Positions 1-64,000 of a stretch of 64,000 bases of DNA are shown here, piece after piece. Positions within the stretch are counted from its first letter, which is position 1. Every line of letters begins with the position of its first letter. This stretch comes from Ancylobacter koreensis (GTDB taxonomy: Bacteria > Pseudomonadota > Alphaproteobacteria > Rhizobiales > Xanthobacteraceae): NCBI RefSeq assembly GCF_023016525.1, contig NZ_JALKCG010000001.1, positions 434,001 through 498,000 on the forward strand. Reading direction: 5' to 3'. The notes beneath the pieces were generated by a model. It saw only the letters and a program-made list of their open reading frames with translations, was not told the DNA's origin and did no database searches. The position numbers and the translations under genes were made by a program.

Positions 1-882
1 GGCGTCGACACCGCCGGTCAGCACCTTGCCGGAAGACGGCACCACCGTGTTGTAGGCGCGGCCGAGGCGGGTGATCGAATCAAGCAGGATGACGACGTCG
101 CGCTTGTGCTCGACGAGGCGCTTGGCCTTCTCGATGACCATCTCGGCGACCTGCACGTGGCGCTGGGCCGGCTCGTCGAAGGTGGAGGACACCACCTCAC
201 CCTTCACCGAGCGCTGCATGTCGGTGACTTCCTCCGGCCGCTCGTCGATGAGCAGCACGATGAGATAGCACTCGGGATGGTTGGTGGTGATGGACTGCGC
301 GATGTTCTGCAGCAGCACCGTCTTGCCGGTGCGCGGCGGCGCGACGATGAGGCCGCGCTGGCCCTTGCCGATCGGCGCCACGATGTCGATGACGCGGGCG
401 GAAAAATCCTTGCGCGTCGGGTCTTCGATTTCGAGCTTCAGCCGCTCATCGGGATAGAGCGGCGTCAGGTTGTCGAAGTTGATCTTGTGCCGGATCTTGT
501 CCGGGTCCTCGAAATTGATCGTGTTGACCTTGAGCAGCGCGAAGTAGCGTTCGCCATCCTTCGGGCTGCGGATCTGGCCTTCCACCGTGTCGCCCGTCCG
601 CAGGCCGAAGCGGCGGATCTGGCTGGGCGACACATAGATGTCGTCGGGACCGGGCAGGTAGTTGGCATCCGGCGAGCGCAGGAAGCCGAAACCGTCGGAG
701 AGGATCTCGACCACGCCCTCGCCGATGATGTCGGTGTCCTTGGCGGCGAGCTGCTTGAGAATGGCGAACATCAGCTCCTGCTTGCGCAGCGTGCTGGCGT
801 TCTCGACCTCAAGTTCCTCCGCGAACACGAGAAGTTCGGCGGGATTCTTGGACTTGAGGTCCTGGAGCTTCATTTCCCCCAT
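1..882 (-). CDS. rho: Transcription termination factor Rho (3' part beyond window)
   Basis: Rho is the hexameric RNA-dependent ATPase/helicase that terminates transcription. The first 294 codons are visible; the family is about 420 residues, so the C-terminal third (Q- and R-loops, helicase motor end) lies left of base 1. The N-terminal helical region ([19 protein letters not shown]) is followed by the OB-fold RNA-binding domain ([20 protein letters not shown]). Near residue 180 is the Walker A APPRTGKT, and near residue 262 the Walker [15 protein letters not shown]. Two in-frame ATGs exist, at 882 (MGEMKLQ) and 873 (MKLQ); MKLQDLK is the usual alphaproteobacterial start, so 873 is equally possible. 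It lies downstream of hemE-hemJ on the same strand after a 242-bp gap that probably carries its own leader. Confidence 0.95.
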
Positions 883-1124
883 GGGAAAGGGCCTCGAATA
901 GGAATTGGAGTGACCCGGCCAAGCCAATGAACCTGCCGGGACTGGATAAGGTGGGAAGCGCTGGTCTGCGGACCCGGCCGAAAGGATCGGTCGTTCGTCC
1001 GGCACACCGGGCGGCACCGGGGAGATGCCTGCCAAAGCGGAGCGTCAGCCAGCTTCGTGGAGTAGGCGCACCATAGGCAAAGCCACGATTCGGCGCAAGC
1101 CTGCCTAAGACAGCTTAAACACCC

Positions 1125-1550
1125 TCAAAACGGCTTAACGATGACCATGACGACGATGCCGATCATCAGCAGCGTCGGCACCTCGTTGGCGATCCGGTAG
1201 AAACGCGCCGGCCGGACGTTGCGGTCGGCCGCGAAGTCCTTCACCCAGGCCGACAGCGCGCCATGGAAGCCGCTCAGCAGCAGCACGAGCGCCAGTTTCA
1301 CGTGGAACCAGGGCGCGGCATACCAGCTGCCCTGCCAGGCGAGCCACAGGCCCGCCAGCCAGGTCACAGCCATCGCCGGGTTGATGATCGCCTTCAAAAG
1401 GCGCCGTTCCATCACCTTGAAGGTCTCGGACTGGCGCGTGCCGGGCGGTGCGTCGCAGTGATAGACCATCAGGCGCGGCAGATAGAGCATGCCCGCCATC
1501 CACGAGATGACGGCGATGACGTGCAGCGCCTTGATCCAGTCATAGAGCAT
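1125..1550 (-). CDS. hemJ: Protoporphyrinogen IX oxidase HemJ (CopD/UPF0093 family)
   Basis: This is a 141-residue membrane protein that oxidises protoporphyrinogen IX to protoporphyrin IX, the penultimate haem step, in bacteria lacking HemG or HemY. It has about four hydrophobic helices. The first (KALHVIAVISWMAGMLYLPRL) holds the conserved early His and Arg of the family, and the C-terminus ends VIVKPF. I chose the ATG at 1550 (MLYDWIKALHV) rather than an upstream in-frame ATG at 1589, because that one would run into hemE and add 13 residues not typical of the family. It starts 16 bp after the hemE stop, so the two are almost certainly co-transcribed, in keeping with a shared haem role. Confidence 0.92.
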   Translation of the reverse strand: MLYDWIKALHVIAVISWMAGMLYLPRLMVYHCDAPPGTRQSETFKVMERRLLKAIINPAMAVTWLAGLWLAWQGSWYAAPWFHVKLALVLLLSGFHGALSAWVKDFAADRNVRPARFYRIANEVPTLLMIGIVVMVIVKPF

Positions 1551-1566
1551 CGAAATTCCGCCCCGC

Positions 1567-2622
1567 TCACGAGCCCCGCACCCGTGCAATCATCCGCTCG
1601 ACATGGGAAATCGGCGTCTCCGGCCGGATGCCATGGCCGAGATTGAAGATATGCGATGCGCCGCGAAAATCCTCCACGATGGAATCCACCGCCGCATCGA
1701 GCGCCGCGCCACCGGCGATCAGGGTGAGCGGGTCGAGATTGCCCTGCAAGGCACATTTCGCCCCTAGCGCGTAGCGCGTCGCCCGCCGTTCCGCCGTCCA
1801 GTCCAGCCCGACGCCGTTGACCCCGGTCGCCGCCACCAGCTCGGTGAGGCCGGACAGCGTCGCTCCCTTCGGGAAGGCGATGATGCGGGCGCCCGGCACC
1901 TGCGCCCGCACCCCGGCGACGATGCGGGCGATGGGCGCGATGCTCCAGCGCCTGAAGGCTTCCGGGTCGAGCACGCCGGCCCAGCTGTCGAAAATCTGCA
2001 CCGCATCCGCCCCGGCGCGGAACTGGCCGACGAGATAGCCTATGGACGCCTCGACGATGCGGTCGATCAGCGCGCCGAAGAAGGCGGGATCGCGCAGCGA
2101 GGCGAGACGGGCCGGCGCCTGATCCGGCGTGCCACGCCCGGCGATCATATAGGTGGCGATGGTCCACGGCGCGCCGCAGAAGCCCAGAAGAGCCGTCTCC
2201 TCCGGCAGCTCGGCACGGATGCGCGTCACCGCCTCGAACACGCGGTCGATCTTCGAGGCATCGAGACCCTCGCGCAGCCCGGCAAGCTCATCGCCGTTCG
2301 TCACCGGACGCAGACGCGGCCCTTCGCCCGCTTCGAAGGTCAGCGGCACGCCCAGCGCATGGGGCACGACAAGAATGTCGGAGAACAGGATCGCCGCGTC
2401 GAAGCCGAAGCGGCGGATCGGCTGCAGCGTCACCTCCACCGTATAGTCGGGCGTGTAGCACAGGGTCAGGAAGTCTCCCGCCTTCTCGCGCACGGCGCGG
2501 TATTCCGGGAGATAACGCCCGGCCTGGCGCATCATCCAGATCGGCGTGCGTTTCGGCACATGCCCATCGAGCGCCTGCAGCACGATCGGCAGGCTTGCTG
2601 CCTTATCCCCCGGCCCATTCAT
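1567..2622 (-). CDS. hemE: Uroporphyrinogen decarboxylase
   Basis: HemE removes four carboxyls from uroporphyrinogen III to give coproporphyrinogen III in cytosolic haem synthesis. The product is 351 residues, the normal size. The signature [11 protein letters not shown] near residue 32 and the second signature [13 protein letters not shown] near residue 147 are both intact, as is the catalytic Asp in [12 protein letters not shown]. The start ATG at 2622 is preceded by AAAGAAG. It is the first gene of hemE-hemJ-(rho). The gene next to it on the other side of the gap is the PDRP gene, the same neighbourhood as the Caulobacter replication origin. Confidence 0.97.
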
Positions 2623-2924
2623 ACTTCTTTAATCTCTTTTGAAGGAGAGTCGTCTTTGTTTAGGCAAGGGCATTAGACGGGTTCCTCGCCCATCACAACC
2701 TGCCCCCAGGCAAGCCGCCGTGACGACGTTTGCGCGTTTGGCACAAGCCCTTGCCCATCAGTGGCTTGGGCGGGGCCGAGGCATTTATCCACGCTGTTCG
2801 GAAATGCCGCCTTGATTCGAATCACAGGCCGAGCCCTGTGGAGGACGCCGCCCGGTTTCAACAGGCGCCTCTTGCGAACGCCGGAATGGCGTGTCTTGTT
2901 CCACCCCTATGCACAGGCCTGTGG
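2623..2924. other. Candidate chromosomal replication origin (oriC) between hemE and the PDRP gene
   Basis: This 302-bp gap separates divergent hemE and the PDRP (DUF299) gene, the arrangement that holds oriC in Caulobacter (hemE-RP001). DnaA-box-like 9-mers seen are TTATCCACG at 2785-2793 (one mismatch to TTATCCACA), CTATGCACA at 2907-2915 (one mismatch to TTATNCACA) and TCATCCACA on the minus strand at 2920-2928 (one mismatch, touching the PDRP start). A weaker one lies on the minus strand at 2837-2845. Two abutting CcrM-type GANTC sites form GATTCGAATC at 2814-2823, and a third is at 2647-2651. The stretch near hemE (2621-2645) is AT-rich compared with its surroundings. The position is known from other species; the function here is inferred. 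Confidence 0.55.
2629..2643. promoter_or_regulatory. Possible CtrA-like site (TTAA-N7-TGAA)
   Basis: TTAA, seven bases, then TGAA lies just upstream of hemE. It differs by one base from the CtrA consensus TTAA-N7-TTAA. CtrA sites overlap the hemE promoter in the Caulobacter origin. A single near-match in an AT-rich ribosome-binding region is weak evidence. Confidence 0.25.
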
Positions 2925-3791
2925 ATGACCGGCGTGACTGACGCTTCCCGCCCGGCGGAGAGCTACTACCACCTCCATCTCGTCTCGGATTCCACCGGCG
3001 AGACGCTGATGAGCGTCGGCCGTGCGGCGGCGGCGCAGTACAATCTCAAGCCCATCGAGCACATCTATCCGCTGGTGCGCGCGCACAAGCAGCTCGACAA
3101 GGTCATCCAGGCCATCGAGGAATATCCCGGCATCGTGCTCTATACGCTGACCGACCGCGAACTGCGCAACCGGTTGAAGACCTATTGCCGCGACAACAGC
3201 ATCCCCGTGCTCTCCGTGCTGGCGCCGGTGGTGCAGCTCTTTCAGGCCTATCTCGGCGGTGCGCCGGAGCCGCGCGTCGGCGGCCAGCACCAGCTCGACG
3301 GCGAGTATTTCCGCCGCATCGACGCGATGAACTTCACCGTCATGCACGATGACGGCCAGCATGTGGACGGGCTGGAGGCGGCAGACGTGGTGCTGCTCGG
3401 CATCTCGCGCTCCTCCAAGACCCCGACCAGCATTTATCTCGCCAATCGCGGCATCAAGACCGCGAACATTCCGCTGGTGCCCGGCCTGCCGGTGCCGCCG
3501 GGCCTCTCCGAGCTCAAGCGCCCGCTGGTCGTCGGTCTGCTCGCCAGCGCCGACCGTGTGGTGGAGATCCGCCGCAACCGGCTGCTGGGCCTCAACGCCG
3601 CCCAGCCGGCGGACGCCTATACGGACCGCGAGCGGGTGGCGGAGGAGATCGCCTTTTCCCGCCGGCTCTGCGCCCGCCATGGCTGGCCGATGATCGACGT
3701 CACCCGCCGCTCCATCGAGGAGACCGCGGCGGCCATCATCGGGCTTTTGCAGGAACATCGTCGCAAACTGGCCGAGCAGGCGCATGGTTGA
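2925..3791 (+). CDS. Pyruvate, phosphate dikinase regulatory protein (PDRP, DUF299)
   Basis: PDRP-family proteins are bifunctional kinase/pyrophosphorylases. They inactivate pyruvate phosphate dikinase or PEP synthetase by ADP-dependent phosphorylation and reactivate it with phosphate. The 288-residue product has the conserved opening HLHLVSDSTGETL and the P-loop-like GISRSSKTPTS near residue 155. The conserved YCRDNSIPVL and the C-terminal VTRRSIEETAA segments are also present. The open frame extends 65 codons upstream, but that segment lies in the origin-like gap and has no family similarity, so I start at the ATG at 2925, one residue layer before the conserved domain. The stop overlaps the start of maf. 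Confidence 0.9.
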   Translation: MTGVTDASRPAESYYHLHLVSDSTGETLMSVGRAAAAQYNLKPIEHIYPLVRAHKQLDKVIQAIEEYPGIVLYTLTDRELRNRLKTYCRDNSIPVLSVLAPVVQLFQAYLGGAPEPRVGGQHQLDGEYFRRIDAMNFTVMHDDGQHVDGLEAADVVLLGISRSSKTPTSIYLANRGIKTANIPLVPGLPVPPGLSELKRPLVVGLLASADRVVEIRRNRLLGLNAAQPADAYTDRERVAEEIAFSRRLCARHGWPMIDVTRRSIEETAAAIIGLLQEHRRKLAEQAHG

Positions 3792-4432
3792 AAAAGCTCG
3801 TGGCTGACAACGCTCGCGAAAACCCGCTCTGGCGCGGCAATGCCCCGCTCGTGCTGGCCTCGAAGAGCGCCGCCCGGCGCGCCCTGCTGGAAGCCGCCCG
3901 CCTGGCCTTCGAGGCGACAGGCGTCGATGTCGGCGAGCGCGCGCTGGAGGCGCAAGCCGTTGCCGCCGGCGCCGATCCGCGCGAGGTCGCCGCTATCCTT
4001 GCACGCGCCAAGGCGCGGACGGGCAGCGCCCTTCATCCCGGTCGGCTGGTAATCGGCGCCGACCAGACGTTGGCGCTTGGGGACGAGGCCTTCCACAAGC
4101 CGGCCGACCTCGGAGCGGCCCGCGCGCAGCTCACCCGGCTCGCCGGACGGACACACCACCTGCATTCCGCGTTGTGCGTGGCGCGCGACGGTGCCGTGCT
4201 GTTCGAGACGGTGGAGAGTGCGGCGCTCGCGATGCGCCCGCTCGCTGCGCCGGCACTCGACGCCTATCTGGCGGAGGCTGGCGAGGCCGTGCTGTCGAGT
4301 GTCGGCGGCTACCAGCTCGAAGGGCTGGGCATCCATCTGTTCGAGCGTGTCGAGGGCGACCATTCGGTAATCCTCGGCCTGCCGCTGCTGCCGCTTCTCG
4401 CCTTTCTGCGCCGCCAGGGAGTTCTGCTGTGA
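3788..4432 (+). CDS. maf: Maf family nucleotide pyrophosphatase
   Basis: Maf proteins hydrolyse non-canonical or pyrimidine nucleoside triphosphates to monophosphates (house-cleaning). The 214-residue product has the N-terminal signature [15 protein letters not shown] (usual S-x-S-x-R-R pattern), the catalytic [10 protein letters not shown] with the conserved Asp, and the [11 protein letters not shown] segment near residue 177. The start is not ATG: TTG at 3788 overlaps the PDRP stop by four bases, and an in-frame GTG at 3800 is an alternative that would shorten the protein by four residues. It is translationally coupled on both sides: its TGA shares bases with the GTG start of aroE. Confidence 0.93.
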
Positions 4433-5274
4433 CACGCCATGCCGCCGTGATCGGCCATCCCGTCGCCCATTCGCGCTCGCCGCTGATCCATGGCTACTGG
4501 CTGAAGCAGCACGGCATCGACGGCGAATACGGACTGCGCGACGTGGCGCCCGACGCCATCGAGGACTTTCTGGCCGATTTCCCCGCCGCCGGCCTCGTCG
4601 GTGCCAATGTCACCGTGCCGCACAAGGAAGCCGCCTTCCGTGCCGCCGCCTCTCGCGATCCCGTGGCGCAGGCGCTGGGGGCGGTCAACACGCTCTGGCT
4701 GGAAGACGGCCGGCTGCACGGCGCCAATACCGACGTTTACGGCTTCCTCGCCAATCTCGATGCGGCCGAGCCGGACTGGGCGCGGGCGCTGGGCGAGGCA
4801 GTGGTGCTCGGCGCCGGTGGCGCCGCGCGTGCCATCGTCTACGGGCTGATCAGCCGCGGCATCGACCGTGTGGTGGTGGCGAACCGCACCCGCGCGCGCG
4901 CCGAGGCGCTGCGCCACCAGTTCGGGCCTGCCGTGCTGCCGGTGGACTGGCGCGACCTCGCCGGTCGGCTCAATGGCTGCCGGCTGCTCGTCAACACCAC
5001 ATCGCTCGGCATGAAGGGCCAGCCGCCGCTCGACATCGACCTTGCCGCCCTCTCCCCGGACGCGCTGGTGACCGACATCGTCTATGTGCCGCTGGAGACG
5101 CCGCTGCTGAAGGCGGCGAAGGCGCGCGGCCTCGCCACCGTGGACGGGCTCGGCATGCTGCTGCATCAGGCGGTGCCGGGCTTCGAGCGCTGGTTCGGCG
5201 TGCGCCCGCAGGTGACGCCGGAGCTGCGGGCGCTGGCGCTCGCCGATCTCGCCGCCAAGGGGCAGCTGACGTGA
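4429..5274 (+). CDS. aroE: Shikimate dehydrogenase (NADP+)
   Basis: AroE reduces 3-dehydroshikimate to shikimate in aromatic amino acid synthesis. It has 281 residues, the usual size. The shikimate-binding SRSPLIH (residues 15-21) is intact, as are catalytic Lys66 in NVTVPHKEA and Asp102 in ANTDVYGF. The NADP-binding GAGGAARA is near residue 128, followed by the NRT(R) motif typical of NADP specificity. GTG at 4429 is the start (GTGA overlap with the maf stop); the longer open frame upstream is an artefact inside maf. Its own stop overlaps the coaE start by the same GTGA arrangement. Confidence 0.96.
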
Positions 5275-5897
5275 CGCCTCCCCGCCCCTTCCGGCTCGGC
5301 CTCACCGGCTCCATCGGCATGGGCAAGTCGACCACCGCCGCGATCTTCCGCGAATTCGGCGTGCCGGTGCACGATGCGGACGCGGCCGTGCACGCACTCT
5401 ATGGCGCGGAGGGCGTTGCGTCGGTGGAAGCTGCTTTTCCCGGTGTGGCGGATGGCGGGCGGATCGACCGCGCGCGCCTTTCCGCACGCGTGCTCGGCGA
5501 TGACGCCGCGATGAAGCGGCTGGAGGCCATCGTGCACCCGCTGGTGCGCGCCCGCGAGCAGGATTTCCTTGCCCGCGCGGCGGAGGCGGGCGAGGACATC
5601 GCCGTGCTCGACATACCGCTGCTGTTCGAGAACGGCCCGCAAGGCCGCGTCGACGCGGTGCTCGTCGTCACCGCGCCGGAAGCTGTGCAGCGCGCGCGCG
5701 TTCTGGCCCGACCGGGCATGACGGAGGAGAAATTCGCGGCGATTCTCTCCCGGCAGGTGCCCGATTCGGAAAAGCGCCGGCGCGCCGACTATGTGATCGA
5801 CACCGGCCACGGGCTCGACCATGCCCGTGCCGAAGTGGCGGCTCTGCTTGCCGGGTTGCGCGACAGGATCGAAGACAGGGGGAAGCCGGATGCGTGA
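5271..5897 (+). CDS. coaE: Dephospho-CoA kinase
   Basis: CoaE phosphorylates the 3'-OH of dephospho-CoA, the last step of CoA synthesis; coaA for the first step lies at 17462. The 208-residue product has the P-loop GSIGMGKST at residues 13-21, the conserved DADAAVH (Asp of the dephospho-CoA site), VLDIPLLFE near residue 115 and the lid-region arginines ([12 protein letters not shown]). The GTG start overlaps the aroE stop by four bases and the coding end overlaps dnaQ by eight, so translation of the maf-aroE-coaE-dnaQ run is probably coupled. Confidence 0.96.
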
Positions 5898-6588
5898 GAT
5901 CGTTCTCGATACCGAGACCACGGGCCTCAACCCGCTGACCGGCGACCGGCTGGTCGAGATCGGATGCGTCGAGATCCTCAACCGCATCCCGACGGGTCAG
6001 GTCTACCACGTGTACCTGAACCCCGAGCGCGACATGCCGGTCGAGGCGTTCAACGTGCACGGCCTGTCCGCGGAATTCCTCGCCGACAAGCCGCTCTTCG
6101 CCCATGTGGTGGAGGATTTCCTCGCCTTTATCGGCGGCGATCCGCTGGTGATCCACAACGCGGCCTTCGATATCGGCTTCATCAATGCCGAGCTCGCCCG
6201 GGTTGCGCGTCCGGCGCTGACCTTCGACCGTGTGATCGATACGCTCTCGCTCGCCCGCCGGCGTCATCCGGGTGCGTCGAATCGTCTCGACGACCTGATG
6301 GCGCGCTACGGCATCGACAGCTCGCGCCGCACCAAGCACGGCGCGCTGCTGGATTCGGAGCTGCTGGCGGAGGTCTATGCCGAGCTGTGCGGCGGCAAGC
6401 AGACGGCGCTGAGCCTGACCGTCGCGGAAACCGCCGGGGCGATTGCCGCCGGCGGCGTCGCGGTGCCGCTTAGGCGTCCGCGCCCGCTGGCCCCGCGCGT
6501 CAGCGCGGAGGAGGCCGCCGCGCACGCGGCCTTCATCGCCACGCTGGGTGAAAACGCCATCTGGAAAGATTACGCGGCCGGAAGCTGA
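5890..6588 (+). CDS. dnaQ: DNA polymerase III epsilon subunit (3'-5' proofreading exonuclease)
   Basis: DnaQ is the proofreading subunit of the replicative polymerase core. It has 232 residues. Exo I is DTETTGLN with metal ligands Asp7 and Glu9. Exo II is in the [15 protein letters not shown] segment, and Exo III-epsilon is [14 protein letters not shown] with the conserved His and Asp. The C-terminal tail is Pro/Arg/Ala-rich, as expected for the alpha-subunit tether. ATG 5890 is chosen because the DTETTG motif must be near the N-terminus; the open frame upstream lies in coaE. It is the last gene of the origin-proximal run. Confidence 0.96.
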
Positions 6589-6644
6589 GGCTGCCGGCCG
6601 CGTCGGAATGCTTCGGTGTCGAAAGCGCCTTGGCGGCGCGCCGC

Positions 6645-7109
6645 TCAGGACGCGAGCACGCCGCTCGGCGCGGTCTGCGCCATGCGCTGGCGGTAGAGGC
6701 TCACGAAGTCCACCGGGTCGATCAGCAGCGGCGGGAAGCCACCGTTGCGCACGGTGTCGGAGACGATCTGCCGCGCGAAGGGGAACAGCATGCGCGGGCA
6801 TTCGATCAGGATGAAGGGGTGGATGGTCTCCTGCGCCACGTTCTGGGCGCGGAAGATGCCGGCATAGGCCAGTTCGAGGGCGAACAGGGTCTTGTTGCCG
6901 AGCTCGGCCTTGGCCTCGATCTTCAGCTCGACCTCGTACTCGCTGCCCTCGCGCACCGGGCGGGCATTGACGTTGATCTGGATGCCGATCTGCGGCTGGC
7001 CCTTGACCACCAGCGATTCCGGTGCGCCCGGATTCTCGAAGGACAGGTCCTTGGTGTACTGCGTCAGCACCTGCAGCGTCGGCAGCGTGGCGTTCTCGGT
7101 CTCGGCCAT
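6645..7109 (-). CDS. secB: Protein-export chaperone SecB
   Basis: SecB is the cytosolic tetrameric chaperone that keeps pre-proteins unfolded and delivers them to SecA. The 154-residue product shows the family segments [17 protein letters not shown], the acidic SecA-contact strand [13 protein letters not shown] and [18 protein letters not shown] with the conserved CPRxLFPFAR. It is convergent with dnaQ and divergent from the Tim44-like gene, as usual in Hyphomicrobiales. An FxsA gene often found between secB and the Tim44-like gene is not seen here. Confidence 0.97.
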
Positions 7110-7500
7110 TGAAATCTCCGTGGGGTCCGCCGGCCGGGCCCGTCGGGCGCCGGCATGGGGTGCCGCTGGGTCGGTCAGCCGCCTCAGACGGTCTTTGGCA
7201 TTCGGGCGGGTGTCGCTAACACGGTTGATCGCCGCTCACAAGCGGAGCGCCCGGCGCGCCGCCGGGTTGGCGCTGCGCCGTCGCTTGCTCTACTGTTCAC
7301 CTACGGTGATCGGCCGAACGCCGCCGGACGTGATGACCCTGCGTCATGGAACGGGGTGGCGAAATCGGCCGGACGTCGTAAATAGGTCATGCGGGGTGCG
7401 GGGCCGGGCCGTCTTGGAACGGGCGGCGCGCGCACCACATGTCAGTCAACGAAGCACCGGATGACGGTTCCGGCGGCGGTACAGAACGGCGAAGTGCGAC
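7110..7500. other. 391-bp gap between divergent secB and the Tim44-like gene
   Basis: No gene with recognisable features is seen. Short open frames in several phases cross it but have no family motifs. It should hold the divergent promoters for secB and the Tim44-like operon. I could not pick out confident -35/-10 pairs. Confidence 0.5.
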
Positions 7501-8238
7501 GTGTTCGATATCTATACGATCATCTTCCTGGCCCTCGCCGTGTTCATCTTCATACGGCTGCGCAGCGTGCTGGGACAAAGGACGGGGCGGGAGCGGCCGC
7601 CCTACGATCCCTATTCGCGCCGTGACGCCGCCAAGGCGCCGGCCGGCGCCTCCGACAAGGTGGTGAATTTCCCCGGCACCGCCGAAAAGCCGGCGCTTCC
7701 CGAGCCGGTCGAGCCGGTGGAACCCGCTGCCGAGAGCGACGAGCCCGCGCCCGCGCGCTGGGCCGGCGTCGCCGAGGTGGGCTCGGCGGTCGCCAACGGG
7801 CTCGACGCCATCGCGGCGCAGGAGCGCGGCTTCGACGCCAGGCACTTCCTCACCGGCGCCCGCGCCGCCTATGAGATGATCGTCGTCGCCTTCGCCAATG
7901 GCGATCGCGCCAGCCTGCGCGACCTGCTGGCCCGGGACGTGTTCGACGGCTTCGCGGCCGCCATCGGCGAGCGTGAGCAGCGCGGCGAGACGATGACGAC
8001 GCAGTTCGTCGGCATCGAGAAGGCGGAGATCGTCGAGGCCGGCGCCAAGGGCCGCTCTGCCCAGATCACCGTGCGCTTCCACTCGCAGCTCATCTCGGTG
8101 ACGCGCGACCGCGCCGGCCGGGTGATCGACGGCGATGCCGAGCAGGTAGCCGACGTCACCGATGTGTGGACCTTCTCCCGCGAACTCGGCGCCCGCGACC
8201 CGAACTGGAAGCTGGTCGCCACCGAAGCGGCTTCGTGA
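7501..8238 (+). CDS. Tim44/TimA-domain membrane-anchored protein
   Basis: The 245-residue protein has one N-terminal transmembrane helix (residues 2-19), a Pro/Glu-rich linker (about 45-85), and a C-terminal Tim44-like domain from about residue 105. That domain includes GARAAYEMIVVAFANGDR and RDLLARDVFDGFAAAI, and ends with DVWTFSRELGARDPNWKLV. The domain is shared with mitochondrial Tim44 and bacterial TimA; the bacterial role is not firmly established, but an inner-membrane function near secretion is likely given secB next door. The start is GTG at 7501, immediately followed by the membrane helix. It is 12 bp upstream of mltA and co-directional. Confidence 0.88.
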   Translation: MFDIYTIIFLALAVFIFIRLRSVLGQRTGRERPPYDPYSRRDAAKAPAGASDKVVNFPGTAEKPALPEPVEPVEPAAESDEPAPARWAGVAEVGSAVANGLDAIAAQERGFDARHFLTGARAAYEMIVVAFANGDRASLRDLLARDVFDGFAAAIGEREQRGETMTTQFVGIEKAEIVEAGAKGRSAQITVRFHSQLISVTRDRAGRVIDGDAEQVADVTDVWTFSRELGARDPNWKLVATEAAS

Positions 8239-8250
8239 GAAGATGACGGG

Positions 8251-9510
8251 GTGCGCGCTCCCCTCGTCATCCTCGCCTGTGCCGGTCTGCTGACCGGAAC
8301 GCCCGGCCTTGCCGCGGCGGCCTCCGGGGCTTCCGCCGCGGCGGCGCTTTTCCCACAGGCGTCGCTCGAGCCCGTGAGCTTCGACGCCCTGCCGGGCTGG
8401 GCGGGCGACGACCATGCCAAGGCATTGGCGGTCTTCCGCAAAAGCTGCACGCGCATCCTCGCCCGGCCCGATCTCGTCGCCCCGCCCCGCCCGGTCTTCA
8501 CGGCGCTGCGCGGCGTCTGCTCCCGCGCCGGGCATCTACCGGCGAAGCCCTCCGAACGGCAGGCCCGCGCCTTCTTCGAGAAGGAGTTCCGGCCTTTCCG
8601 CATCGCCGCGCTCGATCAGCCGACCGGTTTCCTCACCGGCTATTACGAGCCGGAGGTGGAGGGCGCCCGCACGCCCTCGGCGGAGTTCGCCACCCCGCTC
8701 TATGCTCGCCCATCCGATCTGATCGTCGAGGCGCCGCCAAAGGACGGGCCGCCCGCCAATAAGGGGCAGGCCTTCCGCAAGGTCGACGGCACGCTGGTGC
8801 CCTATTTCGACCGTGCCGCCATTGAGGACGGCGCGTTGGCCGGCAAGGGGCTGGAGGTGGCCTGGATCCGCGATCCCGCCGATGCCTTCTTCGCCCACAT
8901 ACAGGGCTCGGTTCGGGTTCGCCTGCCGGACGGCGAGGTGCTGCGCCTCAACTATGACGGCCATAACGGCCAGCCCTACACGCCGGTGGGGCGCCTGCTG
9001 ATCGAACGCGGGCTGGTGCCGCGCGAGAAGATGTCGATGGACGCCATCCGCGCCTATATCGGGGCCCATCCCGACGAGGGGCGCGAGCTGATGCGGCAGA
9101 ACCGCTCCTATGTGTTCTTTCGCGTCGCCCATGAGCTGAAGGGCGACGACGGCGCGGTGGGCGCGCAGGGCCTGCCGGTGACGGCGGGCCGCACCATCGC
9201 CGTCGACAAGGCGATCCATGTCTATGGCACGCCCTTCTTCATCGATGCCGCGCTGCCGACCGGCCCCGGCGGGGCGGTCGAGCCGTTCGAGCGGCTGATG
9301 ATCGCGCAGGACACCGGCTCGGCCATCATCGGCCCGGCGCGCGCCGACATCTTCTTCGGCGCGGGGGCCGAAGCGGGCGCCATTGCCGGGCGCATCCAGA
9401 ATCCCGGCGACTTCTTCGTCCTGCTGCCGCGCGCGCTCGATCCCTCGCGCCGGCACGTGCCGCCGCCCCCCGCGCGGCCGCCGCTGCCCGCTGCCGTGGC
9501 GACTCCATGA
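8251..9510 (+). CDS. mltA: Membrane-bound lytic murein transglycosylase A
   Basis: MltA cleaves peptidoglycan glycan strands non-hydrolytically, leaving 1,6-anhydromuramic ends. The 419-residue product has a signal peptide (residues 1-24, ending GLAAAAS) without a clear lipobox Cys, so it may be periplasmic rather than a lipoprotein. The MltA domain contains FLTGYYEPEVEGAR and the C-terminal 3D domain contains AQDTGSAIIGPARADIFFG, with Asp354 and Asp366 as the likely catalytic/structural aspartates. The start is GTG. The stop overlaps the smr start by four bases (ATGA). Confidence 0.93.
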   Translation: MRAPLVILACAGLLTGTPGLAAAASGASAAAALFPQASLEPVSFDALPGWAGDDHAKALAVFRKSCTRILARPDLVAPPRPVFTALRGVCSRAGHLPAKPSERQARAFFEKEFRPFRIAALDQPTGFLTGYYEPEVEGARTPSAEFATPLYARPSDLIVEAPPKDGPPANKGQAFRKVDGTLVPYFDRAAIEDGALAGKGLEVAWIRDPADAFFAHIQGSVRVRLPDGEVLRLNYDGHNGQPYTPVGRLLIERGLVPREKMSMDAIRAYIGAHPDEGRELMRQNRSYVFFRVAHELKGDDGAVGAQGLPVTAGRTIAVDKAIHVYGTPFFIDAALPTGPGGAVEPFERLMIAQDTGSAIIGPARADIFFGAGAEAGAIAGRIQNPGDFFVLLPRALDPSRRHVPPPPARPPLPAAVATP

Positions 9511-10100
9511 CGGCGGGAGACGGCACCGGACGCCCGCGCCGCCGCCGCCCGCTTCATGCGGAGGAAAAGGCGCTGTGGGATCATGTCACGCGCTCGATCC
9601 GGCCGCTGCAGCCGCTGCCGCGCCTCGCCGAAGCGGCGGAGCCGCCGCCCGAACCCGCCCCGCCCGAGGCGGAGAAGCCCAAGCCCGCTCGCCCGCTCGC
9701 CGCGCCTCCCGCGCCGAAGCCGCGTCCCGGCCCGCCGGCGCTGGCGCCGCTGGAGCCGAAGCTGCGTCGCCGGCTCTCGCGCGGCGCCGAGGTGGATGCG
9801 CGGCTCGACCTGCACGGGCTGACGCAGGCCGCGGCGCATGGCCGGCTTATCGCTTTCCTGCGCGGGGCGCAGGGGGCGGGGCACTCGCTGGTGCTCGTCA
9901 TCACCGGCAAAGGCGGCGAGGGCATGCAGGTGCTGGCGGGCGAAGGCGGGCGCGGCGTGCTGCGGCGGCTGGTGCCGCAATGGCTGGCGGCGCCGGAACT
10001 GCGGGCCGTCGTGGTCGGCTTCGAGACCGCCGGGCGCGGCCATGGCGGGGAGGGCGCGCTCTATGTGCGGGTGCGCCGCGTGCGCGAGGGGCGGCCATGA
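9507..10100 (+). CDS. Smr/MutS2-domain protein
   Basis: The 197-residue protein has a long Pro/Ala/Glu-rich low-complexity N-terminal half (to about residue 85) and a C-terminal Smr domain. The domain motifs are ARLDLHGLTQ, VLVITGKGGEG and the end motif GALYVRVRRVR. Smr domains bind or nick nucleic acid; in rhizobial genomes this stand-alone form regularly sits between mltA and an XRE regulator. The exact substrate is unknown. It starts at ATG 9507 inside the mltA stop and ends overlapping the next start by four bases. Confidence 0.9.
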   Translation: MTAGDGTGRPRRRRPLHAEEKALWDHVTRSIRPLQPLPRLAEAAEPPPEPAPPEAEKPKPARPLAAPPAPKPRPGPPALAPLEPKLRRRLSRGAEVDARLDLHGLTQAAAHGRLIAFLRGAQGAGHSLVLVITGKGGEGMQVLAGEGGRGVLRRLVPQWLAAPELRAVVVGFETAGRGHGGEGALYVRVRRVREGRP

Positions 10101-10462
10101 CCCCCTTCGGCCGCCGCATGCGCGAGATGCGCGCCGAGCGCGGTGTGACGCTGTCGCAGATGGCCGAGCAGATCGGCGTCTCCGCCGCCTATCTCTCGGC
10201 GCTGGAGCACGGCAAGCGCGGCCAGCCCACCTTCATGCTGCTCCAGCGCATCATGGCCTATTTCAACGTGATCTGGGACGAGGCGGAGGCGCTGCGCCTG
10301 CTGGCGGAAATCTCCGACCCGCGCGTCGTGGTCGACACGTCGGGCCTCTCGCCGGAAGCGACCGAGCTCGCCAATTTGCTGGCCCGCGAGATCGGAACCC
10401 TGCCGCCCGAGGCGGTGGCCGAGCTGCTCGGCCGGCTCAAGATCCTCCGCCGGCCGGGCTGA
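10097..10462 (+). CDS. XRE-family helix-turn-helix transcriptional regulator
   Basis: This 121-residue DNA-binding protein has a Cro/CI-type HTH at about residues 6-60 (RRMREMRAERGVTLSQMAEQIGV, then SAAYLSALEHGKRG). A helical C-terminal region (EATELANLLAREIGTLPPEAVAELLGRL) probably mediates dimerisation. ATG 10097 overlaps the smr stop. It closes the Tim44-mltA-smr-xre operon. Its targets cannot be deduced. Confidence 0.9.
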   Translation: MTPFGRRMREMRAERGVTLSQMAEQIGVSAAYLSALEHGKRGQPTFMLLQRIMAYFNVIWDEAEALRLLAEISDPRVVVDTSGLSPEATELANLLAREIGTLPPEAVAELLGRLKILRRPG

Positions 10463-10500
10463 GGCAGGGCGCTGAAGGATCGGTACTGCCGATCACAGAC

Positions 10501-10593
10501 CGTCATGGCCGGGCTTGGCCCGGCCATCCATGTCTTTCGCGGGTGCCGGTGAGAATGAAGACGTGGATCCCCGGGTCGAGCCCGGGGATGACG
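10501..10593. repeat. Bipartite palindromic intergenic repeat, copy A
   Basis: Two inverted repeats, GGCCGGGCTTGGCCCGGCC and CCCCGGGTCGAGCCCGGGG, are separated by about 40 bases. The unit is bounded by CGTCATGG on the left and GGATGACG on the right. Copy B at 24675-24768 has the same plan and near-identical palindromes. It lies between the convergent xre and hslU genes, where the hairpins may also limit read-through on both strands. Confidence 0.75.
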
Positions 10594-10678
10594 GCATGCC
10601 GGCCAGGATGGCGGCCGTCCGGTCTTCCCGCGTTTCACGTGAAACCGTCAGCCGGCTCAGAATCGTTACGGAGCCGAT

Positions 10679-11989
<1,311 letters not shown>

Positions 11990-12012
11990 CGGAACGGTCT
12001 TCTGGTTTGAGC

Positions 12013-12115
12013 CGTCATCCCGGCCGGAGCCCGAAGGGCGCAGAGCCGGGATCGTCTGAAGGGAAAGAGCATCACGCGGTCCCGGCTCGGCCCTGCGGCC
12101 CGTCCGGGACGACGG
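12013..12115. repeat. Bipartite palindromic intergenic repeat, second family
   Basis: This sits in the 136-bp hslV-hslU gap. It has arms ATCCCGGCCGGAGC...GAGCCGGGAT and GTCCCGGCTC...CGTCCGGGAC. The ends CGTCAT and GACG resemble those of the copies at 10501 and 24675, but the palindrome cores differ, so it is a related architecture and not a third copy. Confidence 0.55.
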
Positions 12116-12125
12116 AGAGCGGAGC

Positions 12126-12671
12126 CTAGCCGATGGTTTCCACCACGACGTTCTGGTTGGTGTAGATGCAGATGTCGGCGGCGATGGAGAGGCTTTTGCG
12201 CACGATGGCCTCGGGCTCCTGCCCGCTGTCGGCGAGCGCGCGGGCGGCCGCCAGCGCATAGCCGCCGCCCGAACCGATGGCGGCAATGCCGGCCTCCGGC
12301 TCCAGCACGTCGCCGGTGCCGGTGAGCACCAGCGTGACGTTGGCGTCGGCAACGATCATCATCGCCTCCAGCCGGCGCAGATAGCGGTCGGTGCGCCAGT
12401 CCTTGGCAAGCTCGACAGCGGCGCGCTGGAGCTGGCCGGGATACTGCTCCAGCTTCGCCTCCAGCCGCTCGAACAAAGTGAAGGCGTCGGCGGTCGCGCC
12501 GGCGAAGCCGCCGATCACGTCGCCCTTGCCGAGCCGGCGCACCTTGCGCGCGTTCGACTTCATCACCGTGTTGCCGAGCGTCACCTGCCCGTCGCCGCCG
12601 ATGGCGACGCGCCCGCCGGAGCGGACGGAGACGATGGTGGTGCCGTAGATCGTATCGGGGGAATGGCTCAT
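12126..12671 (-). CDS. hslV: ATP-dependent protease peptidase subunit HslV
   Basis: HslV is the threonine peptidase of HslUV. The 181-residue product begins [10 protein letters not shown] before [10 protein letters not shown]. The mature N-terminal Thr of the family aligns with the TT pair at residues 11-12, so the first 10 or so residues are probably removed. [17 protein letters not shown] and the conserved [15 protein letters not shown] are present. ATG 12671 is chosen by homology; the larger open frame upstream is antisense to the sulfotransferase. It is the first gene of hslV-hslU. Confidence 0.96.
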
Positions 12672-12778
12672 GCGGGCTCTGATGTCGGGGCGATGAGGCT
12701 CGGAACGTTCGAGAGCGTTACTTAATCCCTCCCCGCCCCAGCGCAACCGAGCCGGCCCCGCCGAACCTGCGCGCGCCC

Positions 12779-13531
12779 TCAGGCGGGGCGCGATTCCGGG
12801 TAGTAGCGCTCCATCAGCGGGGTGAACTGCGCCCACACATACTCCACGACGGCCGGCGGCAGTTCGGCGCGCCAACCCTCGGCATCGCCCGAGCGGTAAT
12901 GCGACGATTCGTTCACCTCGCCGACCCGATGCCCGGCGATCGCCTCGAAGCTGAACTCGTCGGCGGCCGGCAGGGTCAGATCGTCGCCCAGGCGCTCGCC
13001 CAGCAGCTTCAGGAAGCCGGGTATGTCCTTCACCATGTCCTCCATGCGCACCGTCGTGATGCGCGGATCGTCGAAGTTCCAGCTCCGCAGCCCGTGCAGG
13101 GGGCCAGGCGTATCGGGATAGAACTCGGCGGATTCGAGGAAAGCGAGGGTCAGCAGCATGCCGGTCGTCTTGTCGACCGACTGAAGAAGCGTCCGCTGCT
13201 TCTCCAGCACCTCCCAGCCATCGGTCGGGTGCGTCTTGCGGTGGGAGAAATAGGCTGAGGAGATGATGCTCAGCGGGTTGCGGATGATGTGGATCGAGGG
13301 CACGTCGAGATGCGGCGCGATGGTGGGATAAATCGCGTTGATCAGCAGCGAGATGTGATGCCTGCGCGAGGGAAGCGCCGAGCCGTGGTGCAGCGACACG
13401 TATTTGAGGCTGTTCTGTCGGGCGACACGGTCGACGAGGCCGAGAAGCCATGTGCTCGCGCATTTATGGTGCGTGAGAAGATTGATGCGGTGTTTCCGCA
13501 CCAGGAGATCGTACTTCGTACGCAATCCCAT
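12779..13531 (-). CDS. Putative sulfotransferase
   Basis: The 250-residue protein fits the PAPS-dependent sulfotransferase fold. The 5'-phosphosulfate-binding loop is represented by [12 protein letters not shown] (residues 18-29). The 3'-phosphate-binding segment is represented by [17 protein letters not shown] (near residues 81-97; an R-N-P-x5-S version of R-D-P-x5-S). A late [21 protein letters not shown] resembles the C-terminal nucleotide-binding G-x-x-G-D-W loop. The acceptor is unknown. It sits alone between hslV and hisB, genes usually close neighbours in this order, and its 5' end and upstream bases (13440-13640) are less GC-rich than the surroundings, which suggests acquisition. Function is inferred from motifs only. 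Confidence 0.75.
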
Positions 13532-13661
13532 AATACCACGAGCTCCCGGCCGGCTTCTCTATTTTACGATTGTTCTAAGTGATTCGGCGAGCCTCCTACA
13601 GCGATATGGCATCGCAACAGGTTAGCTGCTAAGACGCGCGCTCTTCCGGGAGCCTCTCGCC

Positions 13662-14255
13662 ATGCGCACGGCCAGCATCACCCGCGCCACCAAGGAAACG
13701 CAGATCCGCCTCGCCATCGATCTCGACGGCACGGGAAAGGCGACGATTGCGACCGGGGTCGGTTTCTTCGATCACATGCTGGACCTGCTTGCCCGCCATT
13801 CGCGGATCGACATGGAGATCGAGGCGAAGGGCGACCTGCACATCGATTTCCACCACACGGTGGAGGATGTCGGCATCGCGCTCGGCCAGGCGGTGAAGAC
13901 GGCGCTGGGCGACATGCGCGGCGTCACCCGCTATGCGAGCCTCCATTTGCCGATGGACGAGACGCTGACCCGCGTCGCGCTCGACATTTCCGGCCGGCCG
14001 TTCCTCGTCTTCCGCACCGAATTCGCCGCGCCCAAGATCGGCGCGTTCGACACCGAGCTGGTGCGCGAATTCTTCCAGGCCTTTGCGATCAACGCAGGGC
14101 TGACCCTGCATGTCGAGACGCTGTACGGCGTCAACGCGCACCATATAGCGGAGAGCTGCTTCAAGGGGCTCGCCCGCGCGCTGCGCGCGGCGGTGGCGAT
14201 CGATCCGGCGGCGGCGGGCGAAATTCCCTCCACCAAGGGCAGCCTTGGTGGCTGA
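13662..14255 (+). CDS. hisB: Imidazoleglycerol-phosphate dehydratase
   Basis: HisB converts imidazole glycerol phosphate to imidazole acetol phosphate in histidine synthesis. The 197-residue monofunctional form has all the metal-binding motifs: [28 protein letters not shown] near residue 66 and the later [18 protein letters not shown]. It is preceded by GGGAG 13 bases before ATG 13662. It opens a compact histidine operon hisB-DUF2628-hisH-hisA-hisF-hisE in which every later junction overlaps or nearly does. Confidence 0.97.
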
Positions 14256-14285
14256 TTCCAGCGGCTGAGAGCGGACGGGAACGAC

Positions 14286-14780
14286 ATGGCGGTCTGGACG
14301 GTCTTCGAGCCCCCGGGGGCGGACGAGGCGGCTACCACGCTTCGCTGGGCCGAGGGCTTCGTCTTCGTGCCCGAGCGGACGGCATGGAGCGCGCTTCTGC
14401 TCGCCCCGCTTGTGCTGCTGCGCCACCGGCTGTGGGCGGCGTTCATCGTCTACGCGCTCGTTCAGGCGGGGGTGGCCGCTGCCGTCTTCGCGCTCGATCT
14501 CGGCTCCAGCGCGCTTGCGCTGCTGCTCGTCGCCAATCTCGCGGTGGCGGTGCAGCTTGCCGGGCTGCGCTCCGCCAAGCTTGCCGCGCGCGGCTATGAG
14601 GAGGCCGGCACCGTGGTCGCGCCGCGTCTCGACGCCGCCGAGCAGCGTTATTTCGATGCCCGGCTCGCGGCCCCCCGCAGTACGGCATCGACCCACTCCA
14701 CCGTCCGCGCGACAGGGTCCTATCCGCTGCGCCGAGCGGAGCCCGCCGTGCTCGGCCTGTTCCCGGAGGCCGGAAGATGA
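14286..14780 (+). CDS. DUF2628 membrane protein in the his operon
   Basis: This 164-residue protein begins [11 protein letters not shown] and contains two to three hydrophobic stretches (about residues 38-50, 54-75 and 78-95) followed by a polar tail. [25 protein letters not shown] is typical of the DUF2628 family, which is regularly found between hisB and hisH in Hyphomicrobiales. No enzymatic motif is visible and the role in, or independence from, histidine synthesis is unknown. Its stop overlaps the hisH ATG by four bases. Confidence 0.85.
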
Positions 14781-15439
14781 TGCCGCCCGCCCCCGTCGCC
14801 CTCATCGACTACGGCTCCGGCAACCTGCACTCGGCGGGCAAGGCGCTGGAGCGCGCCGCCCGCGAGAGCGGCAGCGGCAAGACCGTGCTCGTGACCGCCG
14901 ACCCCGAAGTGGTGCGCCGTGCCGACCGCATCGTGCTGCCCGGCGTCGGCGCTTATGCCGACTGTCGGCGCGGGCTCGACGCCGTGCCGGGCATGGTGGA
15001 GGCGCTGACCGAGGCGGTGATCGCGCGCGGCCAGCCCTTTCTCGGCATCTGCGTCGGCCTGCAGCTCATGGCGACGCGCGGGCTGGAGCATGGCGAGACC
15101 GCCGGCCTCGGCTGGATCGCCGGCGACGTGGTGAAGATCGCGCCCTCCGACCCCACGCTGAAGATCCCCCATATGGGCTGGAACGCGCTCGACGTGGCGC
15201 GCGCCCACCCGATCCTCGACGGCATACCGACGGGGCCCGGCGGGCTCGACGCCTATTTCGTCCACTCCTACCATCTCGACGCCGCCCATCCGGACGAAGT
15301 CATCGCGACCAGCGACTATGGCGGCAAGATCACCGCCGTGGTCGGGCGCGACAACCTTGCCGGCACGCAGTTCCATCCCGAGAAGAGCCAGCGCCTCGGC
15401 CTCGCGCTCCTCGCCAATTTCCTGAAGTGGACGCCGTGA
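14777..15439 (+). CDS. hisH: Imidazole glycerol phosphate synthase, glutaminase subunit
   Basis: HisH hydrolyses glutamine and channels ammonia to HisF. The 220-residue class I amidotransferase has the oxyanion region YGSGNLHS, the nucleophile Cys in [11 protein letters not shown] near residue 90, and the His-Glu pair in TQFHPEKSQ near the C-terminus. HMGWN is the HisH-specific segment. ATG 14777 overlaps the DUF2628 stop; the TGA shares bases with the GTG of hisA. Confidence 0.97.
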
Positions 15440-16170
15440 TCCTTTTTCCCGCCATCGACCTCAAGGAAGGCAAGTGCGTGCGCCTGGTGCAGGGCGACAT
15501 GGCGCGCGCCACCGTCTTCAACCACGATCCCGCCCAGCAGGCCGCGCAGTTCGAGAGCCAGGGTTTCCGCTACCTGCACATCGTCGATCTCGACGGCGCC
15601 TTCGCCGGCAAGCCGGTGAACGCCCATGCGGTGGAGCGCATTCTGGAAGCGGTCGGCATGCCGGTGCAGCTCGGCGGCGGCATACGCGACCTCGCCGGCG
15701 TCGAGGCGTGGCTGGAGAAGGGCATCACCCGCGTCATTCTCGGCACGGCGGCGGTGCGCGACCCGGGCTTCGTGAAGGAAGCGGCGCGCCGCTTTCCGGG
15801 CCGCGTGGCGGTGGGCATCGACGCGCGCGACGGCCGCGTCGCGGTGGAAGGCTGGGCGGAAACCTCGGATCTGGAAGCCGCCGAACTCGCCCGCCGCTTC
15901 GAGGATGCCGGCGTCGCCGCCATCATCTACACCGACATCGCCCGCGACGGCCTGCTCAAGGGCCTCAATCTCGACGCCACCATCGCGCTGGCCGATGCCG
16001 TCTCCATCCCGGTCATCGCCTCGGGCGGGCTCGCCTCGCTCGACGATGTGAAGGCGCTGCTGGAGCCGCGCGCGCAGAAGCTGGAAGGCGCCATCACCGG
16101 CCGGGCGCTCTATGACGGGCGGCTCGATCCCCGCGCCGCGCTGGCGCTGGTGGCGGGGCTGCCGGCATGA
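15436..16170 (+). CDS. hisA: Phosphoribosylformimino-5-aminoimidazole carboxamide ribotide isomerase
   Basis: HisA performs the Amadori isomerisation of ProFAR to PRFAR. The 244-residue TIM barrel starts [17 protein letters not shown] with the catalytic Asp8. The second acid is in [10 protein letters not shown], and the phosphate-binding loops VQLGGGIRD and VIASGGLAS are intact. GTG 15436 overlaps the hisH TGA (GTGA); an in-frame GTG nine bases earlier is less likely. The stop overlaps the hisF ATG by four bases. Confidence 0.96.
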
Positions 16171-16994
16171 AGGACGCATCCGCTCGCGGGGATTCCCGGC
16201 TCAAGGTCCGCGTCATCCCCTGCCTCGACGTCAAGGACGGCCGGGTCGTCAAGGGCGTGAAGTTCGTCGATCTGCGCGATGCCGGCGATCCCGTGGAGGC
16301 GGCCAAGGCCTATGACGCGGCGGGCGCCGATGAGCTTTGCTTCCTCGACATCACCGCCAGCGTCGAGGCCCGCTCCACGCTGATCGACGTGGTGAGCCGC
16401 ACCGCCGAGCAGTGCTTCATGCCGCTCACCGTTGGCGGGGGCGTGCGCACGGTGGAGGACATCCGCACGCTGCTGAACGCGGGCGCCGACAAGGTGTCGA
16501 TCAACACGGCGGCGGTGAACCGGCGGGAGTTCGTGCGCGAGGCGGCCTCGAAGTTCGGCGAGCAATGCATCGTCGTCGCCATCGACGCCAAGAAGGTGTC
16601 GGGCGAGGGCGAGCCCGACCGCTGGGAGATCTTCACCCATGGCGGGCGCAACCGCACCGGCATCGACGCGATCGAATACGCCAAGGAGGTTGTCGCGCTC
16701 GGCGCCGGCGAAATTCTCCTCACTTCGATGGACCGCGACGGCACCGGCGAAGGCTTCGACCTCGCGCTCACCCGTGCCATCTCCGATGCGGTGATCGTGC
16801 CGGTCATCGCCTCGGGCGGCGTGGGCACGCTCGACCATCTCGTCGAGGGCATTCGCGAGGGCGGCGCCACCGCCGTGCTGGCCGCCTCGATCTTCCATTT
16901 CGGCACCTTCACCATCGGCGAGGCCAAGCGGGCCATGGCCGAGGCCGGACTTCCCGTGCGTCTCGGCGGCAGCGATTTCGAGGAGAGGCCCTGA
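16167..16994 (+). CDS. hisF: Imidazole glycerol phosphate synthase, cyclase subunit
   Basis: HisF cyclises PRFAR with ammonia from HisH to imidazole glycerol phosphate plus AICAR. The 275-residue TIM barrel has the catalytic aspartates in [16 protein letters not shown] and [12 protein letters not shown], and the phosphate loops LTVGGGVRT and VIASGGVGT. The first dozen residues ([12 protein letters not shown]) extend beyond the common start, but no better downstream ATG precedes the RVIPCLDV strand. Coupled to hisA (ATGA) and hisE (TGATG). Confidence 0.97.
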
Positions 16995-17341
16995 TGGCGA
17001 AGGACGCGAAGCCGGACGCGGGCCGCATCGACCTCGACGAGCTCGCCGCCATCGTCGCCCGCCGCGCGGCCGGCGAGGGCGAGGCGTCCTATACCCGTTC
17101 GCTGATCGCCAAGGGCGTCGCCAAATGCGCGCAGAAGCTCGGCGAGGAGGCGGTGGAGACGGCGCTGGCGGCGGTCGGGCCCGATACCAAAGCCGTCGTA
17201 TCGGAGGGCGCCGATCTTCTCTACCATTTCGTCGTGCTGCTCCAGGCGCGCGGCGTGTCGCTGGAAGACATCTATGCGGAACTGGGTCGCCGGACGAGCC
17301 GTTCCGGCCTCGAGGAAAAGGCGTCCCGTCCCAAGGGGTGA
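16994..17341 (+). CDS. hisE: Phosphoribosyl-ATP pyrophosphatase
   Basis: HisE hydrolyses phosphoribosyl-ATP to phosphoribosyl-AMP. The 115-residue all-helical protein has the MazG-like motif set [25 protein letters not shown] and [18 protein letters not shown] with the conserved acidic metal ligands. ATG 16994 shares a base with the hisF stop; the long open frame upstream is an out-of-phase shadow of hisF. It is the last his gene here; hisG, hisI and others are elsewhere. Confidence 0.96.
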
Positions 17342-17461
17342 GGACGAAGCGGGTCGTCATCCGGTCTCATGGCCGGGCGGTATCACCGACGGCCGAAAAG
17401 TGGTATACGGTCGACCAACGCCGGGCGCCCATAATGTCCAGGCGAGCCGGGAAACGCTGCC

Positions 17462-18421
17462 ATGGAACTGAAGCTCGACCGCGTGGGGCTGTCGCCCTTC
17501 CGCAATTTCAGCCGCGCCGAATGGGCCGCGCTGCGCGCCGACACGCCCCAGCCCCTCAAGCCGGAGGAAATCCAGCGCTTGCAGGGCCTGAACGACCGGC
17601 TGTCGCTGCCGGAAATCGAGGAAATCTACCTGCCCCTCTCGCGCCTGCTGTCGATCTATGTCGGCGCGACGCAGAAGCTGTTCCGGGCGATGGAGAAGTT
17701 CCTCGGCCCCGAGCAGGACGGCAAGATGCCCTACATCATCGGCGTCGCCGGCTCGGTGGCGGTGGGCAAGTCCACCACCTCGCGCGTGCTGCAGGCGTTG
17801 CTCGGGCGCTGGCCGAACACGCCCAAGGTGGCGCTGGTGACGACGGACGGCTTCCTGCTGCCCAACGCCGTGCTGGAGCAGGAAGGGCTGATGGGCCGCA
17901 AGGGTTTTCCCGAGAGCTACGACCTGCCGGCGCTGCTGCACTTCCTGACCGACATCAAGGCCGGGCGCCGGCCGGTGCGCGCGCCGGTCTACAGCCATTT
18001 CAACTATGACGTGACGCCGAACGCCTCGGTCGAGGTCGACCAGCCCGACATCCTCATCGTCGAGGGGCTGAACGTGCTGCAGACCAGCCGCCCGCCCAAG
18101 GACGGCCAGGGCATTCCCTTCGTCTCCGACTTCTTCGACTTCAAGATCTATATCGACGCCGACGAGGCGATCCTCGAGCGCTGGTATGTCCAGCGCTTCA
18201 TGCGGCTGCGCGAGACCGCCTTCCGCGACCCGAAGGCCTATTTCCACCGCTATTCCAGCCTCTCCGACGCCGAGGCCGACGCCACGGCGCGCTCGATCTG
18301 GCGCTCGATCAACCTCGTCAACCTCACCGAGAACATCCTGCCCACCCGCCAGCGCGCCGACCTCATATTGCGCAAGGGCGGCGACCACGAGATCGAAGCG
18401 GTCTCGCTGCGCAAGCTCTGA
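17462..18421 (+). CDS. coaA: Pantothenate kinase, type I
   Basis: CoaA phosphorylates pantothenate, the first committed and usually CoA-inhibited step of CoA synthesis. The product is 319 residues. The start [21 protein letters not shown] is followed by the P-loop [12 protein letters not shown] near residue 94, the catalytic [19 protein letters not shown] and the C-terminal [19 protein letters not shown]. It lies 120 bp after hisE, a frequent neighbour in this order, and probably has its own promoter in that gap. Confidence 0.97.
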
Positions 18422-18434
18422 CGGCGTCAGCGGC

Positions 18435-19076
18435 ATGAGCGCCCCCGTCGAGATCGTGCCCGGCTGCCTCTACTGGCCCGGCTGGCTGGACAGGGCGGGG
18501 CAGGAGGCGCTGGCGGAGGAGCTGCGCGTAGTGCTGGCGCGGGCGCCGCTCTTCGCCCCGCGCATGCCGCGCACCGGCAAGCCCTTCTCGGTGCGGATGT
18601 CCAATTGCGGGCCGCTCGGCTGGGTGTCGGATAGCGACGGCTATCGCTACCAGCCGACCCATCCCGAGACCGGCGAGCCGTGGCCCGCCATGCCGGACGT
18701 GCTGCTGAAGGCGTGGGACGCCCTCGCCGGCGCGTCGCTCGCTCCCGAGGCCTGCCTCATCAACTGGTACGGGCCCGGCGCGCGCATGGGGCTGCATCAG
18801 GACCGCGACGAGGAGGAGTTTTCCGCGCCCGTCCTTTCGCTGTCGCTGGGCGACACGGCCCTGTTCCGCATCGGCGGCACGGCGCGCAAGGACCCGACGC
18901 GCTCGGTCCGTCTCGCCTCCGGCGACGCGCTGCTGCTGTCGGGCCCGGCGCGGCTCGCCTTCCACGGCATCGACCGCATCCTGCCCGATACGTCGACGCT
19001 GTTGCGCCAGCCGGGGCGGATCAATCTGACGTTACGCCGGGTGCGTCCGGGCGGCGCCAGCGAAATTCCGCCTTGA
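18435..19076 (+). CDS. alkB: Alpha-ketoglutarate-dependent dioxygenase AlkB
   Basis: AlkB oxidatively removes alkyl groups (1-methyladenine, 3-methylcytosine) from DNA or RNA, using Fe(II) and 2-oxoglutarate. The 213-residue product keeps the iron triad His121-x-Asp123 (GLHQDRDE) and His177 (LAFHGIDR), and the 2-oxoglutarate arginines in GRINLTLRRV (Arg195 and Arg201). RMSNCGPLGWVSD matches the nucleotide-recognition lid. ATG 18435 is 14 bp after coaA; the frame upstream of it lies inside coaA. No Ada-type regulator is adjacent. Confidence 0.93.
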   Translation: MSAPVEIVPGCLYWPGWLDRAGQEALAEELRVVLARAPLFAPRMPRTGKPFSVRMSNCGPLGWVSDSDGYRYQPTHPETGEPWPAMPDVLLKAWDALAGASLAPEACLINWYGPGARMGLHQDRDEEEFSAPVLSLSLGDTALFRIGGTARKDPTRSVRLASGDALLLSGPARLAFHGIDRILPDTSTLLRQPGRINLTLRRVRPGGASEIPP

Positions 19077-19128
19077 TGGCCCCGCAGAAAAGGCCAAGTT
19101 GCGGTTTGTGAAACCTGAAGGATTGCGA

Positions 19129-20073
19129 ATGCGCCGTTTGCTGCCCGTTGCCTTTGCCGCCCTGTCGCTCTCGCTGATGCCGCTTCCCGCCGCCGCGCAG
19201 GCCGTGTTCCCCGGCCAGGGCACGATCGGTCTCGTGCCCCCGCCGGGAATGGAGGAGATTCCGGGCGTTCCCGGTTTCCAGGACCGTTCCACCCGCGCCT
19301 CCATCCTCGTGCGCGAAATGCCCAAGCCCGCCTATCAGGAGATCGTTTCCACCTATGCGCCGGAGGAGCTGCAGAGCCAGGGCGTGACGGTGGAGGAGCG
19401 GCGCGACATCGATCTCGCCGACGGCGTCAAGGCGATCGTGCTCAAGGGCTACCAGACGGTGGGCGCCGCAGCGCTGAAAAAGTGGATTCTCATTGCCGGC
19501 GGCAAGGAGCAGACCGGCATGGTGACGGTGCAGTTCCCCGAGGCGGCCTCCAGCCGCTATCCCGACGCGACCGTCGAGGCCGCGCTGCGCAGCGTCGTCT
19601 TCCGCGCCCCGCCCACCACGCAGGAGCTGCTGGCCCGCCTGCCCTTCCAGCTTGAGGAGCTGGAGGGCTACCGTGTGCTCAAGGTGCTCGGCGCCAGCGC
19701 CGTGCTGCTCACCCGCTCGGACTCCGGCAAGCCGGAGCTGGGCGACGACCCCTTCTTCATCGTCGCCGCCGCGCAGGGCGAGATTCGCGAGGACGACCGC
19801 GAGAGCATCGCCAAGCGCGCCATCGCCTCGGTGCCGGGCATCAAGGAGCTGCGCGTCGACCGCGGCGGCCCGCTGCGCATCGGTGGCCAGCCGGGCTTCG
19901 AGCTGGTCGGCAGCGCGGTGGACGCGCGTTCGGACAAGCCGGTGAAGGTGGTGCAGTGGCTGCGCTTCGGGCGCACCGGCTATCTGCGCATGGTCGGCGT
20001 GGCGCCGGCGGACAGCTTCGAGGCCGAGTTCGGCCCGATGCGCGGCCTGCGCGACGGCATCGAACTGCGCTGA
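19129..20073 (+). CDS. Secreted protein of unknown function
   Basis: The 314-residue product has a classical signal peptide: MRRLLPVAFAALSLSLMPL followed by PAAAQA, with cleavage expected after AAAQA. No catalytic motif is recognised. The mature part is a soluble alpha/beta-type sequence with two similar-looking halves around VPGIKELRVDRGGPLRIGGQPGFELVG. ATG 19129 is preferred over an in-frame upstream start at 19099 because AAGGA precedes it and the signal peptide then begins with two arginines. It is followed directly by a strong terminator. Confidence 0.75.
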   Translation: MRRLLPVAFAALSLSLMPLPAAAQAVFPGQGTIGLVPPPGMEEIPGVPGFQDRSTRASILVREMPKPAYQEIVSTYAPEELQSQGVTVEERRDIDLADGVKAIVLKGYQTVGAAALKKWILIAGGKEQTGMVTVQFPEAASSRYPDATVEAALRSVVFRAPPTTQELLARLPFQLEELEGYRVLKVLGASAVLLTRSDSGKPELGDDPFFIVAAAQGEIREDDRESIAKRAIASVPGIKELRVDRGGPLRIGGQPGFELVGSAVDARSDKPVKVVQWLRFGRTGYLRMVGVAPADSFEAEFGPMRGLRDGIELR

Positions 20074-20087
20074 GCCATCGAAGCTTT

Positions 20088-20115
20088 CCGGCGGAGGTCT
20101 CCTCCGCCGGCTTTT
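20088..20115 (+). terminator. Rho-independent terminator after the secreted-protein gene
   Basis: A perfect 10-bp stem CCGGCGGAGG/CCTCCGCCGG with a 3-base loop (TCT) is followed by CTTTT. It lies 15 bp after the stop at 20073 and before the convergent grpE end, so it separates the two units. Confidence 0.85.
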
Positions 20116-20126
20116 GGTCGCGAGCC

Positions 20127-20747
20127 TCAGCCCTCAGTGGCGGGCGTCTCGGCGGGGGCCGCCTTCGGCCCGCCTTTCGACACCCCGACCAGCGCCGGGC
20201 GCAGCACGCGCTCGCCGATCTTGTAGCCCGGCTGGATCACCTGCACGACCGTGCCCGAGGGGAGCTCGGCATTGGGCACCTCGAACATCGCCTGATGCAG
20301 GTTCGGGTCGAATTTCGAGCCCTCCGCCTCGATGCGCGCGACGCCGTGCTTGGAGAGCGTCTGCGTCAGCGCGCGGGCGGTGATGTCGATGCCGTCCAGC
20401 ACCGTCTTCAGCACGCCCTCGGCCTTCGCGCTTGCCTCCTCGTCGACGGCGCCGAGCGCCCGCTCGAAATCGTCGGCCACGTTGAGGATGTCGCGGGCAA
20501 AGCCGGTGATGCCGTAGACCTTGGCGTCGGCCACCTCGCGCTCGGCGCGGCGGCGCACATTGTCTGCCTCGGCGAAGGCACGCAGGAACTTGTCCTTCAG
20601 GCTGGCGATCTCGGCCTCCAGCCGCTCCTTTTCGGCCGCGAACTGGGCGGCGAGGTCGTCCGGCGCGGCCGCGGCGCCGGAGGCGGCGTCGACAGTCTGA
20701 TCGGCCGTTTCGGGCTGGTCAGCCGGAGTGCGGTTCTCGTCGCTCAT
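20127..20747 (-). CDS. grpE: Nucleotide exchange factor GrpE
   Basis: GrpE releases ADP from DnaK. The 206-residue product has an acidic N-terminal tail, a long coiled-coil (AAEKERLEAEIASLKDKFLRA near residues 40-60) and the conserved RRRAEREVADAKVYGI. The beta-domain signature FDPNLHQAMFEVP runs into SGTVVQVIQPGYKIGERVLRPALVGVSK. ATG 20747 (MSDENRT) has GAGG at -11 and is preferred to the in-frame ATG at 20798. It lies 93 bp downstream of hrcA with a sigma32-like promoter in between. Confidence 0.96.
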   Translation of the reverse strand: MSDENRTPADQPETADQTVDAASGAAAAPDDLAAQFAAEKERLEAEIASLKDKFLRAFAEADNVRRRAEREVADAKVYGITGFARDILNVADDFERALGAVDEEASAKAEGVLKTVLDGIDITARALTQTLSKHGVARIEAEGSKFDPNLHQAMFEVPNAELPSGTVVQVIQPGYKIGERVLRPALVGVSKGGPKAAPAETPATEG

Positions 20748-20816
20748 GAATACCTCGTCGAAGAATGGATTTGCCATGCTGGGCGCCCCGTGGGGCACAC
20801 CGCGCGGACGCCCGCC

Positions 20817-20845
20817 ATATCGGGTCGCGCGGCGGAAAAATCAAG
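20817..20845 (-). promoter_or_regulatory. Sigma32-type heat-shock promoter for grpE
   Basis: On the minus strand CTTGATT (20845-20839), a 14-base spacer and CCCGATAT (20824-20817) match the RpoH consensus CTTGAAA-N11-15-CCCCATNT with few mismatches. The -35 overlaps the hrcA stop codon, so grpE can be heat-induced independently of hrcA. Confidence 0.65.
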
Positions 20846-21941
20846 CCGCGTCAATCCCCGGGCCGGCCAGCACGCGGCTCACCACGCGCGCGGTGAAGTC
20901 GACCATCGGCACGATGCGGGCATAGTTCAGCCGGGTCGGGCCGATCACCCCGAGCACTCCCACCACACGGCCCTGCCCGTCGCGATAGGGCGCGACGATG
21001 GTGGAGGAGCCCGACAGCGAGAACAGCTTGTTCTCGGAGCCGATGAAGATGCGCAGGCCCTGCGCGTCCTCGGCGCGTCCCAGAAGGTCGACCACTTCCT
21101 GCTTGGCTTCGAGGTCGTCGAACAGCAGGCGCACCCGCTCCAGATCCTCTATGGCGCGCAAATCGTGCAGCAGCCGCGTCTGGCCGCGCACGATGAGCCG
21201 CCGCTCGGCCTTGTCGCCGCCCGACCAGCTCGCCAGCCCGGTCTCCACCACGCGGGCGGTGATCTCGTCGAGCTCGGCGCGGCGTGCGCTGAGCGTGCGC
21301 TCCACCTCGCTGCGCAGCTCGGCGATGGTGCGGCCTCTCGTGAGCGAACCGAGAAAGTTCGTCGCCTCGGTCAGCGCCGAGGCCGGCAGCCCCTTCGGCA
21401 GCGGGACGAGGCGGTTCTCCACCTCGCCATCGTCTGAAACGAGGATGAGCAGCGCGCGGCTGGCGTCGAGCGGCACGAATTCGATGTGCTTGAGCCGCAC
21501 ATCGGTCTTGCCGGCGGTGACGACGCCGGCGCCGCGCGACAGGCCGGAGAGCAGGTTGGAGGCTTCCGCCAGCACGCCGTCGACCGTCTGGGCGCGGGCG
21601 GCGGCGCGCACCTGCGTCTCGATCGAGTTGCGCTCGTCCTCCGAGACGTCGCCGATCTCCAGTAGCGCATCGACGAAGAAGCGCAGCCCCCGCTCGGTCG
21701 GCAGGCGGCCGGCGCTGGTGTGCGGCGCGAAGATGAGCCCGGCGGCTTCGAGGTCCGCCATCACGTTGCGCACGGAAGCGGGCGAGAGCGTCATCGGAAT
21801 GAGGCGCGAGATATTGCGCGAGCCGGCCGGCTCGCCGGTCGCCAGATAGGTCTCGACGATCTGCCGGAAAATCTCGCGCGAACGCTCGTCGAGCCGCGCG
21901 AGCGAGGGGGCGGTGGAAGCGAGCAGGGAATCGAATGCCAT
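20841..21941 (-). CDS. hrcA: Heat-inducible transcription repressor HrcA
   Basis: HrcA represses CIRCE-controlled chaperone genes such as groESL. The 366-residue product has the winged-helix N-terminal domain: [22 protein letters not shown], then [19 protein letters not shown] and [19 protein letters not shown]. The GAF-like and dimerisation regions end with the conserved [25 protein letters not shown] 21941 is chosen by homology. No CIRCE repeat was seen upstream of it in this window; groESL is elsewhere. It is divergent from rph. Confidence 0.95.
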
Positions 21942-22083
21942 CGGAAGCCTGTCTCTCCTGTGGTCCGCGTCGGACCGGCCTCCATTATCTCGGCAACCGC
22001 GCCCCATGTTCAAGCGACCCCGCCGATTGCGCCCTTGGCGCCCGCCCCTTACAAGGGCGCACCCTGTCGTTCCGGAGATTTCC

Positions 22084-22797
22084 ATGCGCCCTTCCCGCCG
22101 CCAGCCCGACGAGATGCGTGCCGTCAGCTTCGAGCGCGGCGTGCTGCGCCACGCGGAAGGCTCCTGCCTCGTGAAGTTCGGCGAGACCCATGTGCTGGTC
22201 GCCGCCACGCTGGAAGAGCGCCTGCCGCCGTGGCTGAAGGGGCAGGGCCGTGGCTGGGTGACGGCCGAATACGGCATGCTGCCGCGCGCCACCCATGAGC
22301 GCACCCGGCGCGAGGTGACGTCCGGCAAGCCTTCCGGCCGCACGCAGGAAATCCAGCGCCTGATCGGCCGCTCGCTGCGCGCGGTGGTCGATCTCGAAAA
22401 GCTCGGCGAGCGCCAGATCACCGTCGATTGCGACGTGATCCAGGCCGATGGCGGCACCCGCACCGCCTCCGTCACCGGCGCGTGGATCGCGCTGCACGAC
22501 TGCCTGAGCTGGATGAAGTCGCGCGGCATGATCCCGACCGTTCCGCTGCGCGATCAGCTCGCCGCCGTCTCCTGCGGCATCATCGACGGCGAGCCGCGCC
22601 TCGACCTCGACTACGCCGAGGATTCCGAGGCCCATACCGACGTGAACTTCGTGATGACCGGCTCCGGCGGCTTCGTCGAGGTGCAGGGCACCGCCGAGAA
22701 GACGCCCTTCAGCGAGGACGAGTTCAACGCCATGCTCTCCCTTGCCCGCAAGGGCATCGGCAAGCTGGTCGACCTGCAGAAGCTCGCCGTAGCATGA
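22084..22797 (+). CDS. rph: Ribonuclease PH
   Basis: RNase PH trims tRNA 3' ends phosphorolytically. The 237-residue product starts [20 protein letters not shown] and contains [21 protein letters not shown] and [20 protein letters not shown] with the phosphate-binding Gly-Arg. Also present are [20 protein letters not shown] and the C-terminal [15 protein letters not shown] 22084 has GGAG upstream. The downstream rdgB start overlaps its stop (ATGA). Confidence 0.97.
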
Positions 22798-23447
22798 CGA
22801 CGCCCGCGCCCCGGCGGCTGGAAGGCCGCATCGTCATCGCCACGCACAATCCCGGCAAGCTGGAGGAGATGCGGGGCCTGCTCGCGCCTTATGGCGTCGA
22901 GGCGGTCTCGGCCGGCGATCTCGGCCTGCCGGAGCCTGAGGAGACGGGGCTCACCTTCGGCGAGAACGCCCGCATCAAGGCGCTGGCGGCGGCGACCGCC
23001 TCCGGCCTGCCGGCCTTCGCCGACGATTCGGGCCTCTGCGTCGAGGCGCTGGGCGGCGCGCCGGGCCTCTATACCGCCCGCTGGGCGGGGCCGGAGAAGG
23101 ACTTCATGGCGGCGATGACCCGCGTGGAGGAGGAGCTGCGCGCCGCCGGCGCCGAGCTGCCGGACCTGCGGCGCGGCTTCTTCATCTCCGCCCTGTGCCT
23201 CGCCTGGCCGGACGGCCATACGGAGGATTTCGAGGGCGTGGTGAACGGCACGCTGGTCTGGCCGCCGCGCGGTCCGGCCGGCTTCGGCTACGACCCTATG
23301 TTCCAGCCCGATGGGCACGAGCGCACCTTCGGCGAGATGACCGGCGCCGAGAAGCACGGCCTGCCGCCGCTCGGCGACGGCCTGTCGCACCGTGCCCGCG
23401 CCTTCATGGCGCTGGCGAAGGCCTGCCTCGGGGCGACGTTTGACTGA
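22794..23447 (+). CDS. rdgB: XTP/dITP diphosphatase (RdgB/HAM1)
   Basis: RdgB removes deaminated purine nucleotides (dITP, XTP) from the pool. The 217-residue product carries [13 protein letters not shown], the catalytic [36 protein letters not shown] with the conserved Asp pair, and [12 protein letters not shown] followed by [19 protein letters not shown]. It is coupled to rph by a four-base overlap and overlaps the likely TTG start of hemW by eight bases. This is the common rph-rdgB-hemW order. Confidence 0.97.
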
Positions 23448-24642
23448 CGGCGCCCATAGAACGGCCGGGCGGACCGCCCTCGCGGCGCCCCCGCCGGCCG
23501 ATCCCGGCTTCGGCGTCTATGTCCATTGGCCGTTCTGCAAGGCCAAGTGCCCCTATTGCGACTTCAACTCGCATGTCCGCCATTCCCCGCCGGATCAGGC
23601 CCGCTTCGTCGCCGCGTTCAGGGCGGAGATCGCGCACACCCGCGAACGCATCGGCCAGCGGCGGACGCAGAGCGTGTTCTTCGGCGGCGGCACGCCCTCG
23701 CTGATGGAGCCCGGCACGGTTGGCGCTATTCTCGACGCCATCGACGCCGCCTGGCCGCTCGACGCACGCGCCGAGGTGACGCTGGAGGCCAACCCGACCA
23801 GCGTCGAGGCCGGGCGTTTCCGCGGCTACCGTGCGGCGGGCGTCAACCGGGTCTCGCTCGGCGTTCAGGCGCTGGACGATGCGGCGCTGAAGGCGCTGGG
23901 GCGCATGCACACGGCGGAGGAGGCGCTGGGCGCGGTGGCGGTCGCCCGCGCGGCCTTCGAGCGCGTGTCCTTCGACCTCATCTATGCCCGCCCGGACCAG
24001 AAGCCGGAGGACTGGGCGCGCGAGCTTTCCCGTGCCATCGGCGAGGGCTGCGAGCACCTCTCGCTCTACCAGCTCACCATCGAGGAGGGCACGCCCTTCG
24101 CCGCCCTGCACCGCGCCGGCCGCCTCATCGTGCCGGAGGGCGAGGTCGCCCGCGCGCTGTGGGACGTGACGCAGGAGACGACGGCCGCCGCCGGCCTCCC
24201 GGCCTACGAGATTTCCAACCATGCGAGGCCGGGAGCGGAGAGCCGTCACAACCTGCTCTACTGGCGCTATGGCGAATATGCCGGGATCGGCCCCGGCGCC
24301 CATGGGCGGCTCGACACGCCGGAAGGCCGCGTCGCCACCTCCACCGAGCGCGGGCCGGAGGAATGGGTGGCTCGCGTCGAGGCGGCCGGCCACGGCGTCA
24401 TCGCCGACGAGGCGCTGACGCGCGCCGAACAGGCCGACGAATACCTCCTGATGGGGCTTCGCCTTTCCGAAGGCATCGACCGCGCCCGCTTCGCCCGCCT
24501 CGCCGGGCGGGATTTCGACGCCGCGCGGCTGGCGGCGTTGCTGGCGGAAGGCATGGTGGAGGCGCTGCCCGGCGAGCGCCTGCGCGCCACCGAGGCCGGG
24601 CTGCCGGTGCTCGACGCCATCGTCGCCGATCTGGCGGCGTAG
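23440..24642 (+). CDS. hemW: Radical SAM haem chaperone HemW (HemN-like)
   Basis: HemW is a radical SAM protein related to HemN. Current understanding is that it binds haem and delivers it to membrane targets; it is often mis-called coproporphyrinogen oxidase. The 400-residue product has the cluster motif CKAKCPYC (Cys33, Cys37, Cys40 with the chosen start), GGGTPSL near residue 88 and [18 protein letters not shown]. HemW-specific [11 protein letters not shown] and the C-terminal winged domain are also present. The start is uncertain: TTG 23440 keeps the overlap with rdgB, and no ATG lies between it and the YVHWPFC strand. Confidence 0.92.
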
Positions 24643-24674
24643 ACACCCCGACTCTGCCGGCACCGCCCTCACAC

Positions 24675-24768
24675 CGTCATGGCCGGGCTTGACCCGGCCA
24701 TCCACGTCTTCCGGCCGGACACCGGTGGGGGTGAGGTCATGGATCCCCGGGTCGAGCCGGGGATGACG
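24675..24768. repeat. Bipartite palindromic intergenic repeat, copy B
   Basis: This is near-identical in plan to 10501-10593. It starts CGTCATGG, with palindrome GGCCGGGCTTGACCCGGCC, then a spacer of similar length, the second palindrome CCCCGGGTCGAGCCGGGG, and ends GATGACG. It lies in the 157-bp gap between convergent hemW and the LpoA-like gene. Confidence 0.75.
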
Positions 24769-24799
24769 TTCTGAAGGTCGGAGCGATCGCGCCCGCCCC

Positions 24800-26020
24800 T
24801 CACCCCTGCGCGAAGCTGCGCGGAGCCGGGCTGACGATGCTGGTCGTGCCGCCGGAAATCTGCATCACCGCGAGGCCGCGCTGGTTGGTGCCGTCGGCGC
24901 GGAAGCGGAAGATGCCGTCGACGCCCGAGAAGCCCGACGGGTTCTGGATCGCCGCGTCGGTGATGCCGGCCTCGCCGAAGGAATTCACCAGCGCCGCCAT
25001 CAGCGACACCGCGTCGTGCGAGAGCGTCGCGGTGCGCACCGGCTCGCGGCCAAAGCGGGCGCGGTAGCGGGCGGCGAAGGCACGGAAGCCGGCCGGGTCG
25101 GGCGCGGCGAAGATGCCCCCGTTCACCGCCGGATTGGCGAACAGCGTGGGCGAATCCCACAGGCCGGTGCCGATGAGCTGCTTGCCGTTGAGGTTCACCC
25201 CGGCGGCGGTCATCGCCTGCAGCACCTGCGGCACGGCATCGGCGGCGTCCGGCAGGAAAACCGCATCCGCCTGCACCAGCGAGCCCGCGACCCGCCGCGC
25301 GGCTTCGGCATATTGCCCGGCGGCATAGCGCTCCAGCCCGACGACGCGCCCGCCGGCCTGCGGCACGGTCTCGCGGAAGGCGGCTTCCACCACCGAGCCA
25401 TAGGCATTGTCCGGCACCAGCCCGACGAAGGAGCGATGGCCGGTGGAGGCGGCGTAGCGCACGGCGCGCTCGACATCGGTCTGCGGCAGGAAGCTCAGCA
25501 GATAGACGCCCTGCGTCGCCACATTGGTGTCGGTGGAGAAGCCGACGAGCGGCACGTTGCGCTGGCGCGCGACCTGGCCGGCGGCGGCGACGGAATGGGC
25601 GAAGAGCGGGCCGATGATGGCACGCGCGCCCTCGTCCAGCGCCTGGCCGGCGGCGGCCTGCGCGCCCGGCCCGGTGCCGCCATCGTCCTTGACGATCAGG
25701 CGTATGCGCGCGCCGGAGAATTCGGTGAGCGCCATCTCGGCGGAATTGCGCAGCGCCTGCGCCACGGCGGCGGCATTGCCGCTGGCGCCGAGCGGCAGGA
25801 TCAGCGCGATGGGCGTGCCGTTGGCGGCGACCGGCGCGCCCTCGGGCGGCATCTGAGGGGCCGGCAGGCCTGCCTGTGGGGGCCCGAGATCGCTGCCGCC
25901 CGAGCAGGCCGCCAGCGTCGCCGAGCCGGCCAGCGCGAGAAAGCCGCGCCGCGTGGCGCGCAGTGCATGGCGCGGCGGGCGGGCGAGGTCGGTCGGCGCG
26001 GAAGGGTTCCTGTCGCTCAT
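24800..26020 (-). CDS. LpoA-like penicillin-binding protein activator (periplasmic lipoprotein)
   Basis: The 406-residue type I periplasmic-binding fold resembles branched-chain amino acid receptors and the C-terminal domain of LpoA, the activator of PBP1A. The export signal is unusual: TRRGFLALAG resembles a twin-arginine motif and runs into the lipobox LAAC, with Cys39 as the lipidated residue. Binding-fold landmarks are IALILPLGASGNAAAVAQALRN, VGFSTDTNVA and LVPDNAYGSVVEAAF. It is divergent from rsmI-yraN, the same neighbourhood as E. coli lpoA (rsmI-lpoA-yraN). It lacks the long N-terminal TPR domain of E. coli LpoA. Alternative: an ABC-transporter receptor, but no permease genes are adjacent. 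Confidence 0.78.
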   Translation of the reverse strand: MSDRNPSAPTDLARPPRHALRATRRGFLALAGSATLAACSGGSDLGPPQAGLPAPQMPPEGAPVAANGTPIALILPLGASGNAAAVAQALRNSAEMALTEFSGARIRLIVKDDGGTGPGAQAAAGQALDEGARAIIGPLFAHSVAAAGQVARQRNVPLVGFSTDTNVATQGVYLLSFLPQTDVERAVRYAASTGHRSFVGLVPDNAYGSVVEAAFRETVPQAGGRVVGLERYAAGQYAEAARRVAGSLVQADAVFLPDAADAVPQVLQAMTAAGVNLNGKQLIGTGLWDSPTLFANPAVNGGIFAAPDPAGFRAFAARYRARFGREPVRTATLSHDAVSLMAALVNSFGEAGITDAAIQNPSGFSGVDGIFRFRADGTNQRGLAVMQISGGTTSIVSPAPRSFAQG

Positions 26021-26221
26021 CGCGGCGGTTCGGCCCGGAATCTGCGCCGGCCACCCCGGCCGGCATCGTTCCTTTTTAGGACGCGGGCGGCGGCGCTGTC
26101 ACCTCGCGCCGCCGTGCGGGGCGGTGAAAGCCCGACATATCCACGCGATAGGCCGCGCGGCACGTGGACCGGGCGGTGTCGAGGCATGACGGCGGCGCCG
26201 GCCGGCTCTACACTGTCGGCC

Positions 26222-27181
26222 ATGAACGCCTCATCCTCCGCTACCTCGCCGGCCTCTTCCGCCCTTCCCGCCGGGACGGCGCGCCCGCGCGGCTTTCGCA
26301 TCGGCGCGCATGCGCTCCCCGCCGCCCGGCCGGAAGGCGGGCTCTACATCGTCGCCACGCCGATCGGCCATCTCGGCGACGTGACGCTGCGGGCGCTGGA
26401 AACGCTGGCGGGCGCGGACGTCATCGCCTGCGAGGACACCCGCGTGACACGGCGGCTGCTGGATCGTTACGGCATCGAAACGCCGCTCGTCGCCTATCAC
26501 GATCACAATGCCGGGCAGATGCGCCCACGCCTTCTGGCGCGCCTCGCGGAAGGAGCGGTGGTGGCGCAGGTGTCGGATGCCGGCACGCCGCTGGTCTCCG
26601 ATCCCGGCTTCAAGCTGGTGGAGGCGGCCATCGCCGCCGGCCATCGCGTGGTGCCGCTGCCGGGCGCCTCGGCCAGCCTCGCCGCGCTGGTCGCCGCCGG
26701 TCTGCCGACCGATCGCTTCTTCTTCGAGGGCTTCCTGCCGCCGAAAAGCGGCGCCCGGCGCACCCGCATCGCCGAGCTGAAAAGCCTGCCGGCGACGTTG
26801 GTGGTCTATGAGAGCGGGCCGCGCCTGCCGGAAAGCCTCGCCGACCTCGCGGCGGGGCTGGGACCGCGCCCGGCGGCGGTGTGCCGCGAACTCACCAAGA
26901 CCTTCGAGGAGGTCCGCCGCGACCGGCTCGATGCCTTGGCCGCCCATTACGCGGAAAGCGGCCCCCCGCGCGGCGAGATCGTGCTGGTGATCGGCCCGCC
27001 GCAGGCGGAGGAGGCGAGCGAAGCCGATCTCGACGCCGCGCTGCGCGCTGCGCTGGCCAGCCTTTCGGTCAAGGACGCGGCGGCGGCGGTGGCCACCGCC
27101 ACCGGCCTGCCGCGCCGCGCCGTCTATGCCCGCGCGCTGGCGCTGCAGGCCGGCGCTGCGGACCGGACGGGCGATGACTGA
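26222..27181 (+). CDS. rsmI: 16S rRNA (cytidine1402-2'-O)-methyltransferase
   Basis: RsmI methylates the 2'-OH of C1402 in the ribosomal decoding centre. The 319-residue product contains the tetrapyrrole-methylase-fold motifs LYIVATPIGHLGDVTLRALE, CEDTRVTRRLLDRYGI, VSDAGTPLVSDPGF and FFEGFLPPKSGARRTR. A family-typical C-terminal AAAVATATGLPRRAVYARAL follows. ATG 26222 adds about 35 residues before the first strand; no better-placed start has a ribosome-binding site. The end overlaps yraN by eight bases. Confidence 0.95.
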   Translation: MNASSSATSPASSALPAGTARPRGFRIGAHALPAARPEGGLYIVATPIGHLGDVTLRALETLAGADVIACEDTRVTRRLLDRYGIETPLVAYHDHNAGQMRPRLLARLAEGAVVAQVSDAGTPLVSDPGFKLVEAAIAAGHRVVPLPGASASLAALVAAGLPTDRFFFEGFLPPKSGARRTRIAELKSLPATLVVYESGPRLPESLADLAAGLGPRPAAVCRELTKTFEEVRRDRLDALAAHYAESGPPRGEIVLVIGPPQAEEASEADLDAALRAALASLSVKDAAAAVATATGLPRRAVYARALALQAGAADRTGDD

Positions 27182-27560
27182 GCGGCCGCGCCGCGCCCCC
27201 AGCCCGGCCCGCCGGGCGGCCTTCGCGCGCGGCGTCGATGCGGAAGCCGCCGCCGCCGCGCTTTTCGAGGCGCAGGGCTTCGCCATCCTGGCCCGTCGCG
27301 TGCGCACGCCGCGTGGCGAGATCGACCTGGTGGCGCGGCGTGGCGATCTGCTCGTCTTCATCGAGGTGAAGGCGCGCGCCTCGCTTCGTTCCGCTGCCGA
27401 ATCGATCCTGCCGCGCCAACGCAAACGCATCGCCGGCGCGGCGGAGATCTTCCTCGCCGATCACCCCGAGCTCGCCCAGCTCGACATGCGGCTCGACGTG
27501 GTGCTGGTGGCGCCGGACGGCCCGCCCGTGCATCTGGCCGGCGCCTTCGAGGCGGAGTGA
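27174..27560 (+). CDS. UPF0102 (YraN) family nuclease-like protein
   Basis: The 128-residue product has a restriction-endonuclease-like core: GVDAEAAAAALFEAQGF, RRVRTPRGEIDLVARRGDLLVFIEVKAR and RQRKRIAGAAEIFL. The GEIDLV Asp and the EVK Glu-Lys make a PD-(D/E)xK site. UPF0102 proteins may act as Holliday-junction or DNA-processing nucleases, but the role is not settled. ATG 27174 sits eight bases inside rsmI; an upstream in-frame start would overlap far more. Confidence 0.9.
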   Translation: MTERPRRAPSPARRAAFARGVDAEAAAAALFEAQGFAILARRVRTPRGEIDLVARRGDLLVFIEVKARASLRSAAESILPRQRKRIAGAAEIFLADHPELAQLDMRLDVVLVAPDGPPVHLAGAFEAE

Positions 27561-27689
27561 GGGGCAGCTGGCGGCCGGCGGTTCGCGCCGCGGTTCCTGC
27601 GCAATGGCGCGGTGCCGCGCGAGGGATTAAGAAGAGGCCAACGCCGCCGCGCGCGCCCGCGCGGCCCCCTCTTGCCTGAGACGGATTCC

Positions 27690-28634
27690 ATGAGCCTCAC
27701 CATCGCCGTCCAGATGGACCCGATCGACCGCATCAACATCGCGGGCGATTCCGGCTTCGCCCTGCTGCTGGAAGCGCAGGCGCGCGGCCACGCGATCTCC
27801 TATTACACCACCGACCGCCTCGCCATGCGCGACGGCGAGGTGTTCGCCACCGTCGAGCCGCTGGAAGTGCGCGACGTGAAGGGCGACCACTACACGCTCG
27901 GCGAGCCCCGCCGCGTGCGACTCGACAGCTTCGACGTGATCCTGATGCGGCAGGACCCGCCCTTCGACCTCAACTACATCACCGCCACGCATCTTCTGGA
28001 GCGCATCCACCCCAGGACGCTGGTGGTGAACGACCCCGCCCATGTGCGCAACGCGCCGGAGAAGATCTTCGTCACCCATTTCCCGGACCTGATGCCGCCG
28101 ACGCTGATCACCCGCGACCTCGCCGAGATCAAGGCGTTCCGCGAGGAGTTCGGCGACATCGTGGTGAAGCCGCTCTACGGCCATGGCGGCGCCTCGGTGT
28201 TCCGCCTCACCCGCGACGACCTGAATTTCGGCTCGCTCTACGACCTGTTCGCCACCACGATGCGCGAGCCCTGGGTGGTGCAGCGCTTCATTCCTGAGGT
28301 GAAGCACGGCGACAAGCGCATCATCCTGGTCGACGGCCTGTTCGCCGGCGCGGTCAACCGCGTGCCGAGCGAGGGCGACCTGCGCTCCAACATGGTGCGC
28401 GGCGGCGCGGCGGCCGAGACCGATCTCACCGCGCGCGAACGCGAGATCTGCGAGCGGCTCGGCCCGGCGCTGCGCGAGCGCGGCCTGTTGCTCACCGGCA
28501 TCGACGTGATCGACGGCAACCTCACCGAGATCAACGTGACGGCGCCGACCGGCATCCGGGCCATCCGCCGGCTCGGCGGGCCGGACATTGCCGCCACCGT
28601 GTGGGACGTGATCGAGGCCAAGCGGCGGGGTTGA
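27690..28634 (+). CDS. gshB: Glutathione synthetase
   Basis: GshB ligates glycine to gamma-glutamylcysteine. The 314-residue ATP-grasp enzyme has [42 protein letters not shown], the ATP-binding [29 protein letters not shown] and the metal-binding [20 protein letters not shown] 27690 (MSLTIAVQ) is the conserved start; the 26 residues upstream in frame have no similarity. It follows rsmI-yraN by 129 bp, a conserved order. Confidence 0.97.
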
Positions 28635-28676
28635 GACGAGGGGGTTCGAGACGGCGGCGGGCTGGCCGGCGCGCCG

Positions 28677-29327
28677 TCAGGTCAGCTCGCGCAGGCCGTC
28701 CGCCGTCTCGATGAGCGCCCGGTAATGGACCTTCGGCCCGTGGACGATGGCCGGCGGGCGGTCGATCTCCAGCCTGCGGTAGAGCGCGCCGATGCCGTCG
28801 GGATCGGGATGTTCGAGCACAAGCGCGTGAAGCTGCGCCCCGAGATCGGGGATCGACGCGATGTAGCCGGCATCGCCCCGATGGTCGATCAGCGAGGGGA
28901 CGGCGCCGTCCAGCGGCAATGAGCCGTCCGCCGGAATGGAAAAAGCAAAGCTCGGCTCATCCTGGGGCAATGCGATCTTCTCGCCGAAGAGCGAACCCGC
29001 CGGTCCCCTCGCAAGGTCGAGCGAAGCGTCCATCGCCTCGGTGCCGGCGACCCAGCCGCGCAGGCGCCGGCCCTCCTCCCAGTCGGCCCGGACCTGCGCG
29101 TGGTCGTCAAGGCCGAACCAGCGCGGACGGCCGGGATCGATGCCCTCAGGGTCCAGCGCCACGATTTCCAGATAGACCTGTTCGCCCAGCCGAAGCCGGT
29201 GGTTATGGGTGCCCATATAGAGGTGGCGCATGCCGAAGGGCACCTCGATGCCGAGGCAGGCGCGGACATGAGCGACCCCTTCCGCGAGCGAGGGGGCGAT
29301 CACGGTGAGATGATCGAGCTTCAGCAT
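28677..29327 (-). CDS. VOC-family (glyoxalase-like) protein
   Basis: The 216-residue product starts MLKLDHLTVIAPSLAEGVAHVRACLG, a typical beta-alpha-beta opening of the vicinal oxygen chelate fold with a metal-binding His. It continues MGTHNHRLRLGEQVYLEIVALDP, with a second His and the Glu metal ligand. The length fits the glyoxalase-like subgroup with two modules in one chain. The substrate is unknown. It converges with gshB and lies beyond the terminator of the hsp20-DUF1150 unit, so it is probably transcribed separately. Confidence 0.82.
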   Translation of the reverse strand: MLKLDHLTVIAPSLAEGVAHVRACLGIEVPFGMRHLYMGTHNHRLRLGEQVYLEIVALDPEGIDPGRPRWFGLDDHAQVRADWEEGRRLRGWVAGTEAMDASLDLARGPAGSLFGEKIALPQDEPSFAFSIPADGSLPLDGAVPSLIDHRGDAGYIASIPDLGAQLHALVLEHPDPDGIGALYRRLEIDRPPAIVHGPKVHYRALIETADGLRELT

Positions 29328-29370
29328 GCGCGGTCCCCGTTCGTGGCCGATGGCGTTCCAGTATGCGGCA

Positions 29371-29403
29371 AGGAAAAGGCCCGGCCGTTGCCGACCGGGC
29401 CTT
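29371..29403 (-). terminator. Rho-independent terminator of hsp20-DUF1150
   Basis: On the minus strand the 9-bp stem AAGGCCCGG/CCGGGCCTT with a 10-base loop is followed by TTCCTTG. It begins 26 bases after the DUF1150 stop. Confidence 0.75.
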
Positions 29404-29428
29404 CTCGATTCATGCGCGAGGCGCGCGT

Positions 29429-29713
29429 TCAGTGAACGCTGAGCGTCACGAGCTCGTTCTGCTGCGCGCTGGCGATGGCCGCCTCGCGACTGTCGGTCAG
29501 CATCATCGGCGTGCCGTCGGCCGAATGCAGCGTGTAGAGCTTCAGCCCCGGCGCGAGGCGGGCCTGCGGGAACATCTCCGCCGCCTCCTCCGAGCGGATC
29601 GAGCGGACATAGGCGATGTGGCCGTCGCCGAGGCTGGCGAAGGCTTCCGGCGAGAGACCCTCGGCCAGCGCCACGCCGGCCGGGCCGGTATCGATGTTGA
29701 ATTCGTTGGTCAT
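29429..29713 (-). CDS. DUF1150 family protein
   Basis: The 94-residue protein contains GLSPEAFASLGDGHIAYVRSI, GLKLYTLHSADGTPMMLTDSREAAIASA and a polar end. This is the DUF1150 pattern common in Hyphomicrobiales, where it is often found next to small heat-shock genes. The function is unknown. ATG 29713 (MTNEF) is preferred: GAGGAG lies eight bases before it, while the in-frame GTG at 29722 would abut that ribosome-binding site. It is 46 bp after hsp20 and before a terminator, so it should share heat control. Confidence 0.88.
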   Translation of the reverse strand: MTNEFNIDTGPAGVALAEGLSPEAFASLGDGHIAYVRSIRSEEAAEMFPQARLAPGLKLYTLHSADGTPMMLTDSREAAIASAQQNELVTLSVH

Positions 29714-29759
29714 GTCGAACACTCCTCGAATGCGCCGTCGAGACCGGCTTCGGGTTTCG

Positions 29760-30182
29760 TCATTCCTCGGTCGCTATGGCGATACGCCGGACGATGCGTT
29801 CCGGTTCCGGCCGGACCAGATCGACCGACAATAGCCCGTTCTTCAGCTCCGCGCCGAGTACCCGCATCCCGTCGGCCAGCACGAAGGTGCGCTGGAACTG
29901 GCGGGCGGCGATGCCCCGGTGGAGATAGAGCCGCTCGGGCTCCTCGCCCTGCCGACCCCGTATGACAAGTTCCTTCTCCTCCACGGTCACGTCGAGCTGC
30001 TCACGGGTGAAGCCCGCGACGGCAAGCGTGATGCGGAGGCGCTCCGGCTGGCCCGCCTCGGCCACCCTCTCCACATTGTAGGGGGGATAGCCGTCCGAGC
30101 CTTTCATGACGCGATCGAGCGCCCGCTCGATCTCGTCGAAGCCGAGCAGGAAGGGGCTCGACAGCGAGGGAATGCGCGACAT
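29760..30182 (-). CDS. Small heat-shock protein, Hsp20/alpha-crystallin family
   Basis: This 140-residue holdase-type chaperone binds unfolding proteins during heat stress. It starts MSRIPSLSSPFLLGFDEIERALDR, a class A rhizobial sHSP opening, then YPPYNVERVAEAGQPERLRITLAVAGF. The alpha-crystallin domain includes LVIRGRQ, YLHRGIAARQFQRTFVL and the ELKNGLLSVDLVRPEPE strand with G-x-L. The start at 30182 is set by homology; the frame continues upstream through the leader. Expression is predicted to be heat-controlled twice, by a sigma32-type promoter and by a ROSE-like leader. Confidence 0.94.
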   Translation of the reverse strand: MSRIPSLSSPFLLGFDEIERALDRVMKGSDGYPPYNVERVAEAGQPERLRITLAVAGFTREQLDVTVEEKELVIRGRQGEEPERLYLHRGIAARQFQRTFVLADGMRVLGAELKNGLLSVDLVRPEPERIVRRIAIATEE

Positions 30183-30247
30183 GTTCCCAAAGTCCTCGTC
30201 CAGAAGCGACTTTGCGTGATGGGACCCTGTGAAGGCATCCCGTTGCA
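30183..30247 (-). promoter_or_regulatory. ROSE-like RNA thermometer in the hsp20 leader
   Basis: In the minus-strand leader the motif UCGCU (30209-30205) faces the Shine-Dalgarno AGGA (30196-30193). This gives the hallmark ROSE pairing: U-A, C-G, a G-G pair, one extra C, and U-A, closed by G-C. This fits the U(U/C)GCU rule for ROSE elements of rhizobial small heat-shock genes. A second hairpin (GGGA...UCCC) lies just upstream. The spacing from AGGA to AUG is 10 bases. Seen by eye; no folding was computed. Confidence 0.6.
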
Positions 30248-30252
30248 TCAGC

Positions 30253-30281
30253 ATATGGGCGGGCGGGGGGAGCAGCGCAAG
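30253..30281 (-). promoter_or_regulatory. Sigma32-type promoter for hsp20
   Basis: On the minus strand CTTGCGC (30281-30275), 14 bases, then GCCCATAT (30260-30253) match CTTGAAA-N11-15-CCCCATNT with few mismatches. The start of transcription would fall near 30246, giving a 65-base leader that contains the ROSE-like hairpin. Confidence 0.65.
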
Positions 30282-30448
30282 ACGGGCTTTGCCGGGCGAG
30301 GGCGTGCCAGCGCCCCAAGGCGACGCCGGCAGATGAGGCCGGCGCTCGCGGGCCGGAGGCCGTGGTTCTTCGGACGATGACGGCACGCGCGGGGGCGCGG
30401 ACCGGAACGACCGCGAAAGCAGCGGCCGGACCCTGCGCGCGGCCGTTC

Positions 30449-31504
30449 TCAGGCGGCGTGGCGCTCGCCGTTGACGCCGAAATGGTCGAGATAGCGCGGG
30501 TTGATCTTCTCGACCGGCAGCACGATCAGCACGTCGGTGGTGCCGAACTGGTGGTCCACCACCGCGCCGCGTCCGATCTGCGCACCGAGCCGCAGATAGC
30601 CCTTGATGAGCGGGGGCAGCTCTATGAGGGCGGCCTTGGGGTCGACCGCCTCGGCCGGCATCAGGTCCATGCCGGCGGCGTGGGCCGGCAGCGCGCTCGC
30701 CGCCCATTCCGGGTCGGTGGGCGCGAAATGATGCAGGAAGGCGAGCGGCCGGGCGAGGCGGGCGGGATCGGTGCCCTCGATGCTGGCGCAGCCGAACATC
30801 ACGTCGATGCCGTGCCGGCGCACATAGGCCCAGATGCCGTGCCAGAGCAGCTCCACCGTGCGCTTGTTGCGGTAGGAGGCGAGCACGCAGGAGCGTCCGA
30901 GCTCCAGGAAGCGCCGGTGCGGGTGGCGCGCCAGCAGCGGGGCGATGTCGAACTCGCTCGCCGTGTAGAAGCCGCCATGGCGGGCGGCGATCTCCTGCCG
31001 CAGCAGCCGGTAGGTGCCGACCACACGCGGCACGCGGCGCCCGCGCACCGTGCGCACGCTGTCATGGTCGAGCACGAGAAGATGGTCGCAGAAGCCGTCG
31101 AAGGCGTCGAAGTCGCGGCGGGCGAGGCGCATGGCGGCGGCGGGGGCGGCCGACATTTCCTCGTAGAACACCTCGTAGCGCAGGCGCTGGGCGCGGCGCA
31201 CATCGGCCGCCGTGACGGCAAGGCGCACCTCCAGCGACCCGATGCGCCCGAGCGTGACCGGGCCGGGCTCGCCCCGGCTCTCGCGGTGGCGCAGGCCGGA
31301 GTAGGAGCGCAGCGCCGGCATGAATCGCGAGGGCGCGAAGGCGGCCGGCACCAGACGCAGCGGCGCGTCGGGTTTCGGCACGAAGGGCCGGCCGGCGAAC
31401 GGCATGAACGGCATGGAGAATACGGGCTTGAGGAAGCTGCGCAGCGCGGAGACGCCGCCGGCCGGAGGCGATTCGACAGTCCTGTCGGCGAGCAGATGCG
31501 TCAT
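30449..31504 (-). CDS. olsB: L-ornithine N(alpha)-acyltransferase, OlsB-like
   Basis: OlsB transfers a 3-hydroxyacyl chain from ACP to ornithine, the first step to ornithine lipids. The product is 351 residues with a GNAT-like fold. RRAQRLRYEVFYEEMSA, DFDAFDGFCDHLLVLD, VVGTYRLLRQE, FLELGRSCVLASYRNKRTVELLWHGIW and the FGCASIEGTDP segment are diagnostic. The first 80 residues are an extra low-complexity region compared with shorter homologues. ATG 31504 has GAGGGG six bases before it; in-frame ATGs at 31528 and 31546 are possible. olsA is not adjacent. Confidence 0.85.
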   Translation of the reverse strand: MTHLLADRTVESPPAGGVSALRSFLKPVFSMPFMPFAGRPFVPKPDAPLRLVPAAFAPSRFMPALRSYSGLRHRESRGEPGPVTLGRIGSLEVRLAVTAADVRRAQRLRYEVFYEEMSAAPAAAMRLARRDFDAFDGFCDHLLVLDHDSVRTVRGRRVPRVVGTYRLLRQEIAARHGGFYTASEFDIAPLLARHPHRRFLELGRSCVLASYRNKRTVELLWHGIWAYVRRHGIDVMFGCASIEGTDPARLARPLAFLHHFAPTDPEWAASALPAHAAGMDLMPAEAVDPKAALIELPPLIKGYLRLGAQIGRGAVVDHQFGTTDVLIVLPVEKINPRYLDHFGVNGERHAA

Positions 31505-31769
31505 GGCCGGCCCCTCACGAAGTCGCATTATAGCCTTTTGTGACAAGAATCACATTTCTCGGACGCCCATGTGACAGCGCGAATGCACGGCGGAACCGCC
31601 AAGTGACTTTACGGCAGGTCGCGGCTGTGCGTGAGGGGGGCGTCGCTAGAGGGGCGTCGTTAGAAGGGCCTGGGGCGTGGAGAAGGCGTCTTGCCGATCC
31701 ATTCGGACGAGGTGTCGCCACCCCGCGCCTGTTCCACGAGCTATGGCGCCAAGTAATGTCGGCCAAGAG

Positions 31770-31847
31770 ACCTGCCCGAATGGACCTGCCCGTATGGGAC
31801 CTGCCCGAAGCGATCTGCCCGAAGCGATCTGCCCGAATTGATCTGAA
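31770..31847. repeat. Tandem array of a 14-15 bp unit, about 5.5 copies
   Basis: Five imperfect copies of ACCTGCCCGAANNG start at 31770, 31784, 31799, 31813 and 31827; a truncated sixth starts at 31841. The sequence drifts along the array: units 1-3 start AC, units 4-6 start AT, and unit 2 has one extra base. Confidence 0.8.
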
Positions 31848-31876
31848 CCAAGATGAGCGCGAAGCGATCCCGGCCG

Positions 31877-31891
31877 CTCTCTCTCTCTCTC
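31877..31891. repeat. CT dinucleotide run
   Basis: Seven and a half CT repeats lie in the gene-free stretch. A simple repeat of this length is a candidate for slippage, but no gene is attached to it. Confidence 0.7.
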
Positions 31892-32252
31892 GTTCCCGAA
31901 TGACCCACTCATCTGCTCGCCCGCTCCGCTGGACCCTCCCGCGTGACCCCGTCCGTGGTCGGACGCGACTCCACGTTCTCTCGCGGCCGCGCAGGCGAGG
32001 CGTCTCGTCAACTCGTTCGGGGAGTGGGGGGAGGAGGCACCTCCACCACAAACCATTCCGCCAACCGATAGCGGCCGCCCTCGCTTGTGGGCCCGAACGG
32101 TCCCCGGATCCGCTCGACCACCCGGCCGGACGGGCTTTCCGGTTGGCACGTGGCCTCCTCGCCTGTTCCCTCCGTCCGGGCCTGGGGCTAACGGACGTGC
32201 GCGCCAATGCCCGCCTGCCGAACGCCCCGCTCCGCCGCCGCGCTCCCGCCCT

Positions 32253-33785
32253 TCAGGCGGCGGCCGCCGCACGGTCGGCGGCGGCGCGGTAGGCGAGCGC
32301 TTCGGCCAAATGCGCGCGGCCGACCGATTCGGCGCCGGCGAGATCGGCCAGCGTGCGCGCCACCCGCAGCACCCGGTGATAGCCGCGTGCCGAGAGCCGC
32401 ATCAGCCGGGCCGCATCCGCCAGCAGCGCGGTGCCGGCGGCGTCCGGTGAGGCGATGTCCACCAGTATGGGCCCGCTGGCCTCGGCATTGGCATAGAGGT
32501 CCGGTCGGCCGAGCGCCAGGAAACGCTCGCGCTGGAGCTGGCGGGCCTGCGCCACCCGGGCGGCGACCACGGCGCTCGGCTCGGAAGGGCCGGGGCGCAC
32601 CAGATCGACCGCCGCCACGGCCGGCACGTCGAGATGCAGGTCGATGCGGTCGAGGAAGGGGCCCGACAGCCGGGCCTGGTATTCGGCCGCGCAGCGCGGG
32701 CCGCGCCGGCACGTATGGCCGGGTTCGCCCGCCCGCCCGCAGCGGCAGGGGTTCATGGCGGCGATGAGCTGGAAGCGGGCGGGGTAGGAGATGCGGTGAT
32801 TGGCGCGGGCGATCACCGCCTCCCCGGTCTCCAGCGGCTGGCGCAGCGAATCGAGCACGGCGGGGGCGAATTCCGGCAGCTCGTCGAGGAACAGCACGCC
32901 ATTATGGGCCAGCGAGACCTCGCCCGGCCGGGCGCGCATGCCCCCGCCCACCATGGCCGCCATGCTGGCGGAATGGTGCGGCGCGCGGAACGGCCGGCGG
33001 CTGGTGAGCGCGCCGCCCTGCAGCGTGCCGGCCACCGAAGCAATCATCGACACCTCAAGCAATTCGGCGGGCGTGAGCGCGGGCAGGATCGACGGCAGGC
33101 GCTGCGCCAGCATGGACTTGCCCGCGCCCGGCGGGCCGCTGAGCAGCAGATTGTGGCGGCCCGCGGCGGCGATCTCCAGCGCGCGCTTGGCGGTCTCCTG
33201 CCCCTTCACCTCGGCGAGGTCGGGCAGGGCGGCGGCGCCGCTCTCCAGACGCGGCTCGGGCCGGCCGAGCGCCTGCCGGCCGGCGAAATGGTTGACCAGC
33301 TGGATCAGCGAAAGCGGCGCCAGCACCGGCATGTCCGGGCTCGCCCAGGCGGCTTCCGGCCCGCAGGCCGCCGGGCAGATGAGGCCGTGGCCGCGCGCAT
33401 TCGCCCCCATGGCGGCCGGCAGCACGCCGGCGACCGGGGCGATTCGCCCGTCGAGCGCCAGCTCGCCCACCACGGTGAAGCCTTCCAGCGCGTCGGCCGG
33501 CAGGGCGCCGATCGCCGCCATCAGCCCCAGCGCGATCGGCAGGTCGTAATGGCTGCCCTCCTTGGGCAGATCGGCGGGGGCGAGGTTGACGGTGATGCGG
33601 CGCGCCGGCAGCGCGAGGCCGGAGGCGATCAGCGCGGCGCGCACGCGCTCCTTCGCCTCGGTGACGGCCTTGTCGGCAAGGCCGACGAGGTTGAAGGCCG
33701 GCAGGCCCGGGCTCACCTGAACTTGAACGTCGACGGGGCGGGCTTCCACGCCCTCGAACGCCACCGTTGCCACGCGCTGGACCAT
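32253..33785 (-). CDS. Mg-chelatase-like AAA+ ATPase, YifB/ComM family
   Basis: ComM is a helicase that promotes branch migration during integration of transforming DNA; most family members are in non-competent species where the role is unclear. The 510-residue product begins MVQRVATVAFEGVEARPVDVQVQV with the Lon-like N-terminal domain and AFNLVGLADKAVTEAKERVR. Walker A LLSGPPGAGKSM is near residue 220 and Walker B GVLFLDELPEF near 300. The zinc-type cysteines CRCGRAGEPGHTCRRGPRC are near 365, followed by LSGPFLDRIDLHLDVP. ATG 33785 is chosen over a 37-residue upstream extension. Confidence 0.92.
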   Translation of the reverse strand: MVQRVATVAFEGVEARPVDVQVQVSPGLPAFNLVGLADKAVTEAKERVRAALIASGLALPARRITVNLAPADLPKEGSHYDLPIALGLMAAIGALPADALEGFTVVGELALDGRIAPVAGVLPAAMGANARGHGLICPAACGPEAAWASPDMPVLAPLSLIQLVNHFAGRQALGRPEPRLESGAAALPDLAEVKGQETAKRALEIAAAGRHNLLLSGPPGAGKSMLAQRLPSILPALTPAELLEVSMIASVAGTLQGGALTSRRPFRAPHHSASMAAMVGGGMRARPGEVSLAHNGVLFLDELPEFAPAVLDSLRQPLETGEAVIARANHRISYPARFQLIAAMNPCRCGRAGEPGHTCRRGPRCAAEYQARLSGPFLDRIDLHLDVPAVAAVDLVRPGPSEPSAVVAARVAQARQLQRERFLALGRPDLYANAEASGPILVDIASPDAAGTALLADAARLMRLSARGYHRVLRVARTLADLAGAESVGRAHLAEALAYRAAADRAAAAA

Positions 33786-33956
33786 GCCGCCCCCCGACGA
33801 TCCGTTCCGCCGATACCGTCCGCGATGCCGACTGCGTGCGGCGCCGCACGCGCCACGGCACCAGATTACGGTGCCGGCGCGGCACGTCAAGAACATTTAG
33901 AGAACGAACGGCCGGAATGTGCCCTTGGGGCAGGAGGCGATGCCGGATGAATCTGA

Positions 33957-33975
33957 TGATAGAAAAATTCTATCA
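33957..33975. promoter_or_regulatory. Palindromic candidate operator upstream of the formate dehydrogenase operon
   Basis: This is a perfect inverted repeat with arms TGATAGAA and TTCTATCA around AAA, 83 bp before fdsG. The ATAG...CTAT core spacing suits a LysR-type (T-N11-A) regulator. fds operons in other bacteria are under FdsR, a LysR protein, but no such gene is in the window. Confidence 0.55.
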
Positions 33976-34058
33976 AGGCACGAAACACCGGAATTGATTT
34001 CAATGGTCCCGCATACCATCCTTCTCTTTGGAAAAGTCTAAAAGAAGGTTCGGGAGAA

Positions 34059-34532
34059 ATGCCGCATTACGAGCCCTGGAGCGAGGAGCGCGCCCGCGCG
34101 GTGATCGGGGAGTATTCGCACCTCGAAGGCCCGCTGATGCCGATGCTCCACGCGGTGCAGGAGACCTTCGGCCATGTGCCGGATGCGGTCGTGCCGATGC
34201 TCGCCGAGCTTCTGAACGTGTCGCGCGCCGAAGTTCACGGCGTGGTGACGTTCTATCATGATTTCCGCCACGAGCCTGCCGGCCGCCACGTGCTGAAGCT
34301 GTGCCGCGCCGAAGCCTGCCAGGCGGCGGGCGGCGACGCGCTGGCCGACCATGCCGAGCACAGGCTCGGCTGCAAGCTGGGCGAGACCACGGCGGACGGG
34401 CGCGTCACCGTTGAGCCGATCTACTGCCTCGGCCTGTGCGCCACCGCGCCTTCCGCCATGCTGGACGGCAGGATCGTGGCCCGCCTCACCGAGCGTCGCC
34501 TCGACGCGCTGATCGCGGAGGCCCAGTCGTGA
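34059..34532 (+). CDS. fdsG: NAD-dependent formate dehydrogenase, gamma subunit
   Basis: FdsG is the NuoE-like [2Fe-2S] subunit of the soluble molybdenum formate dehydrogenase (formate + NAD+ to CO2 + NADH). The 157-residue product has the helical start WSEERARAVIGEYSHLEGPLMPML, the NuoE segment VHGVVTFYHDFR, and cluster cysteines in LCRAEACQAAGG and IYCLGLCATAPSAML. GGGAG precedes ATG 34059. It opens fdsG-fdsB-fdsA-fdhD-fdsD. Its TGA overlaps the fdsB GTG. Confidence 0.94.
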   Translation: MPHYEPWSEERARAVIGEYSHLEGPLMPMLHAVQETFGHVPDAVVPMLAELLNVSRAEVHGVVTFYHDFRHEPAGRHVLKLCRAEACQAAGGDALADHAEHRLGCKLGETTADGRVTVEPIYCLGLCATAPSAMLDGRIVARLTERRLDALIAEAQS

Positions 34533-36091
34533 GCACCGTTCGCATCTACGTTCCCAAGGACGCCTGCGCCATCGCCTGCGGCGCCGACGAGGTGGTCGCC
34601 GCCATCGAGGCCGCCGCCCTGAAGCGCCGCCAGCCGGTCGAGATCGTGCGCAACGGCTCGCGCGGCATGCTGTGGCTGGAGCCGCTGGTCGAGGTGGTGA
34701 CGCCGGAAGGCCGCATCGGCTACGGCCCGGTGGCGGAAGACGATGTCGAGGCCCTGTTCGAGGCCGGCCTGCTCACCGGCGGCGACCATGCGCTGCGCAT
34801 CGGCAAGCCGGAAGAGCATCCTTTCATGGCCAAGCAGACGCGCCTCACCTTCGCGCGCTGCGGCATCGTCGATCCCGCCTCGCTCGCCGACTATCGCGCC
34901 CATGGCGGCTATCGCGGCCTCGAGCGTGCGCTGCAGCTCGGTCCGGATGCGATCATCGAGGAAGTGAAGAAGTCGGGCCTGCGCGGGCGCGGCGGCGCGG
35001 GCTTTCCGACGGCCATCAAGTGGAAGACCGTGGCCGATGCCAAGGCCGACCGCAAATACATCGTCTGCAACGCGGACGAGGGCGATTCGGGCACCTTTGC
35101 CGACCGCATGATCATGGAGGGCGATCCCTTCGAGTTGATCGAGGGCATGACCATCGCCGGCATCGCGGTGGGCGCCACCAAGGGCTACGTCTACACCCGC
35201 TCGGAATACCCGCACGCCATCTGGGCGATGGAGAAGGCGATCGAGGTGGCCCGCGCCGGCGGCATGCTCGGCGCGAACATCTCCGGATCGCCCTACAGCT
35301 TCGACCTCGAAGTACGCATGGGCGCGGGCGCCTATGTGTGCGGCGAGGAGACGGCGCTGCTCGACAGCCTGGAAGGCAAGCGCGGCACGGTGCGCGCCAA
35401 GCCGCCGCTGCCGGCGCACAAGGGCCTGTTCCAGAAGCCGACGGTCATCAACAACGTGCTCTCGCTGACCGCCGTGCCGCATATCCTGGCCGATGGCGGC
35501 GAGTTCTACGCCAATTTCGGCATGGGCCGCTCGCGCGGCACGATGCCGATCCAGATCGCCGGCAATGTGAAGTTCGGCGGCCTGTTCGAGACCGCCTTCG
35601 GCATCACGCTGGGCGAGCTGGTCAACGACATCGGCGGCGGCACCGTCACCGGCAAGCCGGTCAAGGCGGCCCAGGTCGGCGGCCCGCTCGGCGCCTATGT
35701 GCCGACCTGGCAGTTCGACCTGCCCTTCGACTACGAGGCCTTCGCGGCCAAGGACGCGCTGATCGGCCATGGCGGCATCGTCGTGTTCGACGAGAACGCG
35801 GACATGGCCAAGATGGCGCGCTTCGCGATGGAGTTCTGCTCCGTCGAGAGCTGCGGCAAGTGCACGCCCTGCCGCATCGGCTCCACGCGCGGCGTCGAGC
35901 TGATGGACCGCATCATCGCCGGCGAGCGGGTGGAATCGAACCTCGCGACGCTGACCGACCTCTGCCAGACCATGAAGCTTGGATCGCTTTGCGCCCTTGG
36001 CGGGTTTACCCCCTATCCGGTGCTGAGCGCGATGAACCATTTCCCCGAAGAGTTCGGTGCGCCGCCGCGCCGTCTCGAAGCCGCCGAATGA
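34529..36091 (+). CDS. fdsB: NAD-dependent formate dehydrogenase, beta subunit (FMN/NAD+ site)
   Basis: FdsB is the NuoF-like diaphorase subunit. It has 520 residues. A thioredoxin-like N-terminal domain (to about 110) is followed by the FMN/NADH core with GLRGRGGAGFPTAIKWK and CNADEGDSGTFADRMIMEG. YVCGEETALLDSLEGKRG comes next. The C-terminal [4Fe-4S] motif is ESCGKCTPCRIGSTRG, with the distal Cys in KLGSLCALGG. The start is GTG 34529 overlapping the fdsG stop. It passes electrons from FdsA to NAD+. Confidence 0.96.
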   Translation: MSTVRIYVPKDACAIACGADEVVAAIEAAALKRRQPVEIVRNGSRGMLWLEPLVEVVTPEGRIGYGPVAEDDVEALFEAGLLTGGDHALRIGKPEEHPFMAKQTRLTFARCGIVDPASLADYRAHGGYRGLERALQLGPDAIIEEVKKSGLRGRGGAGFPTAIKWKTVADAKADRKYIVCNADEGDSGTFADRMIMEGDPFELIEGMTIAGIAVGATKGYVYTRSEYPHAIWAMEKAIEVARAGGMLGANISGSPYSFDLEVRMGAGAYVCGEETALLDSLEGKRGTVRAKPPLPAHKGLFQKPTVINNVLSLTAVPHILADGGEFYANFGMGRSRGTMPIQIAGNVKFGGLFETAFGITLGELVNDIGGGTVTGKPVKAAQVGGPLGAYVPTWQFDLPFDYEAFAAKDALIGHGGIVVFDENADMAKMARFAMEFCSVESCGKCTPCRIGSTRGVELMDRIIAGERVESNLATLTDLCQTMKLGSLCALGGFTPYPVLSAMNHFPEEFGAPPRRLEAAE

Positions 36092-36103
36092 GGAGGACGC
36101 ATC

Positions 36104-38959
36104 ATGTCACTCGTCCATGAGATCGACTACGGTACGCCCGCTCCCAGGACCGACAAGATGGTGACGCTCACCATCGACGGGATGGAAGTCTCTGTGCCGG
36201 AAGGCACCTCCATCATGCGCGCGGCCATGGAGATGGGGACGCAGATCCCCAAGCTCTGCGCCACCGATTCGCTGGAGGCCTTCGGCTCCTGCCGCCTCTG
36301 CCTCGTCGAGATCGAGGGCCGCAACGGCACCCCGGCCTCGTGCACGACGCCGGTGGCGCCGGGCATCAAGGTGCACACCCAGACCCAGCGCCTCGCGCAG
36401 CTGCGCAAGGGCGTGATGGAGCTCTACATCTCCGACCATCCGCTGGACTGCCTGACCTGCGCGGCCAACGGCGACTGCGAGCTGCAGGACATGGCGGGCG
36501 CCGTCGGCCTGCGCGAAGTGCGCTACGGCATGGAGGGCAAGAACCACTTCGCTCCGTCCTCCGAGCTGGTGATGCCGAAGGACGAATCGAACCCCTATTT
36601 CACCTACGACCCGGCCAAGTGCATCGTCTGTAACCGCTGCGTGCGCGCCTGCGAGGAAGTGCAGGGCACCTTCGCGCTGACGATCTCGGGCCGCGGCTTC
36701 GATTCGCGCGTCTCGCCCGGCCAGTCCGAGCCGTTCCTTACCTCGGAGTGCGTGTCCTGCGGCGCCTGCGTTCAGGCCTGCCCGACCGCCACCCTCTCCG
36801 AGAAGCGCCTCATCGAGATCGGCACGCCCGAGCATTCGGTGGTGACGACCTGCGCCTATTGCGGCGTCGGCTGCACCTTCAAGGCGGAGATGCGCGGCCA
36901 GGAAGTGGTGCGCATGGTGCCCTGGAAGGACGGCAAGGCCAATCGCGGCCATAGCTGCGTCAAGGGCCGCTTCGCCTGGGGCTACGCCACCCATCGCGAC
37001 CGCATCATGAAGCCGATGATTCGTGCCAAGGTCACCGACCCGTGGCGTGAGGTGTCGTGGGAGGAGGCGATCTCCTACACGGCTTCCGAGCTCAAGCGCA
37101 TCCAGGACACCTATGGCCGCAAGTCGGTCGGCGGCATCACCTCTTCGCGCTGCACCAACGAGGAAGCCTACCTCGTCCAGAAGATCATCCGCGCCGGCTT
37201 CGGCACCAACAATGTCGATACCTGCGCGCGAGTCTGCCACTCGCCGACCGGCTACGGCCTGAACCAGGCCTTCGGCACCTCGGCGGGCACGCAGGACTTC
37301 GATTCGGTCGAGGATTCCGACGTCATCCTGGTCATCGGCGCCAACCCGACCGACGGCCACCCGGTGTTCGGCTCGCGCATGAAGAAGCGCCTGCGCCAGG
37401 GCGCCAAGCTGATCGTCGTCGATCCGCGCCGCATCGACCTCGTGCGCTCGCCGCACGTCCAGGCCGATTTCCACCTGCCGCTGCAGCCGGGCACCAACGT
37501 CGCCATCGTCACCGCGCTGGCCCATGTCGTCGTCACCGAGGGTCTGGTGAACGAGGAATATGTGCGCCAGTTCTGCGACTGGGACGAGTTCCAGGACTGG
37601 GCCGAGTTCGTCGCCGACGCGCGCCACTCGCCCGAGGAAGTCGAGAAGCTTTCCGGCGTGTCGGCCGAGCTGATCCGCGGCGCCGCCCGCCTCTACGCCA
37701 CCGGCGGCAACGCGGCCATCTATTACGGCCTCGGCGTCACCGAGCACTCGCAGGGCTCGACCACCGTCATGGCGATCGCCAACCTCGCCATGGCGACCGG
37801 CAATATCGGCCGCCGCGGCGTCGGCGTGAACCCGCTGCGCGGCCAGAACAACGTGCAGGGCTCGTGCGACATGGGCTCGTTCCCGCACGAGCTGCCCGGC
37901 TACCGCCACATCTCGGATGATGCCACCCGCGCGACGTTCGAGGCCATGTGGGGCCGCCCGCTCGATGCCGAGCCGGGCCTGCGCATTCCCAACATGCTGG
38001 ACGCCGCCGTCGACGGCACCTTCAAGGCGATCTACATCCAGGGCGAGGACATTCTCCAGTCCGACCCGGACACCCACCACGTCGCCTCGGGCCTCGCGGC
38101 GATGGAGCTGGTCATCGTGCAGGACCTGTTCCTGAACGAGACCGCCGCCTACGCCCATGTGTTCCTGCCGGGCTGCACCTTCCTTGAGAAGGACGGCACC
38201 TTCACCAATGCCGAGCGCCGCATCCAGCTCGTGCGCAAGGTGATGGCGCCGAAGAACGGCTATGGCGACTGGGAAGTCACCCAGCTCCTCGCCCGCGCCA
38301 TCGGCCTCGACTGGAACTACACGCATCCCTCGCAGATCATGGACGAGATCGCGGCGCTGACCCCGACCTTCGCCGGCGTGTCCTTCAAGCGGCTCGACGA
38401 GATGGGCTCGGTGCAGTGGCCCTGCAACGACGCCAATCCCGAAGGCATGCCGATCATGCACATCAACGGGTTCGCGCGCGGCAAGGGCAAGTTCGTCGTC
38501 ACCGAATACGTGCCGACCGACGAGCGCACCGGCGCCCGCTTCCCGCTGCTGCTCACCACCGGCCGCATCCTCAGCCACTACAATGTCGGCGCGCAGACCC
38601 GCCGCACGGAGAACGTGGCCTGGCATCCGGAAGACGTGCTGGAGATCCACCCGCACGACGCCGAGCAGCGCGGCGTGCGCGACGGCGACTGGGTGCGCAT
38701 CGACAGCCGCGCCGGCTCGACCACGCTGCGCGCGGAGATCACCGACCGCGTGGCGCCGGGCGTCGTCTACACCACCTTCCACCACCCGACGACGCAGGCC
38801 AACGTCGTGACCACCGACTTCTCGGACTGGGCGACCAACTGCCCCGAGTTCAAGGTCACGGCCGTGCAGATCGCACGTTCGAACGGCCCGTCGGAATGGC
38901 AGGAGGACTATGACGAGTTCACCCGCCAGAGCCGCCGCATCGCCGTCGCGGCGGAGTGA
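36104..38959 (+). CDS. fdsA: NAD-dependent formate dehydrogenase, catalytic alpha subunit
   Basis: FdsA holds the bis-MGD molybdenum centre. It is 951 residues. A [2Fe-2S] ferredoxin domain has Cys52, 63, 66 and 80, then a His-Cys3 cluster (DHPLDCLTC, GDC). Two [4Fe-4S] sets follow (CIVCNRCVRAC from 173 and CVSCGACVQAC from 216). The Mo-bis-MGD domain opens with CAYCGVGC (from 250) and GHSCVKG. Catalytic Cys378-His379 is in CARVCHSP; this is a cysteine, not selenocysteine, enzyme. LRGQNNVQGSCDMG and the C-terminal MGD-binding domain follow. AGGAGG precedes ATG 36104. Depends on FdhD encoded next. Confidence 0.97.
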   Translation: MSLVHEIDYGTPAPRTDKMVTLTIDGMEVSVPEGTSIMRAAMEMGTQIPKLCATDSLEAFGSCRLCLVEIEGRNGTPASCTTPVAPGIKVHTQTQRLAQLRKGVMELYISDHPLDCLTCAANGDCELQDMAGAVGLREVRYGMEGKNHFAPSSELVMPKDESNPYFTYDPAKCIVCNRCVRACEEVQGTFALTISGRGFDSRVSPGQSEPFLTSECVSCGACVQACPTATLSEKRLIEIGTPEHSVVTTCAYCGVGCTFKAEMRGQEVVRMVPWKDGKANRGHSCVKGRFAWGYATHRDRIMKPMIRAKVTDPWREVSWEEAISYTASELKRIQDTYGRKSVGGITSSRCTNEEAYLVQKIIRAGFGTNNVDTCARVCHSPTGYGLNQAFGTSAGTQDFDSVEDSDVILVIGANPTDGHPVFGSRMKKRLRQGAKLIVVDPRRIDLVRSPHVQADFHLPLQPGTNVAIVTALAHVVVTEGLVNEEYVRQFCDWDEFQDWAEFVADARHSPEEVEKLSGVSAELIRGAARLYATGGNAAIYYGLGVTEHSQGSTTVMAIANLAMATGNIGRRGVGVNPLRGQNNVQGSCDMGSFPHELPGYRHISDDATRATFEAMWGRPLDAEPGLRIPNMLDAAVDGTFKAIYIQGEDILQSDPDTHHVASGLAAMELVIVQDLFLNETAAYAHVFLPGCTFLEKDGTFTNAERRIQLVRKVMAPKNGYGDWEVTQLLARAIGLDWNYTHPSQIMDEIAALTPTFAGVSFKRLDEMGSVQWPCNDANPEGMPIMHINGFARGKGKFVVTEYVPTDERTGARFPLLLTTGRILSHYNVGAQTRRTENVAWHPEDVLEIHPHDAEQRGVRDGDWVRIDSRAGSTTLRAEITDRVAPGVVYTTFHHPTTQANVVTTDFSDWATNCPEFKVTAVQIARSNGPSEWQEDYDEFTRQSRRIAVAAE

Positions 38960-38971
38960 TCGGGGGCCGCG

Positions 38972-39820
38972 ATGATCCCGCCCGTCGCCCGGGTCGCGCG
39001 TGTCGCCGTCACCCCTTCGGGGGCGGCGGCGGGCGAGCGGGCCATCCCCGAGGAGACGCCGGTCGCCATCGTTCATAACGGCTCCACCTATGCCGTGATG
39101 ATGGCGACGCCGGCCGATCTCGAGGATTTCGGCTACGGCTTCAGCCTGACTGAGGGTGTCATCGGCGCGCTTTCCGACGTCGAGCAGATCGAGACGCTGG
39201 AATTCGACGAGGCGGACGGCGCGGTCGGGGTCGAGATTCGCCTCTGGCTCAACGAGGCGCGCGCCGGCGAGCAGATCACGCGCCGCCGCCAGATCGCCGG
39301 CCCCACCGGCTGCGGCCTGTGCGGGGTGGAGAGCCTGGAGCTGGCGGTGAAGCCGGCCCGCGCGGTGCCGGAAGGCCGGCGCTTCACGGCGGCGGAGATT
39401 TCCCGCGCGGTCGCCTCCCTCCCGCCGGCGCAGCGTCTCAATCATGAGACGCGCGCCGTGCACGCCGCGGCCTTCTGGACTCCGGCGGACGGGCTGGTGG
39501 CAGTGCGCGAGGATGTCGGCCGCCACAACGCGCTCGACAAGCTGGTCGGCCATCTGGTTCGCGGCGGGCGCGATGCCGGCCAGGGACTCGTGCTGCTGAC
39601 CAGCCGCGTGTCGATCGAGATGGTTCAGAAGACCGCCATGCTCGGCGCTTCGGTGCTGGTGGCGGTGTCCGCCCCCACGGCGCTCGCGGTGCGCACGGCG
39701 GAAAAGGCGGGCGTCACCCTGGTGGCCATCGCGCGCGACGATGGATTCGAAGTGTTTACCCATCCCCATCGCATCGAGTTCGGCGGGGCAGAACAGGAGC
39801 TAGTCGCCCATGTCGGCTAA
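38972..39820 (+). CDS. fdhD: Formate dehydrogenase accessory sulfurtransferase FdhD
   Basis: FdhD (FdsC in some naming) transfers sulfur to the molybdenum cofactor and is needed for FDH activity. The 282-residue product has the sulfur-carrying cysteines in GPTGCGLCGVES (near residue 115), FGYGFSLTEGVI, VREDVGRHNALDKLVGHL and LLTSRVSIEMVQKTA. It begins 12 bp after fdsA and overlaps fdsD by 11 bp. It may also serve the YdeP-like molybdoenzyme at 48201, whose operon lacks its own accessory gene. Confidence 0.95.
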   Translation: MIPPVARVARVAVTPSGAAAGERAIPEETPVAIVHNGSTYAVMMATPADLEDFGYGFSLTEGVIGALSDVEQIETLEFDEADGAVGVEIRLWLNEARAGEQITRRRQIAGPTGCGLCGVESLELAVKPARAVPEGRRFTAAEISRAVASLPPAQRLNHETRAVHAAAFWTPADGLVAVREDVGRHNALDKLVGHLVRGGRDAGQGLVLLTSRVSIEMVQKTAMLGASVLVAVSAPTALAVRTAEKAGVTLVAIARDDGFEVFTHPHRIEFGGAEQELVAHVG

Positions 39821-40100
39821 CACGATGGACCGGCTCGTCTACATGGCGAACCAGATCGGCACGTTCTTCTCGTCGCAGAAGCACGACAAGGCGGTGGTCG
39901 GCATCGCCAAGCACATCAAGGATTTCTGGGACCCGCGCATGCGCGCGCGGATGGAAGACCATCTCGCGGCGGGCGGCGCGGGTCTTCTGCCCATCGTGTT
40001 CGAGGCGCTGAAGACCCTGCCGCCGGTCAAGCGCGACACCATCCCCGCCGCGCACCCGACGCTTCACCCGCCCGGCCCGACGGCTTCGCACCAGCACTGA
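39810..40100 (+). CDS. fdsD: NAD-dependent formate dehydrogenase, delta subunit
   Basis: FdsD is a small accessory subunit that helps assembly or maturation of FdsABG. The 96-residue product has MDRLVYMANQIGTFFSSQKHDK, then VVGIAKHIKDFWDPRMRARM, the family core, and a Pro/His-rich tail ending PTASHQH. ATG 39810 overlaps fdhD; an ATG at 39825 (MDRLV) is also plausible. It is the last gene of the operon. Confidence 0.93.
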   Translation: MSANTMDRLVYMANQIGTFFSSQKHDKAVVGIAKHIKDFWDPRMRARMEDHLAAGGAGLLPIVFEALKTLPPVKRDTIPAAHPTLHPPGPTASHQH

Positions 40101-40348
40101 TGAGCGACCTGCCATCTCGAACGGACGGGGCCGGAGCCGGTGCGTCGGCCCCGTCCCTGTTCCCGGCAGAAACTTCCCCAACGGCACCTGCTGCCAACGA
40201 TTTCAGGCACGGAAAATTCTTCGCAATCGCCCGCCAATGGCGCGATTCTTTTGCGTGCGATCACGCTTCCGCCACGTGGCGGCGGCATCCGATCCTGTAG
40301 CATGGTCCCGGCGCGGGACCTCTCTCGCGGGCAGGAGGCGGCCGGTCG

Positions 40349-42178
40349 ATGCACGAGGACGGACACGGATTGCTGCTCGGGGCGCTGGTGTTCCTCGCCA
40401 CCGCCGTCATCGCCGTCCCCATCGCGCGCCGTCTCGGCCTGTCACCCATCGTCGGCTACATTCTCGCCGGCATCGCCATCGGCCCGTCCGGCATCGCCGT
40501 CTTCGACGATCCCGAACGCATCATCACCGTCGCCGAGATCGGCGTGGTGCTGCTGCTGTTCATCATCGGGCTGGAGCTGCAGTTCAGCCGCCTGCTCGCC
40601 CTGCGCCGCGCCATCTTCGGGCTGGGCACGGCGCAGCTCGTCTTCAGCGGCGGCGCCATCGCGGTGCTCACCCATTACGCCGGCAACGGCTTCGACTGGC
40701 GCGCCTCGCTGGTTGCCGGCCTGGCGCTCGCCCTGTCGGCGACCTCCATCGCGCTGCAATTGCTGGAGGAGAAGAGCGGCCTCACCCAGCCCTATGGCCA
40801 GCGTGCCTTCGGCGTCCTGCTGTTCCAGGACATGGCCATCGTGCCGCTGCTCGCCCTGCTGCCGCTGCTGGCGCCGAGCGGCCATGCCGAGAGCACCTTC
40901 CTCGAATCGGTGCGCCACGTGGCGCTGATCATCGGGGCGCTGGTGCTCATCGTCGCCATCGGGCGCTACATGCTCACGCCCTTCTTCCGCATCCTCGCCC
41001 ATTCCGGCGCGCGCGAGGTGATGACCGCCGCCGCGCTGCTCGTGGTGCTGGGCGCCGGCACGCTGATGGCGGCGGCCGGCATGTCGATGGCGCTCGGCGC
41101 CTTCCTCGCCGGCGTGCTGCTGTCGGAATCGAATTTCCGCCACGAGCTGGAAGCCAATATCGACGCCTTTCGCGGCCTGCTGATCGCGCTGTTCTTCATG
41201 GGCGTCGGCATGTCGATGAATCTCGACGTGGTGCTCGCCAACGCACCGCTGCTGATCGCCGGCACGCTGCTGGTCACGGTGGTGAAGGCGGTTTCGGTCT
41301 GGGCGGTGTTCCGCTTCTCGGATGGCACGCGGGCGGACGCCATCCGCTCGGCCTCGGTGCTGACGCCGGCCGGCGAATTCTCCTTCGTGCTGTTTCCGCT
41401 GGCGCTCGGCCTCGGGCTGATCGACGCGCGCCAGTCCGACATGCTGGCGGCCTGCGCGGCGATGACCATGCTGCTCGGCCCGCCCATCGCGCTGGTCGGC
41501 GAGCGCCTTGCCCGCCGGGTCGACCGCCGCCCCGCCAGCCTGCCGATGGACGATTTCAGCGACGCTAAGGGCTCCGTGCTGGTGGTCGGGTTCGGCCGCT
41601 TCGGCCAGATCGCCTCGCAATGCCTGCTGGCGCAGGGGCTCGACGTCACCATCATCGACAATGACGTGGAGATGATCCAGAGCGCCGGCCGCTTCGGCTT
41701 CCGCATCTATTACGGCGACGGCACGCGGCTCGACGTGCTGCGGGCGGCCGGCGCCGAGCGGGCGCGGGTGGTCGCCATCTGCGTCGACCGGGCCGAGACG
41801 GCGGACCGCATCGTCGACATCATCCGCGCCAACATGCCGGACGTGCGCCTGCATGTGCGGGCCTATGACCGCAACCACGCGGTCGGGCTGCGGGCGCGCG
41901 GCGTCGATTACGAGATTCGCGAGACCTTCGAGTCGGCCCTCGCCTTCGGAGAAGCGACCCTGCGCGCCAACGGCTTCGACGCCGCCACCGCGCAGGCGAC
42001 CATCGACGACGTGCGCGCGCGCGATCTTGAGCGCCTGCTGCGCCAGCTCGCGGAGGGCGAGGATCGCGGCCCCCTGCCGCTCGAGCCCGAGCCGCTCATG
42101 GTGCCCGGACGCACCGCCCGCCCGCTCAATCCCGAGGCGGAGGACGCGCTCAAGCACGAGACCGAGTTCTCGTCCTGA
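40349..42178 (+). CDS. CPA2-family monovalent cation:proton antiporter with TrkA-N domain (KefB/KefC-like)
   Basis: The 609-residue protein has an N-terminal antiporter domain of about 13 helices up to residue 395 or so. It includes GYILAGIAIGP, IGVVLLLFIIGLELQFSR, LFQDMAIVPLLALLPLL and GAFLAGVLLSESNFRHELEA. A cytosolic Rossmann domain follows (VLVVGFGRFGQIASQCLL, TIIDNDVEMI, YYGDGTRLDVLRAAGA). This matches glutathione-gated K+ efflux systems; the gate mechanism here is inferred. gshB for glutathione is at 27690. It converges with the HAD gene, and the two stop codons lie in one hairpin. Confidence 0.92.
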   Translation: MHEDGHGLLLGALVFLATAVIAVPIARRLGLSPIVGYILAGIAIGPSGIAVFDDPERIITVAEIGVVLLLFIIGLELQFSRLLALRRAIFGLGTAQLVFSGGAIAVLTHYAGNGFDWRASLVAGLALALSATSIALQLLEEKSGLTQPYGQRAFGVLLFQDMAIVPLLALLPLLAPSGHAESTFLESVRHVALIIGALVLIVAIGRYMLTPFFRILAHSGAREVMTAAALLVVLGAGTLMAAAGMSMALGAFLAGVLLSESNFRHELEANIDAFRGLLIALFFMGVGMSMNLDVVLANAPLLIAGTLLVTVVKAVSVWAVFRFSDGTRADAIRSASVLTPAGEFSFVLFPLALGLGLIDARQSDMLAACAAMTMLLGPPIALVGERLARRVDRRPASLPMDDFSDAKGSVLVVGFGRFGQIASQCLLAQGLDVTIIDNDVEMIQSAGRFGFRIYYGDGTRLDVLRAAGAERARVVAICVDRAETADRIVDIIRANMPDVRLHVRAYDRNHAVGLRARGVDYEIRETFESALAFGEATLRANGFDAATAQATIDDVRARDLERLLRQLAEGEDRGPLPLEPEPLMVPGRTARPLNPEAEDALKHETEFSS

Positions 42179-42195
42179 GCGCGCCCGGCGCTCAG
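42175..42195. terminator. Shared hairpin at the kef/HAD convergent ends
   Basis: An 8-bp stem CTGAGCGC/GCGCTCAG with a GCCCG loop contains both stop codons (TGA 42176-42178 plus strand; 42194-42192 minus strand). No T-run follows on either side, so it may only stabilise 3' ends or slow read-through. Confidence 0.4.
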
Positions 42196-43064
42196 GCGCC
42201 GGCGGCGCGCGGCAGCACGAAGCGCTCGATGGCGGCAGCGACGCCGTCCTCGACATTGCTTAGCGTCTCGAAATGCGCCCGCGCCTTCACCTCGTCGGCG
42301 GCATTGCCCATGGCGACGGAGAGCCCCGCCACCTCGAACATGGGCAGGTCGTTCGCCATGTCGCCGATCACCGCCACCTCGTCGAGCGCCACGCCATAGA
42401 GCCGGGCGAAGGCGCGCACCGCATAGCCCTTGTCGGTGCCGGGAGGGGTGAGGTCGAGATACTTCGCCTGGCTGCGCCGCGCCGTGGCGCCCGCGCCGAC
42501 CAGCGCCTGCAGTTCCGGCTCGCTCGCCGCCAGCATGTCGAAATCGGTGGAGGAGAACACGATCTTGCCGGCGCGGGTGATGTGGTCGCCGAAATCGCTC
42601 ACCACGGTCGGCTCGAAGGCGACGGTGCGGGTCTCGCGCGCGACATAGGGATTGTCGGGATTGGCGATGTACCACTCATTATCGGCGAACACCCACACAT
42701 CGGCGCCGCGCGGGGTCATCATGGCAATGCCCGCGCGCACCGCATCGGTGGCGATCAGGTGTTCCTCCAGCAGCGTGAAGTCGCCGCGCAGGATCGAGCC
42801 GCCATTGAAGCCGCCGAACAGGTCGAGCCCCAGCGCATCGACGATCAGCTTCATGCCGCGCGGCGGGCGCGCCGAGACGGCGGCGAAGGCGACGCCGGCC
42901 GCGTGCAGGCGGCGCACCGCCTCCACCGTGGCCGGGGCGACCTGCTTCTCGCCGTTGACCAGCGTGCCGTCGACATCCGACACCATCAGCCGGATGCGCG
43001 AGGCGGGTGCCGCTTTCGCGGGAGTGGCGGCGGGGGGGGCGGCTTGGGAAACGGTGTCGGTCAT
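42192..43064 (-). CDS. Cof-type HAD-IIB family hydrolase
   Basis: The 290-residue haloacid-dehalogenase-fold phosphatase has motif I VSDVDGTLV (Asp30 nucleophile, Asp32 acid/base), motif II AAVSARP, a Cof-type C2B cap (FNGGSIL to about residue 195) and motif IV VIGDMANDLPMF followed by GNAADEVKARA. The first 22 residues are a low-complexity Ala/Pro tail. ATG 43064 overlaps the zwf stop (ATGA), so it is translated with zwf; the sugar-phosphate target is unknown. It sits where pgl (6-phosphogluconolactonase) is often found, but it is not a Pgl homologue. Confidence 0.9.
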   Translation of the reverse strand: MTDTVSQAAPPAATPAKAAPASRIRLMVSDVDGTLVNGEKQVAPATVEAVRRLHAAGVAFAAVSARPPRGMKLIVDALGLDLFGGFNGGSILRGDFTLLEEHLIATDAVRAGIAMMTPRGADVWVFADNEWYIANPDNPYVARETRTVAFEPTVVSDFGDHITRAGKIVFSSTDFDMLAASEPELQALVGAGATARRSQAKYLDLTPPGTDKGYAVRAFARLYGVALDEVAVIGDMANDLPMFEVAGLSVAMGNAADEVKARAHFETLSNVEDGVAAAIERFVLPRAAGA

Positions 43065-44605
43065 CGCGCGCGGTCCCTTTCGAGCGGCAGCCACTGGAAG
43101 CCGTCCTGCGCCAGCATGACGTCGGCCATGGCCGGGCCGCTGGAGCCGGCGGAATAGAACTGCACCTCGTCCTCGCCGCCGCTGACCGCCTCCAGGATCG
43201 GCTCCACCGCCTCCCAGCCGGCCTCGATGGTGTCGGCGCGCTGGAACAGCGTCGGGTCGCCGCACAGGCAGTCATAGATCAGCGTCTCGTAGCCGGTGCT
43301 CGGCGCCGCCTTGAAGTAGTCGGCATATTTGAAGTCCATCTCGACGTCGGAAAGCCGCACCTTGCGGCCGGGCACCTTGGCGGCGAAGCGCAGCGAGACG
43401 CCCTCGTCCGGCTGCACGTGGATGACCATCAGGTTCGGCTTGAGCGCGGTCGGCAGGTGGCGGAACAGCACGCCGGGCGCCCGCTTGAACTGGATGGCGA
43501 TCTCGGTGCGGCGCACGGCGAGCGCCTTGCCGGTGCGCACATAGAAGGGCACGCCGTTCCAGCGCCACGAATCGACGAAGCACTTCAGCGCCACATAGGT
43601 CTCGGTGCGGCTGTCGGGGGCGACGTCCTTCTCGTCGCGATAGTCCTTCACCGGCTGGCCGTTGACGAAGCCGGCGCGGTACTGGCCGCGCACCGCCGCG
43701 CCGATGGCGTCGTTCGGCTTCATGTGGCGGATGGCCTCGATCACCTTGGTCTTCTCGGTGCGCACCGCGTCGGCGTCGAAGGAGTTGGGCGGCTCCATCG
43801 CGGTCATGGCGAGGAGCTGGAACATGTGGTTCGGCACCATGTCGCGCAGCGCGCCGGTGGCGTCGTAGAAGCGCCCGCGCTGCTCCACCGTCACCGTCTC
43901 GGCGGCGGTGATCTGGATATGGTCGATGTACTCCTTGGTCCAGATCGGCTCGAAGATGCCGTTGCCGAAGCGCAGCGCCATCATGTTCTGCACCGTTTCC
44001 TTGCCGAGGAAATGGTCGATCCGGTAGATCTGCCGCTCGTCCGCCACCGCCAGCAGGCGGCGGTTCAGCGCCCTGGCGGAGGGCAGGTCGGTGCCGAAGG
44101 GCTTTTCCACCACCACATGGCGGAAGGCCGAGTCTTCTTCCTTCAGCAGCCCGGCGGCGCCGAGCTGCTCGGAGATGGTGGCGAAGAAGCGCGGCGACAC
44201 GGCGAGATAGAACACCGCGTTGCGGGTCTGCTGCGCGCGGGCGCCGAGCCGCTCGCGGATCCGCCCGTAGGTGGCGGGATCCTCGAAATCGCCCGCGACA
44301 TAGCCGATGCGGTCCATCAGCCAGCGCCAGGTCGGGCCCGACGTGTCGAGCGAGCCGGGAAGCTTCGACACCTCGTCGGTGAGATAGGCCCGATAATCCT
44401 CCTCGCTCTGCTCGATATGGTCGACGCCCACGATGGCGAAGGCGTCGTCGAGCACGCCCTCATGGGCGAGGTTGTAGAGCGAGGGCAGCAGCAGGCGCTT
44501 GGTCAGGTCGCCGGAGGCGCCGAAGATGAAGAAGGTGGAGGCCGGTGCGGGCGCCGTATCGGGCGCCAGCACCTTCTGGCCGAGGACGACGGTCTCGCTT
44601 CCCAT
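43061..44605 (-). CDS. zwf: Glucose-6-phosphate 1-dehydrogenase
   Basis: Zwf makes 6-phosphogluconolactone and NADPH from glucose 6-phosphate. It is 514 residues. The coenzyme-binding FFIFGASGDLTKRLLLPSLYNL is near residue 25, the substrate loop VVVEKPFGTDLPSA near 166, and the active-site YRIDHFLGKETVQNMMALRF near 194. The TETYVALKCFVDSWRWNGVPFYVRTGK segment is also conserved. ATG 44605 is 18 bp after the gnd stop. Order gnd-zwf-HAD on the minus strand. Confidence 0.97.
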   Translation of the reverse strand: MGSETVVLGQKVLAPDTAPAPASTFFIFGASGDLTKRLLLPSLYNLAHEGVLDDAFAIVGVDHIEQSEEDYRAYLTDEVSKLPGSLDTSGPTWRWLMDRIGYVAGDFEDPATYGRIRERLGARAQQTRNAVFYLAVSPRFFATISEQLGAAGLLKEEDSAFRHVVVEKPFGTDLPSARALNRRLLAVADERQIYRIDHFLGKETVQNMMALRFGNGIFEPIWTKEYIDHIQITAAETVTVEQRGRFYDATGALRDMVPNHMFQLLAMTAMEPPNSFDADAVRTEKTKVIEAIRHMKPNDAIGAAVRGQYRAGFVNGQPVKDYRDEKDVAPDSRTETYVALKCFVDSWRWNGVPFYVRTGKALAVRRTEIAIQFKRAPGVLFRHLPTALKPNLMVIHVQPDEGVSLRFAAKVPGRKVRLSDVEMDFKYADYFKAAPSTGYETLIYDCLCGDPTLFQRADTIEAGWEAVEPILEAVSGGEDEVQFYSAGSSGPAMADVMLAQDGFQWLPLERDRAR

Positions 44606-44623
44606 GGAACGCTGGCCCGCCCG

Positions 44624-45604
44624 TCACTTGTTCTTGAATTCGGTGTGGCCGCCGAACTGGAAGCGCATCGCCGAGAGCAGCTTCTCGCCGAACGTATGGT
44701 CCTGGCGCGAGCGGAAGCGGGTGTAGAGGGCGGCGGAGAGCACCTCGGCCGAGACCGCCTCCTCGATCGCCGCCATCACCGTCCAGCGGCCTTCGCCCGA
44801 ATCGGCGACCTCGCCGGGGAAGTCGCTCAGGCTCTCGTCCTTGGTGAGCGCGATGGCGGAGAGGTCTAGCAGCCAGGAGGAGACCACGCTGCCGCGCCGC
44901 CACACTTCCGCGATGTCGGCCATGTCGAGGGTGAAGCGCTCATTCTCCGGCAGCGCCTCGGAATTCTTCTTCTTCAGGATCTCGAAGCCCTCGGCATAGG
45001 CCTGCATCAGCCCGTATTCGATGCCGTTATGGACCATCTTGACGAAGTGGCCCGAACCGGCCGGGCCGCAGTGCAGATAGCCCTGCTCGGCGCGCGGGTC
45101 GCGGCCCTCGCGGCCGGGGGTGCGCGGGATCTCGCCGATTCCGGGCGCCAGCGCGGAAAGGATCGGGTCGATGCGGTCGACCGCCTCCTTCGTGCCGCCG
45201 ATCATCATGCAGTAGCCGCGCTCAAGGCCCCACACGCCGCCGGAGGTGCCGACGTCAACATAATGGATGCCCTTCGGCTCCAGCTCGGCGGCGCGGCGGA
45301 TGTCGTCCTTGTAGAAGGTGTTGCCGCCGTCGATGACGATGTCGCCCGGCGAGAGCAGGCCGGCGAGGGTGGCGATAGTGCTCTCGGTCGGGCCGCCGGC
45401 GGGAAGCATGACCCACACGGCGCGCGGCGCGTCGAGCTTGGCCACGAGGTCGGCGAGGTCGCCGGCCGGTCGGTTGCCCTCCGCGCCGAGTTCCTTCACC
45501 GCGGCCTCGTTGCGGTCCCACACCACGCAGTCGTGGCCGGCCTTGGTGAGGCGGCGCGCGATGTTTCCACCCATGCGGCCGAGGCCGATGATTCCGAGCT
45601 GCAT
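44624..45604 (-). CDS. gnd: 6-phosphogluconate dehydrogenase, decarboxylating (short GntZ-type)
   Basis: Gnd oxidises and decarboxylates 6-phosphogluconate to ribulose 5-phosphate. The 326-residue product is the short type, about 140 residues less than the E. coli form. [19 protein letters not shown] is the dinucleotide site, [14 protein letters not shown] and [21 protein letters not shown] follow, and the catalytic Lys/Asn are in [22 protein letters not shown]. The short form is often NAD-preferring. ATG 45604 has GGAGAG upstream; 36 further in-frame codons upstream are not conserved. Confidence 0.95.
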
Positions 45605-45750
45605 CAGTTCTCTCCCGAACCCGCGCCGGCGGCGTGGGACGGGAGCGTCCCTGCCGGCGTCCGTTGCATTCATGCGAATGTCTACGCCAAGCCTATGCCG
45701 GGCATGCGACAATTGGAACGGGTCGTGAGCGGCCTATTCGCACCGCGCTG

Positions 45751-46782
45751 TCAGTGCGGGGCGCCGTAGCCGGAGGCGTGCACCGTCGTCTTGCCGCGGA
45801 ACACCCAGTAGGCATGCGCCTGATAGGACAGCACGACCGGCAGGATGATGACGAGGCCGACGGCGATGAAGGCAAGCGTCTGCGGATCGGCGGCGCCGTC
45901 CCACACCTTCACTGTGCGGGGCACCACATAGGGCCACAGGCTGACGACGAGCCCGACCAGCCCCAGCGCGAAGACGGCGAGCGCCAGCAGCAAGGTGCGT
46001 GGCTCGGGCCCCTCCCAGATGCCGCGCCATAGCGCGACGAGCACGAAGGCGGTGAGCAGCGGCACGGGCGCGAGCAAGGCGAGGTTCGGCAGCGCGAACC
46101 AGCGCGCGGCGACCTCCGGCACGGCGAGCGGGCTCCACGCGCTCACCAGCGCCATCATCACGGCGGTGAGGATCACCGCCGCATGGGCGATCTCACGGGC
46201 GAAGACCTGCGTCGGCCCCTGCGTCTTCCAGATCAGCCAGCCGGCGCCGATCAGCGCGTAGCCGCCGACGAGCCCGACGCCGCACAGCAGGCCCAGCACG
46301 CTGAAGAAGCTGAACGGCCCGCCGGCGAACAGCCCGTCCTTCACGGGCACGCCCTCGATGAGCCCGCCGAGGATCAGCCCCTGGCAGAGCGTCGCGAGGA
46401 GGGAGCCCGCCGAGAAGGCGATGTCCCACAGGAAGCGGAAGCGCGTCGCCTGCAGGCGAAACTCGAAGGCGATGCCGCGGAAGATCAGCGCGAACAGCAT
46501 GAACATGATCGGGAGGTAGAAGGCCGGCAGCAGCACGTAGTAGCCGGCCGGGAAGGCGGCGAGCAGCAGCGTGCCGCCCATCACCAGCCAGGTCTCGTTG
46601 CCGTCCCACACCGGCTCGATGCTGGCCATCATCAGGTCGCGGTCCTCCTCGCGCGGGGCGGCGAGGAAGACGATGCCGACGCCGAGGTCGAGGCCGTCGG
46701 CGAGCACGTAGACGGTGACGCAGAAGGCGGCCACCGCGGCGAAGACGAGCGGCACGTGCGGGCCCTGCATGAGCTCGATCAT
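45751..46782 (-). CDS. cydB: Cytochrome bd-type quinol oxidase, subunit II
   Basis: CydB is the structural partner of CydA in the inner membrane. The 343-residue product has eight to nine hydrophobic helices. VYVLADGLDLGVGIVF (the conserved D-x-x-x-G near the N-terminus), SIEPVWDGNETWLVMGG, FRGIAFEFR and FSVLGLLCGVGLV are family signatures. ATG 46782 is two bases past the cydA stop. No cydX-like small ORF or cydDC was found downstream in the window. Confidence 0.95.
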   Translation of the reverse strand: MIELMQGPHVPLVFAAVAAFCVTVYVLADGLDLGVGIVFLAAPREEDRDLMMASIEPVWDGNETWLVMGGTLLLAAFPAGYYVLLPAFYLPIMFMLFALIFRGIAFEFRLQATRFRFLWDIAFSAGSLLATLCQGLILGGLIEGVPVKDGLFAGGPFSFFSVLGLLCGVGLVGGYALIGAGWLIWKTQGPTQVFAREIAHAAVILTAVMMALVSAWSPLAVPEVAARWFALPNLALLAPVPLLTAFVLVALWRGIWEGPEPRTLLLALAVFALGLVGLVVSLWPYVVPRTVKVWDGAADPQTLAFIAVGLVIILPVVLSYQAHAYWVFRGKTTVHASGYGAPH

Positions 46783-46784
46783 GG

Positions 46785-48197
46785 TCAGGCTCCCGCCTGT
46801 TCGAAGGCGCCGGCGGCGCGGGGAAGGGATTCGACATTGGTGCGGTCGAGGCCGCGATGCTCGCGGGTCGGCGGCGAGGTATCGGCCGGACCCTTCAGCG
46901 CCACGCGGGCGGCGAACCACAGGAAGGCGAGCAGCAGGATGTTGTAGACGGCGAAGAAGATAAGGAGGCTCGCCGTCACCGCCCCGGCGCTCACCGGCGA
47001 CACGGCGTCGGCGGTGCGCAGATGGCCGTAGACGATCCAGGGCTGGCGCCCCGCCTCTGTCACCGTCCAGCCGGCCAGAACGGCGAGGAAGCCGAGCGGC
47101 GTGGTGGCCATGGTGAGGAACTGGAACCACCGCGCCGCGTAGAGCCGGCCGCGCAGCCGCAGCACCAGCCCGGTCAGGGCGGTGGCGAGCAGCACCATGC
47201 CGATGCCGACCATGATGCGGAAGGCGAAGAAAACCACCGGCACGTTGGGCTGGTCGGCCGGCGACACGGCCTTCAAGCCCTGCACCTCGCCGTTCCAGGA
47301 ATGGGTGAGGTAGAGGCTGGCGAGATGGGGGATGTCGAGCGCGTAGAGGTTCTTCTGCGCGTCCTGATCCGGCCAGGCGATCACCGTCATCGCGGGGCCC
47401 TTCGTGGTGTCCCACAGGCCCTCCATGGCGGCGAGCTTGACCGGCTGCTCCTTCAGCGTGTTGCGCCCGTGCAGGTCGCCGAGCGCGATCTGCGTCGGCG
47501 CCAGCACCAGCGCCAGCCATAGGGCCAGCGAGAAGGCAGTGCGCGAGGCGATGAGGTGCTGCCCGCGCCAGAGATGGAAGGCGGAGACCCCCGCCACCAC
47601 GAAGGCGCCGGTGAGGAAGCTCGCGCACACCATATGGGCGAGCCGGTAGGGGAAGGAGGCGGTGAACACCGCCTGCCACCAGTCGGTGACGTGGAAGATG
47701 CCCCGTGCGTCGGCCACCGCCCCGCCCGGCGTCTGCATCCAGCTGTTGGCGGCGATGATCCAGGTGGCGCTGAACAGCGCGCCGCAGGCGACCATCAGGC
47801 AGGCGAAGCTGTGCGCGCCCTTCGACACGCGCCCCTCGCCGAACAGCATGATGCCGACGAAGCCGGCCTCGAGGAAAAAGGCGGTCAGCGCCTCGTACAT
47901 GAACATCGGCCCGAGCACGTTGCTCACCGCCCGGGAATACAGCGCCCAGTTGGCGCCGATCTCGTAGCTCAGCACGATGCCGGTGATGACGCCCATGCCG
48001 AAGCCGAGCGCGAACAGGCGCATCCAGAAGCGCATCAGGTCGCGATAAACCGGCTTGCCGGTGCGCCACCACAGCACGGACAGCAGGGCGACGAACCAGG
48101 CGAGGCCGATGGAGAGCGTCGGCCACAATATGTGGAAGCCGACGGTGAAGGCGAATTGCGCGCGGGCGAGGCCGACGGCGAGAGCGGAGGTTTCCAT
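46785..48197 (-). CDS. cydA: Cytochrome bd-type quinol oxidase, subunit I (CioA-like, short)
   Basis: CydA carries haems b558, b595 and d and oxidises quinol while reducing O2. It is 470 residues, shorter than E. coli CydA (522), consistent with the short Q-loop of cyanide-insensitive oxidases. His22 in VGFHILWPTLSIGLAW is the likely high-spin haem ligand. YEIGANWALYSRAVSNVLGP, FPYRLAHMVCASFLTG (next haem His) and GWTVTEAGRQPWIVYG are diagnostic. It starts three bases after the upstream molybdoenzyme stop, so the three genes form one transcription unit. Confidence 0.95.
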   Translation of the reverse strand: METSALAVGLARAQFAFTVGFHILWPTLSIGLAWFVALLSVLWWRTGKPVYRDLMRFWMRLFALGFGMGVITGIVLSYEIGANWALYSRAVSNVLGPMFMYEALTAFFLEAGFVGIMLFGEGRVSKGAHSFACLMVACGALFSATWIIAANSWMQTPGGAVADARGIFHVTDWWQAVFTASFPYRLAHMVCASFLTGAFVVAGVSAFHLWRGQHLIASRTAFSLALWLALVLAPTQIALGDLHGRNTLKEQPVKLAAMEGLWDTTKGPAMTVIAWPDQDAQKNLYALDIPHLASLYLTHSWNGEVQGLKAVSPADQPNVPVVFFAFRIMVGIGMVLLATALTGLVLRLRGRLYAARWFQFLTMATTPLGFLAVLAGWTVTEAGRQPWIVYGHLRTADAVSPVSAGAVTASLLIFFAVYNILLLAFLWFAARVALKGPADTSPPTREHRGLDRTNVESLPRAAGAFEQAGA

Positions 48198-48200
48198 GGC

Positions 48201-50501
48201 TCAGAGCGCCCCCGTCGCGACGCTGGAGCGGGTGAGGCGTACCGGCACCGCCTTGTAGGAGGGGGTGAAGCTGTCCGGGTCGTGGGCATAGAGCGGCACC
48301 AGAGGGTTCACCTCGGGGTAATAGGCGGCGCAGCTCCCTTCCGGGAAGGCGTGCGACACCACGCGGAAGCCGCGCACCACGCGCTCCACCCCGTCGGTGG
48401 CGAGGGTGGAGATGTCCACCCGGTCGCCGTCCGCGAGGCCGCGCCGCGCCATCTCGGCCTCGTCGAGGAACAGCACGTCGCGCTGGCCATAGACGCCGCG
48501 ATAGCGGTCGGAGAGCGAATAGAGCGTGGTGTTGTACTGGTCGTGGCTGCGCACCGAGGTGAGCCACAGCACGTCGGGATCGGCGATGGCGGGGTCTTCG
48601 CACAGGCCCTCGCAGACGAGGAAATTGGCCTTGCCGGTCGGCGTCGCCCAGATGCGCTCGCGCGCCAGCGAGGTGAGGTGGAAGCCGCCGGGCTCCCTGA
48701 TGCGTTGATTGTAGCCGGCGAAGATCGGGAACACCGCCTCGATGTCCTCGCGGATGAGCGCGTAATCGGCGATGCGGGCCTCCCAGTCCACCGTCGAGCG
48801 CGCGCCGAGCGTCGCCCGCGCCATGCCGGCGATGATCGCCGGCTCGCTCATCAGCTGGTCGGAGGCGGGGGCGTTGTGGCCGGTCGAGGCGTGCACCATC
48901 GACATGGAATCCTCCACCGTCACCGCTTGCGGGCCGTCCGCCTGCAGGTCGATCTCGGTGCGCCCGAGACAGGGCAGGATCAGCGCCTCGCGGCCGTGCA
49001 CGAGGTGACTGCGGTTGAGCTTGGTGGCGATGTGAACGGTGAGGTCGAGCCGGCGCAGCGCCGCCTGCGTCGTCTCCCAGTCGGGGATGGCGGCGGCGAA
49101 ATTGCCGCCCAGCCCGATGAAGACGCGCACCTCGCCGCGCACCATCGCCTCCAGCGCGGTGACGACGTTGTGGCCGGGCCTGCGCGGCGGCTCGAAGCCG
49201 AAGCGCGCCTTCAGGCCGTCGAGCAGCGCGTCGTTGGGCACCTCGGTGATGCCGACCGTGCGGTCGCCCTGCACGTTGGAATGGCCGCGCACCGGACACA
49301 GGCCGGTGCCCTCGCGCCCGACATTGCCGCGCAGCAGCGCGAGATTGGCGAGCTGCTGCACGTTGAGGGCGCCGTGCCGGTGCTGGGTCAGCCCCATGCC
49401 GAAGACGAGAATGGCGCGCTCGGCCCGCGCATAGGCCTGCGCGGCGAATTCGATGTCGGCGCGGGCAAGTCCGGACCTGCGCTCGATATCCTCCCATCGC
49501 GTGGCGTCGAGATCGGCGGCCAGCTCTTCGAAGCCGTGGGTGTGGCCGCGGATGAAGTCGCGGTCGAGCACCGGCCCGCCATGGTCGCGCGCGGCGGCGC
49601 GGTCGGCCTCGACGAGCCACTTCATCATGCCCTTGATGACGGCGACGTCGCCGCCGACCTTGAGCTGGAACAGGCGGGAGGAAATCGGCGTCGAGGTCAG
49701 CGTCGCCATCTCGACCGGATTCTGCGGCGCCTGGAAGCGCTCCAGCGCCCGCTCGCGGAACGGGTTGAAGGAGAGGATGGTGGCGCCGCGCCGCGAGGCG
49801 TTGCGCAGGTCCGTCATCATGCGCGGCGAATTGGTGCCGGGGTTCTGGCCGAAGATGAGGATGGCGTCGGCCTTCTCGAAATCCTCCAGCAGCACCGTGC
49901 CCTTGCCGACGCCGAGCGCGGGCGGCAGGCCGACGCTGGTGGCCTCGTGGCACATGTTGGAGCAGTCGGGAAAATTGTTGGTGCCGTATTCGCGGGCGAA
50001 GAGCTGATAGAGGAAGGCCGCCTCGTTGGAGGCGCGGCCGGAGGTGTAGAACTCCGCCATGTCGGGGTCGGGCAGCGCGTTGAGATGGCGCGCCACGGTG
50101 GCGAAGGCCTCGTCCCAGCTCACCGGCAGATAGCGGTCGGAGGCCGCGTCGTAGCGCACCGGGTGGGTGAGGCGGCCGATCATTTCCAGATCGAAATCGC
50201 CCATCGCCGCCAGCTCGCTCACCGTATGGGCGGCGAGGAATTCCGGCGTGCAGCGCTTCGCGGTCATTTCCCACGCCACCGCCTTGCCGCCGTTCTCGCA
50301 ATATTCGAAAGGCGAGGTGTGCTTCGGGTCGGCCCAGCCGCAGCCGGGGCAGTCGAAGCCGCCGGGCTGGTTCATCCGCGCCAGCGTCGCCATGCCGGAC
50401 ATGAGCACCTCCTGCCCGGCGAGCGCCGTGCCCATGGCTTTGAGCGCCCCCCAGCCGCCGGCCGGCGCGTGATAGGGGCGGATCGACTTGAGGACGGTCA
50501 T
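48201..50501 (-). CDS. FdhF/YdeP-family molybdopterin oxidoreductase, alpha subunit-like
   Basis: The 766-residue product belongs to the bis-MGD superfamily branch that includes E. coli YdeP (annotated FdhF-like; linked there to acid resistance). It has no separate ferredoxin domains. CPGCGW (Cys51, Cys54) is the only compact Cys motif, and Cys184-His185 in CSNMCHEATSVGL occupies the catalytic position. MGD-binding landmarks are LIFGQNPGTNSPRM, FGMGLTQHRHG, CPVRGHSNVQGDRT and SHDQYNTTLYSLSDRYRG. It is the first gene of an operon with cydA and cydB. The substrate is unknown; formate is not proven. Confidence 0.9.
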   Translation of the reverse strand: MTVLKSIRPYHAPAGGWGALKAMGTALAGQEVLMSGMATLARMNQPGGFDCPGCGWADPKHTSPFEYCENGGKAVAWEMTAKRCTPEFLAAHTVSELAAMGDFDLEMIGRLTHPVRYDAASDRYLPVSWDEAFATVARHLNALPDPDMAEFYTSGRASNEAAFLYQLFAREYGTNNFPDCSNMCHEATSVGLPPALGVGKGTVLLEDFEKADAILIFGQNPGTNSPRMMTDLRNASRRGATILSFNPFRERALERFQAPQNPVEMATLTSTPISSRLFQLKVGGDVAVIKGMMKWLVEADRAAARDHGGPVLDRDFIRGHTHGFEELAADLDATRWEDIERRSGLARADIEFAAQAYARAERAILVFGMGLTQHRHGALNVQQLANLALLRGNVGREGTGLCPVRGHSNVQGDRTVGITEVPNDALLDGLKARFGFEPPRRPGHNVVTALEAMVRGEVRVFIGLGGNFAAAIPDWETTQAALRRLDLTVHIATKLNRSHLVHGREALILPCLGRTEIDLQADGPQAVTVEDSMSMVHASTGHNAPASDQLMSEPAIIAGMARATLGARSTVDWEARIADYALIREDIEAVFPIFAGYNQRIREPGGFHLTSLARERIWATPTGKANFLVCEGLCEDPAIADPDVLWLTSVRSHDQYNTTLYSLSDRYRGVYGQRDVLFLDEAEMARRGLADGDRVDISTLATDGVERVVRGFRVVSHAFPEGSCAAYYPEVNPLVPLYAHDPDSFTPSYKAVPVRLTRSSVATGAL

Positions 50502-50759
50502 GTCAGGCTCCCGAGATGTTCCGGTGACGGTCGAGGCATGGCCGCCGCATGCCGGTGGGTCCGGGCATCGCGGGCGTCGATCACAGGATAAGGAGCGGGT
50601 GGCGGGCCACCATTCTACGTCGGTGTGCCCGGCTGTATGATGGGTTTGGGAGCGGCATACCTTTGTATTGCGGACCGGCCACCGGCGGCTGGCATTCGCG
50701 AAAGACGCCGGCCCGGCGCGGGCGGAAGCTGAGGCAGACATGTCACTCCGGAGGCCGCC

Positions 50760-51980
50760 ATGACGCGCCCCAGCCTTCCCGCACGCGATCCGCTCCCCGC
50801 TCCCCTTCCCGGCCCACCGGGAGGCCGCGCCGTGCGCCGTCGTCTCCCCGTGCTGGCGCTGGCCCTTACCGTTGCGCTGTGCGCCGGGGTGGCGGGCGCC
50901 TATGTGCTGCATGGCCGGCCGGCATCCGCCACCTCGCCCGCCTCCGCCGGTCTTTCGCAATCGCCCGTCGCCGTCCCGGTCGGCATCGCCGTGGCGAGGG
51001 CGCGCGATGTGCCGGTGCGCGTCACCGGCATCGGCACGGTGACGCCGTTCAATACGGTGACGGTGCGCTCGCGCGTCGACGGCGAATTGCAGCAGGTGCT
51101 GTTCCACGAAGGGCAGGACATCCACAAGGGCGACCTGCTGGCCGTCATCGATCCGCGCACCTTCCAGGCGGCGCTCGACGAGGCCAAGGCGCGGCTGCAG
51201 CAGGACCAGGCCGGCCTCGCCAATGCGCGGCTGATCCTCGACCGCGATTCGCGGCTGGGCAAGGACGCCTTCGCCAGCCAGGAGACCGTGGACACGCAGG
51301 CCAGCACGGTCGCCGGGCTGGAGGCGCAGGTCGCGCAGGACGAGGCGCAGATCGCCAGCGCGCAGACCGAGCTCTCCTACACCCGCATCGTCTCGCCCAT
51401 CGACGGGCGCGCCGGGCTGCGCCTCGTCGACGAGGGCAACATCGTGCATGCGAGCGATGCCGGCGGGCTGGTGGTGATCAACCAGATCCACCCGATCAGC
51501 GTGCTCTCCACCGTGCCGCAATCCGACGTGCCGGCGATCCGCCGGGCCCTCGCCGCGGGCACGGTGGAGGCGCGGGCGATCTCGCGCGAAGATTCCAGCG
51601 TGCTCGACACCGGTACGCTGGAGCTGATGGACAACCGCATCGACCCGCAGAGCGGCACGCTGGAGCTGAAATCCGTGTTCGCCAATTCGCAGGACCGGCT
51701 CTGGCCCGGCCAGTCGCTGCGCGTCGACGTGACCACGCAGACGCTGCATGACGCGCTCACCGTGCCCTCCGGCGCCGTGCAGCGCGGGCCGGACGGCGCT
51801 TTCGTCTACACGGTCGGCGGCGACGACAAGGTCGCGGTCACGCCGGTGAGGCTGGGGCCGATCGCCTCCGGCTTCGCGGTGGTGGAAAGCGGCCTGGCCG
51901 CCGGCCAGCGCGTCGTCACCGACGGCCAGTATCGCCTCGCGCCCGGCGTGCGGGCCGCCGCCGCCACGCCGGCCGGTTGA
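50760..51980 (+). CDS. RND efflux periplasmic adaptor subunit (MdtA-like)
   Basis: This 406-residue membrane-fusion protein has an N-terminal signal/anchor helix (residues 29-47) and beta-barrel and lipoyl parts GIGTVTPFNTVTVRSRVDGELQQVLFHEGQ. A coiled-coil hairpin runs about 123-185, then SYTRIVSPIDGRAGLRLVDEGNIV. The GVAGAYVLHGRP start and the absence of a lipobox fit the MdtA group. It overlaps the permease gene by four bases. Substrates are not predictable; no outer-membrane TolC-like gene is nearby. Confidence 0.92.
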   Translation: MTRPSLPARDPLPAPLPGPPGGRAVRRRLPVLALALTVALCAGVAGAYVLHGRPASATSPASAGLSQSPVAVPVGIAVARARDVPVRVTGIGTVTPFNTVTVRSRVDGELQQVLFHEGQDIHKGDLLAVIDPRTFQAALDEAKARLQQDQAGLANARLILDRDSRLGKDAFASQETVDTQASTVAGLEAQVAQDEAQIASAQTELSYTRIVSPIDGRAGLRLVDEGNIVHASDAGGLVVINQIHPISVLSTVPQSDVPAIRRALAAGTVEARAISREDSSVLDTGTLELMDNRIDPQSGTLELKSVFANSQDRLWPGQSLRVDVTTQTLHDALTVPSGAVQRGPDGAFVYTVGGDDKVAVTPVRLGPIASGFAVVESGLAAGQRVVTDGQYRLAPGVRAAAATPAG

Positions 51981-54900
51981 AGGCCATCCCCATGCCGATG
52001 CCCGTTCCTCCCGCCGCCCCGCCGGTCGCCTCCCCGCTCGCGCCTTCGGTGTCGCTGTCCTCCTGGTTCATCCGCCATCCCGTCGGCACCTCGCTGCTGA
52101 TGGCGGGGCTGCTGGCGCTCGGCCTCGCCTGCCTGCCGCTGCTGCCGGTGGCGCCGCTGCCCGAAGTGGACTTCCCCACGCTTCAGGTGTCGACCCAGCT
52201 TCCCGGCGCCAGCCCGCAGATCATCGCCTCCTCGGTGACGCAGCCGCTGGAGCGGCAATTCGGCGAGATTCCCGGCCTGGCGCAAATGACCTCGGTGTCG
52301 ACGCAGGGCAATTCCTCGATCACCCTGCAATTCGACCTCGCCACCAATATCGACGCCGCCGCGCTCGACGTGCAGACGGCGATCAACGCCGCCGGCGGGC
52401 AACTGCCGACCAACCTGCCGGCCCCGCCCACCTACCGGAAGGTGAACCCGGCCGATCCGCCCATCCTCGTGCTGGCCCTCACCTCGCAGACCCTGCCGAT
52501 CACGCAGGTCGACGATTTCGCCGAGAACGTGCTGGAGCAGCATGTCAGCCAGATCGACGGCGTCGGGCAGGTCTCGGTGTTCGGCCAGCAGAAGCCGGCC
52601 GTGCGCATTCAGGTCGATCCGGCGCGGGTGGCCACTCTCGGCCTGTCGCTGGAGGACATCAGGCAGGCCATCGTCTCCACCACGGTGAACGGGCCGAAGG
52701 GCGCGGTGCAGGGCGGCCGGCGCACCTTCACCCTCTACGACAACGACCAGCTCACCGCCGCCGGCCCGTGGCTCGACGCCATCCTTGCCTGGCGCAACGG
52801 CGCGCCGGTGCGCGTGCGCGACATCGGCACCGCGCTCGACGCGCCGGAGAACGCCCAGCTCGCCGCCTGGGCGAACGGAAAGCGGGCGATCCTGCTGCCG
52901 GTGTTCAAGCTGCCGGGCGCCAACGTCATCGACACGGTGGACCAGATCAAGGCGCAGCTCCCCGGCCTGATGGCGAGCGCGCCGGCGGGCCTCGCACTGG
53001 AAGTGGTCAGCGACCGCACCGGCACCATCCGCGCGTCGGTGGACGATGTGGAGAAGACGCTCGTCATCACCGTCGTGCTGGTGGTGGCGGTGATCTTCGT
53101 CTTCCTGCGCAACCTGTGGGCGACGCTCATCCCCTCCATCGCCGTGCCGCTCGCCATCATCGGCACCTTCGCCGCCATGTACGCCTTCGGCTTCAGCCTC
53201 GACAACCTGTCGCTGATGGGGCTCTCCATCGCGGTGGGCTTCGTGGTCGACGACGCCATCGTGATGCTGGAGAACATCGAGCGGCATCTGGAGATGGGCA
53301 AGACGCCGCTGCAGGCGGCGCTCGACGGCTCGGCCGAGATCGGCTTCACCATCCTTTCCATCAGCCTGTCGCTCGTCGCCGTCTTCATCCCGCTGCTGCT
53401 GATGGGCGGCCTGGTGGGCCGGCTGTTCCGCGAATTCGCCATCACGGTGACGATCACCATCGCGGTTTCCGCCTTCGTCTCGCTGACGCTGACCCCGATG
53501 CTCTGCGCGCTGTTCCTGAAGGCCAAGCCGCGCGACGGCGCGAGCGAGGAGCGCCACGGCGCGCTCTACCGCCTCTCCGAGCGCGGCTTCGAGGCGCTGC
53601 TGGCGGGCTACCGGGTGACGCTCGACCTCGCGCTGGACCATGCCCGCATCACGCTCGCGGTGTTCCTCGCCTGCGTGCTGGCGACCGGGGCGCTGTTCTA
53701 CTTCATTCCCAAGGGCTTCTTCCCCTTGCAGGACACCGGCCTCATCGTCGGCGTGTCGGAGGCGGCGCAGGACATCTCCTTCGCGCAGATGGTGAAGCGG
53801 CAGGAAGCGCTCGGTGCCATCGTCGCCGCCGACCCGGATGTGGCGAGCGTCGGCATGGGGGTGGGCGCCGGCGCCGGGCAGACGGTGAACAACGGGCGCA
53901 TGTTCATCACCCTCAAGCCGCGCGACGAGCGCGAGGCCTCGGTCTTCGAAGTCATCGCCCGGCTGCAGAAGAAACTCGCCAGCGTGGAGGGCGCCGCCCT
54001 GTTCCTGCAGGCGGCACAGGACCTCAATGTCGGCGGGCGCGTGGCGCGCACGCAGTTCCAGTACACGCTGCAGGACGCCGACATCGGCGAGCTGGAGAGT
54101 TGGGCGCCGAATCTGCTGGCCAAGCTCAAGTCGCTGCCAGAGCTTACCGGCCTCGCCTCGGACCAACAGCAGGGCGGCGCGACGCTGACGCTCACCATCG
54201 ACCGCGAGCAGGCCTCCCGCCTTGGCGTCAGCCCCGCCGACATCGACGCCGTGCTCTACGACGCCTTCGGGCAGCGGCAGGTGACGCAGTACTTCACGCA
54301 GCTCAACAGCTACCACGTCATCCTCGAAGTGCTGCCGGCGCTGCAGAATTCGCCGGCCGCGCTCGACCAGCTCTATGTGAAGTCGGCGAGCGGCACGCAG
54401 GTGCCGCTGAGCGTGGTGGCGAAATGGACGAGCCTGCCGACCGGCGTGCTCTCCATCAACCACCAGTCCCAGTTCCCCTCGGTGACGCTCTCCTTCAACC
54501 TCGCGCCCGGTGTCGCGCTGGGCGAAGCGGTGGCGGCGATCCACCGCGCGGAGGCGGATCTGGGCACGCCGAAGACGCTGGTCGGCAGCTTCCAGGGCAA
54601 TGCGCAGGCCTTCCAGTCCTCGCTCGCCAGCGAGCCGGCGCTGGTGCTGGCGGCGCTCCTCGTCATCTATGTGATCCTCGGCGTGCTCTACGAGAGCTAC
54701 ATCCACCCCATCACCATTCTCTCGACACTCCCGTCGGCGGGGCTCGGCGCGCTCATCATGCTGTGGCTGTTCGGCTTCGACTTCTCGATCATCGCGCTGG
54801 TCGGCGTGCTGCTGCTGATCGGCATCGTGAAGAAGAACGGCATCATGATCGTCGACTTCGCCATCGAGCGGGAGCGCGTCGAGGGCCTGCCGGCGCATGA

Positions 54901-55165
54901 GGCGATCCGGCAGGCGAGCCTGCTGCGCTTCCGGCCGATCCTGATGACCACCTTCGCGGCGCTGCTGGCCGGCGTGCCGCTGATGCTGGGCACCGGCACC
55001 GGCGCGGAGCTGCGCCAGCCGCTCGGCTACGCCATCGTCGGCGGGCTCCTCGTCAGCCAGGTCCTGACCCTCTACACCACGCCGGTGATCTATCTCTATC
55101 TCGACCGGCTGGGCGCGCGCCTCGGCCGCCGGCGTCGGGCGGAAGCCGCCCGGGCTCCGGTCTGA
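51977..55165 (+). CDS. RND multidrug efflux permease (MdtB/MdtC-like)
   Basis: The product is 1062 residues, the usual size for an HAE-1-type proton-driven pump. FIRHPVGTSLLMAGLLALGLACLPLLPVAPLPEVDFPTLQV is the first helix and porter start. GLSIAVGFVVDDAIVMLENIERH is TM4 with the proton-relay Asp pair, and LTPMLCALFL and GILLLIGIVKKNGIMIVD-type segments (here LLLIGIVKKNGIMIVDFAIE) follow. The frame begins at TTG 51977, overlapping the adaptor stop; ATG 51992 is an alternative five codons in. Confidence 0.93.
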   Translation: MKAIPMPMPVPPAAPPVASPLAPSVSLSSWFIRHPVGTSLLMAGLLALGLACLPLLPVAPLPEVDFPTLQVSTQLPGASPQIIASSVTQPLERQFGEIPGLAQMTSVSTQGNSSITLQFDLATNIDAAALDVQTAINAAGGQLPTNLPAPPTYRKVNPADPPILVLALTSQTLPITQVDDFAENVLEQHVSQIDGVGQVSVFGQQKPAVRIQVDPARVATLGLSLEDIRQAIVSTTVNGPKGAVQGGRRTFTLYDNDQLTAAGPWLDAILAWRNGAPVRVRDIGTALDAPENAQLAAWANGKRAILLPVFKLPGANVIDTVDQIKAQLPGLMASAPAGLALEVVSDRTGTIRASVDDVEKTLVITVVLVVAVIFVFLRNLWATLIPSIAVPLAIIGTFAAMYAFGFSLDNLSLMGLSIAVGFVVDDAIVMLENIERHLEMGKTPLQAALDGSAEIGFTILSISLSLVAVFIPLLLMGGLVGRLFREFAITVTITIAVSAFVSLTLTPMLCALFLKAKPRDGASEERHGALYRLSERGFEALLAGYRVTLDLALDHARITLAVFLACVLATGALFYFIPKGFFPLQDTGLIVGVSEAAQDISFAQMVKRQEALGAIVAADPDVASVGMGVGAGAGQTVNNGRMFITLKPRDEREASVFEVIARLQKKLASVEGAALFLQAAQDLNVGGRVARTQFQYTLQDADIGELESWAPNLLAKLKSLPELTGLASDQQQGGATLTLTIDREQASRLGVSPADIDAVLYDAFGQRQVTQYFTQLNSYHVILEVLPALQNSPAALDQLYVKSASGTQVPLSVVAKWTSLPTGVLSINHQSQFPSVTLSFNLAPGVALGEAVAAIHRAEADLGTPKTLVGSFQGNAQAFQSSLASEPALVLAALLVIYVILGVLYESYIHPITILSTLPSAGLGALIMLWLFGFDFSIIALVGVLLLIGIVKKNGIMIVDFAIERERVEGLPAHEAIRQASLLRFRPILMTTFAALLAGVPLMLGTGTGAELRQPLGYAIVGGLLVSQVLTLYTTPVIYLYLDRLGARLGRRRRAEAARAPV

Positions 55166-55173
55166 ATGCCGGG

Positions 55174-56847
55174 CTATCCCTGCTTGGCGGCCTCGAAGGC
55201 GGTCTCGGCGAAGTCGATCTCGCGCAGCAGCTTGTGGGCGAGGTCGGTGGACAGGCGCCGGCCCCGCGTCAGCGACACGATGGCGCCCCGCTCGGCGCGC
55301 AGCGCGGCGATGTGCAGCTTCTCCTCGCCATGGGGAATCGCCGGGGCCGGCGAGGCGTCCGTCGACGTGGCCTTGCCCGCCGTCGCGGCATCGGGCGTCG
55401 GCGGCTGGAGCTGCGCCAGACGGTGCTCGTACTGGCCGGCGACCAGCACATAGGTGTCGAGGTCGACGCCACCCTTCTCGCGTGCCTTGTCCAGCGCGGC
55501 GATGGCCGCCTTCGTCGCGGCGATGCGGGCGGCGATCTCCTGCGCCTCGCGCGCCGGCGCGGGCGGCAGGCGGATGCCGGCCAGCAGCCGGGGCAGGGCG
55601 AGGTTGGCGATGGCGAGCGAGAGCAGGATCACCCCCGCCGCCAGACAGATCACCAGATCGCGCGAGGGGAAGGGGGCGCCGTCCGGCAGGAACAGCGGCA
55701 GGCTGAGCGCGCCGGCCAGCGTCACCGCCCCGCGCACGCCGGCGACCGACAGCGCGCTCACCAGCCGCCACTCCGGCAGGCGGCGGCCGTCGGGCGCGGC
55801 GGGGTGACGGCGCAGCCAGATCATGGCCGACACCCACACCCAGCCGAAGCGGAAGGCGGCGAGCGCGAGGAGGAGGACGAGCGTGTAGAGCGCCAGCCAG
55901 CCGAGAGCCGCCGGCCCGCCTTGATGGCCGCTCTCCGCCGCCCCGGCATGCACCGCCCGCAGAATGTCGGGGAGCTGTTCACCGAGCAGCAGGAAGATCG
56001 AACCGTTGAGCGCGAATTGCAGCGTCTCCCACACCGCGTTGCGGCGGATGCGGGTAACCGCCAGCGTCTCGCCGCCGACCTCGATCCAGCTCATCGTCAT
56101 GCCGGCCGCCACCGCCGCCAGCACGGCCGAGGTGCCGGCCGCGTCGGCGAGCAGATAGGCGCCATAGGGGGTGAGCAGGCTGATGAGGATCTGCGAGGAG
56201 GTGTCCTCGCCGATGCGCCGCGCCACCTGCCGCTTCACCGCCGAGATCGCAAAGCTGAGGGCGATGCCGAGCGCGATGCCGCCGCAGGCGCCCCAGGCGA
56301 GCCCGGCCAGCGCCGGCCCCGGTGAAAAGGCGCCGGTCATCGTCGCGGTGACGGCGAGCCGCAGGCAGACCAGCCCGGAGGCGTCGTTGAACAGCGCCTC
56401 GCCCTCCAGCACGCCGAGCAGGCGCGGGGGAATGCGGCTGCCGGTCGTGATCGAGGTCGCCGCCACCACGTCGGTCGGCGAGAGCACGGCGGCGAGCGCG
56501 AAGCACACGCCGAGCGGCGTCGCCGGCAGCAAGATGTGCAGCAGCAGGCCGAGTCCCAGAACGGTGAAGAACACGAGCCCGAAGGCCAGCGACAATATGG
56601 TCGCGGCATTGTCCTGCAGGGCGCGCTTGGGCACGCGCCAGCCGTCGAGGAACAGCAGCGGCGGCAGGAAGAGCAGGAAGAACAGTTCCGGTTCGAGCCG
56701 CACGCCGAAGCCGGTGGTCATGCCGATCGCCGCGCCGGCCGCCACCTGCAACAGTGGCAGCGCGATGCGCCCGCCCAGCGCGCGCGAGGCCCAATGCGTC
56801 GCCACGACGCCGGCCAGCAGGACGAGGATGATGGAAAGCGTGTTCAT
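55174..56847 (-). CDS. CPA1-family Na+/H+ antiporter
   Basis: The 557-residue membrane protein has about 12 helices. Core motifs are ELFFLLFLPPLLFLDGWRVPK, ALAAVLSPTDVVAATSI (the conserved SPTD/DP region) and LEGEALFNDASGLVCLRLAV with the ND ion-binding pair. GVRGAVTLAGALSLPL follows late. The C-terminal hundred residues are cytosolic and partly helical (ARIAATKAAIAALDKAREKG). ATG 56847 (MNTLSIILVLL) is chosen; in-frame ATGs at 56856, 56886 and 56925 lie upstream. It converges with the RND operon. Confidence 0.92.
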   Translation of the reverse strand: MNTLSIILVLLAGVVATHWASRALGGRIALPLLQVAAGAAIGMTTGFGVRLEPELFFLLFLPPLLFLDGWRVPKRALQDNAATILSLAFGLVFFTVLGLGLLLHILLPATPLGVCFALAAVLSPTDVVAATSITTGSRIPPRLLGVLEGEALFNDASGLVCLRLAVTATMTGAFSPGPALAGLAWGACGGIALGIALSFAISAVKRQVARRIGEDTSSQILISLLTPYGAYLLADAAGTSAVLAAVAAGMTMSWIEVGGETLAVTRIRRNAVWETLQFALNGSIFLLLGEQLPDILRAVHAGAAESGHQGGPAALGWLALYTLVLLLALAAFRFGWVWVSAMIWLRRHPAAPDGRRLPEWRLVSALSVAGVRGAVTLAGALSLPLFLPDGAPFPSRDLVICLAAGVILLSLAIANLALPRLLAGIRLPPAPAREAQEIAARIAATKAAIAALDKAREKGGVDLDTYVLVAGQYEHRLAQLQPPTPDAATAGKATSTDASPAPAIPHGEEKLHIAALRAERGAIVSLTRGRRLSTDLAHKLLREIDFAETAFEAAKQG

Positions 56848-56988
56848 GGGGCGCATCCGTTCGGCGGCGCCGGCCGCCGGCGCCATCGGGCCATGCCGGG
56901 GCCGCCGCCTCTTTCCGATCCGCACCCGGGCTGCGCGAAGGCCCGGTGGCGGCGCCGCACCCCTGACCCGGAGGCAACTGGACTTGTG

Positions 56989-57005
56989 ATGAGAGTCATT
57001 CTAAA
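56989..57005. promoter_or_regulatory. Possible Irr/Fur-like box
   Basis: ATGAGAG-TCA-TTCTAAA has one perfect half of the alphaproteobacterial iron-control element TTTAGAA-N3-TTCTAAA and four of seven matches in the other half. A single degenerate site; iron control of either flanking gene is only a suggestion. Confidence 0.25.
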
Positions 57006-57071
57006 CCAGTTGTCGCGGGTAGCATTATGGGGCATGGGTGGGTGCAGGCCGGGCTGAGCGGTCGCACCTTG

Positions 57072-57091
57072 CGTTCGTAGACATACGAACG
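57072..57091. promoter_or_regulatory. Perfect 20-bp palindrome, candidate operator
   Basis: Arms CGTTCGTA and TACGAACG around GACA lie 118 bp before the first gene of the ATP-grasp/ACP operon. The size and short spacer suit a TetR- or GntR-type dimer. No T-run follows, so it is not a terminator. Confidence 0.5.
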
Positions 57092-57209
57092 ACTTGCGGT
57101 TTCGACAGGCCGAACGACGCTCATCTTGCCTCATCAGGCGCGACCCGCGCCGGTCTGCCGGTTTTTCAGGGTCCAAGATCGTTTTTCTTAAGGTCATCGA
57201 AGGCCTTCC

Positions 57210-58397
57210 ATGCGCCGCCATGCCTGTGCTGAACATCCGGCGCTGAACGCCCTGCTTCCCACGATCATCGAGCAGCACTCCGCCAATCGGGACTATTGGG
57301 GCGTCGACCATTACTACGAGCTCGACGGCGAAGCGGTGGAGACGGTGCTTTCTCCCGCCGCCGAAGAGCTCTGGGCGTTGTGCCTCGACTTCGTCGCCCG
57401 CGCGGTGGACGACGAGCGCATCCTCGAGTCGCTCGGCATTCCCGGCCTCGCCTGGGACGCCGTGCGGGCAAGCTGGCGCCGCGCCGACCCGCTGCTGTTC
57501 GCCCGTTTTGACCTGAGCTTCGACGGGCATACCCCGCCCAAGCTGCACGAGTGCAATGTCGACGTCGTCGGCCTGCTCTATGAGACGGCGGTGTACCAGG
57601 CCAACTGGCTGCGCCGGCAGCAGGCCGAGGCGCGCCTCACCGCCTCGGCGCGCCAGATGGCGGATCTCGAAGGCGCCGCCGGGCGCATGGCCGCGCGCCG
57701 GTTCGGCGATCGCCCGGTCGAGCTGGTCTCGCTGGACGACGACCCCTATGACGAGCTCTGGCAGTACACGCTGTTCCGGATTCTCGACGGCGCCGGCATC
57801 GCCTGCGATGTGCGCAACTACACCTCGCTGGAAGCCTTCCTCGCCTCCCTGCCCGCGTCGGCGGGCAGCGCTGTGGCGCCCTATGTGGTGAAGGGCTTTC
57901 GCTGGGATCATCTCATCCGGGACAGCGCGCTCGCCTTGCATGTCGGCGCCCTTCCCGCCGGCATTGCCGCGCCGCTCTGGTCTGCGCTGCTCAGTTCGAA
58001 AGGCTCGCTCGCCTGGCTGTGGCACTTCAACCGGGGCCATCCCAATCTGCTGGCCAGCTTCTTCGAACCGGCCCGGCTCGACGATGCCGACGGCTATGTC
58101 GCCAAGCCGCTCTTCTCCATCCAGGGCCAGGGCATCGAGCTGCGCGACCGCCGCGCCCCCGGCCGCAATTGCGTCACCCGCGCGCCCGGCCCCGTCTGCG
58201 GGCGGGTCTATCAGGACCTGCACTATCTCCCGCGTCCCGCCGGACCGGTTCACGCCAATGGCGGGGCGGGCGGCCCCTGGGCCTCGACCGGCGTCTGGAT
58301 GGTCGAGGGCAGGGCGGTCGCCCTCGGCATGAGCGAATGCGACAGCCCGATCATCACCGACGACGCCATGCGCTTCGTTCCCCATGTTCTCGCCTGA
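57210..58397 (+). CDS. Glutathionylspermidine synthase-family ATP-grasp protein (YgiC/YjfC-like)
   Basis: The 395-residue product resembles the C-terminal synthetase half of GspS and stand-alone YgiC/YjfC proteins, which join a carboxylate to an amine with ATP. Family landmarks are YYELDGEAVETVLSPAAEELW and FDLSFDGHTPPKLHECNVD (Glu114, Asn116, Asp118; usual E-x-N-x-D metal/ATP site), then VYQANWL. The late YVAKPLFSIQGQGIEL around Lys299 corresponds to the usual KPL-x-REG loop, but the REG arginine is absent, so substrate binding may differ. GAAGG precedes ATG 57210. It is the first of four tightly packed genes with an acyl carrier protein. The product made here is unknown. Confidence 0.85.
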   Translation: MRRHACAEHPALNALLPTIIEQHSANRDYWGVDHYYELDGEAVETVLSPAAEELWALCLDFVARAVDDERILESLGIPGLAWDAVRASWRRADPLLFARFDLSFDGHTPPKLHECNVDVVGLLYETAVYQANWLRRQQAEARLTASARQMADLEGAAGRMAARRFGDRPVELVSLDDDPYDELWQYTLFRILDGAGIACDVRNYTSLEAFLASLPASAGSAVAPYVVKGFRWDHLIRDSALALHVGALPAGIAAPLWSALLSSKGSLAWLWHFNRGHPNLLASFFEPARLDDADGYVAKPLFSIQGQGIELRDRRAPGRNCVTRAPGPVCGRVYQDLHYLPRPAGPVHANGGAGGPWASTGVWMVEGRAVALGMSECDSPIITDDAMRFVPHVLA

Positions 58398-59052
58398 CAC
58401 CATGATGCTGCCTGACACCACGTCCTTGCCTGACGACACGATCCCTCTCGCCGCCTCCCTCGTGCTGCGCCCGCCGCTCAGCGACCTGCGCGCCTATATC
58501 CACGCCGCCGACCTGTTCGACGCGCTGGCCGTGGCGACGGGCGCCGCCGGGCCGACCTTTCTGCGCCTCAGCCGCATTTCCGACGAGGCGGTCGAGCTGC
58601 GCCACGACGCCCCGCGCCCGGGCGATCCCGATTTCTGCGGCCTGTTCGGCCATGCCGCGCCCGGCCGCCCGCTGTCCGGCTGGCTGCGCCGCCTGCCGGG
58701 CGAGGTGGTGCGCGCGCGGGCGCCGCTGATGGATGCCGAGGTGATTCCCGGCGCCGAGTTCGGCATGGATGGCGCCCGCGTGCGCCGCCGTCCCGGCTGC
58801 AGCGTCGCGCGCACCGCCGTCCTGCTGGCGGTGGCGCTGCTGGAAGAGCTTTTTCCCGACGACACCTGGAACCTCGCCGAGATCACCGCCGAGCGCGGCG
58901 AGGAGACGGGCGCCGATATCGGGGGCGAGCCGGTCGCGGTGCGCATCGCCCGGCAGATGAGCCGTTTCCTCGTCGTCGAGGTGACGGCAGACGAGCGTTA
59001 CTGGGGCCGGTTCACCCTGGCCGCCACACCCCTCCGGAGCGGAACAGTCTGA
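58384..59052 (+). CDS. Orphan protein of the ATP-grasp/ACP operon
   Basis: I do not recognise this 222-residue protein. The N-terminus holds three short repeats of PDT/PDD (MLPDTTSLPDDT), from a direct repeat of CCTGACACCA in the DNA. The rest looks like a soluble mixed alpha/beta domain: LRAYIHAADLFDALAVATG, TFLRLSRISDEAVELRHDA, DAEVIPGAEFGMDGARVRR, a long helix SVARTAVLLAVALLEELF, and RFLVVEVTADERYWGRFTLA. No signal peptide or membrane helix is seen. ATG 58384 overlaps the previous gene by 14 bp; ATGs at 58402 and 58405 are alternatives. The stop overlaps the ACP start by one base. Context suggests action on an ACP-bound intermediate. Confidence 0.72.
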   Translation: MFSPDTMMLPDTTSLPDDTIPLAASLVLRPPLSDLRAYIHAADLFDALAVATGAAGPTFLRLSRISDEAVELRHDAPRPGDPDFCGLFGHAAPGRPLSGWLRRLPGEVVRARAPLMDAEVIPGAEFGMDGARVRRRPGCSVARTAVLLAVALLEELFPDDTWNLAEITAERGEETGADIGGEPVAVRIARQMSRFLVVEVTADERYWGRFTLAATPLRSGTV

Positions 59053-59300
59053 TGGACGATCTCGACGCGCGGATCCTCGCCGTGGCGCGCGGCGCCAACG
59101 CCAAGCTGGGCAATGTCGACATCGACCCGTTCGAGGATTTCTACACGCAGGGTCTCGATTCGCTCGACCATGTGCAGATTCTGATGCGGGTCGAGGAAGC
59201 CTTCGGCGTGACCATCGCCGACAGCGATTACGACCTGTGCACATCGCTCGCGCGAATCCGCGACTTCATCCTGCGCGAGCGCCACGGCGCGGCGGCCTGA
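59052..59300 (+). CDS. Acyl carrier protein
   Basis: The 82-residue acidic four-helix protein has FYTQGLDSLDHVQILMRVEEAFGV, with Ser37 in DSLD as the 4'-phosphopantetheine attachment site. It differs from fatty-acid AcpP by FEDFYTQG in place of the usual loop and by a basic C-terminus (RERHGAAA), so it is a specialised carrier. It starts in the stop of the orphan gene (TGATG) and is followed 43 bp later by the hydrolase. No dedicated phosphopantetheinyl transferase is seen nearby. Confidence 0.93.
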   Translation: MDDLDARILAVARGANAKLGNVDIDPFEDFYTQGLDSLDHVQILMRVEEAFGVTIADSDYDLCTSLARIRDFILRERHGAAA

Positions 59301-59343
59301 CGCGTCGCCCGCCCTTGATATCGTGCCCGATCAGGACATGCCG

Positions 59344-60264
59344 ATGGACAGCGAAGAGCCGTTCCGCCACCTCGCCGCCGCCTTCGCGCGGGCGGTACAG
59401 CACGGTGGCCGGCCGACCCCGCAGAAGGGCAACATCTTCCAGCATCTCTCGGTGCTCAACCAGCTGGCCCGCAGCCATCCTCTGGAGGCGGCCCGGCTCT
59501 ATGCGGCCTCCGCCGAGATCCCGTGGGGACGCTTCGCCTCGCTCGACGCGCTGCGCCAGGTGATCGTGCAGGCCCCGAGCAGCGGCGACGACGCTGTGGA
59601 CGGTTTTCCGCCCCTGCGCCCCGATATCGACTATGTGACCCTTCCCTATCCGGGCGCACGCAAGGTGCTGTTCGTCTTCACCGGCGCCGCCCACCAGTTC
59701 GGCGCGCCGCTGCGCGTGATGCACCAGTGGTTCCGGCGGCTCGGCGTCTCGCTGGTCTATGTTTTCGACATGGACTGGAACTACTATCTCGGCACGGTGC
59801 GCGGGCTCGGCGGCAGCGTCGGGGAGACCGCCGCCGCCCTTGCCGCGATCCGGGACGAGCTGGGCGCCACCTCCTGCTACTGCGCCGGCAATTCCGGCGG
59901 CGGCTTCGGCGCGCTGCTCTACGCGCCGCGGCTGGGGGCGCGGCGCAGCCTCGCCTTCTCCCCGCCGACCGCCATCCGCGAATCGCTGGAGAGCGTGCGC
60001 CGCAAGGGCGCCCGGCTCGACGGGCTGGTCTCGCCGCGCGGCGAGGTGGAGCTGCGCGCCTTCTATCTCGACGCCGCCGAGGCCCCGCCCGCGCGGGTCC
60101 ATTTCGCCGCCAACAACGCACATGACCGCGACGAGGCGGAAAACCTCGCCGGCCTGCCGGGCATCGAGCTGCTGCCGCTGCCCGACACCAACCACAATCT
60201 GATCCCCTCCTTCATCGCGCGCGGCCTGTTCATGCCGGCGCTGGAGTGGCTGGTGGCGGACTGA
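59344..60264 (+). CDS. Alpha/beta-hydrolase-fold protein of the ATP-grasp/ACP operon
   Basis: The 306-residue product has the nucleophile elbow CYCAGNSGGGFGALLYAPRL (Ser184 in G-N-S-G-G). A strand-turn VLFVFTGAAHQFGAPLRVMHQW forms the oxyanion region, and a late DTNHNLIPSF carries the probable catalytic His284. The acid may be in the DRDEAEN segment. Such a fold next to an ACP is commonly a thioesterase or acyltransferase; the activity is inferred. ATG 59344 has AGGA seven bases upstream; GTG 59323 and ATG 59338 are alternatives. The N-terminal 80 residues form a helical extension before the hydrolase core. Confidence 0.8.
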   Translation: MDSEEPFRHLAAAFARAVQHGGRPTPQKGNIFQHLSVLNQLARSHPLEAARLYAASAEIPWGRFASLDALRQVIVQAPSSGDDAVDGFPPLRPDIDYVTLPYPGARKVLFVFTGAAHQFGAPLRVMHQWFRRLGVSLVYVFDMDWNYYLGTVRGLGGSVGETAAALAAIRDELGATSCYCAGNSGGGFGALLYAPRLGARRSLAFSPPTAIRESLESVRRKGARLDGLVSPRGEVELRAFYLDAAEAPPARVHFAANNAHDRDEAENLAGLPGIELLPLPDTNHNLIPSFIARGLFMPALEWLVAD

Positions 60265-60334
60265 AGCGTTGTGGACTGACGTGTGCCGTGCCGATCCGAC
60301 CCCGCCCCGCGCCCCTTTCCAGGAGGATGGCCCT

Positions 60335-61291
60335 ATGAATGCCCTCATGAACGGCCCCGCGCGCTGCCTTGCCCGTGCCCTCCTGCGCCTTCCCGCCGCG
60401 CTCGCGGCGGCCTTGATTGCCGCCGCCCTCGCCTCGCCTGCGGCGGCAGATGCGCTGGCCGACTACGTCGCCGCGCGCGACAGCGCCATCGCCGAATCGC
60501 TGGCCGCGGCCAAAGCGGGGACGGGCGGCGAGGAGGCGGTGATCAAGCGGGAGGACGCCGCGCTGGAGGACCTGTCCAGGCGTCTCTCCGCCGCGCTCGG
60601 ACCGCTGAAGGTCAAGGGCCTCGGTGCGCCGGGCTACTCGCTTTACGGCTTCACCTATGACGAGAACACGCCGACGCGCCAGCTCGACGGCCTCGCCTTC
60701 GCCAACAAGGACCTGACGATCCGCCTCGTCGTCACCCCCGAGCCGGTCTTCCAGTCCTGGCTCGCCGCGCGCGGGAAGGACGAGGGCGCGCCGGCCGCGC
60801 TCGCGGGCGGCATCGAGGCGGCGATGACGACGAATGAATTCTACGGCAGCGCGCTTCTCGTCGAGGGCGGTTTCTTCCAGCCCTACATGACATTGCCGGT
60901 TACCGCCGTGCCGGGGGAGACCGCCTTCGCCGTGCTCGGCGTTCTGGCCGACGAGCCGCCGGGCAACACCCCGCCGGACCAGATCGTCATCGTCCGCCTC
61001 GCCGGCGGCAAGGCGATGGTGGGCGGGACGCTGGTGAAGCTGCCGATCAAGCCCATCGCCGCCTGCGACGCGCTGTGGAAGCCCTTCAAGCAGAAGGCCG
61101 ACGCGCTGGCCGCCGAGATCGAGAAGGCGGGCAATATCGAGGATCCGCGCTGGGAGTCGCTCTATGCCGGCCTCGACGCGGGCGGGGCGGCCTACCGTGC
61201 CTGCTTCGCCAGGGAGGCGCCGAACCAGCCCTTCTTCGCCGCTGCCCTCAAGCGCGCCGAAGCCTTCCTTCAGACCGCGCGCGGAAACTGA
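60335..61291 (+). CDS. Secreted protein of unknown function
   Basis: The 318-residue product has a long signal peptide (helix LLRLPAALAAALIAAALAS, then PAAADA with cleavage expected there). No catalytic motif is recognised. The mature part is rich in Ala and Lys and includes SLYGFTYDENTPTRQLDGLAF, VTPEPVFQSWLAARG and YRACFAREAPNQPFF, with two cysteines (KPIAACDALWKPF and RACFA) that could pair. ATG 60335 has a strong AGGAGG nine bases before it; the in-frame start at 60269 has none. The 70-bp gap after the hydrolase leaves membership of the operon open. Confidence 0.72.
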   Translation: MNALMNGPARCLARALLRLPAALAAALIAAALASPAAADALADYVAARDSAIAESLAAAKAGTGGEEAVIKREDAALEDLSRRLSAALGPLKVKGLGAPGYSLYGFTYDENTPTRQLDGLAFANKDLTIRLVVTPEPVFQSWLAARGKDEGAPAALAGGIEAAMTTNEFYGSALLVEGGFFQPYMTLPVTAVPGETAFAVLGVLADEPPGNTPPDQIVIVRLAGGKAMVGGTLVKLPIKPIAACDALWKPFKQKADALAAEIEKAGNIEDPRWESLYAGLDAGGAAYRACFAREAPNQPFFAAALKRAEAFLQTARGN

Positions 61292-61666
61292 GGGCGCCGC
61301 CGATTCGGCTGCAGGCTTTTCGCTGCAGGCCTTTCGCGGTGGGCCGGCGACGGCCTCGCGGCCGGCGTATGGCCTGCGCGGAACGCACGCGTCGCTCTGC
61401 GGCGCCGCTCGGCGGGGAAGAAGATGCAGGAGAGAATTGGTGGAGCCAGGCGGAATCGAACCGCCGACCTCTTGAATGCCATTTAGGGGAAATGGCTTGC
61501 CTCGGCTTTCCTCGACTTGCCGCTAGTTTCCTAACTCGTTGATATCGCGTCGTATGGCGTAGTAGGGCGGTTCCTTTCGTGGCGTCAAGTTTCCGTTCTC
61601 GTGCTTCCTATGTGCTTCCGGTCCTGCTATCCGTGCTTCCGGTCGAGAAAACAACCGGGTCGTGCC
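61292..61666. other. 375-bp gap carrying the attachment junction and integrase leader
   Basis: No gene is supported. 61292-61437 is chromosomal flank with nothing recognised. 61438-61482 is the tRNA-Ala 3' fragment. 61483-61666 is element DNA, less GC-rich, with short direct repeats (61599-61642) before the integrase. Confidence 0.6.
61438..61482 (-). other. Attachment-site half: 3' fragment of tRNA-Ala(GGC)
   Basis: On the minus strand the 45 bases run from the anticodon loop ATGGCAT (anticodon GGC) through TCAAG, the variable AGGTC and the T-arm GGCGG-TTCGATT-CCGCC. They end in TGGCTCC and ACCA. The 5' half (D-arm, 5' acceptor strand and the 5' anticodon-stem strand CTTGA) is missing; CCTAA stands in its place. 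It is a displaced 3' end, as left by site-specific integration, 185 bp from a tyrosine recombinase gene. Confidence 0.8.
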
Positions 61667-63046
61667 ATGGCAGCAAAGCTCACGAAGAGGATCGTCGACG
61701 CGGCAAAGCCGAAGGCGAGCGAATATTTCATTTGGGACGCAGGTGATGGGTCTCTGAAGGGCTTCGGACTGAGGGTGTGGCCTTCCGGCAAGAAGACGTA
61801 CGTTGCGCAGTTCCGAATTGGCGGCGGACGCGGCGCTAAAAGTCGGCGCGTCACCATTGCGGCCTGGGGCGGCGGATGGACCGTTGAACAGGCCCGCGCG
61901 GAAGCCGAGCGGCTGATCCGTGAAGCCGACAAGGGCATCGACGAGAAGGCCCTTCAGGAAGCCGCCGAGGCGGCCCATAGAGCCGCTCAGGAGGCCGCAG
62001 AGGCCGAACAGCGCCGCGCCGCCGAGATGCGCCTGTCGGTTCTCGCAGAACGCTTCATGTCTGAGCACGTTGCTCTCAAGCGCAAGGGAACCACAGAGGC
62101 GTTTTATCGGATCGTGCTCGACAGGCACATTCTCCCAGCCCTCGGCGACAAGGATGCGCGGCACATTACCCGCCAGGACGTGGCGAGGATGCACGCACGC
62201 CTCGCCGATAAAGCAACCATGGCGAACCGCGCCGTTGCGGTCCTTGGCGCGATCTATGGATGGGCGGAGCGGCTGGAAATTCTGCCGGAGGGCACGAGGA
62301 ACCCGACTACGAAAATCGAGAAATTCCGAGAGCAGGGCCGCGAGCGATACCTCACCGTCGAGGAGCTTGCCCGGCTGGGCGAGGCGATTCGTATTGCTGA
62401 GACTGTCGGTATCGAATGGGCGCCACGCGAGGGGGCAAATGCCAAGCATGCGCCAAAGGCCGAGCACCGCCGCGTCGTCATCGCGCCTGAGACTGCCGCC
62501 GCTCTGCGGCTGCTCATATTCACCGGCGCTCGCCTTCGGGAAATCCTTCACCTTGAGTGGAGCGCCGTCGACGTGGAGCGCGGTCTACTCCGCCTTAGAG
62601 ACAGCAAAACCGGTCCGAAGGTTATCGTTTTGAATGCACCGGCTCGCGCAGTGCTCGTCGGTTTGCCGAGAGTTGGGCGCTACGTGATCCCCGGCGATAT
62701 CAGCACCGGACCGGATGGCAGAACTATCGAGAAGCCGCGCGCAGACCTCAAGCGGCCTTGGGCGCTGGTATGCAAGGCGGCGGGCCTCTCCGGGCTTCGT
62801 ATCCATGACTTGAGGCATTCCTTCGCCTCGGTCGGAGCTGGCGAAGGTCATGGTCTCGCGATCGTCGGCAAACTATTGGGCCACGCGCAAGCTAGGACAA
62901 CCCAGAGATATGCCCACCTTGACAATGATCCGCTTCGAAAGGCGAGTGATGCAATCGCGTCTCGGATCGCGGCGGCGATGGGCGAAGCGCAGCGGGAGAG
63001 CACGGCGGAGGTTATCGAGATCGCAAAAGGGCGCATCGGCCGATGA
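61667..63046 (+). CDS. Tyrosine-type site-specific integrase (P4-like)
   Basis: The 459-residue product has an arm-binding DUF4102-like N-terminus (LTKRIVDAAKPKASEYFIWD, GFGLRVWPSGKKTYV). An Ala/Glu-rich helical linker (about 90-122) and the core-binding domain (LSVLAERFMSEHV) follow. Catalytic residues are Arg289 (TGARLREIL), Lys314, His380 and Arg383 (HDLRHSFAS), His406 (LLGHAQ) and Tyr415 (QRYAHL), so it looks active. ATG 61667 (MAAKLTK) is chosen over ATGs further upstream that precede the conserved domain. It is transcribed away from the attachment site. Confidence 0.94.
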   Translation: MAAKLTKRIVDAAKPKASEYFIWDAGDGSLKGFGLRVWPSGKKTYVAQFRIGGGRGAKSRRVTIAAWGGGWTVEQARAEAERLIREADKGIDEKALQEAAEAAHRAAQEAAEAEQRRAAEMRLSVLAERFMSEHVALKRKGTTEAFYRIVLDRHILPALGDKDARHITRQDVARMHARLADKATMANRAVAVLGAIYGWAERLEILPEGTRNPTTKIEKFREQGRERYLTVEELARLGEAIRIAETVGIEWAPREGANAKHAPKAEHRRVVIAPETAAALRLLIFTGARLREILHLEWSAVDVERGLLRLRDSKTGPKVIVLNAPARAVLVGLPRVGRYVIPGDISTGPDGRTIEKPRADLKRPWALVCKAAGLSGLRIHDLRHSFASVGAGEGHGLAIVGKLLGHAQARTTQRYAHLDNDPLRKASDAIASRIAAAMGEAQRESTAEVIEIAKGRIGR

Positions 63047-63251
63047 TGCGCGTCCAACGCTGTGCCACGTCATTTTGTCACTTTGGCGTGAAGAGAGCCC
63101 GAAATTCGTCTGTCATTTCAATGCCGCTCCCGCTTCGTTTGAACTTTCTCGATTGACGGGGGGCACAAATTCATGCGTTTCTTCGCATGAGGTGGCTGCA
63201 AATGCGCTCAGTTGCGCGGAGCGACCTCTTCTCACCTCCCGTGTGATATCG

Positions 63252-63283
63252 AACCCGGTCCATTGGCCGGGTTTTGGTTTTCT
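63252..63283 (+). terminator. Terminator-like hairpin 1 after the integrase
   Basis: The stem AACCCGG/CCGGGTT with an 8-base loop is followed by TTGGTTTT. It is the first of three similar structures within 125 bp. Confidence 0.65.
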
Positions 63284-63296
63284 GCTTCATGACCCG

Positions 63297-63328
63297 CCCG
63301 CCAGCATGGCCGGCGGGTTTTTCATTTT
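63297..63328 (+). terminator. Terminator-like hairpin 2
   Basis: The stem CCCGCC/GGCGGG is continued by GC/GC around ATG and followed by TTTTTCATTTTAT. A strong T-run makes this a good Rho-independent terminator. Confidence 0.75.
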
Positions 63329-63350
63329 ATCAACCCAGCAACGTCGACAG

Positions 63351-63374
63351 AGCCCGCCGTAAGGCGGGCTTTTT
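63351..63374 (+). terminator. Terminator-like hairpin 3
   Basis: A perfect 8-bp stem AGCCCGCC/GGCGGGCT with a GTAA tetraloop is followed by TTTT. It ends 23 bp before the AlpA-like start codon. Confidence 0.8.
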
Positions 63375-63397
63375 GCGTTGTCAAAGAGGACTGAAAG

Positions 63398-63610
63398 ATG
63401 AGCTCTAGCGACGACGAGTACGTGAATGTAAAGGGCGCGTCGGCAATCTGCGGCCTGAGTGTGTCGAGCTTGAACAAATATCGCGTGCATGGTGGTGGCC
63501 CTAAGTTCTGCCGGGCAGGCCGCCTTGTTCGCTATCGGGTGAGCGATGTTCGCGCTTGGCTCGAAAGCAGCCGTGTCTCCTCGACCTCTGAATACCGTAA
63601 AGCTGGGTGA
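63398..63610 (+). CDS. AlpA-like small helix-turn-helix protein (excisionase/regulator)
   Basis: The 70-residue protein has a MerR-type HTH: VNVKGASAICGLSVSSLNKYRVHGGGPKFCRAGRLVRYRVSDVRAWLES. The pattern (select-helix, then GP-x-F-x-R-x-G-R-x-V-R-Y-x-x-x-D-V-x-x-W) is that of AlpA/Xis-type proteins of integrative elements, which bind near attachment sites and steer excision or activate integrase. GAGG precedes ATG 63398. It sits between terminators on both sides, so it may be an isolated transcript. Confidence 0.85.
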   Translation: MSSSDDEYVNVKGASAICGLSVSSLNKYRVHGGGPKFCRAGRLVRYRVSDVRAWLESSRVSSTSEYRKAG

Positions 63611-63613
63611 GCT

Positions 63614-64000
63614 ATGCTTGCCCGATACAAGGCCGTAGGGGCCGCTGACGTGTCCGCGTCAGCGGCATTTTTTATAGCACGCGCCGGCTTGCACCAACTC
63701 CGCCGCGAGCCCGCACCGCCATCGCCGGCCATCAAAACCGGATCGATCCGCGCGCGAGCGTTGGATACGATCCCGGATCGGGGCAGGTATCGGCCGCCGA
63801 TCGTGCCGCCTGAGCGTCCCGCTGCGCGCCTGTTCGGCGGAAAGCTGCGTGGTGCACGGCGCCTCGTGGAGCTGGCGCAACTCGCCCGCCTTCGGCGTCG
63901 CCTGGGCGCGCCGCTGCACGCGGGTGCTGCCCTCTCGGTGGCGTCCGACGCGCTGTGGGTGCTCGACGGCGCCGGATGGCTCGATGCGAACGTCGACCAC
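63614..64000 (+). CDS. Partial unknown frame running off the right edge
   Basis: A frame open from ATG 63614 to the window end (129 codons, no stop). The first 20 codons overlap a strong terminator (63641-63674), so the true start is probably further in. The later part, RRLVELAQLARLRRRLGAPLHAG then AALSVASDALWVLDGAGWLDA, looks protein-like, but nothing is recognised. It may be chance openness in GC-rich DNA. Confidence 0.35.
   Translation, partial: MLARYKAVGAADVSASAAFFIARAGLHQLRREPAPPSPAIKTGSIRARALDTIPDRGRYRPPIVPPERPAARLFGGKLRGARRLVELAQLARLRRRLGAPLHAGAALSVASDALWVLDGAGWLDANVDH
63641..63674 (+). terminator. Strong Rho-independent terminator after the AlpA-like gene
   Basis: A perfect 10-bp stem GCCGCTGACG/CGTCAGCGGC with a 6-base loop (TGTCCG) is followed by ATTTTTTA. 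It lies 30 bp after the stop at 63610. Confidence 0.85.

Follow-up and report, generated by a model that had tools for sequence, protein, structure and literature searches.

Four tightly packed genes in the 64,000-nucleotide stretch of Ancylobacter koreensis DNA analysed here (the window), named A to D, encode a GSP_synth-family ATP-grasp ligase with replaced substrate-site residues, a predicted double-hotdog protein, a putative acyl carrier protein (ACP) and an alpha/beta-hydrolase-fold protein, and their order recurs in Stella, Reyranella and an uncultured alphaproteobacterium. We suggest, with a confidence falling somewhat short of even, that they form a cassette in which A charges C with an acid, B acts on the thioester and D transfers the group. 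The reactions, substrate and product are inferred as follows. A would convert a carboxylic acid into an acyl phosphate and pass the acyl group to the phosphopantetheine thiol of its dedicated ACP, C, the joining of an amine to an acid already carried by C being the less likely role. B would bind or modify the C-bound thioester by dehydration, isomerisation or selective hydrolysis, and D would take the acyl group onto its serine and hand it to an acceptor bearing an amine or hydroxyl, plausibly a sugar of the envelope, or else release it to water. An earlier note, made from the sequence alone, had proposed carrier-linked acid activation for which the operon encodes neither a ketosynthase nor an adenylation enzyme, and all four parts are compatible with such a pathway.

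The usual means of loading a carrier protein is an adenylating enzyme or acyl exchange. If the proposal is correct, a GSP_synth-type ATP-grasp enzyme would provide an added charging route in a conserved minimal cassette, and two groups nameless in Pfam, the double-hotdog family B and the carrier-linked alpha/beta-hydrolase family D, would gain an annotation. As the cassette comprises only four proteins, it is directly testable in vitro.

Layout and conservation of the operon

The four co-directional open reading frames (Table 1) overlap by 14 nt between A and B and by 1 nt between B and C, whereas C and D are separated by 22, 37 or 43 nt, depending on whether D starts at the GTG, the ATG or the next ATG; the tight packing noted earlier (overlaps or at most 43 bp) is thus confirmed. 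The ATG leaving a 37-nt gap aligns with an ATG in a congener (G010), and third codon positions are the most divergent ones in all four genes when the window is compared with this genome.

Table 1 Genes of the operon; residue numbers of D are counted from the GTG at 59323
Gene	Position in window	Strand	Product and features
A	57210..58397	+	ATP-grasp ligase of the GSP_synth family, 395 aa; retains the Mg/ATP residues; other residues at the substrate-carboxylate contact and in the R-E loop
B	58384..59052	+	222 aa, predicted double-hotdog protein; RxYxH motif, without canonical HxxxGxxxxP dehydratase motif
C	59052..59300	+	Putative acyl carrier protein; predicted attachment site GLDSLDH (Ser37)
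D	59323 (GTG) or 59338 (ATG)..60264	+	Predicted alpha/beta-hydrolase fold; Ser191-Asp268-His291; N-terminal helical region, ~residues 1-85

A promoter scan at the operon found none, and terminator-like sites fall within D or the following gene E. Gene E (60269 or 60336-61291) was rejected as an operon member, as blastp (E up to 0.01) found no relative of it in the loci searched, which included G010. Nothing adjoining the operon in the window was recognised as a pathway or acceptor gene, which we count against the cassette reading. The adjoining exchanger was sought in 30 genomes of the genus, 18 of which matched, and the exchanger loci L104-L120 harbor no A-D relatives in their short flanks.

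The genes stand in the order A-B-C-D in the window, G010, two genomes of Stella, one of Reyranella and a MAG of an uncultured alphaproteobacterium, amounting to five fully readable loci and a sixth (the MAG) in which A is cut by the contig end. Proteins of the Stella, Reyranella and MAG operons are 27-43% identical to those of the window, and recurrence of the gene order at this divergence rules out chance adjacency; the four families do occur together in other genomes, the test that had been set for the operon. Searches with B in a phylum sample of 398 genomes returned the window and one weak match (E 0.007), and matches among 43 genomes of the order of Stella were confined to three Stella genomes. 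The family of G073, a genome with a B homologue, contained a single genome. In 72,556 plasmid records, the B protein of Reyranella matched none and that of G073 matched one. Further weak B matches (E ~3e-4) were obtained in G585 and G099, the latter with an internal stop, and a scan of genome contigs with A yielded no confirmed match.

An altered GSP_synth-family ligase

Profile searches assign A to PF03738 (GSP_synth; E 2e-56, 192.1 bits against a curated cut-off of 29.3). Its closest solved relatives are E. coli YgiC and YjfC (PDB 7uk6-7uk8), which are related to A over nearly the whole length and share its ATP/Mg residues. R99, D101, E114, N116, K228, K264 and K299 are kept in every alignment row covering the site, the MAG protein being partial; their roles, an Arg/Asp/Glu/Asn set for Mg and phosphate and two ATP lysines (K228 and K299), are taken from the LmTryS model as given in the available text of PMC3581523. 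The altered nucleotide loop remarked upon in the earlier note proves real: A reads KPLFSIQGQGI, compared with KP-x-x-[SAG]-REG-x-N in 33 ordinary members and YgiC/YjfC. R304-E305 is lost in 6/6 operon A proteins, whereas the R-E pair is kept in all 35 ordinary members, comprising YgiC, YjfC and the 33 that were read of 44 (39, 29 of them with loci, and 5, four with loci). Likewise, the five full-length operon proteins carry G121 where 35/35 ordinary members have Thr, at the site of the substrate-carboxylate residue Ser351 of LmTryS. The operon A proteins therefore lack what characterizes the YgiC/YjfC type, namely the substrate-carboxylate Thr and R-E in the glycine-rich loop; S263 is a further feature of theirs. 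They form one clade (FastTree support 1.0) that arises from among the ordinary members, close to L032 and to the paralogues L090-L093 of Stella and Reyranella. An ordinary YgiC/YjfC orthologue was considered for A and rejected on the lost substrate-site residues and the tree position. None of the 33 ordinary loci contains a B, C or D relative within flanks of ~1.5 kb (shorter for L047, at a contig end), and this difference in neighborhood counts in favor of the cassette reading.

YgiC and YjfC are reported to be peptide-spermidine ligases (Pederick 2023, as cited in the available text of PMC12568646). By this kinship, A could, as in the version of the earlier note, be an acid-amine ligase joining an amine, for instance a polyamine or amino sugar, to the acid on C, with D hydrolysing the product off. 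The polyamine site lends itself to such a role in part, with E125 (equivalent to Glu355 of LmTryS) kept in all five full-length operon proteins. Position 180 (equivalent to Glu407) is acidic in 35/35 ordinary members and Glu in three of the five, which fits an amine substrate and counts against the loader reading, yet it is Tyr in both the window and G010. Together with the missing Thr and R-E residues, and with the KSIII and AMP-ligase genes that lie beside B relatives and ACPs and point to a loader, this makes the amine ligase the less likely identity for A in our view.

The carrier protein and its predicted partners

In profile searches C belongs to PF00550 (37.9 bits, cut-off 20.8) but stays below every NCBIfam ACP cut-off, among them acyl_carrier TIGR00517 (28.7 bits against 70.45), in agreement with its earlier description as a carrier other than AcpP. 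The serine of the GxDS motif is present in 10/10 aligned ACPs, and C is predicted to be a phosphopantetheine carrier.

The 222-residue protein B had been called an orphan, and it matches nothing in Pfam, NCBIfam or the PDB sequences. Its predicted structure (pLDDT 84.8) corrects this label, as it suggests a double-hotdog protein and resembles double-hotdog structures along most of its length (Z 12.7-11.0 and rmsd 3.5-3.7 for the first ten matches, which cover 167-181 residues), and relatives of B adjoin carrier proteins in three other clusters that include sugar-modification genes and either KSIII or an AMP-ligase. RxYxH is found in 11/11 B proteins and HxxxGxxxxP, the catalytic motif of PKS/FabZ-type dehydratases, in 0/11. 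Judged by motif, B does not appear to be such a dehydratase, a point counted against the cassette reading.

D has no match in Pfam. The predicted structure matches the alpha/beta-hydrolase fold, the helical N-terminus being barely covered by the fold search, and the triad placed by alignment is intact in 22/22 D-family proteins, so the label of alpha/beta hydrolase given previously stands. These 22 loci comprise the window and profile matches with E <=2.2e-20, a cut chosen after inspection of the list, with duplicates of one gene merged and L019-L022 (E 8.3e-5 to 7.5e-9) left out; G003, G008 and G024 were read with ~1.5 kb flanks only. An ACP gene lies within 100 bp of D in 17/22 (window, G010, G015, G008, G001, G019, G026, G027, G003, three Stella, two Reyranella, the MAG and two Azospirillum). 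The remaining five are G023 (truncated D), G024, Novosphingobium, Tritonibacter and G051, where an ACP gene is 5.3 kb away. The D tree does not set the operon proteins apart as a separate clade, since the protein of G051 groups with them (0.747); this and the five loci without an adjacent ACP are counted against the cassette reading.

Whether D transfers or hydrolyses bears on the nature of the product. Most of its fold matches (Z 15-17) belong to esterases, lipases and S-formylglutathione hydrolases, which counts against a transferase and would suit a thioesterase releasing a soluble acid or amide, the cassette product then being a free small molecule whichever role A has. Acyltransferases nevertheless fall within the same range and are tied with the esterases, including the N. 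meningitidis A capsule O-acetyltransferase (6yus; Z 15.8), antigen 85C (Z 15.1-15.4) and the Gap123 complex (6oyc; Z 17.3), which likewise has an acyltransferase role; a family missing from the fold list is not thereby excluded. The sequence match of D to 6yus is weak (E 0.05), and the title of this entry names a complex with CoA, unlike the ACP donor proposed for D. Since several B and D relatives reside in surface-glycan clusters, suggesting an immobile acceptor, we regard release of a free product as doubtful and prefer transfer by D, a candidate sugar O-acyltransferase of the CsaC/Asp2 type that would use a thioester donor.

Other activating enzymes and known systems

Relatives of B and D are found beside carrier proteins together with activating genes of other types. 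An AMP-ligase accompanies a B relative and an ACP in G1080, whereas in G073 and on the Pontibrevibacter plasmid NZ_CP049814.1, which share the B homologue and the ACP with the operon, KSIII replaces A and a left-handed beta-helix (LbH) acyltransferase replaces D. A YheC/D ATP-grasp gene adjoins ACP-D in four congeners, and on two Azospirillum plasmids an ATP-grasp-like gene (best Pfam match E 1.7e-5, below cut-off) directly precedes the ACP gene and D. These pairings count in favor of the cassette reading. Somewhat more tentatively than the cassette itself, we propose that A is a carrier-protein ligase making acyl-ACP via an acyl phosphate, one of several unrelated activators plugged into a common module of carrier, double-hotdog protein and acyltransferase, which would supply envelope sugars or amines with unusual acyl groups. 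To our knowledge, there is no precedent in the glutathionylspermidine-synthetase family for an enzyme that loads a carrier protein.

Two further loci, in G609 and G1093, contain B-C-D without A; no GSP_synth-family member was found in the genome of G609, and the sole one of G1093 is an ordinary paralogue. A is therefore either replaceable or not the loader, which counts against a fixed four-part machine. That B-C-D is the core, with the acyl group drawn from general metabolism, processed by B and passed by D to a surface sugar while an accessory A decorates the acid or product, would accord with these loci and with the B or D relatives in nonulosonate, amino-sugar, capsule and pseudaminate clusters, but is improbable given that A is adjacent and first in 6/8 B-C-D loci and that an ATP-grasp-like gene holds the corresponding place in Azospirillum.

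Among known systems, Dlt (DltA/DltC), as far as the available text describes it, resembles the proposed cassette in that an activating ligase and a small carrier protein serve to modify the envelope. DltA, however, is related to acyl-CoA synthetases, and transfer is carried out by membrane proteins, not by an alpha/beta hydrolase. In butirosin biosynthesis the ATP-grasp enzyme BtrJ works with the stand-alone ACP BtrI, a likeness to A and C by enzyme type only; the pathway includes PLP and oxygenase steps and, as far as we know, neither a hotdog protein nor a D-type hydrolase. The available text of PMC2922099 mentions carriage on an ACP in butirosin but not BtrJ. In the azaserine cluster, an ATP-grasp gene occurs with carrier proteins, although its involvement is doubted by the authors (PMC10445470, available text). 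Glycan clusters that combine ATP-grasp with carrier genes are already on record, and the accessible parts of the open-licence literature searched contain no description of a GSP_synth-type ATP-grasp enzyme with an ACP, nor of the four-gene combination. Within the surface-carbohydrate neighborhoods of CA_C2195/DUF4910, one Clostridium acetobutylicum cluster lists an ATP-grasp aminoacyl ligase, an ACP, aminosugar N-acetyltransferases and a NeuB-type synthase (PMC4000134); the available text names neither the GSP_synth type nor a four-gene unit, and these clusters are likened to A-D by description only. A DUF4910 gene and an ATP-grasp gene also lie near the D-like gene of Tritonibacter.

Gene set, surroundings and conservation

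The genes for a GSP_synth-family ATP-grasp protein (A), a predicted double-hotdog protein (B), an acyl carrier protein (ACP; C) and an alpha/beta-hydrolase-fold protein (D) are spaced by -14 (A/B), -1 (B/C) and +37 nt (C/D), counting D from the ATG that matches a congener ATG in alignment. The maximum spacing of 43 bp reported in the earlier note agrees with D starting at the next ATG. A divergently oriented Na/H exchanger gene (PF00999) lies upstream, followed by a large ORF judged by eye to encode an RND-type transporter. The genome contains one GSP_synth match and six PF00550 matches.

Features of the operon and its downstream flank, in window coordinates
Feature	Position	Strand	Remark
A	57210-58397	+	ORF
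B	58384-59052	+	ORF
C	59052-59300	+	ORF
D	59323/59338-60264	+	ORF; two candidate starts
ORF E	60269-61291		unrelated; likely exported protein (by eye)
Putative element edge	61439-63046		contains tRNA-tail-like sequence (by eye)
Integrase-like ORF	61601-63046		beyond ORF E

ORF E has no Pfam match, and no counterpart of it was found in the congener G010. The tRNA-tail-like sequence precedes the integrase-like ORF, with no full tRNA called there, and this stretch resembles the boundary of an integrated element immediately past the operon region.

G010 carries A-B-C-D in identical order and with identical upstream neighbours (identity 67% for A, 64% for B, 73% for C and 68% for D). The third codon position is the most divergent in all four genes, with differences per position 1/2/3 of 0.21/0.20/0.39 (A), 0.21/0.24/0.40 (B), 0.15/0.17/0.31 (C) and 0.19/0.19/0.34 (D). 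A search for D across 61 genomes, including the window's own, gave any match in 16 and a close match in G010 only. Profiles of B, with the query's own genome counted wherever sampled, matched 4 of 385 genomes of the class and 3 of 297 of the order (one weakly in each), 3 of 61 genomes from the family to which the Reyranella genome belongs, and three of four Stella genomes, the fourth giving no match. Complete sets occur in Stella sp. ATCC 35155 (L065/L068), Stella G1094 (L085) and Reyranella GW715_bin.16 (L067, apparently the same contig as G1047/L082), and an uncultured alphaproteobacterial MAG (L069) has A incomplete at the contig end; the four families singled out in the earlier note thus do co-occur elsewhere, in the same gene order. 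B-C-D stands without A in Reyranella G609 (L066/L070), where no GSP_synth member was found in the genome, and in Stella G1093 (L084), whose sole GSP_synth protein is an ordinary paralogue. A LysR-like gene, recognized by eye, lies past A in the Stella ATCC strain but adjoins B in G1093, which therefore appears to have lost A.

The carrier protein and its hydrolase-fold partner

C matches PF00550, and the GxDS motif is present in all ten aligned ACPs, yet it scores below the thresholds of all NCBIfam ACP models listed, in line with its proposed identity as a non-AcpP carrier. The assignment of D to the alpha/beta hydrolases likewise holds at the level of its AlphaFold model (pLDDT 86.6) and of Ser-Asp-His, aligned in 22/22 D-family proteins. 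The predicted fold matches the Gap123 complex (Z 17.3), esterase D-like enzymes (Z 16-17), MPT51 (Z 15.8), the capsule O-acetyltransferase of N. meningitidis A (Z 15.8) and antigen 85C (Z 15.1-15.4), scores so nearly tied that hydrolase and acyltransferase are indistinguishable by fold.

In 17 of the 22 D-family loci, D has an ACP gene no more than 100 bp away, and five congeners carry additional ACP-D pairs. At the four of these loci covered by wide flanks, L024, L025, L026 and L027 (G015, G001, G019 and G026), the ACP gene overlaps a D-type hydrolase gene adjoined by a YheC/D-like ATP-grasp gene (tblastn; Pfam run on L026 only), with no A or B relative in those flanks; these loci are a second, related cassette within the genus. 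At L028 (G023), where D is truncated and no ACP was found, a YheC/D-like ATP-grasp gene likewise stands beside D. On two Azospirillum plasmids (L098:6300-8651 and L101:6394-8687), ATP-grasp-like genes whose products are 81% alike (Pfam E 1.7e-5 and 0.006, both under cut-offs) lie immediately 5' of ACP and D, with a YheC/D ATP-grasp on the opposite strand, and in G051 an AMP-ligase adjoins D, the ACP being 5.3 kb away.

Other arrangements were also observed. The ACP-D locus of Azospirillum TSH100 lies beside type I secretion, glycosyltransferase and sulfotransferase-like genes. Longer ORFs of 531 and 592 aa (L030:7224-9079 and L017:1190-3243) end in a D-like domain followed by an ACP-like stretch. 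On a Tritonibacter mobilis plasmid (L100:1425-9122), where no ACP was found, a D-like domain is fused to TPR repeats; the surrounding pseudaminic acid cluster includes DUF4910 and ATP-grasp genes.

The ATP-grasp ligase and the predicted double-hotdog protein

The solved structures closest to A are YjfC and YgiC, peptide-spermidine ligases according to work cited in PMC12568646, followed by trypanothione synthetase and GspS. PMC3581523 describes an LmTryS model in which Arg, Asp, Glu, Asn and Lys residues bind Mg and ATP and Ser351 hydrogen-bonds the substrate carboxylate. Aligned with 33 ordinary members plus YgiC and YjfC, A proteins of the operon retain these Mg/ATP-binding residues. Differences fall at sites that are invariant or almost so among these 35 sequences: position 121 (Ser351 equivalent) is Gly versus Thr, position 263 is Ser versus Asn/Thr, and positions 304-305 are I/N/V-Q/L/K versus R-E, the last corroborating the altered nucleotide loop noticed earlier. 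At the polyamine site, E125 is retained; at position 180 the window and G010 have Tyr, while the remaining three full-length A proteins have Glu, as do the 35 others. Operon A proteins form a single clade (support 1.0) arising from within the ordinary family, whose 33 control loci have no B, C or D relative within ~1.5 kb flanks. Since ATP/Mg residues are kept and substrate-site residues changed, A is, judging from its sequence, probably an active ligase with a changed acid substrate.

Sequence searches of Pfam, NCBIfam and the PDB gave no match to B. Its AlphaFold model (alignment of ten; pLDDT 84.8, pTM 0.81) is placed by Foldseek and VIA-align among double-hotdog proteins, near the PKS enoyl-isomerase 4u3v (Z 12.7, rmsd 3.7, 167 aligned), TesB-like 4r9z (Z 12.5, rmsd 3.5, 173 aligned) and PKS dehydratases (Z about 11). 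The canonical dehydratase motif, HxxxGxxxxP, is present in 0/11 B proteins and RxYxH in 11/11. In G073, a B relative lies between genes for a left-handed beta-helix (LbH) acyltransferase and a ketosynthase III (KSIII) with ACP; NeuB and a cytidylyltransferase are encoded in the same cluster. A B homologue on a Pontibrevibacter nitratireducens plasmid (profile-profile probability 96.9%) is also flanked by LbH and KSIII genes (L097:12563-18083); this amino-sugar cluster further holds an ACP, a GSCFA protein, an FdtA/QdtA cupin and a DegT aminotransferase. The B relative of Reyranella G1080 adjoins an AMP-ligase, and its neighbourhood also holds ACP, hexapeptide, aminotransferase and deacetylase genes.

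Comparable systems and proposed route

All four components belong to known families or folds, and their combination was not found in the literature searched. Dlt is a comparable system, and so is butirosin BtrJ/BtrI. Carriage on an ACP is described for butirosin in PMC2922099. In PMC4000134, one surface-carbohydrate cluster is listed with both an ATP-grasp aminoacyl ligase and an ACP, so the ATP-grasp/ACP pairing in general is already known.

We propose that A would load C with an acyl group, mainly because relatives of both partners recur beside an ACP, those of D together with an acid-activating enzyme and those of B together with one that forms acyl-ACP. The chief rival is that A forms an amide on the carrier instead; the two B-C-D loci missing A count against amide formation and loading alike. 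D might act as a transferase rather than a thioesterase, a tentative reading suggested by the surface-sugar genes that adjoin some relatives and by the parallel LbH acyltransferases.
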